This document shows positions 1 to 48,857 of a stretch of 48,857 bases of DNA, piece after piece. The notes beneath the pieces were generated by a model that ran no database searches, had not been told where the DNA came from, and saw nothing but the letters and a program-made list of their open reading frames with translations. Origin of the DNA: a bacterium. Its GTDB lineage: Bacteria; Bacillota; Clostridia; Lachnospirales; Lachnospiraceae. A program made the position numbers and the translations under genes. The stretch's first letter is position 1; every line of letters starts with the position of its first letter. The DNA lies in assembly GCA_030535455.1 (NCBI GenBank), contig JAUNJY010000033.1, forward strand, positions 1 to 48,857, given 5' to 3'.

Positions 1-1427
1 CGGATTCTTCTTAAAGATTCTTCCTTACCAAGGATCTCCATGATTTCCCATGCTCCACCTGGTGTAGATTGTTTACCGCTTACAGCAGTTCTAAGTGGCC
101 ATAATACTAAGCCGTTCTTACATTCTTTTTTCGCGATGAAGTCTTTTACAGTTGCTTCGATTGCTGGAATAGTGTAGTCATCTAAACCTTCGAGTACTGG
201 TAAAAGTTCTTGTAATACTTCTAAAGAATTTTCAGAGTTTGTCTTCATTTTCTTGTGAGTGTACATTGCGATATCGTAATCTGGCATTTCGTCGAAGAAA
301 TCGATCATGTCTTTGATATCTAAGAAAGTTTCGATTCTTGATTTCACAAGTAATGCGATTGCTTTTACGTCTAAGTCTTTTTTGATTACTTCTTTTACGT
401 ATGGAAGTGCTAACTCAAAGTATTTTTCATTGTCCATAGCTTTGATGTATTCGCCATTCATCCATTTTAATTTTACCATGTCAAATACCGCTGGGGATTT
501 GTTGATGTTGTGGTAATCAAATTTTTCAATTAAGTCTTGTAAGCTCATGATTTCTTGGTTATCTGGTGCAGACCATCCAAGTAATGCTACGAAGTTTACA
601 ACTGCTTCTGTTACAAATCCTTGTTCGATTAAATCTTCGAAGGAAGAGTGTCCGCTACGTTTACTTAATTTCTTGTGTTCTTCATTTGTGATGATTGGGC
701 AGTGTACGTACACTGGAACTTCCCATCCAAATGCTTCGTATAAACGGTTGTATTTTGGTGAAGAAGATAAATATTCGCTACCTCGTACAACGTGAGTAAT
801 TCCCATTAAATGATCATCAATTACGTTTGCGAAGTTGTAAGTTGGGTATCCGTCAGATTTGATTAAGATCATATCATCAAGTTCGGAATTATCTACTTCG
901 ATTTCGCCAAAGATTACATCGTTGAATTTAGTTGTTCCTGTCGTAGGATTGTTTTGACGGATTACAAAAGGAATACCTGCTGCTAAGTTTGCTTCAATTT
1001 CTTCTTTTGAAAGAGATAAACAATGCTTATCATATTTTGCAACTTCTTTTGTATCAGCTGTTGCTTCATGTAAAGATTCTAAACGTTCTTTTGTACAGAA
1101 GCAGTAGTAAGCTTCGCCTTTTTCTACTAATTGTTTTGCGTATTCCATGTACATACCAGTCTTCATACGCTCAGATTGTACGTAAGGGCCAACGCCGCCA
1201 TCTTTGTCTGGACCTTCATCATGGATTAAGCCAGTCTGTTCTAATGTATTGTAAATGATTTCTACAGCGCCTTCTACGTAACGTTCTTGGTCTGTATCTT
1301 CAATTCTTAATAAGAAATCTCCACCTTCATGTTTTGCAATTAAATATGCATATAAAGCTGTTCTTAAATTACCAACGTGCATTCTCCCTGTTGGACTTGG
1401 TGCATATCTCGTTCTAACTTTACTCAT
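1..1427 (-). CDS. gltX: Glutamyl-tRNA synthetase, C-terminal end cut off by window edge
   Basis: Class I aminoacyl-tRNA synthetase that charges tRNA-Glu in the cytoplasm. The minus-strand translation starts [20 protein letters not shown], where HVGN is the HIGH-type ATP signature, and carries KLSKRSG near residue 250 as the KMSKS-type loop. About 475 codons are visible and the frame is open at base 1, so only the C-terminal anticodon-binding end is missing. An AAGGAG site lies 7 nt before the ATG. The gene has its own upstream gap of about 230 bp and no obvious operon partner. Some clostridial GltX enzymes are non-discriminating and also charge tRNA-Gln; the sequence alone does not settle that here. 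Confidence 0.97.
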
Positions 1428-1657
1428 GTCAACACTCCTTAATTATATTAACCATAAACTATCGCTTTTGGTTAGTTAGCAGCCACAACTGTGCCTGTTA
1501 TTTTTTCATACTGAAATACCATATTTCTATAGTATTCCCAAACTTTTTCATTTTCTAAGTATATCTTATTAAAAATAAAATATCAACTTTTTTCTTGCTC
1601 TTAACGGCTTGTTCGACAGGTCTCCGCTTGATTTAGGATACCCTCATCCTCAACTAG

Positions 1658-2215
1658 TTATAAATGAAACTTATCTTTGATTATTGCAGCTACCTCTTCT
1701 GGTGAAAGATTGGTATTGTCAATTCTAATATAGTTCTCAAACGGGAGTTCTCCCTCATTACTTACACATCGGTGGTTGTTATCATCTCTGATCAGTCTCT
1801 GATTGGACTCTTCAATATCTCGTTTAGATGCCTTGTTATGTAATCGGTTTGGTGTAACATTTCGTTTAAGGCGGATTTCCTGTGGTGCAACAAGCTCTAC
1901 ATAGATAAACTCTGTATCCTTATGATAAGTTTTAAATATATCACAGACATGGTCAATATAATCCCAGTCAGACTGCATGTCAAATGCCCACATATAGGTA
2001 AAGATCATTCCATAATTGTCGGTCTTTGCATACTCCTCAAAAATAATCTCTCGCATTCTCCTTATTGCCTCTCCATTGAAATTGCCAAAGATTTCGATCA
2101 CCGGCTCAATGGTCATATGGTTATGAAATAATCTAAGATCCGTAAGCTTCATCAGCTCCTGTCCTACGGTCATCTTTCCTACTGCTGCATCCCCCATCAA
2201 TATTACTAATTTCAT
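1658..2215 (-). CDS. P-loop kinase of the AAA/shikimate-kinase-like family
   Basis: Small P-loop NTPase of about 185 residues with unknown substrate. The start MKLVILMGDAAVGKMTVGQE holds a Walker A motif (GDAAVGKMT); the Met after GK seems usual for this subfamily as I remember it. The C-terminal half has the basic and acidic pattern of a lid region. I chose the ATG at 2215, not the longer frame to 2284, because GGAGG lies about 8 nt upstream, inside the last codons of the preceding gene. The two genes overlap as ATGA, which implies translational coupling to the DUF3021 fusion protein. The fold assignment is sound; a specific reaction cannot be given. Confidence 0.8.
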   Translation of the reverse strand: MKLVILMGDAAVGKMTVGQELMKLTDLRLFHNHMTIEPVIEIFGNFNGEAIRRMREIIFEEYAKTDNYGMIFTYMWAFDMQSDWDYIDHVCDIFKTYHKDTEFIYVELVAPQEIRLKRNVTPNRLHNKASKRDIEESNQRLIRDDNNHRCVSNEGELPFENYIRIDNTNLSPEEVAAIIKDKFHL

Positions 2216-3045
2216 ATACTGACTCCTCCTTTTCTTAATGCTGCTCCAATTCCCCAACCAATCAGGGTTCCTATTGTGGCACAAACCGCCATAACACCTG
2301 CTAATTGGATTGTATAACTAATCTCCTGATAAAGGAGCAGTGAAACAGGAATAATTAGTGCTCCTGAGCTTACTGGCATAATCCAGTTAATCCGTAATTT
2401 TATACCAGCAAAAATTCCAATTCCAAGAATCACAAATGGATATACAAAATAATTATACAGATTCGTTGCAAATGTAGCTTCATTCCAATCCATACCCATA
2501 CCTATTGCATACAATACTGGTACTACGTAATAGATGCCTATCAGCAGTACAATATAAGGCAGGAACTTAATCTTCCTGTTATGAGGCTTTCCAATCAAGT
2601 TTTCATTTATTTCTCGAATATTCACCTTAAGCGCTACATATTCTACGGCAAAAATAACTGCATAGATCAATGCTATAATCAGCAGGTACTTTATACAACC
2701 TAAAACGGTTCTTTCAATATACATCATAAAAAAACAAAATGGAAACAGACCTATGGCAAACGTAATATATTGCAACAACATCTGCTTTGCCAAACTCCAT
2801 TGCTCTAACTTCCTAATACTCAGACAAAGTGCAATCATGGCTCCCATAAATAGAACTGCAAACATCTGAGTCATTACACCAATTACTTGTATCTGTGATA
2901 TTTCTTCAAATGGCTTCAGGATATAAGTATACTTACTAATGCCTAGCATCGCATAAAAGGAGGAACTAAAAATAAAAAATAGATTTAATAAGAATACACC
3001 TAACAGTCCCCCAAATATCATATTTTTCAAAACTTTCCCTGTCAT
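2212..3045 (-). CDS. DUF3021-family membrane protein fused to a second four-helix membrane domain
   Basis: Integral membrane protein of 277 residues. The first 150 residues look like DUF3021, a four-helix membrane protein usually encoded beside a LytTR regulator and thought to control it. The linker KPHNRKIKFL joins it to about 120 more residues with four further hydrophobic helices that I do not recognise. DUF3021 proteins are normally around 130-150 residues, so this is an unusual fusion. It lies 6 bp downstream of a collapsed LytTR gene and is coupled to the kinase gene by an ATGA overlap. Its role is inferred only from family context: a membrane sensor or antagonist of a LytTR activator, here perhaps without a working partner. 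Confidence 0.7.
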   Translation of the reverse strand: MTGKVLKNMIFGGLLGVFLLNLFFIFSSSFYAMLGISKYTYILKPFEEISQIQVIGVMTQMFAVLFMGAMIALCLSIRKLEQWSLAKQMLLQYITFAIGLFPFCFFMMYIERTVLGCIKYLLIIALIYAVIFAVEYVALKVNIREINENLIGKPHNRKIKFLPYIVLLIGIYYVVPVLYAIGMGMDWNEATFATNLYNYFVYPFVILGIGIFAGIKLRINWIMPVSSGALIIPVSLLLYQEISYTIQLAGVMAVCATIGTLIGWGIGAALRKGGVSI

Positions 3046-3051
3046 GATTGT

Positions 3052-3219
3052 CTACACCCCCAATTTACTTTTTACTTTCTTTACATATCTTCTAGATACA
3101 AACGTGTTAGTGCCATCTTTAAAATAGATGCAGACGGTTCCATTCAGGCTTAAATCGAATTTCTTGATCCATACCATAAGTTCTTTATATTGCTCATCAA
3201 TCTTTACCTCTACTCTCAT
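3052..3219 (-). CDS. LytTR-family regulator reduced by an internal deletion (remnant)
   Basis: A 55-residue product. The N-terminus MRVEVKIDEQYKE is typical of LytTR proteins that pair with DUF3021, and the C-terminus, from FDLSLNGTVCIYF through VSRRYVKKVKSKLGV, is the typical end of the LytTR DNA-binding domain. Family members are about 145-150 residues, so about 90 residues from the middle are missing while the frame is kept. The join falls around residues 16-20. I chose the ATG at 3219 for its family-like N-terminus. An AT-rich promoter region and a pair of 21-bp-spaced repeats sit just upstream. Most of the DNA-binding fold is gone, so the product is probably inactive or acts differently. 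Confidence 0.65.
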   Translation of the reverse strand: MRVEVKIDEQYKELMVWIKKFDLSLNGTVCIYFKDGTNTFVSRRYVKKVKSKLGV

Positions 3220-3246
3220 TTCATTTCCTCCCCTCCCATACTTCAA

Positions 3247-3252
3247 GTATAT
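3247..3252 (-). promoter_or_regulatory. -10 element (TATACT) of the LytTR/DUF3021 group
   Basis: On the minus strand the hexamer TATACT lies about 28 bp before the LytTR remnant start. There is no convincing -35 hexamer at the right distance. That is usual for an activator-dependent promoter, and the candidate LytTR repeats lie upstream. Confidence 0.4.
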
Positions 3253-3281
3253 AAAAGCCTCTCCTATTTTTCCACATTTTC

Positions 3282-3315
3282 TCTATAACTGGTCAGTTCC
3301 GTTCTATAAATGGTC
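3282..3315 (-). promoter_or_regulatory. Candidate LytTR operator: two direct repeats with 21-bp period
   Basis: On the minus strand GACCATTTATAGA (3303-3315) and GACCAGTTATAGA (3282-3294) are 12/13 identical and start exactly 21 bp apart, two helical turns. Paired repeats of this spacing upstream of the regulated promoter are the known layout of LytTR binding sites. The pair lies about 60-95 bp upstream of the LytTR remnant. Confidence 0.6.
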
Positions 3316-3380
3316 AAATCAGATAAGTGCCAATAGATCCTGATTTTATCAAAAACTTGTTGACTTTATCCAAAAACAAA

Positions 3381-3414
3381 AAGCCGTATACCTCTACCTA
3401 GAGATACACGGCTT
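3381..3414 (-). terminator. Intrinsic terminator of the AI-2E family permease
   Basis: Inverted repeat AAGCCGTRT.../...AYACGGCTT with wobble pairs, followed on the minus strand by TTTTTGTTTTT. It lies just after the stop of the permease at 3421. Confidence 0.8.
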
Positions 3415-3420
3415 TCCTAT

Positions 3421-4629
3421 TTAGTCTAAATCACTGTCATCGGAACTGTGATATTTTTTAATTGCTTCTTTCATCTGAATTCGATTGTCAATAAATCTCA
3501 TAAAGATAACTTTGATTAATGCTCCTACTGGTACTGCAAATAACATTCCAAGCAGTCCGCCTACCGAACTACCTACGATTAAGCAGATAATTACTAGTAA
3601 TGGATGAACTTCGATACTTTGGCTAAGTAACTTTGGTCCAATTACGTTTCCGTCGATAAACTGAATTACAATCAAAGCAATGATTGCAATGATCATCTTT
3701 GTGATATCACCATTTACAAGGCATACAATGGCAGATAAGCCATACGCGATAAATGGTCCGCAATATGGGATTAAGTTACCAAGGCCTGCTAGAATACCAA
3801 TGATAACGGCAAAATTAACTCCTACGATGGATAATGTGACACTGATTAATACCATCATGACACCAACATCCATTAAAGTTCCTTTTAAATATCCGGAAAA
3901 TACTTGGTCGGCATCTCCTAAGAAACGTTTCATTCCTTTATTTGCACGATCGCTAAATAATGCATAGCTTACTTTTCCTACAACTTCCTTAATCATCTTA
4001 CCATCGATTAAGAAATAGATTGCAATGATTACGCTGAATGCTAACGTAGTAAGGGTGCCTGTTACATTGCTCAAGGAGTTCATTACCCCAGAGACAAAGT
4101 TTGTTCCAATATTCATTGCATAATCGGATATTGTCTTAACTACATTACTAATTTCATTAGATTGAATATTCCAAGAATTCAGCTTATTTGTAAGCGTCTT
4201 AGAGAAGTTCGTAAGGCTTGCTGCCGTATCCTCAGCCAAGGTAACAAGACTATCAAAATTCGCAACACGAATTTGATCTGTCACGCTGTATACAAGTAAA
4301 GTAATGATTAGAGTAAAACCAGCTAATACTAATAAAGTTGTGATTAGCACTGCCAATCCTCTTGTTGATTTTAGACGATTAATATACTTAACTCTCTTTA
4401 ATTTGTTTTCAATCCATGATACCACGCCATCTAGTACATAGGCGATTGCAAAACCAATCAAGATTGGTTTGATGATTGCAAGTATGCTGCCTAGCGAATT
4501 AAGTACTTTATAGTAAATAACCGGGGCATTCTTTGCTACAAGGCTTAAACTATAGATAATGATACATGTCACAATCACATAAGCTGATATTGTCATATAC
4601 TGACGATTCATTTTTTTCTTTAAATTCAT
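3421..4629 (-). CDS. AI-2E family transporter (PerM/UPF0118)
   Basis: Membrane protein of 402 residues from the AI-2E transporter (PerM) family. Hydrophobic segments occur near residues 15-35, 45-70, 85-115, 185-205 and in a C-terminal block of four or more helices. The conserved family segment around GLGNLIPYCGPFIAY and the QFIDGNVIGPKLLSQSIEVHP stretch are present. Despite the name, most members are not proven autoinducer-2 exporters; some are Na+/H+ antiporters. It has its own terminator and starts 126 bp after the cytidylate-kinase-like gene. A second paralogue is at 29459-30661, of similar length but with clearly different sequence. Confidence 0.9.
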   Translation of the reverse strand: MNLKKKMNRQYMTISAYVIVTCIIIYSLSLVAKNAPVIYYKVLNSLGSILAIIKPILIGFAIAYVLDGVVSWIENKLKRVKYINRLKSTRGLAVLITTLLVLAGFTLIITLLVYSVTDQIRVANFDSLVTLAEDTAASLTNFSKTLTNKLNSWNIQSNEISNVVKTISDYAMNIGTNFVSGVMNSLSNVTGTLTTLAFSVIIAIYFLIDGKMIKEVVGKVSYALFSDRANKGMKRFLGDADQVFSGYLKGTLMDVGVMMVLISVTLSIVGVNFAVIIGILAGLGNLIPYCGPFIAYGLSAIVCLVNGDITKMIIAIIALIVIQFIDGNVIGPKLLSQSIEVHPLLVIICLIVGSSVGGLLGMLFAVPVGALIKVIFMRFIDNRIQMKEAIKKYHSSDDSDLD

Positions 4630-4755
4630 TTGTCAACCTGTCCCTTATTTCTAAATTAAACTCCTTTTTGGAGCCTTACTTCCTTTGTTTATATAAAACA
4701 AAGGATCTCCCTTGTTTTTTAGTAGCAAGAGAAATCCTTTTGCTGTTATCCTTTT

Positions 4756-5373
4756 TTATTCCGTTGATTCTAATAAAAATTCTTTCAGGGTTTGTACTGT
4801 TTTATCAATGCCTAGGAAATCACTTTTGACACTTAGATGATAGTTGTCTGCTTTTCCCCATTTTTCATTGGCATGATAATTATAATAGTTTGCTCTACGC
4901 TTATCAATTTTTAAAATTTGCTCTGCTGCTTTGTGCTCAGGCATCTGGTATAATTCCACGGCACGTTTTACCCTTGATTCAATAGATGCCCAGATAAAAA
5001 TATTGACGATATTCTTATGATTTCTAAGCACATAATCGGCACAACGTCCCACTATAACACATGGGCCTTCATCTGCCAAGTTATGAATTACTTCTGACTG
5101 TGCAAGATAAATTCGATCATCTAATGATAAGTTGGAATATCCGAAATCCTGACTTCCATAAGAGTTTAACCCCATGGCAATGGAATACAATAAACTATTT
5201 GTAGCCTTTTGTTCAGCTCTATGAAATGCAGCTTCTGCAAATCCACTTTCTTTGGCAGCCCTTGTTATAATCTCATTATCATAAAACGGAATATCTAATT
5301 CCTCTGCGAGCCTCTTGCCAATCTCTCTTCCACCGCTTCCATACTGTCTGCTGATCGTAATAATCTTATTCAT
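4756..5373 (-). CDS. Cytidylate kinase-like family protein
   Basis: About 205 residues, starting MNKIITISRQYGSGGREIGK, which contains the P-loop QYGSGGREIG typical of the cytidylate-kinase-like family (Cytidylate_kin_2). The mid-protein CVIVGRCADYVLRNH and the lid-like HYKADNYH region (around WGKADNYHLSV) also match. These proteins are common as extra copies in clostridia alongside the true Cmk, and their substrate is mostly unproven; a CMP kinase role is only suggested. I chose the ATG at 5373 over the upstream GTG at 5382 because GGAG lies 8 nt upstream and the kinase N-terminus begins there. It is followed by the AI-2E permease on the same strand. Confidence 0.85.
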   Translation of the reverse strand: MNKIITISRQYGSGGREIGKRLAEELDIPFYDNEIITRAAKESGFAEAAFHRAEQKATNSLLYSIAMGLNSYGSQDFGYSNLSLDDRIYLAQSEVIHNLADEGPCVIVGRCADYVLRNHKNIVNIFIWASIESRVKRAVELYQMPEHKAAEQILKIDKRRANYYNYHANEKWGKADNYHLSVKSDFLGIDKTVQTLKEFLLESTE

Positions 5374-5550
5374 AGTAATCACTCCAATCTGTTTTGTTGG
5401 ACCTAATATGTATTATATCGGTTAGGAACACTTGTCCCTTAACTCTATACCCCTAGATAAATCAAGGATTTATTAGGATAATTATAACATACATCGGTTT
5501 AATTGACCATGAACTTCATTCTTTTTTTATAAAATTTGATAAATCTACCA

Positions 5551-6438
5551 TTATTGTAATGTGTGTACTTCGATGGAATACGCCGCATCAAATACTTCTT
5601 TGGAACCTAACGTATTTGACCACTCTCGCTCTTTTAGCGTACCATCAAAGTCTTCACCATCACATCTTCCGTACCAAGGCTCGATGCATATAAATGGCGC
5701 ATCTCCTCGCGTTGGTGTCCAGACACCGAATAGCGGAGCATCGAATTTCACTGTAATATATGGCACTTTCTCTGGTGTTAATAGAGATACTGCCTGTGTC
5801 TGATGATTTTCAAACACTAAGGCATCCTGACGAAACAACTCTTTCTCGAATGGTATGATTCCACTCTTCGTTTCCAAGGAATTTAGGTGTCTCTGTGCCA
5901 ACCCGTCTTTTGTTAATAAACGATAATTCAAACGGTCTGCTCCCTCAAAGTGTAAATAATAATCTTCTCTTTTCGTGTGTGGCACAATTGGACAAACAAA
6001 CGCCGGATGCGCACCAATGGAGAAATACATGTTTTTTTGCCCTTCGTTTATGACCTTCCACATTACCTTTACAGATCGGCCTATTAGCTGGTAACCAACC
6101 TGTAACGAAAATTCAAAAGGATAAACTGCCATCGTTTCCTCTGTACTCTTTAGAACAAACCATATGGTATCAGTAGTCTGTCCTACTAGTTCAAATTCCT
6201 TATCACGAGCGAATCCATGTTGATTCATATTGTATTTAATACCTTCAAAGGAATATGATTTCCCTTTCAGGCTTCCTACTAGTGGAAATAAAACTGGTGA
6301 GTAGCGAGCCCAGTACTCTGGTCTAGCATCCCATAAATAATTCTTACCATTTTTTACATCTTTTAAACATGTAAGCTCTGCTCCATGTGAATTAATTGTA
6401 ATTAAAAGCTCTTCATTACTTAAGGAATATGTACTCAT
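5551..6438 (-). CDS. Aldose 1-epimerase family protein (LacX-like)
   Basis: Protein of 295 residues with the galactose mutarotase fold. Family features include NQHGFARDKEFEL near residue 70, IGAHPAFVCP near 145 (catalytic-type His), and ICIEPWYGRCDGEDFDGTL near 250 with the conserved Glu of the active site. The spacing and the W-Y-G-R-C-D motif resemble LacX-type epimerases rather than GalM. It interconverts alpha and beta sugar anomers in the cytoplasm. GGGAGG lies 6 nt before the start. The neighbours, prfC and a kinase-like gene, give no pathway clue, so its sugar is unknown. Confidence 0.88.
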   Translation of the reverse strand: MSTYSLSNEELLITINSHGAELTCLKDVKNGKNYLWDARPEYWARYSPVLFPLVGSLKGKSYSFEGIKYNMNQHGFARDKEFELVGQTTDTIWFVLKSTEETMAVYPFEFSLQVGYQLIGRSVKVMWKVINEGQKNMYFSIGAHPAFVCPIVPHTKREDYYLHFEGADRLNYRLLTKDGLAQRHLNSLETKSGIIPFEKELFRQDALVFENHQTQAVSLLTPEKVPYITVKFDAPLFGVWTPTRGDAPFICIEPWYGRCDGEDFDGTLKEREWSNTLGSKEVFDAAYSIEVHTLQ

Positions 6439-6560
6439 ATCCTACCTCCCTATTCTATTCGGCAATTTTTTACTAATTATAGCATATATATACTTCTATG
6501 ATAAGCCTTTATTCATGTCCATATTGGGTATTTTAATGACAAAACCTGATCGACAAGCAA

Positions 6561-6589
6561 AAAGCCCCAGCTTACTAAGCTGGGGCTTT
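6561..6589 (-). terminator. Intrinsic terminator after prfC
   Basis: Perfect 13-bp stem AAAGCCCCAGCTT / AAGCTGGGGCTTT with a 3-nt loop, directly after the prfC stop at 6602 on the minus strand. Confidence 0.9.
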
Positions 6590-6601
6590 CTATCATCTAT
6601 A

Positions 6602-8194
6602 TTAGTTTGTACCGAATTCAGATAACTTAAGACCTTCGTTACGTTCAAGTACTGTCTGGATACTCCATTTATGGATGAATAATAATAATGGATTACCTTT
6701 TAAGTCTTTGATCTTCTTCGTATCGGAAGTAACGCGAAGAGCTGGAATATCCACTTCTTCTTCATTTGCAATCCAACGAATGTGTTCGTAACCTAATGGT
6801 TCAAGACGAATTTCTACATTATATTCATTTTCAAGACGGTATTTTAATACGTCAAATTGAAGTGTACCAACTACACCAACGATAATTTCTTCCATACCAG
6901 TGTTAAACTCTTGGAAGATCTGGATTGCACCTTCTTGGGCAATCTGAGAAATACCTTTGATGAATTGTTTTCTCTTCATTGTATCTACCTGTCTTACCTT
7001 AGCAAAATGCTCTGGTGCGAACGTTGGGATACCTTCGTATCTAAATTTCTTATTTGGGCTGACAATTGTATCACCGATAGAGAATAAGCCGGGATCGAAT
7101 ACACCGATGATATCACCTGCATATGCTTCTTCTACGTGCTTTCTTTCGTCTGCCATCATCTGTTGTGGCTGGCTTAAACGCATTTTCTTTCCACCTTGTA
7201 CGTGTAATACGTCCATGCCTGCTTCAAACTTACCGGAACAGATTCTCATAAATGCAATTCTATCACGGTGAGCTTTATTCATATTCGCTTGGATCTTAAA
7301 TACGAATGCGGAGAAATCTTCGCCCATTGGATCAATGATTCCTTCATCAGACTTACGTGGAAGTGGAGTTGAAGTCATATTTAAAAAGTGATTTAAGAAT
7401 GTTTCAACACCGAAGTTTGTTAATGCGGAACCAAAGAATACTGGAGATAACTTACCTTGACTTACAAGGTCGATATCAAATTCATCACTTGCACCATCAA
7501 GTAATTCAATTTCATCATTTAAGATATCATGGTATTCTTTTGTAATTAAGTCATCAAGTGCTGGATCGCCAAGTTCAGCTTCCACTGTATCAACTTCTTT
7601 TTGACCATTGTTAGCAGCTGTAAAACGGCTGATTTTCTTTGTCTGACGGTCGTAAACACCTTTAAAGTTTTTACCACAGCCGATTGGCCAGTTTACTGGA
7701 CAAGTTTTAATTCCAAGTACTTCTTCGATATCGCCAAGTAATTCAAATGGATCATTTGCTTCACGGTCCATCTTATTGATGAAAGTGAAGATTGGAATAT
7801 TACGCATTACACAAACTTTGAATAGTTTGATTGTCTGTGCTTCAACACCTTTAGAAGCATCGATAACCATTACTGCAGAGTCTGCTGCCATAAGCGTACG
7901 GTACGTATCTTCGGAGAAATCCTGGTGACCTGGCGTATCAAGGATGTTGATGCAGTACCCATCATAATTAAATTGTAGCACGGAAGAAGTAACTGAGATA
8001 CCTCTTTCCTTTTCGATTTCCATCCAGTCAGATACTGCATGTTTCGCTGTCTTTTTACCTTTTACAGAACCTGCAAGGTTAATCGCACCACCGTATAATA
8101 AGAATTTTTCTGTTAATGTTGTCTTACCAGCATCGGGATGGGAAATAATCGCGAACGTTCTTCTTTTTGTAATTTCATCTCTCAAATTAGCCAA
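6602..8194 (-). CDS. prfC: Peptide chain release factor 3
   Basis: GTPase RF3, which recycles RF1/RF2 from the ribosome after termination. The G1 motif is SHPDAGKTT, then the switch region ERGISVTSSV, G3 DTPGHQDFSEDTYR, and G4 NKMDREANDPFELL, followed by the EF-Tu-like domain 2 and RF3 C-terminal domain. The length of about 530 residues is normal. The frame extends to an ATG at 8224, but no ribosome site precedes that ATG. Instead a TTG at 8194 has GGAGG exactly 8 nt upstream and gives an N-terminus (ANLRDEITKRRTFAIISH) like that of other RF3s, so I prefer TTG. It is monocistronic with a strong terminator. Confidence 0.95.
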   Translation of the reverse strand: MANLRDEITKRRTFAIISHPDAGKTTLTEKFLLYGGAINLAGSVKGKKTAKHAVSDWMEIEKERGISVTSSVLQFNYDGYCINILDTPGHQDFSEDTYRTLMAADSAVMVIDASKGVEAQTIKLFKVCVMRNIPIFTFINKMDREANDPFELLGDIEEVLGIKTCPVNWPIGCGKNFKGVYDRQTKKISRFTAANNGQKEVDTVEAELGDPALDDLITKEYHDILNDEIELLDGASDEFDIDLVSQGKLSPVFFGSALTNFGVETFLNHFLNMTSTPLPRKSDEGIIDPMGEDFSAFVFKIQANMNKAHRDRIAFMRICSGKFEAGMDVLHVQGGKKMRLSQPQQMMADERKHVEEAYAGDIIGVFDPGLFSIGDTIVSPNKKFRYEGIPTFAPEHFAKVRQVDTMKRKQFIKGISQIAQEGAIQIFQEFNTGMEEIIVGVVGTLQFDVLKYRLENEYNVEIRLEPLGYEHIRWIANEEEVDIPALRVTSDTKKIKDLKGNPLLLFIHKWSIQTVLERNEGLKLSEFGTN

Positions 8195-8321
8195 GGGAAA
8201 TGCCTCCTCAATTTCTTTACTCATTTATGTTAAAATTTGTAGTTTTTTAAAAAGTTTCGTATATTTGCAAAACAGTTTCATTCTATCGTCTTATTCAGGG
8301 TTTGTCAAGGCATGGATAGTA

Positions 8322-8350
8322 ATGGCAGATGGGGCTTTTGCCTTTATAAT
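8322..8350 (+). promoter_or_regulatory. Promoter for the structured RNA candidate
   Basis: ATGGCA (8322-8327), a 17-bp spacer and a perfect TATAAT (8345-8350). The predicted start at 8357-8358 coincides with the first base of the long inverted repeat that closes the RNA. Confidence 0.55.
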
Positions 8351-8356
8351 ATACCG

Positions 8357-8595
8357 AGATTGTGTTTAAGAAAAATCCTTTTAGCATTACGAAATATTAA
8401 TAGGAGGGCGTGCATACCGTTGTTTTCCCCTTCCTCTACAGATAAGGGTCTGCATTTTGCTGCCAGACACCTTGCAGTGTTTGTCCTCAAAACACAACAC
8501 TCCTGATTTGTAACGTCAGAGAGAAAACATGCTGGTATTGCAATGACCCTCCTATTAATATTATGTAGACTGTGAGATTTTTCTTAAAAACAATC
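8357..8595 (+). ncRNA. Structured non-coding RNA candidate with 5'-3' closing helix and central bubble
   Basis: About 238 nt without a credible protein frame. Bases 8358-8377 pair with 8576-8595 (19 of 20 positions). After an asymmetric 15/13-nt bubble, 8393-8408 (AATATTAATAGGAGGG) pair perfectly with 8547-8562. Inside, TGCATACC (near 8411) pairs with GGTATTGCA with one bulged base, GTTTTC with GAAAAC, GTCTG with CAGAC, and GTGTTT with AAACAC. A closing stem, a bubble and a terminal stem resemble the 6S RNA plan, and the clostridial raiA or Clostridiales-1 motifs are other possibilities. I cannot assign a family by eye. The plus strand is favoured by the TATAAT promoter; the helices alone would fold on either strand. 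Confidence 0.65.
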
Positions 8596-8683
8596 AATGT
8601 AGTCTATGAACGCATAAGCCCATTTTACAAGAATAACGTAGCTATTCTTACTTAAAAGAAAATAATTCCTAAAAGCGAAAATC

Positions 8684-9388
8684 TTATAGATAATTTTTTA
8701 CGTTATCTAAAATATACATTTGATTTAAGAGTTTACTTATAACATCCTTTTTTACAATCCAAAACATAAGGCATGCTCCACTTAAGTTAAGAATTACGTC
8801 ATCAATATCAAATGCTCCTGTTCTTGTAAAAATCTGAACCACTTCTACTGTACAGATCAGGAATAGCATACGTCCAACAAATGCTCCCCAGCTTCTAACT
8901 CTTTTAAACAAACTTGGTAAAAATATTCCCATTGGCATAAATAACAGTAAATTGCCCACTAAGTTTTCAATAATAGTACTGACATTAATGTGTCCACTAA
9001 CTAAAGACTCTAAGTACATTATAATTGTGCTAAATGAAATCAGATTGACACTGTATCTTAGATAATCCATTACTCCTTCATACTCATAAGTTATTCCATT
9101 ATCTCTTTGTCCAAGAAATAAAATAGATGCTAATATAAAACCATATGTAACAAATACTGCCCAGGTAACTCCTTTTACAACTTGTCGTCTTTGTTTCTTC
9201 GTGTGAATTCCACAAAACATAAGCGCTGTTCCTATAATCGTTGGTGCTCCGATCAGTATTCCAGCTCGTATTACACCTGACATAGAAACTCTTCCCCCTT
9301 GCAATATTCCAACAATCAAATCAACAATTAATAAGCAACTGATTGCAAGCAATACTCCTCCTGCCACTTTAAACACTTTATTCTTCAT
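8684..9388 (-). CDS. VanZ-like family membrane protein
   Basis: Protein of 234 residues with about six membrane segments. The VanZ signature is present: NLVGNLLLFMPMGIFLPSLF near residue 145, then EVVQIFTRTGAFDIDDVILN with the conserved E..Q.f..R..DiDD pattern, and a last helix. VanZ itself gives low-level teicoplanin resistance by an unclear route; most VanZ-like proteins in clostridia have no proven role. The N-terminal 100 residues, with three helices, precede the usual VanZ region. A GGAG lies 5 nt before the ATG. It is flanked on both sides by long gaps that hold the two structured-RNA candidates, so it is probably transcribed alone. Confidence 0.85.
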   Translation of the reverse strand: MKNKVFKVAGGVLLAISCLLIVDLIVGILQGGRVSMSGVIRAGILIGAPTIIGTALMFCGIHTKKQRRQVVKGVTWAVFVTYGFILASILFLGQRDNGITYEYEGVMDYLRYSVNLISFSTIIMYLESLVSGHINVSTIIENLVGNLLLFMPMGIFLPSLFKRVRSWGAFVGRMLFLICTVEVVQIFTRTGAFDIDDVILNLSGACLMFWIVKKDVISKLLNQMYILDNVKNYL

Positions 9389-9448
9389 TCATACTCCATC
9401 CTTTCCAATTTTTCTTATGTATTCATTCTATCAATCTAAATGCCCAAA

Positions 9449-9469
9449 ATACTATACTATACTATACAT
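9449..9469. repeat. Four-copy pentanucleotide tandem repeat (ATACT)
   Basis: The stretch around 9449-9469 consists of four consecutive ATACT-type units. On the plus strand it presents overlapping TATACT -10-like hexamers every 5 bp, and on the minus strand TATAGT hexamers. It lies about 60 bp upstream of the VanZ-like gene. Slippage could alter promoter strength, but this is only suggested by the pattern. Confidence 0.6.
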
Positions 9470-9518
9470 ACCTTGTAAACCACATATCTTTCGTGTGTCA
9501 CTCACCTCCGTAGACCGC

Positions 9519-9739
9519 CACAACCTCAGAAGGAATGCTCCAATAAACTCCATCCGCAAGCAATGCACAGTATTCAGTTTTTTGCGTAGACCGGCCCGGC
9601 GATGCATTCGGCTCCTACATTTCTTAAATTATGTACAACATTTTAACGAAGCCGAATCCATCTACGGGGAAAGGCAGCAAAAAATTTAATACGAAGCATT
9701 GTTTGCATCACAACCTAAAAGCATTCCTTCGTCCTTGTG
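9519..9739. ncRNA. Second structured RNA candidate: nested inverted repeats
   Basis: Five helices nest without crossing: CACAA 9519-9523 with TTGTG 9735-9739; GAAGGAATGCT 9529-9539 with 9720-9730 (perfect); GCAAGCAATGC 9556-9566 with 9696-9706 (one wobble); CGTAGA near 9585 with TCTACG at 9661-9666; ATTCGGCT near 9606 with AGCCGAAT near 9650. A 16/13-nt bubble separates the second and third. TTTTTTG and CAAAAAA extend the middle. The one non-Watson-Crick position is a G-U on the plus strand but an A-C on the minus, a slight hint for plus. No clear promoter or U-tract was found, so the strand is left open. This could also be a 5' leader of the VanZ-like gene. Confidence 0.5.
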
Positions 9740-9755
9740 TCATACATACAAAAAA

Positions 9756-9781
9756 GGCCACCACGAAAATCCGTGACAGCC
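9756..9781 (-). terminator. Intrinsic terminator of the trigger-factor-like lipoprotein gene
   Basis: Stem GGCTGTCACG / CGTGGTGGCC (with G-U pairs) followed on the minus strand by TTTTTT. It lies 15 bp after the stop at 9796. Confidence 0.85.
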
Positions 9782-9795
9782 TTCAATATTTATAA

Positions 9796-10977
9796 TTAGT
9801 TTGCTTTTGTTGTTGCAGTAGGAGCTGGTGTAGCTGTAGCTTTCACTTCTTCTACCTTATCATTTTTTACTAAGAAAGCACCAACTTTATTGTAAAGAAG
9901 TTCATCTTTAATGCTAAGAGCAGCACCTTCGCCATAAGAAGTCTTTAATGCATCTTCATCAGCTACTTGGTAAGAAGTTAAATAATCAGGTAATTTTTCC
10001 TGATATTCTTCATCAGTAATTGTAAGGTTTTCTGCTTTTGCAATTGCTTGAACAACCATAACTTGTTTTAACATATCTTGAGCACTCTTAGTAACAACGT
10101 CACTTTCCCAAGTCTCTTCTGTGTAACCACTAGAAGTATAGAACTCAGATAAAGAGACACCATAGTAGTAACTAGCAATGTTCGTGTAGTAGCTTGTTAC
10201 TAAGCTCTTGTAGTAATCCATTTGTTCTTGAGGGAATTCAGTGATTTCAGCGTTTGCAATTGCAGCTTGAATCGCGTTCTTTGCTTCGCCTTGTACTTTG
10301 CTTTCAGTTGCTTGAGTTTCAAGAGTCTTTCTTACTTCTTTCTTGTATTCTTCTACAGTCTTAGAAGTCTTTGATAATGTATCTTTTACATATTTATCAG
10401 TTAATTCAGGAACGTTTTGTTTAGATACAGAATTGATTGTAACAGTAAATACTGTTTCCTTGCCTGCTAAATCTGGATTATTTGAATAAGTAGAAGGGAA
10501 AGTAACCTTCATATCAAACTTATCACCTTTTTTGTGACCGATTAATCCAGTATCGAAACCTTCGATATAACTGTTATTTCCGATTTGTAAGTCTACTCCT
10601 GTTGCTGAACCATTATCAAATGCTGTGCCATCAAGCTTTCCAACATAGTCAATATTTACTTGATCTAAGTTTTTTGCTTTATATTTTGCATCTTGAGCAT
10701 CCCAAGTCGCATTGGATTGTAATGTAGCTTCGATTTGCTCTTCTACTTGTTTATCTGTAACTGTATCGCTTACTTCCTCGATTGTTAATCCTTTATATTG
10801 TCCTAATTTAACATAACCTGTTAAATCTGCTGACAAAACTTTTACTTCATCGATATTTGCTGTTGCGCTTGGGCTTGCTGTTGCTGTTGCATCATCGCTC
10901 TTCTTTGAAGAACTACATGCAAGCATAGAACAGCTTAAAACTGCCGTTAAGGTAAGTAGTACTATTTTCTTTTTCAT
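9796..10977 (-). CDS. Trigger-factor-like peptidyl-prolyl isomerase lipoprotein
   Basis: Extracytoplasmic foldase of 393 residues. The N-terminus has a signal peptide with lipobox LAC and the acylated Cys at position 21. A Ser/Thr/Ala-rich tether follows, then a trigger-factor N-like segment, an FKBP-type PPIase domain (VNIDYVGKLDGTAFDNG ... GFDTGLIGHKKGDKF, about residues 110-180), and a helical TF C-like chaperone region. The C-terminus ends in another low-complexity ATATPAPTATTKAN tail. Cytosolic trigger factor has no signal peptide, so this is the exported relative common in Lachnospiraceae. By analogy with PrsA it may help fold secreted proteins outside the membrane. It is monocistronic with its own terminator. 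Confidence 0.88.
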   Translation of the reverse strand: MKKKIVLLTLTAVLSCSMLACSSSKKSDDATATASPSATANIDEVKVLSADLTGYVKLGQYKGLTIEEVSDTVTDKQVEEQIEATLQSNATWDAQDAKYKAKNLDQVNIDYVGKLDGTAFDNGSATGVDLQIGNNSYIEGFDTGLIGHKKGDKFDMKVTFPSTYSNNPDLAGKETVFTVTINSVSKQNVPELTDKYVKDTLSKTSKTVEEYKKEVRKTLETQATESKVQGEAKNAIQAAIANAEITEFPQEQMDYYKSLVTSYYTNIASYYYGVSLSEFYTSSGYTEETWESDVVTKSAQDMLKQVMVVQAIAKAENLTITDEEYQEKLPDYLTSYQVADEDALKTSYGEGAALSIKDELLYNKVGAFLVKNDKVEEVKATATPAPTATTKAN

Positions 10978-11085
10978 TGTACATTCCTTTCTTCCCTACA
11001 TTTATTTTTTCTCATGTTTTACTTTTCATTATTATTGCCATATGTGTTTAAGCTATACAGTATCTAATCTGAAATAAAACAAAAA

Positions 11086-11132
11086 CAATACTATCCTTTT
11101 ATAACATATTTTGCTATAAAAAGATAGTATTG
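11086..11132 (-). terminator. Intrinsic terminator after the 11171 gene
   Basis: Arms CAATACTATC / GATAGTATTG with inner TTTTATA / TATAAAA pairing, followed on the minus strand by TTTTTGTTTT. Confidence 0.85.
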
Positions 11133-11170
11133 CATTGCTAAATTTATTTAGTTTTCACATTTTCTGTAAA

Positions 11171-11764
11171 CTATGCTCCCAAAACTTTTATTTGGTGAAA
11201 TAATAATCTGGTTTCCTCTCTTGGAATCATATTTCGTTTAGTTTCCTGAACAAAACTCCAATAAAAAATAAGATTTTTTCCAAACTCAAGTTCAATAGAA
11301 GCCCTCTTCTTAAGTTGCTTTGCGTAATCAATGAGTGTAAGTGTTTCCTCTTTAGTCATATACTCTTCATCACCAAAAATCTCTATGCTTTCATCGCGAA
11401 AAATAATAGTTTCGTTTACTCTATGCTTCTTTTTTAGATTCTCAATCTTACCTTCTACCGCTTCAATTACAATACGATCATAGGACAGATCAATCGTCCC
11501 ACTTTTTAATGCCGTATAATACGGGTAGTAGATAAGCATCCTTTTATGCTCCAGGTTTTTATATTCGGACGAAATATATGCTTTCGCCTCATTTGAAGTA
11601 ATCCCTATGCGCCCATAGATCTTACCTTGATTTTCACCGTATGGCTCGTTCTTTACTGTCCATAAAATGGAGTCATCTAATGTAGAAGTGGTATAACATT
11701 GTTCCCAAGGTATCGTCGGTAAGTCTAAATAATCAAGGATATAAGAATTTTGTAATACATACAT
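11171..11764 (-). CDS. Hypothetical protein, unknown function
   Basis: I do not recognise this 197-residue protein. It has no signal peptide or membrane segment, is rich in charged residues and aromatics, and contains a Lys/Arg-rich helix near residues 105-115 and FGKNLIFYWSFVQETKRNMIPREE near the C-terminus. It looks like a soluble mixed alpha/beta protein. A good AAGGAG site lies before the ATG and a strong terminator follows, which supports a real, singly transcribed gene. The AEC transporter upstream is on the same strand, 128 bp away, and gives no clue to function. Confidence 0.6.
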   Translation of the reverse strand: MYVLQNSYILDYLDLPTIPWEQCYTTSTLDDSILWTVKNEPYGENQGKIYGRIGITSNEAKAYISSEYKNLEHKRMLIYYPYYTALKSGTIDLSYDRIVIEAVEGKIENLKKKHRVNETIIFRDESIEIFGDEEYMTKEETLTLIDYAKQLKKRASIELEFGKNLIFYWSFVQETKRNMIPREETRLLFHQIKVLGA

Positions 11765-11892
11765 ACTATTCTCCTTTTTTCGACTTAAGGTGATTACTAA
11801 TAGTATTCCTTATTGTTATAAAGGTATGCGGACCAGAGTTAGTATTATGAGTCCAAAACAGTAAGCTTCTGCCTATTTTTCAATGATTTTTT

Positions 11893-12810
11893 TTATAAAA
11901 TAAAGAATGCTAAGATTGGTATTGTAAGTAAGGATAATACCGTCCCAATAAAGGTTCCTTTTGCAACTAAAGTTCCATCTGCCTCGTATTCATTACACAA
12001 TAAGGTGACATTGCTAGCAGTTGGCATTGCCGTCATTACAACAAGTACTCCAAGAAGCATGGCATCTTTTATTACAAAGGAAAATAAGAAGAAAATTATA
12101 ATTGGAAGCGCTAACATCTTGATCACCGCAAAGAAGTACATTTTCCAGTCAAGGAACACGTCTTTTAAAGGTACCAATGCTAAGTTAGAACCAATGGTTA
12201 CCATGGCTAATGGCGTGGTTATGCTTCCTAATAGGGATACGGTCTCATTGATCACAGTGTGTGTCTTGATACCTAGAAAATAAATAGCCAATGTCAGTAA
12301 AGAAGCCACCGATACCGGATTAATTACTTTCTTAAAATCAATTTTGCTTTCTGTATCTCCACTAATCAATAGTACTCCATACGTATAGACAAGCAGGTTA
12401 AAAGGAATAATGAAAATTCCTATGTAAAACACAGCACCAGGACCATAAATTGAATTGATTACCGGTATTCCCATAAATCCCAGGTTTGTAAATACAAACA
12501 TTGCCTGATAGATTTTCTTTTCTGCATGAAAGACCGGTATTGCCATGACAAGCAGTTTTACAAGCAATGGTACCAAAATGAAATATGCAGTTCCAACTCC
12601 GATTACATAAAGGGTATGCAGTTTGGTTCCTACAATCTGCCCGCTGGTCACTGTATTTAAAATCAACGCCGGATTAGCAACATAGATTACCACCCTTGAC
12701 ATGACCTTATTACTTTCTTCCGTAAATATTTTCGCTTTTCCTGTAATATATCCTACCAGGATCATCAGAAATAAGACGATCATTTGGCTTATTATTTTCG
12801 CCATATCCAT
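11893..12810 (-). CDS. AEC (auxin efflux carrier) family transporter
   Basis: Membrane protein of 305 residues with about ten helices in two inverted halves, typical of the AEC family. Conserved features are the N-terminal IISQMIVLFLMILVGYITGK, NPALILNTV near residue 47, FTNLGFMGIPVINSIYG near 107, and MPTASNVTLLCNEYEADG near the end of the protein. Bacterial AEC members export or import malate and other small carboxylates; the substrate cannot be read from sequence. GGAGG precedes the start. The gene diverges from the FMN riboswitch-ribU unit, with about 90 bp between its start and the ribU promoter. Confidence 0.9.
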   Translation of the reverse strand: MDMAKIISQMIVLFLMILVGYITGKAKIFTEESNKVMSRVVIYVANPALILNTVTSGQIVGTKLHTLYVIGVGTAYFILVPLLVKLLVMAIPVFHAEKKIYQAMFVFTNLGFMGIPVINSIYGPGAVFYIGIFIIPFNLLVYTYGVLLISGDTESKIDFKKVINPVSVASLLTLAIYFLGIKTHTVINETVSLLGSITTPLAMVTIGSNLALVPLKDVFLDWKMYFFAVIKMLALPIIIFFLFSFVIKDAMLLGVLVVMTAMPTASNVTLLCNEYEADGTLVAKGTFIGTVLSLLTIPILAFFIL

Positions 12811-12899
12811 ATTAAATCTTCCTCCGATTATTATTATTCGACTTTTTTAGTCTCCTTTTATACTATAATTTTTATTTACAATAATTGCAATAAAAAGGA

Positions 12900-12929
12900 T
12901 TGACAAAACAAGCTTGCTGAACATATACT
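12900..12929 (+). promoter_or_regulatory. Promoter of the ribU riboswitch transcript
   Basis: Perfect TTGACA (12900-12905), 18-bp spacer, TATACT (12924-12929). It lies about 30 bp upstream of the FMN aptamer. Confidence 0.8.
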
Positions 12930-12962
12930 AGTTTCAGAACAAATTATTAAACAACTAAATAA

Positions 12963-13079
12963 GTTCTTCGGGGTAGGGTGCAAGTCCCAGCCGGCGGTGA
13001 CAGTCCGCGACCCACATAATTTATGTGGCTGATTTGGTGCAATTCCAAAACCGACAGTAAAGTCTGGATGAGAGAAGAT
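12963..13079 (+). ncRNA. FMN riboswitch (RFN element)
   Basis: All hallmark aptamer segments are present in order: TCTTCGGGGTAGGGTG, AGTCCCAGCCGGCGGTGA, the variable helix CCCACATAATTTATGTGG, and GAUUUGGUGCAAUUCC followed by CCGACAGTAAAGTCTGGATG and AGAGAAGA, which closes P1 with TCTTC. It senses flavin mononucleotide. It lies upstream of ribU, and terminator hairpins follow, so transcription attenuation when FMN is plentiful is the expected mode. Confidence 0.98.
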
Positions 13080-13097
13080 GATCTGATTGTTTTTGGA

Positions 13098-13130
13098 CCT
13101 CGGAATTATTTTATATTCCGGGATTTTTTT
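13098..13130 (+). terminator. Riboswitch expression-platform terminator 1
   Basis: Stem CTCGGAAT (13099-13106) / ATTCCGGG (13115-13122) followed by TTTTTTT at 13124-13130. It starts 20 nt after the aptamer, the usual place of the FMN-dependent attenuator. Confidence 0.88.
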
Positions 13131-13154
13131 ATTTTTAAGGCAATCAAACCCGGA

Positions 13155-13187
13155 GAAGTTGCACATACTATTGGCAACTTCTTTTTT
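13155..13187 (+). terminator. Second terminator-like hairpin in the ribU leader
   Basis: Perfect 8-bp stem GAAGTTGC (13155-13162) / GCAACTTC (13174-13181) followed by TTTTTT. It lies between the first attenuator and ribU, so read-through transcripts meet a second stop signal before the gene. Confidence 0.75.
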
Positions 13188-13239
13188 CTTCTAAAGAGCT
13201 TACTATTGTTCGTAACTTATTTTTAGGAGGATGATTTTT

Positions 13240-13848
13240 ATGAATCAAACACGTGTTTTTAGCACAAGAAACTTAGTTTTAATGGGAATGCTCGGTGCAC
13301 TGTCAGCTGTACTTATGCTTTTCAAATTCCCAGTACCATTTGCACTTAGCTTTTATACAATAGACTTTAGTGAAGTTCCTGTATTGATCGGTGCTTTTGC
13401 GCTTAGCCCTGTTGCCGGTGTAATCATCGAATTGATTAAAAACTTGCTTAACCTGCTTATCAATGGTACGCAGACTGCCGGTGTTGGAGAATTGGCAAAC
13501 TTTATCTCTGGATCAATCTTAGTATTTACTGCTGCTACGATTTACCGTCGTAACCGTTCCAGAAATGGAGCAGTCATCGGATTGACTGTTGCTACGATCG
13601 TTATGTCTATTGCTTCTTGCTTTATTAACTACTTCGTTACACTTCCTGTTTATTTCGTTGCATTCGGCATGAACTGGGATACTATTATGAATATGTCACA
13701 GGCAATAAGTGACTCTATTACAAATCCACTTATGTTCCTAGTACTTTCCGTACTTCCATTTAACTTATTAAAATGTGGATTATCGTCACTCATTACTTTA
13801 CTCTTATATAAACATGTATCACCAATCTTAAAAGGTTCCATCCGTTAG
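13240..13848 (+). CDS. ribU: Riboflavin ECF transporter S component RibU
   Basis: Substrate-binding membrane subunit of an energy-coupling-factor importer for riboflavin. It is 202 residues with about six helices. Family features include TRNLVLMGMLGALSAVLMLFKFP at the N-terminus, YTIDFSEVPVLIGAFALSPVAGVIIELIKNLL near residues 45-70, and ANFISGSILVF near 90. It sits under an FMN riboswitch, which agrees with flavin uptake. The shared ATPase and EcfT module is not in this window and is expected elsewhere in group II ECF systems. AGGAGG lies 9 nt before the ATG at 13240; the ATG directly against that site (13231) is too close. Confidence 0.95.
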   Translation: MNQTRVFSTRNLVLMGMLGALSAVLMLFKFPVPFALSFYTIDFSEVPVLIGAFALSPVAGVIIELIKNLLNLLINGTQTAGVGELANFISGSILVFTAATIYRRNRSRNGAVIGLTVATIVMSIASCFINYFVTLPVYFVAFGMNWDTIMNMSQAISDSITNPLMFLVLSVLPFNLLKCGLSSLITLLLYKHVSPILKGSIR

Positions 13849-13857
13849 GAAATAAAA

Positions 13858-13907
13858 GGCCTCTATACTTACACGACTTATTTATGTCAGTAAGTATAGA
13901 GGCCCTT
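13858..13907. terminator. Bidirectional terminator between ribU and the patatin gene
   Basis: Perfect 14-bp inverted repeat (GCCTCTATACTTAC / GTAAGTATAGAGGC) with A/T-runs on both sides, located between two converging genes. Confidence 0.92.
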
Positions 13908-13909
13908 TT

Positions 13910-14908
13910 TTATTTTTCCGTTTCTACAAGCTTTTTTGCAAATACTTTTAGCTTTTTGTCACTTTCCTTTACTAATGCCCTTGCAAGATCAACCAAATCA
14001 TTCATTGCCTCACTGGACACATCATCCATATCCGGAATATTTCCTTCTACATGTTTCTCTATTCGAAGATACTGGCTTGACCTTCCTAAGTTTTCGAAAA
14101 TCTGCCTTACCTCATAATCTGCTGTCCCTTCACTTCCATCCATTAAGATACTTAAGAGCGGAAATGCCCATTTTGTATATCCCCAATGCTTTACCGAACT
14201 ATAATTATAATACGTAGGACTAGACGCATTTCCAATACTAAGTAACATCGTATCCTTTATATCATGAGGCGTTGAAAGCTTCAGGCTTTCAATCAGCACA
14301 CACATCGAGGGATTATTGGCGATTACTCCTCCATCAATATGACAATTGTTTGGGCAATGCTCGTTATAAATCTGTTTTGGTGGAAAATAGGTTGGCGCTG
14401 CCGTGGATGCTAAGACAACATCTCGAATTAAATAATTATTCTTTTCCCATTCTTTTGTCGATAATGAACTAAACATGACTGCTTTGCGATTGGATGTATT
14501 ATATGAAGTATAGAGGCTTTCTTTTCTCATATCATTCAGGGTAAGGTCTCCAAAATACTGGGTCAGTAGCTTTTCAAATTGTTTGCTTGTATATTTAGAA
14601 CCAAATAGTCCAAATAACGTATTCACTGGGTAGAATGACCGTTTCTTAAAGATCTCTTTTCCATGGTCTTTATATAAGTTTACAATTTCACTGGCTGAAA
14701 ACTTTGCTTTTCCACAATCATCTGGAGTTAGAAGTAATGCTGTAATAATTGCACCAGTACTCGTTCCTCCAATTAAATCAAAATAATCACTGATCACAGT
14801 ATTCTCATTTTTAGAATAAATCTTTAGTAACTCTTCTAAACGCTCTAATACAGTGGCGGAAATAATTCCTTTCATTCCCCCACCATCGATGGACAAGACT
14901 CGTATCAT
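13910..14908 (-). CDS. Patatin-like phospholipase
   Basis: Predicted lipid acyl hydrolase of 332 residues with a Ser-Asp dyad. The oxyanion motif DGGGMKG is at residues 8-14, the nucleophile elbow GTSTG places Ser50, and the DGG triplet HIDGGV gives Asp192. PTYFPP near residue 172 and the overall length resemble plant-patatin-like bacterial enzymes of the CapV/CapE type. No cyclic-nucleotide synthase or other CBASS gene is nearby, so a housekeeping or secreted-lipid role is just as likely. There is no signal peptide, so it acts in the cytoplasm or at the inner face of the membrane. It converges on ribU and diverges from the NSS transporter. Confidence 0.9.
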   Translation of the reverse strand: MIRVLSIDGGGMKGIISATVLERLEELLKIYSKNENTVISDYFDLIGGTSTGAIITALLLTPDDCGKAKFSASEIVNLYKDHGKEIFKKRSFYPVNTLFGLFGSKYTSKQFEKLLTQYFGDLTLNDMRKESLYTSYNTSNRKAVMFSSLSTKEWEKNNYLIRDVVLASTAAPTYFPPKQIYNEHCPNNCHIDGGVIANNPSMCVLIESLKLSTPHDIKDTMLLSIGNASSPTYYNYSSVKHWGYTKWAFPLLSILMDGSEGTADYEVRQIFENLGRSSQYLRIEKHVEGNIPDMDDVSSEAMNDLVDLARALVKESDKKLKVFAKKLVETEK

Positions 14909-15005
14909 CTAAAACACCCTATAATCTTCTTATTATTAATATATGCAAAAGGGGTTATTTGGTGAATATGGTAAAAATTACATTATTATTTTTCTAATTG
15001 TCATA

Positions 15006-15034
15006 TTGACAGTCTTTTTGTCATTTAATAGAAT
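15006..15034 (+). promoter_or_regulatory. Promoter of the NSS transporter gene
   Basis: Perfect TTGACA (15006-15011), 17-bp spacer, TAGAAT (15029-15034), about 97 bp before the start codon. Confidence 0.7.
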
Positions 15035-15053
15035 AGATAACATCACTTTATTA

Positions 15054-15069
15054 ATTTAAAGCTTTAAAT
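15054..15069. promoter_or_regulatory. Perfect 16-bp palindrome in the NSS leader, operator candidate
   Basis: ATTTAAAGCTTTAAAT is a perfect palindrome lying about 13-28 bp downstream of the predicted transcription start. A dimeric repressor site is possible; AT-rich chance symmetry is the alternative. Confidence 0.35.
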
Positions 15070-15130
15070 CAATAACAAAAAAGAGGTCATACTAGATAAA
15101 TGTACCTAATGACCCGTGGAGGAAAATATT

Positions 15131-16486
15131 ATGAATACAACAGAACGTGGTAGCTTCTCCGGCAAACTTGGTTACATCTTAACTGTAGCCGGTTCAGCTG
15201 TTGGACTAGGAAACATATGGCGTTTCCCATATCTGGCTGCAAAATATGGTGGCGGAATCTTTTTACTTGTATATATTATTTTGGCAGTAACCTTTGGTTA
15301 CACATTAGTTCTTGCTGAAACAGCAATCGGCCGTAAGACCGGTAAAAGTGCAATCGCTGCTTTTGGAGACCTAAACAAAAGTTCAAAAGGAATGGGCTTC
15401 ATTAATGCTATCATTCCAATCTTTATCGTACCTTACTACTGTGTAATTGGTGGATGGGTATTAAAATACTTCTCTGTTTACATGACCGGCGGCGCAATGA
15501 AAGCGGCTGAAGACACCTACTTTACCGGATATGTTTCCAATGTAAGTGAACCAATCGTATGGACAGTGGTATTTATCTTAGCTTCCTTACTCTTTGTATT
15601 TATCGGTGTAAAAGGAATTGAAAAGGCTAGTAAGTTCTTAATGCCAGTACTTGCAATATTATCCGTAATCATCGCTATTTACTCGATTACAAGACCAGGC
15701 TCTTTAGAAGGACTTAAGTTCTATCTAATTCCTAACTTTAGCAACTTCTCATTTATGACAATCGTAGCGGCTTTAGGTCAGATGTTCTATTCTCTTTCCA
15801 TTGCCATGGGTATCCTGTTTGCCTACGGTTCTTATATGAATAAGAAGATTGATATGGAAAGCAGTATCAAGCAAATTGAAATCTTTGATATCGGTATTGC
15901 ATTTATTGCCGGCCTTATGATCATTCCTGCAGTATTCTCCTTCTCAGGCGGAGATCCTGCTGCATTAAATGCTGGTCCTGGCCTTATGTTTGTTACACTT
16001 CCTAAAGTATTTGCAAGCATGAAATTTGGTGGTATCATCGGTGGTACTTTCTTTGTACTTGTTTTCTTTGCTGCACTTACAAGTGCTATCTCCCTTATGG
16101 AAGCTAGTATTGCCTTCTTTATGGATGGATTTAAGATTAGCAGAAAAGTCAGCTGTGCAATCATGGCAATCGTTACTCTTGTAATTGCAATTCCTTGTAG
16201 TCTTGGATTTGGTTTATGGGATGGCGTTACCTTACTTGGAATGGGTATCTTAGATTTCTTTGATTTCATGACAAACTCAATCTTAATGCCAATTGCAGCA
16301 CTTCTTACTTGTATCTTTATCTCCCAAGTTGTAGGAGTTAAGACAGTTGTGGATGAAGTAAAATGCTCTGGTGAATTTAAACGTGAACGATTATTTACTG
16401 TAACAATCAAATATATTGCACCAGTATTCTTACTAATCATCTTGATCAGCTCTATTCTAAGTGCAATGGGCTTTATCAAAATGTAA
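15131..16486 (+). CDS. Sodium-dependent transporter, NSS/SNF family
   Basis: Na+-coupled symporter of 451 residues with eleven or more helices, in the LeuT-like neurotransmitter:sodium symporter family. The first helix carries the family signature LTVAGSAVGLGNIWRFPYLA with the GNIWRFP sodium-site motif. Later features are GRKTGKSAIAAF, GVKGIEKASK near residue 155, and FFALTSAISLMEA-type Na2-site residues (TSAIS) near 320. Bacterial members carry amino acids, often tryptophan, tyrosine or branched-chain; the substrate is not deducible here. GGAGG (15118-15122) is 8 nt before the ATG at 15131, preferred over the upstream GTG at 15116. A palindromic terminator follows. Confidence 0.93.
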   Translation: MNTTERGSFSGKLGYILTVAGSAVGLGNIWRFPYLAAKYGGGIFLLVYIILAVTFGYTLVLAETAIGRKTGKSAIAAFGDLNKSSKGMGFINAIIPIFIVPYYCVIGGWVLKYFSVYMTGGAMKAAEDTYFTGYVSNVSEPIVWTVVFILASLLFVFIGVKGIEKASKFLMPVLAILSVIIAIYSITRPGSLEGLKFYLIPNFSNFSFMTIVAALGQMFYSLSIAMGILFAYGSYMNKKIDMESSIKQIEIFDIGIAFIAGLMIIPAVFSFSGGDPAALNAGPGLMFVTLPKVFASMKFGGIIGGTFFVLVFFAALTSAISLMEASIAFFMDGFKISRKVSCAIMAIVTLVIAIPCSLGFGLWDGVTLLGMGILDFFDFMTNSILMPIAALLTCIFISQVVGVKTVVDEVKCSGEFKRERLFTVTIKYIAPVFLLIILISSILSAMGFIKM

Positions 16487-16508
16487 GGTGTGATATTTCA
16501 GAATATAT

Positions 16509-16551
16509 AAAACAGGAGGGGACAGTGCAATGCACTGTCCCCTCCTGTTTT
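16509..16551. terminator. Bidirectional terminator, near-perfect 43-bp palindrome
   Basis: Arms of 21 bp (AAAACAGGAGGGGACAGTGC / mirror) are perfectly complementary around a single central A. It lies between the converging NSS and copA genes. Confidence 0.85.
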
Positions 16552-16589
16552 ATACTGTAGACAATTAAACTCTTATATTTGATCTTTAT

Positions 16590-16793
16590 CTATCGTGTGA
16601 TAGAAATCACTTCATATCCAGCATCTGTAATTGCTTTTGTGATTACTTCATCGCTTACGTCAGACTCTTTGATGTAAGCTGCTTTATCTTCTAAGCTTAC
16701 TTCTACTTGGTCTCCTGCAATACCCTTTAATACTTTTTCTACTGTTCCTGTACAATGTCCGCACATCATTCCTTCGATACTAACTTTAATCAT
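16590..16793 (-). CDS. copZ: Possible independently translated CopZ-like copper chaperone nested in copA
   Basis: In the copA frame an ATG at 16793 begins MIKVSIEGMMCGHCTGTVEK and gives a 67-residue protein, the normal length of CopZ, with the CxxC copper site MCGHC. AGGAGG at 16802-16807 lies exactly 8 nt upstream of that ATG, inside the copA coding sequence. This looks like a former copA-copZ pair whose intervening stop codon was lost. Translation from the inner start would still supply a free chaperone besides the fused domain. The ribosome site is seen directly; its use is inferred. Confidence 0.55.
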   Translation of the reverse strand: MIKVSIEGMMCGHCTGTVEKVLKGIAGDQVEVSLEDKAAYIKESDVSDEVITKAITDAGYEVISITR

Positions 16794-19166
16794 TTCTTGT
16801 TCCTCCTTTATTGGCTGTTGTTGGTTTACTTCTTGCATAGGCTCTATGCTTGCCGAATTTACATTTGTTAATTCATTTCTATGATAATCACTTTTGAATA
16901 GTCTAAGACGGAGTGCATTGCTTACTACACATACACTGCTTAAACTCATTGCAGCCGCACCAAACATTGGATTTAGCTTTAATCCGAAGAATGGATAAAG
17001 TAAGCCGGCTGCCAGTGGAATACCAACACTGTTATAGAAAAATGCCCAGAATAAATTCTCTTTAATATTACGGATTACTGCCTTGCTTAATCGGATTGCC
17101 GTTACTGCATCCAATAAATCGTTTTTCATCAAGACGATATCGGCACTTTCAATTGCCACGTCAGTTCCTGCTCCAATAGCAAGTCCTACATCAGCTCTTG
17201 CAAGGGCAGGTGCATCATTGACACCATCTCCGACCATGGCAACTTTCTTTCCTTCATTTTGCAGTTTTACAATTTCCTGCTCTTTTTCCTGTGGAAGTAC
17301 TTCTGCAATGACCGTATCAATGTCTAATTGACTACGAATGGCTTCAGCAGTCTTCTTATTATCGCCCGTAAGCATGATTACCTTAATACCTAATGCCTTT
17401 AATTCCTCGATGGCCTGCTTGCTTGTTGCTTTTACAATATCAGCAACTGCAATTACACCTATGATCTCTTTTTCATTTGCAAATAATAAAGGAGTCTTTC
17501 CTTCCATTGCATAATGATCTAATTGCTCTTTTACGTGAGCCGTGGAAATTTTCTTTTCTTCCATCAGTCTCTCGTTACCTGCATAGTATAAGGTACCATC
17601 AATCTTACCGGAAAGTCCTTTCCCTGTAATTGTGAAAAAGTCCTCTACATTTACCTCTGTATCATTTCTCTCCTTTGCATAGGACATAATTGCTTCTGCA
17701 AGAGGATGCTCACTTTTTGCCTCAAGAGATGCAGCAATAGTAATTAACTTATTCTCATCCATATTTCCAAGGCAATATACATCAGTTACCTGAGGCTTTC
17801 CTTCTGTGATGGTTCCTGTCTTATCTAATACTACGCTATCAATGCTGTGGGCTGTTTCTAATGCTTCACCAGACTTGATCAAGATGCCGTGCTCTGCACC
17901 TTTTCCTGTTCCCACCATGATCGCTACCGGTGTAGCAAGCCCAAGGGCACATGGACAGGAAATTACAAGTACGCTGATTGCAATGGATAACGCAAACTCA
18001 AAGGTTGCTCCACTAAGTAACCAAACAGCACCTGCCACCAAAGCAATGGTTATGACTACAGGGACAAATATGCCTGCAATCTTATCTGCCATTTTAGCAA
18101 TTGGTGCCTTGCTGGAACTAGCCTCTTCTACCAAGCGGATGATTTGTGAAAATGTAGTATCATCTCCTACCTTGGTTGCCTCTACTCGAATAAAGCCTGC
18201 CTTATTTATCGTAGCTGCAATGACATTGCTTCCCTTTTCTTTCTCAACAGGAATACTTTCTCCTGTAATGGCTGCCTCATCAATACTTGTAGTTCCTTCA
18301 ATAATTACACCATCTACAGGAACACTTTGTCCTGGTTTCACAATGACGATATCACCTTTTACTACTTCATTTGCCGGAATTTCTACCTGCTTTCCGTCAC
18401 GTTCCACAACTGCAGTTTTTGGAGCCAAGTCCATTAACTTTGTAATTGCTTCGCTTGTCTTTCCTTTGGATCTTGTCTCAAGGAACTTACCAAGGGTAAT
18501 TAACGCTAAGATCATAGCTGCGGACTCAAAATATAAATCCATATGGTATGTCTCTACGATATCCATTCTTCCTGCCCCAATCCCATAGGACATTCTGTAA
18601 ATGGCAAATACTCCATATACTAAGCTTGCCAAAGAACCGATAGCAATCAATGAGTCCATATTTGGTGCCAAATGAAATAATGTGTTAAACCCTTTTATAA
18701 AATACTGTCTATTTACATATACGATTGGTAAACATAATAGGAACTGGGTAAATGCAAAGCTGACCATGTTACTGTGACCTGTTAAAAATCCTGGTAATGG
18801 CGCTCCCACCATGTGTCCCATGGAAACGTACATTAATGGAATAAGAAATACAAAACTTACGTATAAACGCATCTTCATATTTGCCAGCTGTTCGCCTACC
18901 ACGTCTTTACGCTCTTCTTTTCTTGTATGATTGTTTCCTGTAATTGTTTCCTCTTGTATGGATGCTCCATACCCTGCACCTACAACTGCATGGATAATGT
19001 CATCCTCATTAATTATCTGATCGTCGTATTCTACCTGCATGGAATTAGTTAGCAGGTTTACTTGTACCTGATTGGTACCATTTAATTTTGCAACGGTCTT
19101 TTCCACTCTGGAAGAACACGCCGAACACGTCATCCCTGTTACATCAAATTTTTGTTTCATAAGCAT
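16590..19166 (-). CDS. copA: Copper-exporting P1B-type ATPase with fused C-terminal CopZ domain
   Basis: Cu(I) efflux pump of 858 residues in the cytoplasmic membrane. An N-terminal HMA domain holds MTCSACSSRVEK (residues 12-23). The membrane ion site is SCPCALGLATP near residue 403, TGES is near 298, the phosphorylation motif DKTGTITEG near 447, the SEHPLAEA motif near 483 and GDGVNDAPAL near 647. Beyond the last helices and a Gln/Glu-rich linker there is an extra HMA domain with EGMMCGHCTGTVEK, unlike standard CopA. This tail has the exact size of a free CopZ chaperone and its own ribosome site (see the nested feature). The gene lies 23 bp after csoR and is probably derepressed by copper through CsoR. 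Confidence 0.96.
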   Translation of the reverse strand: MLMKQKFDVTGMTCSACSSRVEKTVAKLNGTNQVQVNLLTNSMQVEYDDQIINEDDIIHAVVGAGYGASIQEETITGNNHTRKEERKDVVGEQLANMKMRLYVSFVFLIPLMYVSMGHMVGAPLPGFLTGHSNMVSFAFTQFLLCLPIVYVNRQYFIKGFNTLFHLAPNMDSLIAIGSLASLVYGVFAIYRMSYGIGAGRMDIVETYHMDLYFESAAMILALITLGKFLETRSKGKTSEAITKLMDLAPKTAVVERDGKQVEIPANEVVKGDIVIVKPGQSVPVDGVIIEGTTSIDEAAITGESIPVEKEKGSNVIAATINKAGFIRVEATKVGDDTTFSQIIRLVEEASSSKAPIAKMADKIAGIFVPVVITIALVAGAVWLLSGATFEFALSIAISVLVISCPCALGLATPVAIMVGTGKGAEHGILIKSGEALETAHSIDSVVLDKTGTITEGKPQVTDVYCLGNMDENKLITIAASLEAKSEHPLAEAIMSYAKERNDTEVNVEDFFTITGKGLSGKIDGTLYYAGNERLMEEKKISTAHVKEQLDHYAMEGKTPLLFANEKEIIGVIAVADIVKATSKQAIEELKALGIKVIMLTGDNKKTAEAIRSQLDIDTVIAEVLPQEKEQEIVKLQNEGKKVAMVGDGVNDAPALARADVGLAIGAGTDVAIESADIVLMKNDLLDAVTAIRLSKAVIRNIKENLFWAFFYNSVGIPLAAGLLYPFFGLKLNPMFGAAAMSLSSVCVVSNALRLRLFKSDYHRNELTNVNSASIEPMQEVNQQQPIKEEQEMIKVSIEGMMCGHCTGTVEKVLKGIAGDQVEVSLEDKAAYIKESDVSDEVITKAITDAGYEVISITR

Positions 19167-19189
19167 ACTTGCCTTTCTATCTAAAAATA

Positions 19190-19453
19190 CTATTTATTCA
19201 GTTTATCAAGCACTTTGATTAGTTCATCAATCTTCTCTTCCTGCTCTTCCTTGGTCTTTGCCTCAAGCACGCAGCTTTTTAAATGCGCGGATACAATCTC
19301 CTTATTGGCTCTTCGAAGAACAGCCTCTGTTGCCATCATCTGATGACTGATATCAATACAGTAACGGTCCTCTTCCACCATCTTAAGTATTCCGTCGATT
19401 TGTCCTCTTGCTGTCTTTAACAAACGAGAAATCTGTTTATGATCTGCTTTCAT
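19190..19453 (-). CDS. csoR: Copper-sensing transcriptional repressor CsoR
   Basis: All-helical repressor of 87 residues from the CsoR/RcnR family. The copper ligands are visible as Cys32 (DRYC), His57 and Cys61 (AHLKSC), the C-H-C set of true CsoR. It releases DNA when Cu(I) binds. A palindromic G/C-tract operator overlaps its own promoter, so it represses itself and copA. I chose the ATG at 19453 because AGAGG lies 9 nt upstream; the in-frame ATA/ATG positions farther up touch the ribosome site. copA follows after 23 bp, so the two form an operon. Confidence 0.95.
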   Translation of the reverse strand: MKADHKQISRLLKTARGQIDGILKMVEEDRYCIDISHQMMATEAVLRRANKEIVSAHLKSCVLEAKTKEEQEEKIDELIKVLDKLNK

Positions 19454-19470
19454 TAAAATCATCCTCTCTA

Positions 19471-19487
19471 ATACCCCCAGGGGGTAT
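19471..19487 (-). promoter_or_regulatory. CsoR operator
   Basis: ATACCCC-CAG-GGGGTAT, a perfect 7-bp inverted repeat around CAG, matches the known CsoR operator type (TACCC...GGGTA). It lies directly downstream of the -10 hexamer and overlaps the transcription start of csoR-copA. Confidence 0.92.
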
Positions 19488-19493
19488 GGGTAT

Positions 19494-19522
19494 ATAATAG
19501 TTCAATTTTTACAATCTGTCAA
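19494..19522 (-). promoter_or_regulatory. csoR-copA promoter
   Basis: On the minus strand TTGACA (19517-19522), a 17-bp spacer and TATTAT (19494-19499), 6 bp upstream of the CsoR operator. Confidence 0.88.
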
Positions 19523-19595
19523 ATATTTTTTTAAACTCATTAATATTAGTATCTAAGATCACACTGAATTTATGCCTATACGCTCTAAACGACTT

Positions 19596-19779
19596 GTTTC
19601 CTATTCTTGAACAAAGTGTATGTTTCACACACTCTTGCGCTTAAAATCACTGCAAGGAACACACACTTTGCTGCGCCGAACTCGGTCGCGACAGCGATAT
19701 CTTCCTCTCGAGTGAGTGCGCAATCTGCACCCGCTTTTTAGGGTGCTTTCTTCAAGAATAGGAGGCTACTCAAAGAGAA
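19596..19779. repeat. Modular intergenic repeat, tandem unit 1 (184 bp)
   Basis: First of two nearly identical 184-bp units. Read on the plus strand it consists of an arm (TCCTATTCTTGAA); module 1, CAAAGTGTATGTT...AACACACACTTTG; the core hairpin at 19673-19721; module 3, hairpin GCACCC/GGGTGC at 19727-19746 followed by TTTC; and module 4, arm TTCAAGAATAGGA around GGCTACTCAAAGAGAAG. The core folds as GCGC / ACTCG / GTCGC-GACA-GCGAT / CGAGT / GCGC. The open frames across it are not credible proteins. Confidence 0.85.
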
Positions 19780-19975
19780 GTTTCCTATTCTTGAACAAAG
19801 TGTATGTTCCACACACTCTTGCGCTTAAAATCACTGCAAGGAACACACACTTTGCTGCGCCGAACTCGGTCGCGACAGCGATATCTTCCTCTCGAGTGAG
19901 TGCGCAATCTGCACCCGCTTTTTAGGGTGCTTTCTTCAAGAATAGGAGGCTGCTCGAAGAGAAGTTTCCTATTCT
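19780..19975. repeat. Modular intergenic repeat, tandem unit 2 plus stub of a third
   Basis: Second copy at exactly 184-bp period (19780-19963), core at 19857-19905, then a 12-bp start of a third unit (GTTTCCTATTCT). It abuts the A-run 19976-19982, which is the T-tract of the LTA synthase terminator on the minus strand. It differs from unit 1 at a few positions, for example CTGCTCGAAGAG in place of CTACTCAAAGAG, which improves the inner hairpin. Confidence 0.85.
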
Positions 19976-19980
19976 AAAAA

Positions 19981-20019
19981 AAGCTGTAAATCAACCATCA
20001 AATAGTTGATTTACAGCTT
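19981..20019 (-). terminator. Terminator of the LTA synthase-like gene
   Basis: Perfect 15-bp stem AAGCTGTAAATCAAC / GTTGATTTACAGCTT with a T-tract on the minus strand, just after the stop at 20025. Confidence 0.92.
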
Positions 20020-20024
20020 TTATA

Positions 20025-22424
20025 TTATTGGCTGACTTTTGGACTTGCTGTCGCTGCTGCAGGAGTTGCTGTTATGGCATCCTCTTGTGTCGTTTCTATC
20101 TGCTTTAGCTCATATGCCCATTGTAAGCCTTCATTTTTATCAATAATGGTATTATAGACAAGCTTATTGTAGTCCACTAAATCCGCATTGTTACGAATTT
20201 CATTGGCATCATAATAGTTGCCGCTTGCATCAATATAACCATTTTTATTAATTACCGGATATTTTTTAAATAAATCCATAAGATACTTATTATATGCTGT
20301 CATTGGAAGATTTGCTTCTTGTAAGAAGAGAGAAGATAAATAGTTATTACTAATTAAATTCACGTTTTTAGATTCCATATCCTTATTACTCCAGATAAAG
20401 AATGGAACCACATATCTCTTTTGAAGGTCTTCCACGCTTAAATTATTGATTTCATCGCCTAATAATTCTTCAAAGAAACCTGAATATAAGTTTGGCTGAT
20501 GATCACCATAGAACACAATATACGTTTCTTCATCTACATTAGAGAAGTAGTTAATCAGTGTCTTAAGTGCCTCATCTGTCTGACTGACACAAGATAGATA
20601 CTCTTCTGCATCCGCATACTCTGTATCACCCTCAACCTTAATGTTGTAAGTCATATCTCCAGTGTCATACGCACTATGGTTTTGCATTGTTACATTAAAT
20701 AGATAGAATGGCTTCTCTTGGTCTCTTTCTTCATAAAGGCTGATTACCTTTTGGAAATCCGTCTCATCTGTAATATAGCTTCTTAAATACTCTGGATTTT
20801 CAATTGAGTCCATAGCAAGGTATTCATCAAACCCTAATAATGGGTACACAATTTCCCTGCGGTACGTATTTCTACGGTATGCATGGAAAGAGGTTGCAGA
20901 ATATCCTAAACTCTTTAACGTTCTTGTAAAGGAGTTGGTATCTCCTTGAATATATTGTTGGTAAGGAACTGTTCCTGCTGGAAGGAATGCTGTCGTATTA
21001 CCAGTCTGGAATTCATATTCTGAGTTTGCTGTAGTACCACCAAGAACCGAGCTGTACGTATACCCTTTAATGATATTCTTATCTAAAGAATTCAAGTAAG
21101 GAAGTACCTCTTTGTTTGTGGTATAGTCACCAACTTTTGTAAGGTCTGAAAATGCCTCATCCATGATTACGATGATATTAGGCGTACGAGTCGTATCTGC
21201 CTCATCACTTTCATATCCTTCTAATACTTTATTTGCTGCATCAATGGAATAGCCTTCTGGCTTCTCCACTTGCATTGCAAGCAAGTTTAATGAAAATCCG
21301 TTTAATGCACCAAACGTACGATATGTTCCGATTGGCATCCATAAATCAAGACTTCCATGGTTTATTTTTTCATTTCCGATTACCATTGGGAAGGCTAGCA
21401 CAGCCATTGCCACATAGGAAAGGGTAAATACTTTCTTGTTCTTCTTCTCTGGCTTTTGATCTTTGATACGCAGGATGAATGTAACTGTAAATATGGCAAC
21501 AAAGATACCCTCTGCAATATAATATGGCATTAAATAGCTATAGTTGGCAGATACTTCGCTTGCAGTTCTTATTAAGTAAATATCTGCTGGAAGTACAGGG
21601 GATCCCCTGAATAGTATTAAATACCCATTGATCAAGCCTAATACTACCCACACAGCCAATGTAATTAGTAGTGCCGGCTTCATTTTCTTTGTGATGATAT
21701 AAATAATACCGGAAACCAAGAATACCCAGAGCATATTCATAATCCAGTTCCATGGCTTGATATTAAATACATTTGTTTTTGATAATGTTTCGAGTGTCGC
21801 GAATATTAACCACATTGTGATGAAGTACATAATATATGTGAACTTAACCGGGTGTCTTTCTTTCAATGCTTTTAATGGCTTGATTTTGTCATAATTAAAG
21901 AATTGAAGTACCGTAAATATCCCTACTAGAAGGATAAAGATTGCTCCTGTTACCTTGCCTGGTCTGGAGTCATTTGCTGGGAAAAGATAAATACAGTCAT
22001 GAATAATTACCATTACGGCAGTAATCACAGCCGATCTCTTTTGCAATTTCTGATCTGTAATCATAAAGCCATATCGATACATAAGCGTCATTACATAGAA
22101 TACTGCAACGATGATTAAGTAGATATAGATGCCATGTGCACGATAGCCTGGCAGGTTGCGATAGAAACCATAAATACCGGTTCCTACATAAATACTTTCA
22201 ATCAGGTAGTATCCAAATTTCTTAAGATACTTTGTCCCTATTGTTCTAATCTGTTCTTTTTGCTTGTATAATTTGATTCCCACAAAGACATATACATATG
22301 CTGCTATTATAAATAACAGGCTGTATCTATCATGTGGAAGTATTCTTTTTATATCAATAATCCCTACGACTATTGTTATTAGCAATGCCAATACGGCATC
22401 ATTTAATTTCTTTAGATTTGACAT
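20025..22424 (-). CDS. LTA synthase family protein (sulfatase-fold phosphoglycerol transferase)
   Basis: Membrane enzyme of 799 residues. About ten hydrophobic helices occupy the first 400 residues, more than the five of standard LtaS. An extracellular sulfatase-like domain follows: IIVIMDEAFSDL (metal-binding acid residue), SEYEFQTGNTTAFLPAGTVPYQ (family position of the catalytic Thr), YSATSFHAYRRNTYRR, and FYGDHQPNLYSG near the end (metal-binding Asp/His). The family transfers glycerol phosphate from phosphatidylglycerol to lipoteichoic acid or related polymers. The C-terminus ends in an Ala/Thr/Pro-rich tail. I chose the ATG at 22424 for its AAGGAG site. Modular repeats flank the gene on both sides. 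Confidence 0.9.
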   Translation of the reverse strand: MSNLKKLNDAVLALLITIVVGIIDIKRILPHDRYSLLFIIAAYVYVFVGIKLYKQKEQIRTIGTKYLKKFGYYLIESIYVGTGIYGFYRNLPGYRAHGIYIYLIIVAVFYVMTLMYRYGFMITDQKLQKRSAVITAVMVIIHDCIYLFPANDSRPGKVTGAIFILLVGIFTVLQFFNYDKIKPLKALKERHPVKFTYIMYFITMWLIFATLETLSKTNVFNIKPWNWIMNMLWVFLVSGIIYIITKKMKPALLITLAVWVVLGLINGYLILFRGSPVLPADIYLIRTASEVSANYSYLMPYYIAEGIFVAIFTVTFILRIKDQKPEKKNKKVFTLSYVAMAVLAFPMVIGNEKINHGSLDLWMPIGTYRTFGALNGFSLNLLAMQVEKPEGYSIDAANKVLEGYESDEADTTRTPNIIVIMDEAFSDLTKVGDYTTNKEVLPYLNSLDKNIIKGYTYSSVLGGTTANSEYEFQTGNTTAFLPAGTVPYQQYIQGDTNSFTRTLKSLGYSATSFHAYRRNTYRREIVYPLLGFDEYLAMDSIENPEYLRSYITDETDFQKVISLYEERDQEKPFYLFNVTMQNHSAYDTGDMTYNIKVEGDTEYADAEEYLSCVSQTDEALKTLINYFSNVDEETYIVFYGDHQPNLYSGFFEELLGDEINNLSVEDLQKRYVVPFFIWSNKDMESKNVNLISNNYLSSLFLQEANLPMTAYNKYLMDLFKKYPVINKNGYIDASGNYYDANEIRNNADLVDYNKLVYNTIIDKNEGLQWAYELKQIETTQEDAITATPAAATASPKVSQ

Positions 22425-22692
22425 AATTACTCCTTCTTTATGTACTTCTAAATGAGTTATTCGCACAAGCCCTAATTATAATAGCTTTAATTTCAAATAT
22501 CAACTAAATCCAACAATCCCCAGTATGTTTTTACATTTTTTTATATTTTTTTCATTCTTATTTAATCTTATATACAATTTTTTCCTATTGCCTTATTTTA
22601 TCAGTCTGTATCGTTATAATCAATAACTTTTTCTGCCTTAAAAATGACCTGTTTTCTTATGATTTTCGTACCTTTTATTGACTATTTTTCTC

Positions 22693-22880
22693 AGAACAAA
22701 GTGTGTGTTCCACACACTCTCATGCTTAAAATCACTGCAAAGAACACACACTTTGCCCGCGCCGAACTCGGTCGCGGAAGCGACATCTTCCTTTCGAGTG
22801 AGTGCGCAATCTGGCTTTCTGTTTTTCGAAAGCCTTTTTTATACATAGGGGGCTTCTTGAAGAGAAGTTTCCTATGTATA
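22693..22880. repeat. Modular intergenic repeat, single diverged copy
   Basis: Module 1 is CAAAGTGTGTGTT...AACACACACTTTG. The core at 22759-22807 has ACTCG/CGAGT and GTCGC-GGAA-GCGAC. Module 3 is a different hairpin, GGCTTTC (22813-22819) / GAAAGCC (22828-22834) followed by TTTTTT. Module 4 has arms TATACATAGG (22840-22849) / CCTATGTATA (22871-22880) around GGCTTCTTGAAGAGAAG. Arms and module 3 differ from the 19.6-kb copies but keep pairing. It ends exactly at the T-tract of the next terminator on the minus strand. Confidence 0.85.
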
Positions 22881-22886
22881 AAAAAA

Positions 22887-22948
22887 GACTCTATATCAAT
22901 GTGGGAATCGGTGCATGGCACTTCAATTCCAACACTTGACATAGAGCC
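22887..22948 (-). terminator. Terminator of the methyltransferase gene
   Basis: Long imperfect stem: on the minus strand GGCTCTATGTCAAGTG pairs with CACATTGATATAGAGTC, followed by TTTTTT. It is 20 bp after the stop at 22969. Confidence 0.85.
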
Positions 22949-22968
22949 TTAAAACGGTATATCCGCTT

Positions 22969-24444
22969 TTATTTAATTACAAAGACATAAGTGCCTTCGC
23001 GTTTAGAGATTAAAAATTCCTCTACTACTTTAAATCCATATCTTGGTGCAAAACGTTTTACCAAGTCTTTGTCATGGCTGTAAAGGATAATTGTTGCATC
23101 TTCCTTTAAGTGCTCTGGAGCTTTCTTAAAGAAGTTAAGGTAAACCTCCTCAATCTCCTCCTGTGTCTTTCTTCCGATTGCAAATGGCATATTTGTGATG
23201 ATTTCATCAAATAAATACTCATGCTTGAAATCAAAGAAATCACGGTTAATATAATGGATGATCTGACGAGCTGCTTCTGTATTAATTCTTGCCTTTTCGA
23301 TGGCATCTCCATAAACATCAATGCCGTACGTAGTATTTGCTTTCACTGCCTTATGGCGTTCGATTAACATGGTACCTACACCACAGAATGGATCAAGGAC
23401 TTGTGCATCTTCCTTCATATAAGGCTTTGCAAGTTCCACCGTAAGCGCGGCATTGGTTGGGCGGATGCTTGTTGCAAGTACTTCCTTACGGTAGTTGAAA
23501 CGTTTGTCCTCAATTGTATAAAGCTTTACAAGGGTGTTAAACGTTCCTTCTTTATTTTCAATCAAACGAAGTTCCACTTCATAATTACTTGTTGTATTTA
23601 CAAGTTTACGATTGCTTAATCGTTCAATGGCACCGCTTAATTTTTTCGTAAAGGCACTCTTTTTGGATAGTTCCCATTTTGTCTTTAACTCAATTCTAAA
23701 GTAGAATGGTACCTTTCCTTTGTGTCTTGCTGTTAAGAAGTCTAAAAGCTCGCTGTTTACAATCTGGCTTGCACACTCTTCAATATCATTTGGCAGAACC
23801 TTCATGCCTTCTACTACAAATAATAAGTCATCAAAGGTACGAACTTCTAATACTTCTTCTAAATCCTCAGTCTTTGCCATAACACCTGCGTTAAATGCTT
23901 TTGTCTTTGCATTGATCAGCTGTTTTTCAGTTGCTTCGATCTGATCTCTGTTTGTAAGCAATACAAGAGTAGATGGTTCATGAAATCCGATAAACTTATG
24001 ATGTCTGATGCCTTCCATTGCTACCACCAGGTCGCTTAATGCACGCATCTCTTCTGTGATATGTTTCTTATTTTCCTCTGTCAAGGTAACTTTTGAAAGC
24101 TCTTCTAAACGCTCTTTAAATTCCTCTACATAATCACGGTAATCAAACTCTTTAATTGCAGTAAGGTAAGAACTCTTTACAAATAGTTTGTCTTCACGGT
24201 TGTAAGCCTCCACAAGTGGAGCAAGATCAGTCTTTACTGCCAAATCTCCCATTAAAAGTGCCGCATTTTTACGTACTTTGGCATCTTCATGGAATAAGAA
24301 TTGTTGAAATACCTGTTCCTGATCTCCAATGTTGTAAAGGAGGGCATGTTTTGCCCCTGGTTCCTTTAGCTCTTTTCTTAACTTACTTAAGTTTTGACGT
24401 ACGTCATTTTGTTTTATTATCTCTTCGAACGTATCACGAATCAT
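22969..24444 (-). CDS. RNA N2-guanine methyltransferase-like protein (RlmL/Trm14 type) with N-terminal HEAT-like repeats
   Basis: Protein of 491 residues. Residues 1-150 are helical pairs resembling HEAT repeats (FLFHEDAKVRKNAALLMGDLAV). Residues 150-300 form a THUMP-like mixed region. The C-terminal part is a Rossmann methyltransferase of the UPF0020 family: RPTNAALTVELAK, DPFCGVGTMLIERHKA (SAM loop, near residue 357), YGIDVYGDAIEKARIN, and the catalytic-type TNMPFAIGRKT near residue 425, where other members have NPPY. It probably methylates a guanine in rRNA or tRNA; the target is unknown. It lies 34 bp downstream of the helicase-nuclease gene on the same strand, so they may be cotranscribed. 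Confidence 0.82.
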   Translation of the reverse strand: MIRDTFEEIIKQNDVRQNLSKLRKELKEPGAKHALLYNIGDQEQVFQQFLFHEDAKVRKNAALLMGDLAVKTDLAPLVEAYNREDKLFVKSSYLTAIKEFDYRDYVEEFKERLEELSKVTLTEENKKHITEEMRALSDLVVAMEGIRHHKFIGFHEPSTLVLLTNRDQIEATEKQLINAKTKAFNAGVMAKTEDLEEVLEVRTFDDLLFVVEGMKVLPNDIEECASQIVNSELLDFLTARHKGKVPFYFRIELKTKWELSKKSAFTKKLSGAIERLSNRKLVNTTSNYEVELRLIENKEGTFNTLVKLYTIEDKRFNYRKEVLATSIRPTNAALTVELAKPYMKEDAQVLDPFCGVGTMLIERHKAVKANTTYGIDVYGDAIEKARINTEAARQIIHYINRDFFDFKHEYLFDEIITNMPFAIGRKTQEEIEEVYLNFFKKAPEHLKEDATIILYSHDKDLVKRFAPRYGFKVVEEFLISKREGTYVFVIK

Positions 24445-24478
24445 ATTTTCTCCTATTACTCTTTCATTATTAAGTTAC

Positions 24479-27400
24479 TTAAACTTCAACATACTCTGCA
24501 ATGGCATGTTCTACTGCTTCTAGCAACTTCTGTCCTTCTACAAATGGGTTCTTGATCCAGTCTGTTGACCAGATTCTATATATATTCCAACCGATATCCT
24601 TTAACACGGTCTGGCGGAGACGTTCTCTTTCACGTACTGTCCTTGCTGCATAATACGTCTCTCCATCACACTCGATACCAAGCACATAGTGTCCTGGTTT
24701 TTGTGGATGCATGACTGCAAGGTCAATTCGGTAGCCTGACTTGCCGACTTTACGTTCCACCGTGTAATTATGGCTTACCAGGTATTCATAAATGGAATCT
24801 TCAAATGGGGCAAGCTGCATGCTGTCTTCCCCTTTTACCTGTTCGCTTCCGCTCATGGCATAGACCATGTAATCATGAAGCATCTTTACGCCTTCTCCTG
24901 TAATAGTCTCTAAGTTCATGTCTTGTGGCAAGATGGAGCCTACTAATTTTACATTGTATTTTGCCCTTGTAATGGCAACATTTAAACGGCGGTATCCGTC
25001 TTTTTTACTAAGCGGTCCAAAGTTCATGTTAAATGTTCCATTTGCATCCTTGCCATAGGCGATACTGAAGATAATGGTATCTCTTTCATCCCCTTGGACA
25101 TTTTCTAAGTTCTTTACAAAGAAAGGCTCTTGTTTATTTTCATCAAAGAATTCTTCGTATTCATTGGTCTCTAAACGTATCTCACTAAGTGCATGTTCGA
25201 TTTCCTGCTTCTGTGCATCACTGAATGTGATAACTCCAAGAGATCGTTCTTTATGCTCTTTTGCCTGTTCTAATACCAGTTCAACGACTCTTCGTGCTTC
25301 AATCGGATTGTTTTTCTTTCCGCCTCGATCATAAACACCATCTTCTACATAATAATATTCTACCCCACTATTCGGTTTATTTACCACGGTCGATGGGAAA
25401 GTTATTAAATTATGATTGTAAATGGCATCATTAGAAAATGCAATCAGGCTTTCATAACGGCTTCGGTAATGCCAGCGAAGGGTACGTTCCGGTAAGACTA
25501 ACTGTGCTTCCTCTAAGATGGAATCGCACATTGGGCGAACTTCTCCTGTCACTGCATCATTTGCAGTCCCTTCTTTGCTTGTGACAAAGAAGCTTGTTGG
25601 TGGAAGCTGCTTAATATCACCGGCAATGATTACTTGGGATCCACGTAAGATTGCACCAATGGCATCTTCCGGACGAACCTGACTTGCTTCGTCAAAGATA
25701 ACAAGGTCAAACTTATATTTATCTTGTGCCAAGAATAAGCTTACAGTAAGCGGTGACATCATAAAGCAAGGCTTTAACGATAACAATAAGTTTGGAATGG
25801 TTGCAAACAGCTTACGAAGCGGCATGCGATGTTTCTTGCCTAACTCACGCTTTAAGATACCGATTTCGTCATTTGCACCAAAGCTTGTATCCACATCCGG
25901 AATATTTTGAAGCAGACGTTCTCTTACTCGAAGTTTTGCAATTTCAAGCTGTTTTACGTCTAGCTTGTCAAATTCATTTCTGGTCTCTTCTAACATGTCT
26001 CCCTGGAAGTTGGCTACTGTCTCAAAGCGTGGTACCATCTGGTCAAGCCATAACTGGTAGAAACGTTTTAAGAAGGAATCCGTAATGATTGTAGGATTCA
26101 TGCTTAATTCCTCTACTTCATTTACAAACTCGCCAAGTCCTTGTCTCTTCAGCATTTCTTTTGCTTTCAGATAGTTGCACCATTGTTCCAAATAAGAATC
26201 GTTATCCTGCATCTTTTCTAACTGCATGACGATGGATGAAAGCTTCTTGTCTGCAAGAGGTGCATTGAATAAAGAATCAAACCATTCAAACAGGCCTTCC
26301 ATATCATTTACAAGATAGCTTAGATAGTCGTTTGTCTCTTTTAACGTCTCGGCATATGCCTCATCCATACAGATGCGCATAAATGCTTCGCTCACTTTAT
26401 ATTCTTCACCCATGTTCTTACAATCTCTGATCCAGACAAGACCTTTGATAATATGATTCCAGTTTGTCTTAAGACCATCATATTTTTGCTTGAACAGACG
26501 TTTTAAGTTTGCTTGCTGCTCCCCTAATTCTTCTATAATCGTGTTGTAACGCTTTAATTTCTTAAGTACCTGAAGTCCATCATTGTATGGCATGCTAGAG
26601 TGTTCAGGAATTGAGAGAATTCCAAAAATCTGACTGATAATTGTAAGCTTTTCTATCAGACTTATTACATTGTCATAAATTTCTTTTACACTTGTTTCAC
26701 CAATGGCATCCCCATATCGGAAAATATTATTTAATTTTTCTACATGGTCCATGGTAATTACATGGGAAAGGGTTACTCTTGCTTCCTTTAGCTCATCGCT
26801 TGCTACTTCGCCACTGATTAATAAGTCTTTTACCGTTTGAGGTACCGTCTCTTCACCATAGAAATCAAGAATTCTTCTAAAGTCATTTAAATGTCTTTGT
26901 ACTCGGTTATAGTCCGTCTTTCCATCGTTGTAGTACACTCCTAGGAAACGTTTTAACCAATCTTTTCTCTCTTCTGCAAAGATTACATTTTCTTGGTATG
27001 CCAATACTTTGCGGATGATTGCAACCATGTCTTCCTCTTCTAGACGGCTTGTCTGATCTAAATATAAGGAACGCATAAGTTCCATATCTCTACGATAATC
27101 TTTCTTTAGGATACGTGTCACGCCGATATATTCACATTCAAAACGATATAACATTTCTTCTGCATCAATGTCTAAGATGCCTGGTGCAAACTCATTTAAT
27201 AAGTCTGCTTCCATCTGCCCGAGTGCTTCTAATGTATCCTGCACTTCTAACATCTTATTATAGTTTGATTTCCATTTTACTGTATCAAACCACTGAATTG
27301 TTGGTTGTGGATTTAAGCTTAACAATTCTAATAATGTAAGCTGGTCACGATATCCATATAAGGTATTGGCAAGCTTTGTATCTAATACACTGCTTACCTT

Positions 27401-29269
27401 CTTTTCTGCCTCAATGGCTTCTTCTAATAGTTTCTTTTCCTGTAATAGTACTTTGAGCAGGTTATCCATGCTTGCAATTACATCATTATTGGATTTAAAG
27501 TTCACTCCGTTTAATAATGCCTTTGCCTGTTCCATGGTTTCTGTAAGCAACGTAACCCCTTCACCGGCATCTACCTGTTCATAGTCAACCTCAAACATCT
27601 TATCTAATGTCTTCTTAATAGAATTAAACTCTTCCTGCTTCAATTCTTCGCGTTTTGCTAACTGAAGGGCTTCTTCGATATTTGGAATGGTAAGCAATTC
27701 ACTTTCAGACTTTGGTGCTTTTCTGGAAATCTTAAGGATTTCAAGTAACTGGTATGCACCACGTAATGTAGGAGTTGTATTTATCTTATATTCTTCCATG
27801 ATTGCAGCCATCGTATCGTGTAACACGGAAATCTTTTCGCATAACGTAGCTGCTTTTTTCTCAATTTCCTTCTTTCGATCATAACCGCTGTCGTCAATTA
27901 CGCTTCCGTACCATGGATGTTCCTGTAATGGCAGGTCAAATTTTTCTAATACCTTTTCATATTCCGAAACAAGATAAATTAACTGATGAAGCTTTTCATC
28001 GGTAATCTCTTCTACCTTGTCTAAGCGGAATTCCATATTAGGACGAAGGTAAAGCTTTGCTAAATGCCCATTCACCTCATAAATGGACTGGTGTAACGGT
28101 TCACATACTGTATGAAGGTCGATTGCATACTGGTTTAACTGCTTTCTTTCTTCCTTAAGAAGGTCAAGCTGATACATGGTATCTTTGTATGTCTTCTCTT
28201 TTTCCATATGAAGTGTCTCATTTAACTCATCTAGCACTTCTTTCTTGTCCGCTTTATGAGAATGTAATGGCAGACAGAATTCATCCAGGCCTGCGTCGCT
28301 TAGTCGTTTGTATACTACTTCAAGCGCAGCCATTTTCTCGGATACAAATAACACTTTCTTATCTCTTGCAAGTGCTTCTGTAATAATGTTGGTGATTGTC
28401 TGGCTCTTTCCTGTTCCTGGTGGTCCTTGCAATACAAAACTAATTCCCTTATTAGAGTATAGTATTGCGTCCTGCTGTGAAGCATCTGCATCTAAAATCT
28501 GAAATGTATCGGCAGGTTTGCTTAATGCATCATGATTGTAATCAATAAGTGCCTTATCTAATACAGGAAGTGCATCATGATCCCCCGCAAATGCTCGTAG
28601 CACTGGATGGTTCATAATCTCTTCTTTATGTGTGTCGATGTCTTCATACAGCTTCATCTTTGCGTAAGTAAATAAACTTAGAGAAGTTTCCTGATCTACC
28701 GTCCATCCGTACTCTTCTACGCTTCTTGAAACTTCAGCAAAATATTCTCTTATATTGGTCTGCTGATGATACTCTGGCAACACGATGCCAAAGTCTTTAT
28801 TTAATTTATAACATAATGTTGGGTTTAGAATGCAGTCTTCTGTATGGTAAGAAAGCTCATACGGACTATTTAACTCGTCTTGCTTTACTAATACTGGAAC
28901 CAGCACAAGTGGCGCACGGCTAAAGTCACTATCTCCTTCTTCCTTCCAATTTAAGAAGCCAAATGCTAAAAACAAGGTATGAAGTCCTTGTTCTTCCCCA
29001 ATCATTTTTGCTTTCTCTTTCAGTAATTTTAAAATGTGTCGCTCTTCATTTTCTGTACGATTCGATTGTATCGTACCATTCCCCGATTCACGCGAAAACA
29101 CAAATGTCTTATTCTGTTCCACTAAATAATCATATATATAATCCAGATCAGGTGAAACAATACGAAGACTTCCACGTTTTGTATCACGGTAATGAAGTAA
29201 ACGGTTTTGCTTCCCCAAATCTAATAAATGTTTCTTCCACTGCTCAATTAATGTAGTAACGTCAGTCAT
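24479..29269 (-). CDS. DUF4011 / superfamily 1 helicase / Vsr-like nuclease, putative antiphage protein
   Basis: Very large protein of 1596 residues. The N-terminus (LIEQWKKHLLDLGKQNRLLH) is DUF4011. Walker A is LQGPPGTGKSQT near residue 285. A long, mostly helical insertion follows; Walker B FDEASQVRPED comes only near 1193, then motif III AGDIKQLPPTSFF, motif V ENVQGDERDTIIFS and motif VI NVAITRAKYN. The C-terminus is a Vsr/DUF559-like endonuclease domain (YRIDLAVMHP, GIECDGETYYAARTVRER near 1535). This single-gene layout matches, as I recall it, the reported DUF4011-helicase-Vsr antiphage system (Hhe). There are no other defence genes nearby; GGAGG precedes the start. Confidence 0.85.
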   Translation of the reverse strand: MTDVTTLIEQWKKHLLDLGKQNRLLHYRDTKRGSLRIVSPDLDYIYDYLVEQNKTFVFSRESGNGTIQSNRTENEERHILKLLKEKAKMIGEEQGLHTLFLAFGFLNWKEEGDSDFSRAPLVLVPVLVKQDELNSPYELSYHTEDCILNPTLCYKLNKDFGIVLPEYHQQTNIREYFAEVSRSVEEYGWTVDQETSLSLFTYAKMKLYEDIDTHKEEIMNHPVLRAFAGDHDALPVLDKALIDYNHDALSKPADTFQILDADASQQDAILYSNKGISFVLQGPPGTGKSQTITNIITEALARDKKVLFVSEKMAALEVVYKRLSDAGLDEFCLPLHSHKADKKEVLDELNETLHMEKEKTYKDTMYQLDLLKEERKQLNQYAIDLHTVCEPLHQSIYEVNGHLAKLYLRPNMEFRLDKVEEITDEKLHQLIYLVSEYEKVLEKFDLPLQEHPWYGSVIDDSGYDRKKEIEKKAATLCEKISVLHDTMAAIMEEYKINTTPTLRGAYQLLEILKISRKAPKSESELLTIPNIEEALQLAKREELKQEEFNSIKKTLDKMFEVDYEQVDAGEGVTLLTETMEQAKALLNGVNFKSNNDVIASMDNLLKVLLQEKKLLEEAIEAEKKVSSVLDTKLANTLYGYRDQLTLLELLSLNPQPTIQWFDTVKWKSNYNKMLEVQDTLEALGQMEADLLNEFAPGILDIDAEEMLYRFECEYIGVTRILKKDYRRDMELMRSLYLDQTSRLEEEDMVAIIRKVLAYQENVIFAEERKDWLKRFLGVYYNDGKTDYNRVQRHLNDFRRILDFYGEETVPQTVKDLLISGEVASDELKEARVTLSHVITMDHVEKLNNIFRYGDAIGETSVKEIYDNVISLIEKLTIISQIFGILSIPEHSSMPYNDGLQVLKKLKRYNTIIEELGEQQANLKRLFKQKYDGLKTNWNHIIKGLVWIRDCKNMGEEYKVSEAFMRICMDEAYAETLKETNDYLSYLVNDMEGLFEWFDSLFNAPLADKKLSSIVMQLEKMQDNDSYLEQWCNYLKAKEMLKRQGLGEFVNEVEELSMNPTIITDSFLKRFYQLWLDQMVPRFETVANFQGDMLEETRNEFDKLDVKQLEIAKLRVRERLLQNIPDVDTSFGANDEIGILKRELGKKHRMPLRKLFATIPNLLLSLKPCFMMSPLTVSLFLAQDKYKFDLVIFDEASQVRPEDAIGAILRGSQVIIAGDIKQLPPTSFFVTSKEGTANDAVTGEVRPMCDSILEEAQLVLPERTLRWHYRSRYESLIAFSNDAIYNHNLITFPSTVVNKPNSGVEYYYVEDGVYDRGGKKNNPIEARRVVELVLEQAKEHKERSLGVITFSDAQKQEIEHALSEIRLETNEYEEFFDENKQEPFFVKNLENVQGDERDTIIFSIAYGKDANGTFNMNFGPLSKKDGYRRLNVAITRAKYNVKLVGSILPQDMNLETITGEGVKMLHDYMVYAMSGSEQVKGEDSMQLAPFEDSIYEYLVSHNYTVERKVGKSGYRIDLAVMHPQKPGHYVLGIECDGETYYAARTVRERERLRQTVLKDIGWNIYRIWSTDWIKNPFVEGQKLLEAVEHAIAEYVEV

Positions 29270-29383
29270 GATTGTCCTCCATGTCCATCATTTGCTGTCT
29301 TATTTTTTTATTTCTCCCCTTAGGTATTCAGTTCTTAATTATATAGAAAAATTGCCTAAAATGCAAAACAAAAAGAAGGTTGG

Positions 29384-29412
29384 TTGTTCTTTTTTACGGT
29401 TATTGCTATAAT
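29384..29412 (+). promoter_or_regulatory. Promoter of the second AI-2E family gene
   Basis: TTGTTC (29384-29389), 17-bp spacer, TATAAT (29407-29412), about 47 bp before the start codon. The -35 is weak. Confidence 0.5.
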
Positions 29413-29458
29413 ATGAAGTATAATTTTTATTTTCTTCCAATATATGTAAAGGAATTAG

Positions 29459-30661
29459 ATGCCTATGAATTTAAATAAATCAACAATGAAGCAGATTATG
29501 GTCTTGATTACATTTACGGTGCTCCTTTATATCGGAGTGCAGAAGATCACCTCGGTCTATGGCATGATCCGATATATAGCCTCTTTGTTTATGCCATTTA
29601 TTATCGGTGGATGTTTTGCCTTTGTAATCAACATTCCAATGAGCTTTATTGAGAACAATCTGCTGCCCAAAGTGAAGAGCAGGACGTTTCAGCAGTTCCA
29701 TCGTGCAGTAAGTCTGACGCTCTCTCTTTTGTTTGTATTGAGCATCATCCTTACACTCAGCCTTTTGATTATCCCTGAGTTTATCGATAAGGTAGGAATG
29801 CTAATCAATAACTTTAGCTTTTATATCGAGACGATTGGTTCAAGAATCAATGAATATTCCAGCAAAAATGCACAGGTTCATGAATGGCTCCAGGAACTTA
29901 ATCTGAACTGGTCCACAATTGGTACCAATGCAACGAGATACATTAAGGATTTTGTGGATACCTTATTCTCTTCCACGTTTAATATCGTCTCTACCATCAT
30001 CAATGGTTTGATGAACTTAATGATCAGCATTATGTTTGCGCTGTATCTCCTTAGTCGAAAAGAGGATATTATCAGTGATGGAAAGCAGGTATTATACGGA
30101 TATGTACCTCTTTCAATTGCAACGAAGATCCATCGTTTCTTGGTGATCTGTAATCAGACGTTCCATAACTTCATTACTGGCCAGTGCCTTGAAGCGATTA
30201 TCCAGTTTACGTTATTCTTTATTCTATTAACGTTTTTAAACTATCCTTATGCATTGCTGATCAGTTTATTTATCAGCTTTATGTCGTTAATTCCGATCCT
30301 TGGATCGTACATTTCCAGTTACACTTCTGCCTTTTTGATCCTTATGATCAATCCATGGAAAGCAGTGTTCTTTTTACTGTTATTTATGATAGTGCAACAA
30401 CTGGACTCTAGCTTTATCTATCCGAAAGTAGTTGGCAGCTCAGTAGGGCTTCCCCCTATGTGGGTCATCATGGCCGTTACCATTGGCGGACGATTACTAG
30501 GAATTATCGGTATGATTACCTTTATTCCACTGGCTTCCATCCTATATCATTACGTAGGCGAGGGTGCTAGAAAACGTTTAGAGAAGAAGCAGCTAAACAT
30601 AGAAGAAATTGAAATTAAAGATCCATTCAACATAAAGTCCAAACGTAAGCTGACTAAATAA
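29459..30661 (+). CDS. AI-2E family transporter (PerM/UPF0118), second copy
   Basis: Membrane protein of 400 residues. It has the same family features as the 3421 gene: two N-terminal helix pairs with FVINIPMSFIENNLLP, a soluble segment near residues 115-165, and a C-terminal helix bundle with SLIPILGSYISSY and QQLDSSFIYPKVVGSSVGLPPMW. The last 25 residues are Lys-rich and cytoplasmic. The substrate is unknown. AAAGGA lies 5 nt before the first ATG; a second ATG two codons on is possible. It diverges from the helicase-nuclease gene and converges on the Na/Pi symporter. Confidence 0.9.
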   Translation: MPMNLNKSTMKQIMVLITFTVLLYIGVQKITSVYGMIRYIASLFMPFIIGGCFAFVINIPMSFIENNLLPKVKSRTFQQFHRAVSLTLSLLFVLSIILTLSLLIIPEFIDKVGMLINNFSFYIETIGSRINEYSSKNAQVHEWLQELNLNWSTIGTNATRYIKDFVDTLFSSTFNIVSTIINGLMNLMISIMFALYLLSRKEDIISDGKQVLYGYVPLSIATKIHRFLVICNQTFHNFITGQCLEAIIQFTLFFILLTFLNYPYALLISLFISFMSLIPILGSYISSYTSAFLILMINPWKAVFFLLLFMIVQQLDSSFIYPKVVGSSVGLPPMWVIMAVTIGGRLLGIIGMITFIPLASILYHYVGEGARKRLEKKQLNIEEIEIKDPFNIKSKRKLTK

Positions 30662-30665
30662 AAGG

Positions 30666-30700
30666 GAGCGCTTCTAACAATGCTATTGTTAGAAGCGCTC
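30666..30700. terminator. Bidirectional terminator between the AI-2E and Na/Pi genes
   Basis: Perfect 16-bp stem GAGCGCTTCTAACAAT / ATTGTTAGAAGCGCTC with a GCT loop, between converging genes. Confidence 0.92.
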
Positions 30701-30707
30701 TTACCTT

Positions 30708-32363
30708 TTACTCTTCTTTAAGGTAACCGGCGATATTATGGGCATGATCTGCTATTCTTTCAAGGTTAGAAATAAAGTCCATATAGACAACTCCATTTTC
30801 AGCCGTACACAGACTCTTTGACAAACGATTAATATGCTCGTCACGAAGCAGTCTCTGCATTTCATCCACTTTATTCTCATAATCATTTACGGTCTCTGCC
30901 AATGCCACATTTTCGGTCATACGGCACTCTAATGCAGTCTCCACTGCCTTTATTACATAACTGCAGATTTCTTCTAAGCCTGCAGTTGCAGCCTTACTAA
31001 AGGTAAGCTGATCTCTGATCTTATCTTCTGCAAGTTCAACCAGATTTTCTGAATGATCTCCCATTCGTTCAATATCATTTACAGAATATAATAAATTCTT
31101 AATCTTTCCATGCTGTCTCTCATTAAGATTTAGATTATCGACCCAGACTAAGTACTCTGTCAGTACTTTCTCCAGCTCGTTGATTTCCTTCTCCCGTTCA
31201 AAGACAGACTTAATCATTTCCTTATCGTTATTCATAAATGCATAAATTGCATGTTTTGCATTATCCAATGTCACATTACCCATTTCTACTACTTCTTTAA
31301 CTCCAGCTTCTATAGCAAAGTTTGGCGTATCATAAAGACGATGCTCTAAGCGGCCCTTCATCTGGGTTACCACATCCACTGGCTTTTCTTCCTCTTTGTC
31401 ATCTTTAATAATGATCTGAGAAAGTTTTACAAGGACTTTCGCAAATGGGAATAAGATTAACGTATTAGCCACATTGAATACTGTGTGGAAGATGGAAATT
31501 TCCACAGTATTTATGGTTGCATTGGCCCAAGGCCGGTTAAATGAAAATAGGACAAACATAATGATGCCAAAAATGACTGCTCCTGCCACATTAAATAACA
31601 AATGAATTACTGCAGCACGTTTTGCATTCTTTTGTGCTCCTGCACAGCTAATTAATGCAGTTACACATGTTCCAATATTCTGTCCCAAGGTAATAAAAAT
31701 AGCAGAATACCAGTTTACAATGCCGTTAATGGCCAATGTCTGCAAAATACTTACGGATGCAGATGAACTTTGTATGATTGCAGTTACTACAGCACCTACC
31801 AAGATTGCCAAGATTGGATTTTTACCAAGCACGGTAAACGCTTTTACAAATAATTCAGAGTCTCGATATGGTTTGATTGCACTACTCATAAAGCTTAATC
31901 CGATAAATAGCACACCAAATCCAACTAAGATATTTCCTACATCTCGTTTTCCTTCTTTATGGCTAAACATTAATAAAAATGAGCCAATACCAACAATCAA
32001 TGGTGCAAAGAATTCCGGCTTAAAGATCGAGCCCCATTGATTCATGGAAACAATCCATGCGGTAATGGTTGTACCTATGTTTGCACCCATAATGACACCA
32101 ACTGCTTGTACAAGAGAAAGCATTCCTGCATTAACAAATCCAACGACCATAACGGTTGTGGCAGAACTGCTCTGAATTAATGCTGTAATCAGTGCACCTA
32201 CCAGCACTCCCATAAATCGATTATTCGTTAAAAAACCCATAAGCTTCTTGGTCTTGCTTCCCGTTGATTTTTGCAAGCCATCTGCCATTGAATTCATACC
32301 ATATAAAAATAGTCCTAGACCACCGATAAACTCAAACAGATTACCAATACCCTCTATCGACAT
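30708..32363 (-). CDS. Na/Pi cotransporter family protein with C-terminal PhoU-like domain
   Basis: Sodium-phosphate symporter of 551 residues. Two inverted repeats of the NptA/PNaS type are visible, each with a QSSSA motif: ALIQSSSATTVMVVGFVNAG near residue 64 and AIIQSSSASVSILQTLA near 197. The C-terminal 200 residues are a helical PhoU-like domain (ERMGDHSENLVELAEDKI and LERIADHAHNIAGYL repeats), which typically ties transport to phosphate status. AGGAGG lies 6 nt before the ATG. It takes up inorganic phosphate with Na+, or exports it in some bacteria. It has no operon partner. Confidence 0.94.
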   Translation of the reverse strand: MSIEGIGNLFEFIGGLGLFLYGMNSMADGLQKSTGSKTKKLMGFLTNNRFMGVLVGALITALIQSSSATTVMVVGFVNAGMLSLVQAVGVIMGANIGTTITAWIVSMNQWGSIFKPEFFAPLIVGIGSFLLMFSHKEGKRDVGNILVGFGVLFIGLSFMSSAIKPYRDSELFVKAFTVLGKNPILAILVGAVVTAIIQSSSASVSILQTLAINGIVNWYSAIFITLGQNIGTCVTALISCAGAQKNAKRAAVIHLLFNVAGAVIFGIIMFVLFSFNRPWANATINTVEISIFHTVFNVANTLILFPFAKVLVKLSQIIIKDDKEEEKPVDVVTQMKGRLEHRLYDTPNFAIEAGVKEVVEMGNVTLDNAKHAIYAFMNNDKEMIKSVFEREKEINELEKVLTEYLVWVDNLNLNERQHGKIKNLLYSVNDIERMGDHSENLVELAEDKIRDQLTFSKAATAGLEEICSYVIKAVETALECRMTENVALAETVNDYENKVDEMQRLLRDEHINRLSKSLCTAENGVVYMDFISNLERIADHAHNIAGYLKEE

Positions 32364-32430
32364 AATTTACCTCCTAACTCCATACTAAGAATAATATGGA
32401 TGATTTGGAGTTGTTTTATTCTCACCCAAC

Positions 32431-32819
32431 ACCTTTCACATAGAGATTTGCTTGCAAATCTCTTCCGCGCCGAACCCCGTCGCGCTAGCGACATCTTCCT
32501 TTTGGGGTGAGTGTGCATCCTCAGCGGAGCGTATATTATTTTTGTAACAGCTTGTCCCGTAAGCCATTACACCTTTCACATAGAGATTTGCTTGCAAATC
32601 TCTCCGCGCCGAACCCCGTCGCGCTAGCGACCTCTTCCTTTTGGGGTGAGTGCGCATCCTCAGCGGAGCGTATATTATTTTTGTAACAGCTTGTCCCGTA
32701 AGCCATTACACCTTTCACATAGAGATTTGCTTGCAAATCTCTCCGCGCCGAACCCCGTCGCGCTAGCGACCTCTTCCTTTTGGGGTGAGTGCGCATCCTC
32801 AGCGGAGCGTTCTTTTTTT
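32431..32819. repeat. Modular intergenic repeat, three tandem units (about 140 bp)
   Basis: Units start at 32431, 32571 and 32710 (periods 140 and 139). Each has module 1 as a new hairpin AGAGATTTG / CAAATCTCT, then the core (32467-32516, 32606-32655, 32745-32794) with ACCCC/GGGGT where the other loci have ACTCG/CGAGT, and inner hairpin GTCGC-GCTA-GCGAC. Units 1 and 2 are followed by a spacer that can fold as GTAA-GCTT/AAGC-TTAC; unit 3 ends in a T8-ATGC/GCAT-A8 hairpin (32812-32841). Unit 1 differs from units 2 and 3 by a 1-bp insertion and a few substitutions. Confidence 0.88.
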
Positions 32820-32841
32820 TTATGCTTTCGCATAAAAAAAA

Positions 32842-32864
32842 GAGCCTACGTCTTCTGCTGGCTC
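32842..32864. terminator. Terminator flanking the triple repeat
   Basis: GAGCC (32842-32846) / GGCTC (32860-32864) with an A8 run on the left and a T-run on the right, so it can act on both strands. On the minus strand it would end transcripts coming from the HD gene, although it lies 370 bp downstream. Confidence 0.7.
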
Positions 32865-32872
32865 CTTTTTTT

Positions 32873-33234
32873 TATAAAATGGACTGTATGTTTTTTTGTA
32901 TATACCTTTTTGTATCAATACACTCTATTAACTACTAAAAAGAATGAAAACACTTTGTTTTACACCGAGCCTCCTTTCATTAATTATTCGGACATTTATC
33001 TGGATATACCACGGACAAAGCATAGATAATAATTGGGGCATTATTATTAATTTCATCTTTTATAGTTGTGCGGATATTAATAGACTATATTTGCATGAGT
33101 AATACTCACTCGATACTTCACTTAATACTATAGCAGACTCAATTTTCCCGTTTCTAACCAATTCATGAGAAAATACTTATATCTTTATTATGAATTTCTT
33201 ATGTTTCTTAAGATTTCATCTTTCAGCCTTTTCA
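32873..33234. other. AT-rich gap with no recognisable feature
   Basis: About 360 bp between the terminator and the stop of the HD gene. I found no credible coding frame, no strong promoter and no long helix apart from a small GAGTAATACTC symmetry near 33097. It may be the long 3' untranslated region of the HD gene. Confidence 0.4.
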
Positions 33235-33852
33235 TTACTCTAGATTTCCTGCTGTATCTTCAAGGAAATGAGTGGCCTTCTGGTCGGCATCATGCAAAGC
33301 CCAAATAATTGGATACTTCTCAATTGCATTGCTTAAAGTAAGCATATTGGCATCATCTGTATATCCCATATGCCAGCGGATTGCATAACGTTCTACTGGC
33401 TCTAAACGCATAAATTCATCAATCATCATGACCGATTTTTCTCCATGACCGTAAGGAATCTTATCGTTTACCTCGTAACTTGGGTACTGATACCACTGAT
33501 TGTTATCATCTTTCTTCCATTTCATTACTGCATGGTAAAAATGTGTCTTGCAGATATCATGAAGAAGTGCCATGATCACCATATTTTCCTTTGTAATTTC
33601 CTGAATGATCTTTCCACATACCATATATAAATACTTTCCATCACGTTCTACCAAAGTTTCTTCCAGGCAATGATATACATTCAGACTATGCTGTAAAAGC
33701 CCTCCCTCCACACTTAGATGAAATCTTGTGCTGGCAGGTGCCGTATACATATCGCTTGCCTTTATGTATTTCATAAGCGCATCGATACCTGGACGTGTTA
33801 CATTTCCCATTAATTCTTCAAACTCTTTTATATTCTCTTCCATTGGAATCAT
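33235..33852 (-). CDS. HD-domain protein, putative phosphohydrolase
   Basis: Soluble protein of 205 residues with an HD-type metal site: GGLLQHSLNVYHC near residue 58 (first His), ALLHDICKTHFYH near 100 (His-Asp pair), GHGEKSVMMIDEF near 140 and WHMGYTDD near 163. The order H...HD...H...H resembles HD proteins such as YhaM without its OB domain, or nucleotide phosphohydrolases. The substrate is unknown. I chose the ATG at 33852 (MIPMEEN) because AAGGAG lies 9 nt upstream; the longer frame to 33921 has no ribosome site. It diverges from nadA. Confidence 0.82.
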   Translation of the reverse strand: MIPMEENIKEFEELMGNVTRPGIDALMKYIKASDMYTAPASTRFHLSVEGGLLQHSLNVYHCLEETLVERDGKYLYMVCGKIIQEITKENMVIMALLHDICKTHFYHAVMKWKKDDNNQWYQYPSYEVNDKIPYGHGEKSVMMIDEFMRLEPVERYAIRWHMGYTDDANMLTLSNAIEKYPIIWALHDADQKATHFLEDTAGNLE

Positions 33853-34040
33853 TTTTTCTCTCTCCTTTGCAACGGCAATATCTATACCTACTATAATAAC
33901 GGACGTCAAAGTAGTAAACAATATGGAAATTACTTATAGATTGCAGTGTCCACAAATTTCTCAATTAAAAACATATTTATCCATCTTTCTTACAGTAGTA
34001 TTCCTTATAAATCCCCTTTCATGTATTAAAAATCTCTCTC

Positions 34041-34062
34041 TGTCTAAACACCTGTCTTGTCA
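34041..34062 (+). promoter_or_regulatory. Candidate NiaR operator at the nad promoter
   Basis: Two related decamers TGTCTAAACA (34041-34050) and TGTCTTGTCA (34053-34062) start 12 bp apart; the second covers the -35 hexamer. NiaR sites in Firmicutes are TGT/ACA-ended symmetric boxes, and niaR is the last gene of this operon. Assignment is by position and family knowledge. Confidence 0.5.
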
Positions 34063-34085
34063 TGTGTAAAGTCTTGTGGTATACT
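34057..34085 (+). promoter_or_regulatory. nadABC-niaR promoter
   Basis: TTGTCA (34057-34062), 17-bp spacer, TATACT (34080-34085), about 63 bp before nadA. Confidence 0.75.
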
Positions 34086-34147
34086 GCACTAGATGTAAAG
34101 ACACATTGAGAATATTTGTAAATTACGTTTTTACGAAGGGAGAAGTT

Positions 34148-35059
34148 ATGATGCCTCAAATGATAGACGAGATAAACGCACTGAAAAAAGAAAAGAATGC
34201 AGTCATTCTCGCTCACTATTACGTAAATGACGATGTACAGGCAATTGCTGATTACATCGGAGACTCTTTTTATTTAAGCAAGATCGCGACTCAGGTGAAA
34301 GAAGACACCATTGTCTTCTGCGGTGTATCCTTTATGGGAGAAAGTGCAAAAATCCTAAATCCCACAAAGACAGTGCTTATGCCCGATGAAAGTGCTGACT
34401 GTCCAATGGCCCATATGGCAGACATAGATAAGATCGAAGCCATAAGAAAACAGTATGATGATCTGGCTGTTGTATGTTACATAAACTCCACAAGTGAATT
34501 AAAAGCACATTCCGATGTATGTGTGACCTCCTCTAATGCAGTCAAGATTGTAAATGCTCTTCCGAATAAGAATATTTATTTTATTCCGGATGAACATCTT
34601 GGTCAATTTGTTGCCAAACAATGTCCTGACAAACATTTTATTTTTAATGATGGGTTCTGTCATGTCCATACAAGTATCAGCGTTGATAACTTACAAAAGG
34701 CCAAGGCAGCAAAACCAGATGCTCTGATTCTTGCCCATCCAGAATGTAAATTAGATGTCCTTGCCATGGCAGATTATATTGGCAGTACTTCCGGCATTAT
34801 TGACTTTGCCACTCAAAGCGATGCCAAAGAATTTATCATTTGCACGGAAATGGGCGTACTCTATAAGTTAAAACAACAAAATCCTGACAAACGTTTCTAC
34901 TCTGTAGGAATTCGTCAGTACTGTCCAAATATGAAACGTATTACAGTAGAGAAAGTTAAAAATGCTCTACTCCATAATGAAACACAAGTTCATGTAACAG
35001 AGGAGAGACGAAAAGAAGCCCTTCTTCCACTTACAAAAATGTTAGAACTTGCGAAGTAG
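34148..35059 (+). CDS. nadA: Quinolinate synthase A
   Basis: Condenses iminoaspartate with dihydroxyacetone phosphate to form quinolinate, the second step of de novo NAD synthesis. The product has 303 residues. Family features are AVILAHYYVNDDVQAIADYIGDS near the N-terminus, FCGVSFMGESAKILNP with a 4Fe-4S cluster Cys, VTSSNAVKI, ILAHPECKLDVLA with the second Cys type, and the C-terminal GIRQYCPNMKRI with the third. The ATG at 34148 has AAGGGAG upstream; a second ATG follows at once. The longer frame from 34076 overlaps the promoter and is rejected. It is first in the nad operon, 8 bp before nadB. Confidence 0.97.
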   Translation: MMPQMIDEINALKKEKNAVILAHYYVNDDVQAIADYIGDSFYLSKIATQVKEDTIVFCGVSFMGESAKILNPTKTVLMPDESADCPMAHMADIDKIEAIRKQYDDLAVVCYINSTSELKAHSDVCVTSSNAVKIVNALPNKNIYFIPDEHLGQFVAKQCPDKHFIFNDGFCHVHTSISVDNLQKAKAAKPDALILAHPECKLDVLAMADYIGSTSGIIDFATQSDAKEFIICTEMGVLYKLKQQNPDKRFYSVGIRQYCPNMKRITVEKVKNALLHNETQVHVTEERRKEALLPLTKMLELAK

Positions 35060-35067
35060 GTGAAAAT

Positions 35068-36432
35068 ATGAAAAATGAAGCTGATGTAATTATTGTTGGC
35101 TGTGGTGTTGCCGGCCTGTTTTGTGCCCTTAACCTGCCAAAAGACAAGCAAATCCTTATGATTACAAAAGATGCCCTAGACCATAGTGATTCTTTCCTTG
35201 CCCAAGGAGGAATTTGCGTATTAAGAGATGAAGAAGATTATGATGGATATTTTGAAGATACGATGAAAGCAGGACATTATGAAAATGACCCTGATTCCGT
35301 TGATGTGATGATCCGCTCTTCCAGGGAAATCATCAATGACCTGATTGGATATGGCGTAGACTTTGAGCGTGAGAATGGAGAACTACTTTATACAAGAGAA
35401 GGTGCTCATCGTGTCAACCGTATTCTATTTCATAAAGACATTACAGGAAAAGAGATTACAAGAAAACTTCTTGCTGCCGTACAGAAACTTGACAATGTTA
35501 CAATCAAGGACTACTGCACCATGGTGGATATCATCGAAGAAAAGAATACCTGCTATGGCGTCGTTGTTCGTAACCAGGATGACACCATTGAAACCCTTAC
35601 TGCACCATATACAGTATTTGCATGTGGTGGAATTGGCGGCCTGTTTGATAATAGTACCAACTTTCCACATCTGACCGGAGATGCCTTAGCCATTTCCCTA
35701 AACCATGATATTGAATTAGAAAATCCTGACTACATACAGATTCATCCAACTACACTTTACTCCAAGAGGCCTGGCAGACGTTTCTTAGTTTCCGAATCGG
35801 TTCGTGGCGAAGGTGCCATCTTGTTAAACAAAGACAAGGAACGTTTTGTAAATGAACTTCTGCCTCGTGATATTGTAACAAGAGAAATTCATAAACAAAT
35901 GAAAAAAGACAATATGCCATATGTATGGCTTTCCATGGCTCCCATTGATCATGATGAGATCATCAATCACTTCCCTAATATCTATGCCAGATGTCTAGAG
36001 GAAGGATATGACCCAACAAAAGAATGTATTCCTGTAGTTCCAAGCCAGCATTATTTTATGGGTGGAATCCATGTAGACCTGAATAGCAAGACAACCATGG
36101 ACAATCTTTATGCCATTGGTGAAACAAGCTGTAATGGGGTTCACGGTGCCAATCGTCTAGCAAGCAATTCCCTGCTTGAAAGTCTTGTATTTGCCAAACG
36201 TGCCGCCTATGAAATGACCGAACAGTTTGCTATAAGCTCACACAACTATGCACATGCCCTGGCAAATGACATCATCTCCACTGTCACGCTTTCCGACTAT
36301 AAGGACAAAGATGCACTTGCAGCTCAATACAAACAAATGATATTAGATGAAATAGAAAGGATGAAGAAAGAACATGAACAATCAAATCACCATGAAGTTA
36401 AACGCAGATCCATTAATTATGCAGGCGCTTAG
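35068..36432 (+). CDS. nadB: L-aspartate oxidase
   Basis: FAD enzyme of 454 residues that oxidises aspartate to iminoaspartate for NadA. The FAD-binding start is VIIVGCGVAGLFCALNLP; SFLAQGGICV near residue 43 and HPTTLY near 226 belong to the succinate dehydrogenase/fumarate reductase flavoprotein family, as do GGIHVDLNSKTTMDNLYAIGE and HGANRLASNSLLE near 350-375. The C-terminal helical domain of longer NadB proteins is mostly absent, as is common in clostridia. The last 19 codons overlap nadC by 59 bp in another frame, and the tail NHHEVKRRSINYAGA does not look conserved, which suggests a lost earlier stop codon. Confidence 0.96.
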   Translation: MKNEADVIIVGCGVAGLFCALNLPKDKQILMITKDALDHSDSFLAQGGICVLRDEEDYDGYFEDTMKAGHYENDPDSVDVMIRSSREIINDLIGYGVDFERENGELLYTREGAHRVNRILFHKDITGKEITRKLLAAVQKLDNVTIKDYCTMVDIIEEKNTCYGVVVRNQDDTIETLTAPYTVFACGGIGGLFDNSTNFPHLTGDALAISLNHDIELENPDYIQIHPTTLYSKRPGRRFLVSESVRGEGAILLNKDKERFVNELLPRDIVTREIHKQMKKDNMPYVWLSMAPIDHDEIINHFPNIYARCLEEGYDPTKECIPVVPSQHYFMGGIHVDLNSKTTMDNLYAIGETSCNGVHGANRLASNSLLESLVFAKRAAYEMTEQFAISSHNYAHALANDIISTVTLSDYKDKDALAAQYKQMILDEIERMKKEHEQSNHHEVKRRSINYAGA

Positions 36433-37228
36433 AGAAGATATCACAAGCGAGGATATCACAACCAATGCAGTTATGCCAAAGAAACAAAACGGCGAAGTAG
36501 ACTTACTCTGTAAACAAGATGGCGTAATCGCCGGCCTATGGGTATTTTCACGTGTATTTGAATTATTAGATGATACTGTAGAAGTGGAACTTTATGTAGA
36601 AGATGGCGACCATGTAAAAAAAGGCCAGCTTATGGGCAAGGTGAAAGGTGACATTCGTGTTCTTCTTTCCGGTGAACGTGTTGCCCTAAATTATTTACAG
36701 CGTATGAGCGGTATTGCTACTTACACCAATTCCATTGCCAAATTATTAGAAGGAAGCAAGACAAAATTATTAGATACTCGTAAGACAACACCTAATATGC
36801 GTATCTTTGAAAAATACTCAGTGAAAGTAGGTGGCGGCTACAATCACCGCTATAACTTATCCGATGGTATTTTACTAAAGGACAATCATATTGGGGCTGC
36901 AGGCAGCATTACCAAGGCAGTTGCTATGGCCAAGGATTATGCCTCATTTGTTCGCAAGGTAGAAGTCGAAGTAGAAAACTTAGACATGGTGAAAGAAGCC
37001 GTGGAAGCAGGTGCTGATATCATTATGCTAGACAATATGTCCCACGATATGATGAAGGAAGCCATTCAGCTGATCGATGGAAGGGCTGCCACTGAATGCT
37101 CTGGAAATGTAACTAAGGAGAACATCGCGGCAATCATTGACCTTGGCGTGGACTATGTCTCTAGCGGTGCGCTTACTCACTCCGCGCCTATTATGGACAT
37201 TTCTCTAAAAAACCTTCATGTGGTTTAA
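36374..37228 (+). CDS. nadC: Nicotinate-nucleotide pyrophosphorylase (carboxylating)
   Basis: Quinolinate phosphoribosyltransferase of 284 residues; it converts quinolinate and PRPP to nicotinate mononucleotide, CO2 and PPi. Motifs are ALREDITSEDITTNAV near residue 18, GERVALNYLQRMSGIAT near 100, LLDTRKTTPNMRIFEKY near 130, GGGYNHRYNLSDGILLKDNHI near 152, and VEVEVENLD plus IMLDNMS near 200-220. The start is uncertain: the ATG at 36374 overlaps nadB by 59 bp with a weak ribosome site, and the ATG at 36392 would still give a full enzyme. It is followed by niaR after 48 bp. Confidence 0.97.
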   Translation: MNNQITMKLNADPLIMQALREDITSEDITTNAVMPKKQNGEVDLLCKQDGVIAGLWVFSRVFELLDDTVEVELYVEDGDHVKKGQLMGKVKGDIRVLLSGERVALNYLQRMSGIATYTNSIAKLLEGSKTKLLDTRKTTPNMRIFEKYSVKVGGGYNHRYNLSDGILLKDNHIGAAGSITKAVAMAKDYASFVRKVEVEVENLDMVKEAVEAGADIIMLDNMSHDMMKEAIQLIDGRAATECSGNVTKENIAAIIDLGVDYVSSGALTHSAPIMDISLKNLHVV

Positions 37229-37276
37229 TGGTACCGTAGTGATATCATCATTTTATTAAGAAAGGGACCTTGTATT

Positions 37277-37780
37277 ATGACTGGTATGAAACGGCGGGAA
37301 CAAATTCTTGCTTCTTTACAAAACAGTACGGTTCCTATTTCTGGATCTGAACTTGCCAAACAGTTTAAGTGCAGCCGTCAGGTAATCGTTCAAGACATTG
37401 CCGTGCTTCGTGCTGCTGGTGATACTATCATTTCCACCAATAAAGGATATTTACTTAGGCAAAAAACCGTACATAAACGTATTATAAAACTAAGTCATGG
37501 TGAGGATCGCATCGAAGAGGAACTTACTACAATTGTGGATCTTGGCGGCCGGATTGAGGATATTTTCTTTTTCCATAAAATCTATGGAAAACTGCGAGCT
37601 CAGCTTTCCATAAAATCACGCCATGATGTCCAAGCTTTTTTGCATGAGTACCAGACTGATGGTGACAATCCCATTAAGTCCATTACTCTATCTACCCATT
37701 ATCAGACTATCCTTGCCGACTCTGAACAAACCTTGAACCTAATTGAAGAGACGCTAAAGGCAAAGCACCTTGCCGTGTAA
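37277..37780 (+). CDS. niaR: NAD biosynthesis repressor NiaR (HTH + 3H domain)
   Basis: Transcription regulator of 167 residues. An N-terminal winged helix (REQILASLQNSTVPISGSEL, then QFKCSRQVIVQDIAVLRAAG) is followed by the 3H domain, named for three conserved His: SHGEDRIEEELTTIVDLGG, then IYGKLRAQL, and LSTHYQTILA near residue 138. In Firmicutes NiaR binds nicotinic acid or its derivative and represses nad and niacin-transport genes. Being the last gene of the nad operon, it probably controls itself through the boxes at the nadA promoter. A strong terminator follows. Confidence 0.94.
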   Translation: MTGMKRREQILASLQNSTVPISGSELAKQFKCSRQVIVQDIAVLRAAGDTIISTNKGYLLRQKTVHKRIIKLSHGEDRIEEELTTIVDLGGRIEDIFFFHKIYGKLRAQLSIKSRHDVQAFLHEYQTDGDNPIKSITLSTHYQTILADSEQTLNLIEETLKAKHLAV

Positions 37781-37791
37781 CTATATATTTT

Positions 37792-37856
37792 AAGAGCATC
37801 CATTCTGATGTATTGCATGTATTTATACATGGTACTACATCAAAATGGATGCTCTT
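37792..37856. terminator. Bidirectional terminator between niaR and the small conserved gene
   Basis: Outer arms AAGAGCATCCATT / AATGGATGCTCTT with inner TGATGTA / TACATCA, between converging genes. Confidence 0.88.
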
Positions 37857-37859
37857 GTT

Positions 37860-38207
37860 TTATATGCCAAAGTGAATCATATATTTATTCTGATTGATAG
37901 CATCGTTTATCTTATTCGCTAACTCTTTTAGATTAACATCCTTCGCTATTCTTTTATCATTTATGACGATACGATAAAACTTTTCTAGAGACTCCGGTGG
38001 AATTATGGTAATTCCCCATCTTGCTCCCCCCTTTGCAGGCCTTTTTAAGCTATGTTCATAGGTGTCTATTTCTTCCAACTCACTCCACCAATTATCCATA
38101 TATTGATCATCATCAATTGCTACACAATCATATTTTTCCGGCTCATACTCTATGTATTCTCTATCCAGCTCTAGACTATCAATAATTCCAAATTCCGCTT
38201 TTATCAT
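37860..38207 (-). CDS. Conserved hypothetical protein, 115 residues
   Basis: Small soluble protein of a family I remember as widespread in Firmicutes but without known function. Recognisable segments are EYEPEKYDCVAIDDD at residues 19-33, WWSELEEIDTYEHSL, RPAKGGARWGITIIPPESL near 60-75, and the C-terminal NKYMIHFGI. It is acidic and rich in aromatics, with no signal peptide. I chose the ATG at 38207, which gives the family-like start MIKAEFGIIDSLE; the longer frame to 38270 runs into the promoter region. Often such proteins sit alone, as here, beside a modular repeat. Confidence 0.75.
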   Translation of the reverse strand: MIKAEFGIIDSLELDREYIEYEPEKYDCVAIDDDQYMDNWWSELEEIDTYEHSLKRPAKGGARWGITIIPPESLEKFYRIVINDKRIAKDVNLKELANKINDAINQNKYMIHFGI

Positions 38208-38292
38208 ATTCTTTCCCTCTCTTTCAGTAACTCCCCCCCAAAACGGGACACCCCTATATAATACAATCAATTATAACAAATCAAGCGAGTAT

Positions 38293-38647
38293 TCAGAACA
38301 AAGTGTGTGTTGCTGCTTGGAGCAGCCCTCGTTTTGGCAGGTATACTATCTCTGTATGCGAATATCCACGATTCTTGTCGTTTCACAGGCATATCCATGA
38401 TTTTCTTTTCATATATACCCGAACATCCTATTTTTTCTTTATTTCAAGTCGTACTTTGGGACTCTCACTAAATATTTCTCTCCCCTATGCCCAATCGTTC
38501 ACAATTTGCCCCTTACCGTTTTGGTCAGCGCCAAACCAGGTAGCGCAGCGGCATACTATTTTCGAGTGAGTGTGTATCTTTCATCCGCTGTTCAGACTGC
38601 TTTTTAATGAATAGGATGCTGTTCAAAGAGAAATTAGTCTATAACTC
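38293..38647. repeat. Modular intergenic repeat, degenerate expanded copy
   Basis: Begins CAGAACAAAGTGTGTGTT like the 22.7-kb copy, then diverges through a GCTGCT-TGG-AGCAGC hairpin (from about 38311) and about 190 bp of unrelated sequence. The core remains at 38528-38575 with TAGCGCAGCG and TTTTCGAGTGAGTG, but its ACTCG partner has become ACCAG, so the basal stem is broken. Module 4 persists as AATAGGATGCTGTTCAAAGAG. It ends at the T-tract of the Crp-family gene terminator on the minus strand. Confidence 0.65.
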
Positions 38648-38652
38648 AAAAA

Positions 38653-38680
38653 GAGCAACTGCTCTCACAAACAGTCACTC
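38653..38680 (-). terminator. Terminator of the Crp/Fnr family gene
   Basis: On the minus strand GAGTGACTG pairs with CAGTTGCTC (two G-U pairs), followed by TTTTT. It is about 50 bp after the stop at 38732. Confidence 0.75.
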
Positions 38681-38731
38681 TCTCTAATATATGTTTTTAT
38701 CCAAAAGCGACAGCACATGCGGCGCCCGCTT

Positions 38732-39454
38732 TTAGTCTACGATTTCTGCAATATACTGGCTAAGCCTGTTATATTGCTCCGCATTAATCATAATTTTATT
38801 ACCTTTTTTCCCAACACAGCCTTTTTCCATTAAGTTGGTGAGGGAACGGGTAATTGTCTTGCAGCTTACTCCGGTACAATCTGAAAGATCCTGTCTTGTA
38901 AGCCTTACCTGACATACGCCGTTTATTTCAAACTGATCATAGTAATTGATCATAAAATATGCAAGACGGTCTACTGCTTGCATGAACAGATAGACCCGTT
39001 CACGCCTGGATTGGTTCATTAAGTGTAATGCGGTCTGAGAAGATTCGATAAACAAAGCATTTACATCCTCTTTGACCCATTTTTCATAAATTACCTTTGG
39101 CATCTTGATCAGCTTACATGCAGTGGAAGCCATAAGGGTTGTCTTATATGTGGTTTCACCAAGTAGTACTTCCAATGCCCCGAATGCGATCACCGGCTGG
39201 AACCACATAAAGTTATAAATGGCACCCTGAATACGAAAATCCGTTGCCTTTACAAAGCCTTCTACTAACAGATAGACATTTTGAACTTTGGAATTCTCGG
39301 TAATAAAAATATCATTTTTCTCTAGCGCTATAACAGAACAGGAGTCATAAACCCATTCTGGCGCATTTTTAAAGTAGTCCTTCATATACCCTTTCGTTTT
39401 AATATCAAGCGTTTCAAATAGGGTAAGGATTTCTTTATACTTTGAGCTTTTCAT
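38732..39454 (-). CDS. Crp/Fnr family transcriptional regulator
   Basis: DNA-binding regulator of 240 residues: a cyclic-nucleotide-binding-like beta barrel at about 30-150 (KNDIFITENSKVQNVYLLVEGFV and FGALEVLLGETTYKTTLMAS) and a C-terminal Crp-type winged helix at about 165-235 (VRLTRQDLSDCTGVSCKTITRSLTNLMEKG). It lacks the Cys cluster of Fnr, and the barrel does not carry the full cAMP-binding RxS pattern, so its signal is unknown. It lies 23 bp downstream of the BMP lipoprotein gene on the same strand, so the two are likely cotranscribed and it may answer to the same nutrient. Confidence 0.88.
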   Translation of the reverse strand: MKSSKYKEILTLFETLDIKTKGYMKDYFKNAPEWVYDSCSVIALEKNDIFITENSKVQNVYLLVEGFVKATDFRIQGAIYNFMWFQPVIAFGALEVLLGETTYKTTLMASTACKLIKMPKVIYEKWVKEDVNALFIESSQTALHLMNQSRRERVYLFMQAVDRLAYFMINYYDQFEINGVCQVRLTRQDLSDCTGVSCKTITRSLTNLMEKGCVGKKGNKIMINAEQYNRLSQYIAEIVD

Positions 39455-39477
39455 GACTATGACTCCTTATACTCTAA

Positions 39478-40569
39478 CTATTCAATTACTGTAACTTTTA
39501 CTAATTCTAAACCTAAATCTGCTGCTGTTTTAGCATCTTTATCTGTTTTGATTGTAACCTTACCGTCAACGAGTTCTTTGTAAATAGCATCGTATTGTTC
39601 ACTTGTAAATGATACAAATTTAGATGTTTCACTTGGAAGTAATACACTATCAGTTGTTGCATCAAGTACATCGCTAGTACCAGTTTTTAAAGTACCGTTG
39701 TAGTACTCTACAAGGTAATCGTATACAGATTTGCTGATATTTTTCATTGCAGAAGTGATTACTGTTTCAGACTCACTTGATTGATCGATATCTACACCGA
39801 TTACTTTACCATTGTTGTTTTCTGCTGCACTCATTACAGAGTTTCCTACAGAACCACCACATGCAAAGATTACTTCTGTTCCGTTAGAATACCAAGAAGC
39901 TGCTTTTGCCATGTTATCTGGAGTTGCATCAAAGTTTCCAGTGTAGTTGTAGTTGATTACAACTTCATCTTTAGATAAACCTAATTCTTTTGCTGCATAT
40001 TCTGCACCTTGAGCAAAACCATAACCGAAACGAACTACAGAAGGCATTGCGATACCGCCCATAAAGCCTAATTTTCTGTAACCATCTTTAACTGCTGCAT
40101 AACCTGCTAAGAAACCAGCTTCTTGTTCTGCATAGCTGCATCCTACTACATTATCGCCGATTTTTTCTACAGAATTTGCATCTGCTGGAGTACCATCTAA
40201 TTGAATGAATGTTACATCTGGGTATTGGTCTTGAAGATTGTATAATGGAACTGAGAATAAGTATCCTGGACAAACTACAACTTTTGCACCACCTGCAATA
40301 GATAATTCGATTGCATTTTCAATTGCTGTTTCAGAAGAGTCTGTTGGTTTGTAGTATTTATAAGTTTTGTCGTTTTCGTCCGCATATTGTTTTAAGCCTT
40401 CCCAAGCACCTTGGTTAAATGACTTATCATCGATAGATCCTGTTGCTGTAATTAACGCAATTTCAGCGGAACCTGATTTTTTGCTATCTGATCCATTTTT
40501 GGAACCACAACCAACTAGGGCCATAGATAACATTGAAATAATACATAATAATGATACTAATTTTTTCAT
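39478..40569 (-). CDS. BMP family lipoprotein (nucleoside-type ABC substrate-binding protein)
   Basis: Exported lipoprotein of 363 residues. The signal peptide ends in lipobox LVGC with the acylated Cys at 21. The body is a periplasmic-binding fold of the basic membrane protein family: SIDDKSFNQGAWEGLKQYA near residue 46, EQEAGFLAGYAAV near 148, KLGFMGGIAMPSVVRFGYGFAQGA, VIFACGGSVGNSVMSAA near 235 and GVDIDQS near 260. Family members bind purine nucleosides or autoinducer-like sugars for an ABC importer. No permease or ATPase gene is nearby, so it is an orphan here. AAGGAG lies before the ATG, and TATAAT at about 40644-40649 on the minus strand is a likely -10. Confidence 0.9.
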   Translation of the reverse strand: MKKLVSLLCIISMLSMALVGCGSKNGSDSKKSGSAEIALITATGSIDDKSFNQGAWEGLKQYADENDKTYKYYKPTDSSETAIENAIELSIAGGAKVVVCPGYLFSVPLYNLQDQYPDVTFIQLDGTPADANSVEKIGDNVVGCSYAEQEAGFLAGYAAVKDGYRKLGFMGGIAMPSVVRFGYGFAQGAEYAAKELGLSKDEVVINYNYTGNFDATPDNMAKAASWYSNGTEVIFACGGSVGNSVMSAAENNNGKVIGVDIDQSSESETVITSAMKNISKSVYDYLVEYYNGTLKTGTSDVLDATTDSVLLPSETSKFVSFTSEQYDAIYKELVDGKVTIKTDKDAKTAADLGLELVKVTVIE

Positions 40570-40710
40570 ACGTTCTCCTTACTGTCGTTCGAAATTTTGC
40601 TTAAATTTAAGTAAGCATTTCTTCTCATTTTTTGATTAAGCCCATTATATACAAGTATTATGCTCAAAAAAAGGACAAATGTCTCATACCATATATTGAC
40701 AATATTGCTA

Positions 40711-40739
40711 TTGACAATTATATCCATTTAATATATAGT
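40711..40739 (+). promoter_or_regulatory. Strong plus-strand promoter with no gene behind it
   Basis: Perfect TTGACA (40711-40716), 17-bp spacer, TATAGT (40734-40739). The decamer TATTGACAAT that contains the -35 is repeated 15 bp upstream (40694-40703 and 40709-40718). It points away from the BMP gene. Confidence 0.65.
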
Positions 40740-40745
40740 TTTATT

Positions 40746-40857
40746 TAAGTTATCTGCATTATTAATTTAATTCAAAGTGCCCACAATATTATCTCCTGTG
40801 TATGTCCCCTCGTTATAGTTTTGATACTATACTCACATATATAGGAGTATTTTTTTG
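40746..40857 (+). ncRNA. Small RNA candidate, about 110 nt
   Basis: Starts at the predicted +1 of the TTGACA-TATAGT promoter and ends in ATACTC (40829-40834) / GAGTAT (40845-40850) followed by a T8 run. No open frame with a ribosome site lies within. The promoter-to-terminator unit is seen directly; its expression is inferred. The terminator stem is only 6 bp, which limits confidence. Confidence 0.45.
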
Positions 40858-40924
40858 TCCAAGTATTCCAGGTGAATACAGCCTATCTATCAAAACCGGA
40901 AGTCTCTTCATAAGACAAAAAAAA

Positions 40925-40952
40925 ATCGTACCACATATAACGTGATACGATT
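40925..40952 (-). terminator. Terminator of the DUF4234-DUF2752 pair
   Basis: ATCGTA-CAC / GTG-TACGAT stem with an A/T run on either side, just after the stop at 40957 on the minus strand. Confidence 0.82.
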
Positions 40953-40956
40953 CTTT

Positions 40957-41346
40957 TTAATTTAAATAAGAAAACGCCGGTATGTTTCGAAGAACTCCCC
41001 ATATAATGAAAATTCCTATTAAACAATAAAGCAGTCCGTTCTCCCATTTTGATAAAGGCTTACTTCCGTACTTAATATAACGGGCTGTAAAATGTATTCC
41101 TGCGGCAACTAATGCTGGAAGCAAACAGAATAAAACTCTATTTGCTTGATAGGCCTCCGGCAATCTGCCTTGCATGACTGCAGTACACATATGGGTTACT
41201 CCACATCCAGGGCATCGAAATCCCGTTATTGTCCGTATGGGACACGGTATCCCGATTCCAGTCTTAATATGCCATATTCCATACACGATCCCTATGCTGA
41301 CCATAATCACAGCAGTCTTAATTAACCTGGTTATACGTTCATTCAT
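40957..41346 (-). CDS. DUF2752 membrane protein
   Basis: Protein of 129 residues with three helices (about 10-30, 70-90, 105-122). The hallmark CPxCGxT segment is present as FRCPGCGVTHMC near residues 44-55, with a preceding CPIR motif. The function of DUF2752 is unknown; the Cys pairs could bind a metal. Its ATG shares one base with the stop codon of the zinc-ribbon gene (TAATG), so the two are translationally coupled and may form a membrane complex. Terminated by the hairpin at 40925-40952. Confidence 0.88.
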   Translation of the reverse strand: MNERITRLIKTAVIMVSIGIVYGIWHIKTGIGIPCPIRTITGFRCPGCGVTHMCTAVMQGRLPEAYQANRVLFCLLPALVAAGIHFTARYIKYGSKPLSKWENGLLYCLIGIFIIWGVLRNIPAFSYLN

Positions 41347-41936
41347 TAATCAGTAGTTGCAAACTTATTAATTTCATTCTGCATTAAGCAGTTTCCAATA
41401 AATCCAAATTGCACAAGTTGTAAAATCAAATAAAGGATTCCTGAATTAGAAGATGGAATTCCTCTTGACTGTTTTGCATAGTCAAGCTTTTCACCTTGTC
41501 TATAAGCCCAGTAAATAGTATAAATTCCACATGTCAGGATAGACCATAAGAATGCCATTCCACCGGATGTCTTATAATCACCGGAAAGAGCATTTGTATC
41601 GTCTGTTAATGTCACGAACCAGTAAATTCCGTAGAACCCACAAGTGATGATTGAAAAAATAATGCAAAGTGGTATGCTTCTATATTTGATTTCTACCGGT
41701 GGCTGTTGTGGTGGCGGTGTCTGTTGAAAATTATTATATGCGCCTTGCTGTGTATTTGTGTATCCCCCTACATTTCCTGTTGGTTTTCCACAATTCATAC
41801 ATGTTGCCTGTCCTTCATTGACCGGGCTGCCACATCCATCACAGAAACTACTTCCCTGACCTTTAGGCGTACCGCATCGAAAACAAAAACCAGCAGTTTC
41901 GTCTTCATAAAAACTACCGCAGTTTTTACAATACAT
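41346..41936 (-). CDS. Zinc-ribbon and DUF4234 membrane protein
   Basis: Protein of 196 residues. The first 55 residues hold two zinc ribbons with four CxxC knuckles (CKNCG, CFRCG, CDGCG, CMNCG). A Gln/Pro-rich linker (FQQTPPPQQPPVEIKYRS) leads to DUF4234, with ITCGFYGIYWFVTLTDDTN and the repeated LTCGIYTIYWAYRQGEKLD motifs on membrane helices, and a final hydrophobic segment. The function is unknown; soluble ribbons probably face the cytoplasm. GAGGAGG lies before the ATG. It is coupled to the downstream DUF2752 gene by a TAATG overlap. Confidence 0.9.
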   Translation of the reverse strand: MYCKNCGSFYEDETAGFCFRCGTPKGQGSSFCDGCGSPVNEGQATCMNCGKPTGNVGGYTNTQQGAYNNFQQTPPPQQPPVEIKYRSIPLCIIFSIITCGFYGIYWFVTLTDDTNALSGDYKTSGGMAFLWSILTCGIYTIYWAYRQGEKLDYAKQSRGIPSSNSGILYLILQLVQFGFIGNCLMQNEINKFATTD

Positions 41937-42000
41937 AATGTTACCTCCTCAAAATTTTATAAATATTTTATAAAAAGTATAGCATACATATTTTAAGACA

Positions 42001-42804
42001 TCAATGTGAAGTACCATGCCTTGTACCTTTCTCATAAATTAAATCATAAAATACATTCTCGCTTAGTATTTCGATATCATATCCCTGTTGCTTTAATACT
42101 TCTGCCTTTCTCTGCTTATTGCTTTTTCCTTCTTCAATATTGGAACAATAATCATGGTTTCCCAAAATCAGATAGTTTGTCTTTCTGGTTACACGATCCT
42201 CTTTTGTTCCGCCATTTTGAATTAGAAGCTGGCTTGCCTCTTTTGGTCCCAGTCTTTGCAGTTTTCCAGTGAATACACATCTCCTGTCTTCCAATGGAGT
42301 GCAATAGTCCACTTTCTTATTATGTACAACCTCATTCCTTATGTAATCAAATACTTGAAGGATAAGAAGTATCTCTGTCTCTTTTATATCTTGTTTCTTA
42401 GGAAGCTTTAACCCTTTACAAACTGCCGACAAGGTGTAGTTTCCTTGCAGTCGTTTTGTTTTTCGCAATACCTCTTTTAAATCTAGATAATCATTTGATA
42501 AAGGGGCTTCTAAGTATGTATGAAATGCATCGTATAAAAAATCAATAGTAAATTCGATCGAATATCCAATCAAAGGCCTTCTGCCTATGAACTGCTGTAA
42601 ATGTTTCAGTATTATTAGCTTATCTGCTTCACTGCCTGTAAATGTTTCCGAAAACTGCTCTATTTCTTCATCATTCAGATAGTAGGCTGCCTCAATCGAT
42701 GTAATGCTGTCATAGTACGGGTCTGCTCCTGTGGTCTTTATATCCAGTATCACATAATCTAGTGGGATCTCGTGTAATATATGCCCTTTGAATTCTCTTT
42801 TCAT
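42001..42804 (-). CDS. DnaQ-like exonuclease fold with degenerate active site, fused to BRCT
   Basis: Protein of 267 residues. Residues 10-165 resemble DEDD-type 3'-5' exonucleases, but the catalytic residues appear lost: the first motif reads LDIKTTGAD where D-x-E-T is expected (Glu to Lys), the second reads IGYSIEFTIDFLYDAF without the usual His-Asn, and the third reads QDIKETEILLIL without the His/Asp pair. Residues about 175-260 form a BRCT domain (DRRCVFTGKLQRLGPKEASQLLIQNGG ... TNYLILGN), as in other exonuclease-BRCT proteins. It may bind DNA ends or RNA without cutting. GGAGG lies before the ATG. No operon partner is apparent. Confidence 0.75.
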   Translation of the reverse strand: MKREFKGHILHEIPLDYVILDIKTTGADPYYDSITSIEAAYYLNDEEIEQFSETFTGSEADKLIILKHLQQFIGRRPLIGYSIEFTIDFLYDAFHTYLEAPLSNDYLDLKEVLRKTKRLQGNYTLSAVCKGLKLPKKQDIKETEILLILQVFDYIRNEVVHNKKVDYCTPLEDRRCVFTGKLQRLGPKEASQLLIQNGGTKEDRVTRKTNYLILGNHDYCSNIEEGKSNKQRKAEVLKQQGYDIEILSENVFYDLIYEKGTRHGTSH

Positions 42805-42959
42805 ACTGATTCCTCCGGTGTATATGTTATTATGTCCACTAATAACTGTATCGGATTTATGTTAAATATTCAAGCTTTTAATCTGCTCCTAGTCTCCCCC
42901 TCTCCTTTGGCACAGAAAAACCTGGCTTTATCAAGTGATTGTCAACCAGTAAAAAAAAT

Positions 42960-42990
42960 GGGCCATTAGGATTATCTCTCCTAATAGCCC
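42960..42990. terminator. Terminator of the chemotaxis receptor gene
   Basis: GGGCCATTAGGA / TCCTAATAGCCC stem; a T8 run follows on the minus strand and a T7 run on the plus strand. Confidence 0.88.
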
Positions 42991-43001
42991 AGCTTTTTTT
43001 A

Positions 43002-44492
43002 CTATTTTAAGTTTTCTACAAGACCAGTTGAACTGTCTTGTACTTGTTTTGCATATGCTTCAATGCTTTGGAAGGACATATTTAACTGTTCTAATACAGC
43101 TGATATCTCCTGAATTTCATTTGTGGTACTATTGCAATCCTGCTGTGTTTCTGTAATCAGATTTTTTACATCTGTAACACTGACTTTTACTTCTTGCATA
43201 AACTGCTGTAATTCATCAATACGGGAACCCACTTCATTCTGAACAGTAAACATACGCTCGAAATCTGCCTGTGTTTCATGCACCATTGCAAGATTTTGCG
43301 CGATAATTTTCTGCATGTCATTCATGGACTGTAACGATTGCTCTGTATTTGATGTAATCTCAGTCAAAATATTATTAATATCACTTGCAGAAGCATTTGA
43401 CTGTTCTGCTAACTTACTAATTTCTGATGCTACTACTGCAAATCCTCGTCCCGCTTCACCAGCTCTTGCCGCTTCGATGGAAGCATTGAGTGCAAGAAGG
43501 GTGGTTTCATCTGAAACAGAGTTAATGATGCCTACTGCATTTGAGATACGTTCCGTACTGCTTAGCAGTTTATTAAACTCCTGTTTAGACTTGTTGTTAC
43601 TGTTCTCTATCTCATTAATCTTGTTGAACAGATTTTTTATGTTCTCCTGATTTACTTTTGTGACATCACTCATTTGTTTTGTAAGCTTGCCAACAACTTC
43701 TGTATTCTTTGTGGTTGCATCTAGCTGTTGCATCATTTCTTCAACAGATGCCTCTCCCTCTACTGCCTTTTGAGCCATAGATAATGATTTTTCTGCAATC
43801 TCACCACTTGTATTGCTTACTTCCTCAATAGCCATAACACTTGTATTTATATGATGATAAAGTTCATTAATGTTTTCATTAATTGCTTGAGATCCTTTTA
43901 CACTCTCTTCAAACACTACAGCAATCTGTTCTGTCTGCTCCACTGTCTTTGTAAAGATTGTATTGGTCTTTTTGGTAATCATAACAAACATGTATCCAAT
44001 AATGAGTATCTGTAACAGGTAATAGATTACAAGGTTTAAAGCCGTTCCATACGTATTATCTATTCCATAGTCTGGCTTTGCAACAACTACTAAGAAGTTA
44101 ATCAATATCAGTACTGGTATCTTGGCAATAAATACACGCCTCATCACTTTCGTATCAAAATAAAGGCATGCGACAACAAATGTCATCATCCATATTAGTG
44201 CTCCATATAACCATGTAGAAAGGAATATTGCTGCGGACATAAACTCTACAGAAAATAAAGTTATATTCAAAAAGTGTTTTTTCGTTTCGCTTTTTTTATA
44301 GTATACATATGGTATCAACAGTATAAAGATTGTAATGCCAGGAATCCATGATAATGGATTATGATCAACCTTACCTCGAAGCAATAAAACAGTAAAATTG
44401 ACTGTCATTAATATCATCCCAAATACTAATGCTTTTAAAACTAGCTGGTCTGATTCTCTTCGATTTTCTTCAATTACGTTATTTTTATTCAT
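43002..44492 (-). CDS. Methyl-accepting chemotaxis protein
   Basis: Receptor of 496 residues. The N-terminal 175 residues hold about six membrane helices with no large extracellular ligand domain, so it may sense within the membrane or the cell. A cytoplasmic coiled coil follows, whose hairpin tip reads [47 protein letters not shown], in the canonical signalling form that binds CheA/CheW. There is no HAMP domain, so the membrane bundle joins the signalling coil directly. I chose the ATG at 44492 because AGGGAG lies upstream; the longer frame to 44567 has no ribosome site. No other chemotaxis genes are nearby. Confidence 0.92.
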
Positions 44493-44633
44493 TTTCTCTC
44501 CCTTCGTATAATAATATGTCAATTTATTTTCCATATATTTATATCGGACCAATTTCCTATTTGGCAACCATTCTCTTTATAATTTAATTAAAATTTAATA
44601 TTTCTTATTATTTTTCCGACTATTTTAGTAAAA

Positions 44634-44695
44634 AACAAAGTGTGCTTTGTTCAAGAATAGGATGCTTCTCGAAGAGAAGTTTCCTCGTATGCAAC
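44634..44695. repeat. Modular intergenic repeat, minimal remnant
   Basis: A short version in which the core is gone: AACAAAG-TGTG-CTTTGTT joins the two ends of module 1, followed by TTCAAGAATAGGA and the best-kept module 4 hairpin CTTCTC-GAA-GAGAAG, then TTTCCT. The outer arms no longer pair (TTCAAGAAT against CGTATGCAA). It abuts the T-tract of the oxidoreductase gene terminator. Confidence 0.75.
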
Positions 44696-44701
44696 AAAAA
44701 A

Positions 44702-44719
44702 AGATGGGGAGACCCATCT
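44702..44719 (-). terminator. Terminator of the FAD-Rieske oxidoreductase gene
   Basis: AGATGGG / CCCATCT stem with GAGA loop, and a T-run on the minus strand, 8 bp after the stop at 44727. Confidence 0.85.
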
Positions 44720-44726
44720 CTTTTTG

Positions 44727-46220
44727 TTACTCAAGATTTGATTTATTGTCTTTGGGTTTCAAATCCTTTACGGAAGGATTTGATAACAGCTTGCCTTTAT
44801 AGTCAAATCTGGATCCATGACAAGGACAGTCCCAAGACTTTTCCTCCTTGTTCCATTCCAGCATACATCCTAAATGGGGACACCTTGTACTTACTGCATA
44901 TATCTTTCCATCCTGATCTTTATATACGCCGGCCTTTTTTAGTCCACATCGTATGATTTTTCCTTCACCTGGCTTTAACTCTGATAATTTCCCCTTTGGC
45001 ATAAGAAATGTCTGCAGGGATAATCGTTTTAAAGTTACCCTAACATTGGATTTTATATTTTTCTTAGAAGCTTGATACATAAATCGGGAAGTGGAAAAAA
45101 TAGAGTCTTCCTGGAGCTTTCCTTCTGTAATTGCCTCACAAATCATCATTGCAGAAACCATAGAGCTACTCATTCCCCATTTATTAAATCCTGTGGCTAC
45201 AAACACATCCGGATATTTCTTAGAAAAGCGTCCAATATAAGGTACCTCATCAATAGCAATACAGTCTTGATTTGACCATTTATACTCTACCTTGGCACCA
45301 GGATAATACTTCTCTGCAGCCTTAATCAGCTCCCCATAATGATCTTTATCTCCTCCTGAACCGGTACGATGTCCCATGCCGCCAATCAGGACATAACTTC
45401 CATACTTACGAAAAGAATAATCCTGGTCGCACTCTCCAATATACATTCCATAAGGAAGGGCATCCTTTCTCTTTACCGCAATCAGGTAAGAGCGCTCCTG
45501 ATGCATTCTGGTAAAATAGTATCCCGGATGGTTAATCACTGGATAATGTGTTGCTATTATGATATATTTCGCCGTCACCTGATATGTCTTTTCCTGTCCA
45601 TCCGCTGCTTTATTTACAATCTCAAGCTGATGTTTCTTCATACGAAGTACCCTGGACTTCTCATTGATCGTCAGGTTGTCTGCAAGGGCAGATAGAAACT
45701 TAATTGGATGAAATGATGCCTGATTTTGAAAGCAGACTGCACCTGTCACCTCAAATGGCAATGCCGTACTGGTAGTATAGTATGCATTAATTCCGCATTT
45801 CTTTGCTGCCATTACTTCATTTTTTATATTTACCGGCTCTTTCGTAGTATACACATAGGCTGACTCTCTCTTAAAATCACAGTCAATATTTTGTGTATTC
45901 ACAAGCTCTTCATACTTGCTGACTGCAGCCTCATTACGGCTTGCATACTCCCTTGCCTTTTCAAGTCCAAACTGGCTGATTAAGCGGTCATAGATTAAAC
46001 GATGCTGGCTTGTGATCTTGGCAGTGGTGTTCTGGGTCATTCCTGAACCCACTGTCTCTGCCTCAAACACCTCTACCTGTCGTCCTTGCTGCTGTAATAG
46101 GTAAGCAGTCAGTATTCCGGTCAGCCCACCACCAATTACTGCTATCTCAATGTTACGATTGGCCGTATTGGAAGGATACATTACTTTCTGCTCCTCCTTG
46201 GCCCATATTGATTGGTTCAT
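44727..46220 (-). CDS. FAD-dependent oxidoreductase with C-terminal Rieske 2Fe-2S domain
   Basis: Protein of 497 residues. Residues 22-390 are a DAO-type flavoprotein: EIAVIGGGLTGILTAYLLQQQG (dinucleotide fold), GSGMTQNTTAKITSQH near residue 58, and FVATGFNKWGMSSSMVSA near 345. The C-terminal 90 residues are a Rieske domain with both ligand pairs, CPHLGC near 457 and CPCHGSRF near 477. The architecture is the same as in proteins of the YhfW type (DAO plus Rieske) found in Firmicutes; substrate and electron partner are unknown. It is soluble and cytoplasmic. It lies 78 bp downstream of the NtN hydrolase gene on the same strand. Confidence 0.92.
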   Translation of the reverse strand: MNQSIWAKEEQKVMYPSNTANRNIEIAVIGGGLTGILTAYLLQQQGRQVEVFEAETVGSGMTQNTTAKITSQHRLIYDRLISQFGLEKAREYASRNEAAVSKYEELVNTQNIDCDFKRESAYVYTTKEPVNIKNEVMAAKKCGINAYYTTSTALPFEVTGAVCFQNQASFHPIKFLSALADNLTINEKSRVLRMKKHQLEIVNKAADGQEKTYQVTAKYIIIATHYPVINHPGYYFTRMHQERSYLIAVKRKDALPYGMYIGECDQDYSFRKYGSYVLIGGMGHRTGSGGDKDHYGELIKAAEKYYPGAKVEYKWSNQDCIAIDEVPYIGRFSKKYPDVFVATGFNKWGMSSSMVSAMMICEAITEGKLQEDSIFSTSRFMYQASKKNIKSNVRVTLKRLSLQTFLMPKGKLSELKPGEGKIIRCGLKKAGVYKDQDGKIYAVSTRCPHLGCMLEWNKEEKSWDCPCHGSRFDYKGKLLSNPSVKDLKPKDNKSNLE

Positions 46221-46298
46221 GCTGTTTTAGCCTCTCTTTATCAATTTCAATAGCATGTAGTATCCCCAATCAAAATCTCTGTTATTCCTATTACTGTT

Positions 46299-47681
46299 TT
46301 ATCCAAAATAGGTCCACGGTTCAGATGGACGGCTTACAATAAATTCTCTTAAATATAAGAACTGAGGATGCTCCTCAAAAAATTTCTCAGCATCAAATGC
46401 TGTTCCACATGGTGCACCATATCTTGCAACAAACCCTCTGCAGTATGCAAACTGCCTGGTACATACCTTGCCATCTATGGCTCCTTTTGGTTCATAAGGA
46501 ACCGGTCTTCCCGACTGGCTCATATATTCCCTTGGATCGCACTCATAATGGGCGCATATGGTTCTAGAACATGGATTTACCTTATTTAAATACTCATCAT
46601 AATGATCGGATATAATCTGCTTTGCAATCTTTTCATCAATCTTGCCCTTAAATCGTTCCAGCAGCTTAGGTATTCTTACCTGTCTTGCCCCTTGATGCCT
46701 TCTAATATCTGCAAACCCAGAATTACTGCACTCTAAATTACGAATTCTTGGATCAAGCGGTGCATTAAATCCTGCATATGCCCCATCCCTTGTCTTATCT
46801 ACAGCATAATAGTTTAATCCTAGTTCAAACCGCATGATCTCATTGGTCTGATAATTCCCCACTAACCAGGTATTTGCATACCCTCCAGAATTTTTATCAA
46901 GCATAATTGTAACAAACTCATCGAGGGAATTGGAAAACTGCACTGCTTTTCGAATCCGCACAAACTCAGGGACTCCGTTTGGATCATAAACACAAAATCC
47001 ACCTATTGTTGTCTCCGTAATTACCCATGGTGTATCTGTTACATAAAAGTCTGACATACTATGTACATATCCTGGCTGTGACTGCATTTTAAATGCGTGT
47101 CCAGTATCTGGCGTAATATCTATGATAACATTGGCATAACGTCCATCCGCAAATGACTCAAAAGAATTATGTGCTGCAACAATGCTTCCGTCTTTAGTAT
47201 AACTTCCTGTTGCCAAAAAAGCACTGCAGGAGTCTTCCGAACGGGTTTGAAACTGCCTTCCAGAAGTAGTCCTGCCATTTGTAACTTCTTGATAGATTTC
47301 AGCACCATGAGACGGATACCAATAGCTTATGACTTCCGTATAACCATTCCAAAATAAGATATCTTGAAATTCAATCTTTTGTAGTCCCAATTTTTGATTG
47401 ACACCATCTACAATTCCTTTTAGTTCTTCCGTTACTTCAGGATACAGTTTCTCTTTCCAATTCTCATAAGCCATTTGCTTAAAGTACTCCCAAGTAATTC
47501 CTGTTTCTACATAGACAAGGTGCTTCATCCTTGCAATCGTCTCACTGATATAATTGGCAAGCAGCTCCCCATGCTGTACACCACACTCATAAGGACTGCC
47601 TTCTAATCGTAAATAGTACCACCCATGAATAAAGGTCGACATTCCCCTTCGATCACTTGAATAGTTCCACTCACTTGTCAA
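46299..47681 (-). CDS. C45-family / phospholipase B-like NtN hydrolase
   Basis: Protein of 460 residues in the family of self-processing amidohydrolases related to phospholipase B-like proteins. The probable nucleophile is Cys152 in EDSCSAFLATGSYTKDG, exposed by autocleavage between Ser151 and Cys152. SPYECGVQHGELL at residues 29-41 and AAHNSFE near 168 also match the family. There is no signal peptide, so it is likely cytoplasmic. Its substrate is unknown: an acyl amide or lipid. The start is TTG with GAGGGG 7 nt upstream; the ATG 13 codons on has a ribosome site too close to it. Confidence 0.82.
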   Translation of the reverse strand: MTSEWNYSSDRRGMSTFIHGWYYLRLEGSPYECGVQHGELLANYISETIARMKHLVYVETGITWEYFKQMAYENWKEKLYPEVTEELKGIVDGVNQKLGLQKIEFQDILFWNGYTEVISYWYPSHGAEIYQEVTNGRTTSGRQFQTRSEDSCSAFLATGSYTKDGSIVAAHNSFESFADGRYANVIIDITPDTGHAFKMQSQPGYVHSMSDFYVTDTPWVITETTIGGFCVYDPNGVPEFVRIRKAVQFSNSLDEFVTIMLDKNSGGYANTWLVGNYQTNEIMRFELGLNYYAVDKTRDGAYAGFNAPLDPRIRNLECSNSGFADIRRHQGARQVRIPKLLERFKGKIDEKIAKQIISDHYDEYLNKVNPCSRTICAHYECDPREYMSQSGRPVPYEPKGAIDGKVCTRQFAYCRGFVARYGAPCGTAFDAEKFFEEHPQFLYLREFIVSRPSEPWTYFG

Positions 47682-47762
47682 AATAAATCCCCTCTTTATG
47701 ATTTAACTTGTTACTAACTATATTCAATTTCCAGACTTCCTATGTATAAAACAGGGAACTGG

Positions 47763-48536
47763 CTAGTCTTCCCTGCAGCTATTGTGTAATGCATGCAATA
47801 CGCTATCTAATTCCTCTAATCCCATTTGTCCGGGAGCACTTGCCTTCTTCCTTGCTCCAAATGTCAGTGCTGATCCAAAGAACTCTCCTGCTACCCTTGA
47901 TATTACTCCTTTTGCCCCCATGGACATGGTGATAATCGGACCAGTTGCATATTTCGTCCTCATCTCATCCGTTGCCTGTAACAGTGTCAGCACATCCTGA
48001 GTGGTTTGTGGCATAACTGCAATCTTAGAAATGTCTGCTCCAAGGTCCTGCATCTTTCTTAATCTATTAATAATTTCCTCTTTGTCCGGTGTCTTATAAA
48101 AATCATGATTTGATGCCACCACAAAGACTTGGTTTTGATGTGCCACTTCAATAATCTCTTCTACTATCTGATCTCCTGTAAATGCTTCCACATCAATTAA
48201 GTCAACACTACCGGTAGCCGCTATCTCTTTATTTAGTATTGTATAATAAACGTCACTAATCTCTTTCTCTCCGCCCTCTTTTAATGTACGGAAGGTAAAT
48301 AAGATTGGCATTTCTGATAAGACTTCTCTAAGCTCTCTTGCCGTTTCCTTTACTTTCTCAATCTCAAATACCTGCTCAAACCAATCAACTCGCCATTCTG
48401 CCACATCTGCCTTGCTTATATTAATTGCTCTTGCCTCACTCAAAATTTCCTCTTTTGTTTTCCCTATGATGGAAACGCATACTTTAGGGATGCCTGCTCC
48501 AATTACTACGTTACGTACGGTCACTGTCTGTTTCAT
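47763..48536 (-). CDS. aroD: Type I 3-dehydroquinate dehydratase
   Basis: Shikimate-pathway enzyme of 257 residues that dehydrates 3-dehydroquinate through a Schiff base. The TIM-barrel motifs are visible: ADVAEWRVDWFE at residues 43-54, FTFRTLKEGGE near 80-90, VDLIDVEAF near 111, SNHDF with catalytic His144, and ISKIAVMPQ with the Schiff-base Lys171. MGAKGVISRVAGEFFGSALTFG near 215 and SAPGQ near 240 are also standard. I chose the ATG at 48536 because AAGGAGG lies just upstream; the longer frame from a GTG at 48632 has none. Other aro genes are not in the window. Confidence 0.96.
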   Translation of the reverse strand: MKQTVTVRNVVIGAGIPKVCVSIIGKTKEEILSEARAINISKADVAEWRVDWFEQVFEIEKVKETARELREVLSEMPILFTFRTLKEGGEKEISDVYYTILNKEIAATGSVDLIDVEAFTGDQIVEEIIEVAHQNQVFVVASNHDFYKTPDKEEIINRLRKMQDLGADISKIAVMPQTTQDVLTLLQATDEMRTKYATGPIITMSMGAKGVISRVAGEFFGSALTFGARKKASAPGQMGLEELDSVLHALHNSCRED

Positions 48537-48658
48537 CTTTTCCTCCTTAAGTATAAATAAGACTGCTTCTCTTTTAGTTTTTACCATTTTACCATAACTT
48601 TTCATAAAAAACAGAAAAAGTATCTTCGACACTGCAAACTTCCAATGAACTAAAAAAA

Positions 48659-48684
48659 GCCATAAAAGATTTCTCTTTTATGGC
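48659..48684 (-). terminator. Terminator of the tRNA operon
   Basis: Perfect 11-bp stem GCCATAAAAGA / TCTTTTATGGC followed on the minus strand by TTTTTTT, 22 bp after the tRNA-Arg gene. Confidence 0.92.
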
Positions 48685-48705
48685 TTAACCCACGTTATTT
48701 AAAAC

Positions 48706-48779
<74 letters not shown>

Positions 48780-48804
48780 ATATGCTCTGCAATTCTCATT
48801 GCAA

Positions 48805-48857
48805 AGCGGGTGATGGGAATCGAACCCACGTATCTAGCTTGGAAGGCTAGTGTTCTA
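48805..48857 (-). tRNA. tRNA-Gly (anticodon TCC), 5' part beyond the window
   Basis: On the minus strand the anticodon arm CTAGC-CTTCCAA-GCTAG, variable loop, T loop TTCGATT and the 3' acceptor strand CACCCGC are visible, ending with discriminator T. The D arm and 5' acceptor strand lie outside the window. It is in tandem with tRNA-Arg. Confidence 0.92.

Follow-up and report, generated by a model that had tools for sequence, protein, structure and literature searches.

The window, a 48,857-nt stretch of Lachnospiraceae DNA, carries six intact copies of a short folded core. On balance, we favor the reading that this core lies within a small, non-autonomous mobile element, found in a single bacterial family, that inserts at terminator T-tracts, probably by way of single-stranded DNA (ssDNA) at the replication fork. 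If this reading is right, the element would provide a simple, testable system for asking how a folded nucleic acid locates a single-stranded target at the fork. It would be a short, gene-free user of terminators with a covarying fold and, in some genomes, a single direction along the replichore. As a widespread, unannotated feature, it puts hairpins beside many genes.

The folded core and the unit around it

The six cores were confirmed where the first-pass annotation had placed them, at 19673–19721, 19857–19905, 22759–22807, 32467–32516, 32606–32655, and 32745–32794, all on the + strand. In copy 1, three helices (P1, P2, and P3) are combined with a CGA/GAGT internal loop and a 10-nt C/T-rich strand. 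The proposed pairings proved correct, with P1 formed by GCGC/GYGC, P3 by GTCGC/GCGAY, and the P3 loop reading GACA, GGAA, or GCTA. P2 is ACTCG/CGAGT in the copies at 19.6, 19.8, and 22.7 kb and ACCCC/GGGGT in the three 32-kb copies, and the compensatory changes noticed in this helix are real, since the third pair goes from T-A to C-G and the fifth from G-C to C-G, on both sides in each case. The near-constant strand that runs from P3 to P2 had been described as 10 nt long, a length that holds for the first three copies and becomes 11 nt in the 32-kb copies. Copy 2 repeats copy 1 in tandem as a 184-nt unit, and copies 5 and 6 follow copy 4 as tandem units of 139 nt, so the six window cores are not independent of one another. 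The minimum-energy fold of copy 3 departs from the consensus, and a covariance-model search detected a decayed seventh core at 38528–38579 (+ strand, E 6.3e-4).

The annotation identified the core correctly and missed the larger mobile unit, as well as its ties to terminators and to the direction of replication. The core forms the middle of a unit of ~130–190 nt that is ordered as a 5′ A-rich leader, a hairpin (hp1), the covarying core, a tail, and an outer palindrome (hp4). All of these parts are given here on the + strand. In copy 1, hp1 begins GAACAAAG and spans 19609–19671; it spans 19793–19855 in copy 2 (fold z-score −4.4) and 22694–22756 in copy 3, and copy 4 has a short hp1 (AGAGATTTG/CAAATCTCT) at 32442–32463 that is repeated at 32582–32603 and 32721–32742. 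A tail hairpin, GCACCC/GGGTGC, lies at 19727–19746 with a second copy at 19911–19930, and another, GGCTTTC/GAAAGCC, is followed by a T-run at 22813–22834 and resembles a sense terminator. The palindrome hp4 occupies 19751–19795 in unit 1, 19938–19975 in unit 2, where its 3′ end adjoins an antisense terminator, and 22840–22880 in copy 3 (locus L015), beyond which the terminator finder called none. The outer palindrome of the 32-kb array, composed of a T-run, ATGC..GCAT, and an A-run, lies at 32814–32841, a site at which genome G001 has a different palindrome. A remnant of an outer palindrome is present at approximately 44645–44680, beside a hairpin with an A-run before it and a T-run after it.

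Comparison of identical copies defined the junctions of the unit. The 5′ leader is common to these copies, 3′ identity stops at the A-run of the target, and by eye no terminal inverted repeats were seen at the unit ends. A-runs lie at both ends with no clear target-site duplication, and the 5′ A-run apparently belongs to the element in genomes G249 and G130 and is ambiguous in G003, a complete congener. An IS91-like reading of a GAAC start was dropped, as copies in G003 and G249 start without GAAC.

Terminators, replication direction, and turnover

Terminators are harmless landing places, and group IIC introns are known to use them. The 3′ end of the unit usually adjoins the T-tract of an intrinsic gene terminator and is antisense to it. 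In the genome from which the window derives (hereafter the own genome), an antisense terminator lies no more than 230 nt beyond the core at 63 of 80 arrays, compared with 52 of 1000 random windows, and in 41 of those 63 arrays the T-tract is found 73–79 nt from the core end. The finder detected no terminator at the other 17, which include the 22.7-kb copy of the window. Within the window, a terminator-like hairpin with a T-tract at 19982–20018 (− strand), directly 3′ of a sulfatase-family gene (20025–22466, −), forms an element junction, and a second such hairpin, GAGCC/GGCTC with its T-tract (32842–32864, −), is kept in G001. Antisense terminators accompany copies in G003 (20/23), G006 (17/23), G005 (5/7), and G001 (12/20), and at 22 of 39 loci from 27 other genomes. 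On its other strand, hp1 with the A-run can itself resemble a terminator; a resident copy may therefore become the next target, which would give rise to head-to-tail arrays. Such self-targeting is partial at best, because hp1 is often not called an antisense terminator (called in 9/80 own-genome arrays, 11/23 in G003, 15/23 in G006, 1/20 in G001, 3/7 in G005, and 12/39 other loci).

Orientation is closely tied to the direction of replication in two genomes. All 47 cores of G003 point against replication, with dnaA at 3,496,685 and a change of skew sign from the 3.33-Mb to the 3.54-Mb sample and from the 1.04-Mb to the 1.25-Mb sample, and 84 of 86 own-genome arrays do so as judged by local GC skew. 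The polarity is weak in G006, which belongs to another genus (16/23), and polarity is mixed within contigs. Gene direction accounts for much of the polarity; open reading frames are co-directional in 281 cases and head-on in 50. Terminator choice alone is insufficient to explain 47 of 47, because intergenic terminator-like sites across 400 kb of G003 number 84 co-directional and 57 head-on. The orientations, in material where no insertion event was observed, agree with insertion into the lagging-strand template in G003 and the own genome, and weakly so in G006.

The element is unevenly distributed within its family. The covariance-model search returned 126 copies in the own genome, matches in 13 of 60 relatives, and none in 24 genomes outside the family. 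At least 64 of 299 sampled family genomes are carriers, the own genome included, and copy number ranges from none to more than 100. Near-identical copies sit in unrelated flanks, which shows movement. Of 30 examined G001 loci, two share both flanks with an own-genome array; the G001 counterpart of the 32-kb site has no core and retains a palindrome, and remnants are present at the counterparts of the 19.6- and 22.7-kb sites. Since these sites keep remnants or the palindrome, and since the difference at locus L028 (~360 bp) extends into DNA beyond the unit, none of them offers a clear-cut empty site for which the ancestral state is known. Open frames of 100 codons or more enclose 8 of the 80 arrays in the own genome and 5 of the 23 copies in G006. 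A phage or plasmid origin was also considered and rejected: the 222-base unit had no match in a phage or plasmid collection (E 1e-5), and three pattern matches on viral contigs lack the hairpins of the unit by eye.

Candidate movers and related elements

For a mobile element that uses ssDNA, we hypothesize that insertion would occur when a terminator hairpin and its T-tract are exposed on the lagging-strand template. A T/A run just inside hp4 would pair with the target T-tract and set the cut, and the folded core and hairpins would be recognized by an enzyme, either HUH-like or of another hairpin-reading type. We suggest more tentatively that the element could represent a class of its own, namely a minimal folded RNA or ssDNA whose internal A/T guide pairs with the terminator T-tract, which inserts one way relative to the fork, is able to re-create its own target distally, and owes its movement to an enzyme outside the canonical Y1 transposases and reverse transcriptases. 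Creation of the palindrome de novo at insertion had been suggested by site-specific hp4 sequences beside identical G006 cores, and was set aside as less likely because hp4 is for the most part common to the young copies in G003 and in G249.

The analysis found no mover, and neither a Y1 transposase nor a reverse transcriptase is present in all high-copy genomes. Y1 matches number three in the own genome, one fragment in G001, and one in G006, and none of 8 candidates in G003 matched despite its 47 copies. The HUH Y1 transposase was rejected as mover, since counts across 61 genomes, the own genome included, do not track copy number, and the DNA ends beside five Y1 genes are by eye unlike the unit ends. 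The element shares with IS200/IS605 and REP/RAYT systems, as these HUH Y1 systems are presented in the available text of PMC6006769, subterminal hairpins, the absence of terminal inverted repeats, a replication-linked orientation, and possibly a short internal guide that pairs with the target. It differs from them in its larger size, its multiple hairpins, and a covarying core that is interrupted, in lacking a Y1 match in G003, and in the dissimilarity of IS200-like ends; the GTAG/GTGG at the hairpin foot by which that text defines REP (PMC6006769) was not seen in the units by eye.

RNA-mediated retroposition survives best among the alternatives, although we consider it unlikely. An RNA would be copied at the T-tract of a terminator, much as group IIC introns or target-primed reverse transcription would do it, with a reverse transcriptase supplied in trans. 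The core folds better as + strand RNA in 102 of 108 cases, and inspection by eye places the start of several own-genome copies within hp1. Strand stability is split, since hp1 folds better as the − strand in 67 of 86, a point that also counts against the favored reading. Losses on the 3′ side occur too, however, so 5′ truncation is not distinctive, and the A-run found at the 3′ junction differs from site to site and is therefore part of the target rather than an RNA tail. Matches to RVT_1 were found in G001 (one, weak), G003 (three), and G006 (one), and their absence from the own genome, a 93.6% complete draft with 126 copies, led us to reject a reverse transcriptase as mover. In group IIC introns, IBS1 falls within the T-tract, and the element resembles them in inserting at the T-tract of intrinsic terminators (63/80 arrays and the junctions). 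The available text of PMC3898094 describes group IIC introns as targeting a hairpin, for example a terminator, together with a short T-rich IBS1. The better-folding core strand of the element is antisense to the terminator. The element is also far shorter, has no constant intron start that we could see, and gave no group II intron family in Rfam scans, including the catalytic RNA (domain V etc.).

It is somewhat less likely still that the copies are kept by the host as a cis element or small RNA, acting as a terminator-linked insulator against antisense (head-on) transcription and spread by duplication and gene conversion. Among neighboring genes of known strand in the own genome, the arrays run antisense to 69 of 73 on the downstream side and 62 of 71 on the upstream side, and conservation of the fold extends over many genera, as such a role would predict. 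Sense terminators follow the core in the tail of 27/80 own-genome arrays and 7/23 G003 copies, but are rare elsewhere (0/23 in G006, 2/20 in G001, 0/7 in G005, and 1/39 other loci), and the span of copy numbers together with the few loci shared with G001 is easier to reconcile with turnover than with a fixed role.

A mobile element of the favored kind also invites comparison with pneumococcal BOX, RUP, and SPRITE, which are likewise small folded interspersed repeats; according to the available text of PMC3049150, SPRITE is terminator-like and enriched where it leaves transcription undisturbed. The element is set apart from all three by description, in that its architecture is different and that both BOX and RUP end in paired inverted repeats, with insertion sequences proposed as their movers; the word "lagging" is absent from that same text (PMC3049150). 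As with MITEs, the element is small, non-coding, dispersed, and probably moved in trans, and unlike MITEs it combines unclear target-site duplication with ends at which inverted repeats were not seen.

Covariation of the core

The covariance model was built from own-genome copies. In a set of 101 distinct matches from the own genome, changes on both sides affect 10 of 14 pairs (shuffle mean 6.6, equalled in 1 of 500 shuffles), and the cells changed on both sides number 117 against a shuffle mean of 35, a value reached in 0 of 500. A multi-genus, model-fitted alignment contained too many gaps for pairs to be counted, so its cores were anchored anew with a script, and in the re-anchored cores one P2 position shows all four Watson-Crick pairs. 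A tree-aware null was then applied with our own R-scape-like script, in fixed register, to 153 of 160 distinct cores, the 7 that failed the anchor being dropped. Covariation, which the first-pass annotation had expected of a structured element, was found by this measure in the third and fourth P2 pairs (E 0.00 and E 0.01) and not in the first (E 0.64), and P1 and P3 pairs were not individually significant. Of the two P2 pairs singled out earlier, the third ranks first and the fifth only fifth (E 4.6). Two counts on strand preference carry little weight: the excess of G-T (80) over A-C (36) in the core is a weak test because 29 of the 80 come from a single column pair, and the zero A-C count in P3 of the re-anchored cores arises by construction because P3 was located by pairing.

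The covariation supports the earlier view that selection acts on a folded RNA or ssDNA rather than on a protein or a duplex-DNA site. None of four open frames over the window copies matches Pfam, in keeping with an element that is not a protein gene. The core likewise belongs to no described family by Rfam 15, in which no match exceeded the gathering threshold and permissive E-values returned sub-threshold matches only, and literature searches over open-access papers listed none whose title, abstract, or short sequence described the repeat. Selection is the likeliest, not the sole, route to good pairing, because the departures in hp4 pairs, which are equal (G-T 8 and A-C 8 of 308 cells) as they should be if no RNA strand is preferred, also fit palindrome repair at the DNA level. 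That the covariation is an artefact of such repair, in which template switching keeps inverted repeats perfect without selection on the fold, is nevertheless very improbable, given that it is strongest in P2, a helix interrupted by P3 and the 10-nt unpaired strand, and that repair would not conserve the unpaired CGA, GAGT, and C/T-rich strand, which are mostly conserved across genera.

Folding and covariation of the core

The first-pass annotation placed six copies of a folded core of about 49 nt in the window, and all six stand where it put them (19673-19721, 19857-19905, 22759-22807, 32467-32516, 32606-32655 and 32745-32794). The fold it proposed also reads as described, with helix P1 formed by GCGC/GYGC, the basal helix P2 by ACTCG/CGAGT or ACCCC/GGGGT, and the inner hairpin P3 by GTCGC/GCGAY, as do the unpaired CGA and GAGT and the C/T-rich strand, whose length of 10 nt holds except in the 32-kb copies, where it is 11 nt. 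Energy-only folding of three single cores returned the consensus structure for two (z -2.1 and -3.3) and a different minimum-energy fold for the 22759 core (z -2.5); a whole 184-nt unit folds with a z of -6.0.

In the source genome, 95.3% of cells pair (111 matches, 101 distinct), and 10 of 14 pairs carry both-side changes, a number reached by one of 500 shuffles. Cells with both-side changes number 117, versus 35 in shuffles (0 of 500 match it) and 2 to 23 in slid controls. A multi-genome set covered 153 of the 160 distinct cores; up to 39 genomes contribute, with the source genome supplying about 100 of the cores. Across these 153 cores P2 is Watson-Crick in 678 of 765 cells, compared to a mean of 441 and a maximum of 481 when arms are exchanged between sequences, and a single P2 position contains CG 53, GC 44, TA 27, and AT 11 times. 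Covariation, which the first-pass annotation expected of a structured element, was measured against a tree-aware null, an in-house version of the R-scape idea in which substitutions are reassigned across columns on a FastTree tree (100 simulations), and was recovered in P2, whose pairs rank 1, 2, 3, and 5 of 903 column pairs (E 0.00, 0.01, 0.64, and 4.6). The two P2 pairs that annotation had singled out as compensatory fared differently, one ranking first (E 0.00) and the other fifth, with an E of 4.6. An earlier run on 96 equal-length cores likewise found the first- and second-ranked pairs significant, so the pairing of P2 is firmly supported. The best P3 pair ranks sixth (E 5.4), and P3 draws its support from visible changes, such as GTCGC/GCGAC versus ATCAC/GTGAT in a complete congener genome (G003), and not from the tree-aware test by itself. 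For P1 the support is conservation, with no covariation signal for the 153 cores under the same null.

Of the two strands, the + strand RNA is the more stable form of the core in 102 of 108 cases and of the tail that follows it in 62 of 85; for the 5′ hairpin of the unit (hp1) it is the - strand, in 67 of 86. Departures from pairing in the core are G-T rather than A-C by 80 to 36, 29 of the 80 coming from one column pair.

Architecture and distribution of the unit

Across genera the unit reads A-rich leader, hp1, core, tail, T-run, outer palindrome (hp4), and A-run, with some copies truncated or rearranged. Two forms of tail occur: hairpins that resemble terminators (GGCTTTC/GAAAGCC, GCACCC/GGGTGC, CGCCC/GGGCG) and a short strand of the CGGAGCG type. 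In 28 of 86 source-genome arrays, those fitting the search motif, hp4 stems are Watson-Crick in 258 of 308 cells, versus 193.9 for shuffled arms (sd 7.3; largest of 1000, 218). Identical copies in two relatives indicate where the unit ends. The leader is TGAAAAAG in five of six identical copies in G249 and TAAAAAAG in the sixth, and AGAACAAAG in all four in G130, with variable sequence upstream in both genomes; on the 3′ side, identity ends at the final bases of hp4. Because the leader is shared and the 3′ A-run differs by site, from sequence comparison the 5′ A-run looks to belong to the element and the 3′ A-run to the target. Five loci (L010, L013, L029, L183, and L199) have mismatched chimeric hp4 arms or partial palindromes 5′ of hp1, which suggests that copies recombined or that tandem arrays broke.

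A pattern search allowing up to three mismatches found the core at 124 places in the source genome and a reversed control pattern at none. A covariance model built on 24 source-genome cores (of 25 distinct, one truncated core being omitted) found 126 copies with E no higher than 0.001; the assembly is a draft with 7.7% contamination, making these absolute counts somewhat doubtful. By this model 14 of 61 genomes are positive including the source (13 of 60 relatives), all within one family; 24 genomes belonging to other families in the order were all negative. The family named by the first-pass annotation, Lachnospiraceae, is plausible. A sample of the family gave at least 64 positives among 299 genomes (63 of 298 genera), the source included, a lower bound with at most 19 candidates scored per genome. 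The exact core pattern also occurs in the MAGs Eubacterium sp. S35_Bin1 and bacterium S3R_St_47, in a search from which the source record was possibly absent. An apparent core variant with a longer P2, shown as the reverse complement, occurs at L043, L053, and L054 (G018 and G022).

Terminator targets and movement

In its behaviour the unit resembles a mobile element that targets terminators. An intrinsic terminator antisense to the element lies within 230 nt past the core in 63 of 80 source-genome arrays (6 of 86 arrays were dropped for too little clean flank), and in 41 of these 63 the core and the T-tract are 73-79 nt apart. The control, random windows drawn from G003 rather than the source genome and scored with the same in-house finder, has a co-directional terminator in 52 of 1000 cases and one on the opposite strand in 25 of 1000. 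Antisense terminators accompany 20 of 23 copies examined in G003, 17 of 23 in G006 (another genus), and 5 of 7 in G005; a slightly narrower window gave 59 of 80 in the source genome, 12 of 20 in the relative G001, and 22 of 39 loci in other genomes. Two of the three array sites in the window have such a terminator (19.9 and 32.8 kb), and the finder detected none at the 22.7-kb copy.

Identical cores lie in unrelated flanks in G003, G006, G249, and G130. G001 shares 86-89% identity with the source genome in aligned blocks of the window's region, and 2 of 30 loci examined there (of 68 copies) match a source array on both flanks, a count set against 86 source arrays that may underestimate sharing. 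G001 retains the terminator at the 32-kb site, together with a different T/A palindrome but no core, and at the 19.6- and 22.7-kb sites it has tail and palindrome remnants of another type. The source copy L028 is missing from G001, a difference of about 360 bp.

Another dispersed repeat, some 240 nt long (L306:470-709, source contig 97), often lies just beyond the same terminators as the folded element. It matches G001 at more than 30 places, for the most part with 82-92% identity. A similar stretch (CAGACTGTAGACAA) occurs past terminators in L005, L011, L156, L182, L183, and L189; in the window, a 14-mer of this repeat gave one weak two-mismatch match, at chance level.

Replication polarity, candidate movers and related elements

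In G003 (one contig, 4,521,945 bases) the 47 cores found, at about 42 separate loci, are on the + strand at 1.16-3.40 Mb and on the - strand from 3.66 Mb through the contig end to 1.11 Mb. The gene dnaA is at 3,496,685, and both GC skew and the direction of genes, sampled in 20 stretches, switch within 3.33-3.54 Mb and within 1.04-1.25 Mb. Because core strands switch with these markers, all 47 cores are head-on to replication. The same sample contains 281 co-directional and 50 head-on ORFs (at least 100 aa), and 84 co-directional and 57 head-on intergenic terminator-like sites, so that zero reversals among 42 loci would have a probability of about 1e-3 if gene direction set the odds and about 4e-10 if terminator direction did; since many terminators act both ways, the true probability lies between these values. 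Local GC skew is negative in the element direction in 84 of 86 source-genome arrays, 6 of 7 in G005, and 13 of 13 other loci (3 from G001). The two source arrays with opposite skew are L159 and L197, the former without outer palindrome and terminator and followed by an apparent gene start. Polarity in G006 is only 16 of 23, with both directions within its contigs. Replication polarity, although strong within the window's genus, does not hold everywhere.

We hypothesize that the mover would recognise a hairpin and T-tract and sense the replication fork, and that a run inside hp4, complementary to the target T-tract, could act as a guide. Such a fork model requires the target hairpin and T-tract to lie on the lagging-strand template, which is where they lie for co-directional genes. 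Two known kinds of mover come near this behaviour: IS200/IS605-type HUH enzymes, which insert into the lagging-strand template with a cut set by a guide beside a hairpin (PMC6006769), and group IIC introns, for which hairpins such as those of terminators serve as targets (PMC3898094). Neither a Y1 enzyme nor a reverse transcriptase fits all high-copy genomes as a common mover, with no Y1 transposase match in G003 and no reverse transcriptase match in the source genome; we therefore claim the element's behaviour and not its mover. At L098 (G006 contig 13), an IS200-like Y1 transposase element directly follows a long hairpin and A-run.

We rate the unit as a small dispersed non-autonomous element; it lacks features that define group II introns, REP elements, or MITEs, and BOX, RUP, and SPRITE (PMC3049150) are nearest to it in style. 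Rfam holds no family matching the repeat, our search of open literature by titles, abstracts and short sequences listed no paper describing it, and a genuine possibility is that it forms a separate class. Elsewhere in the window, an FMN riboswitch lies at 12960-13083 on the + strand (108 bits, above the Rfam gathering score).
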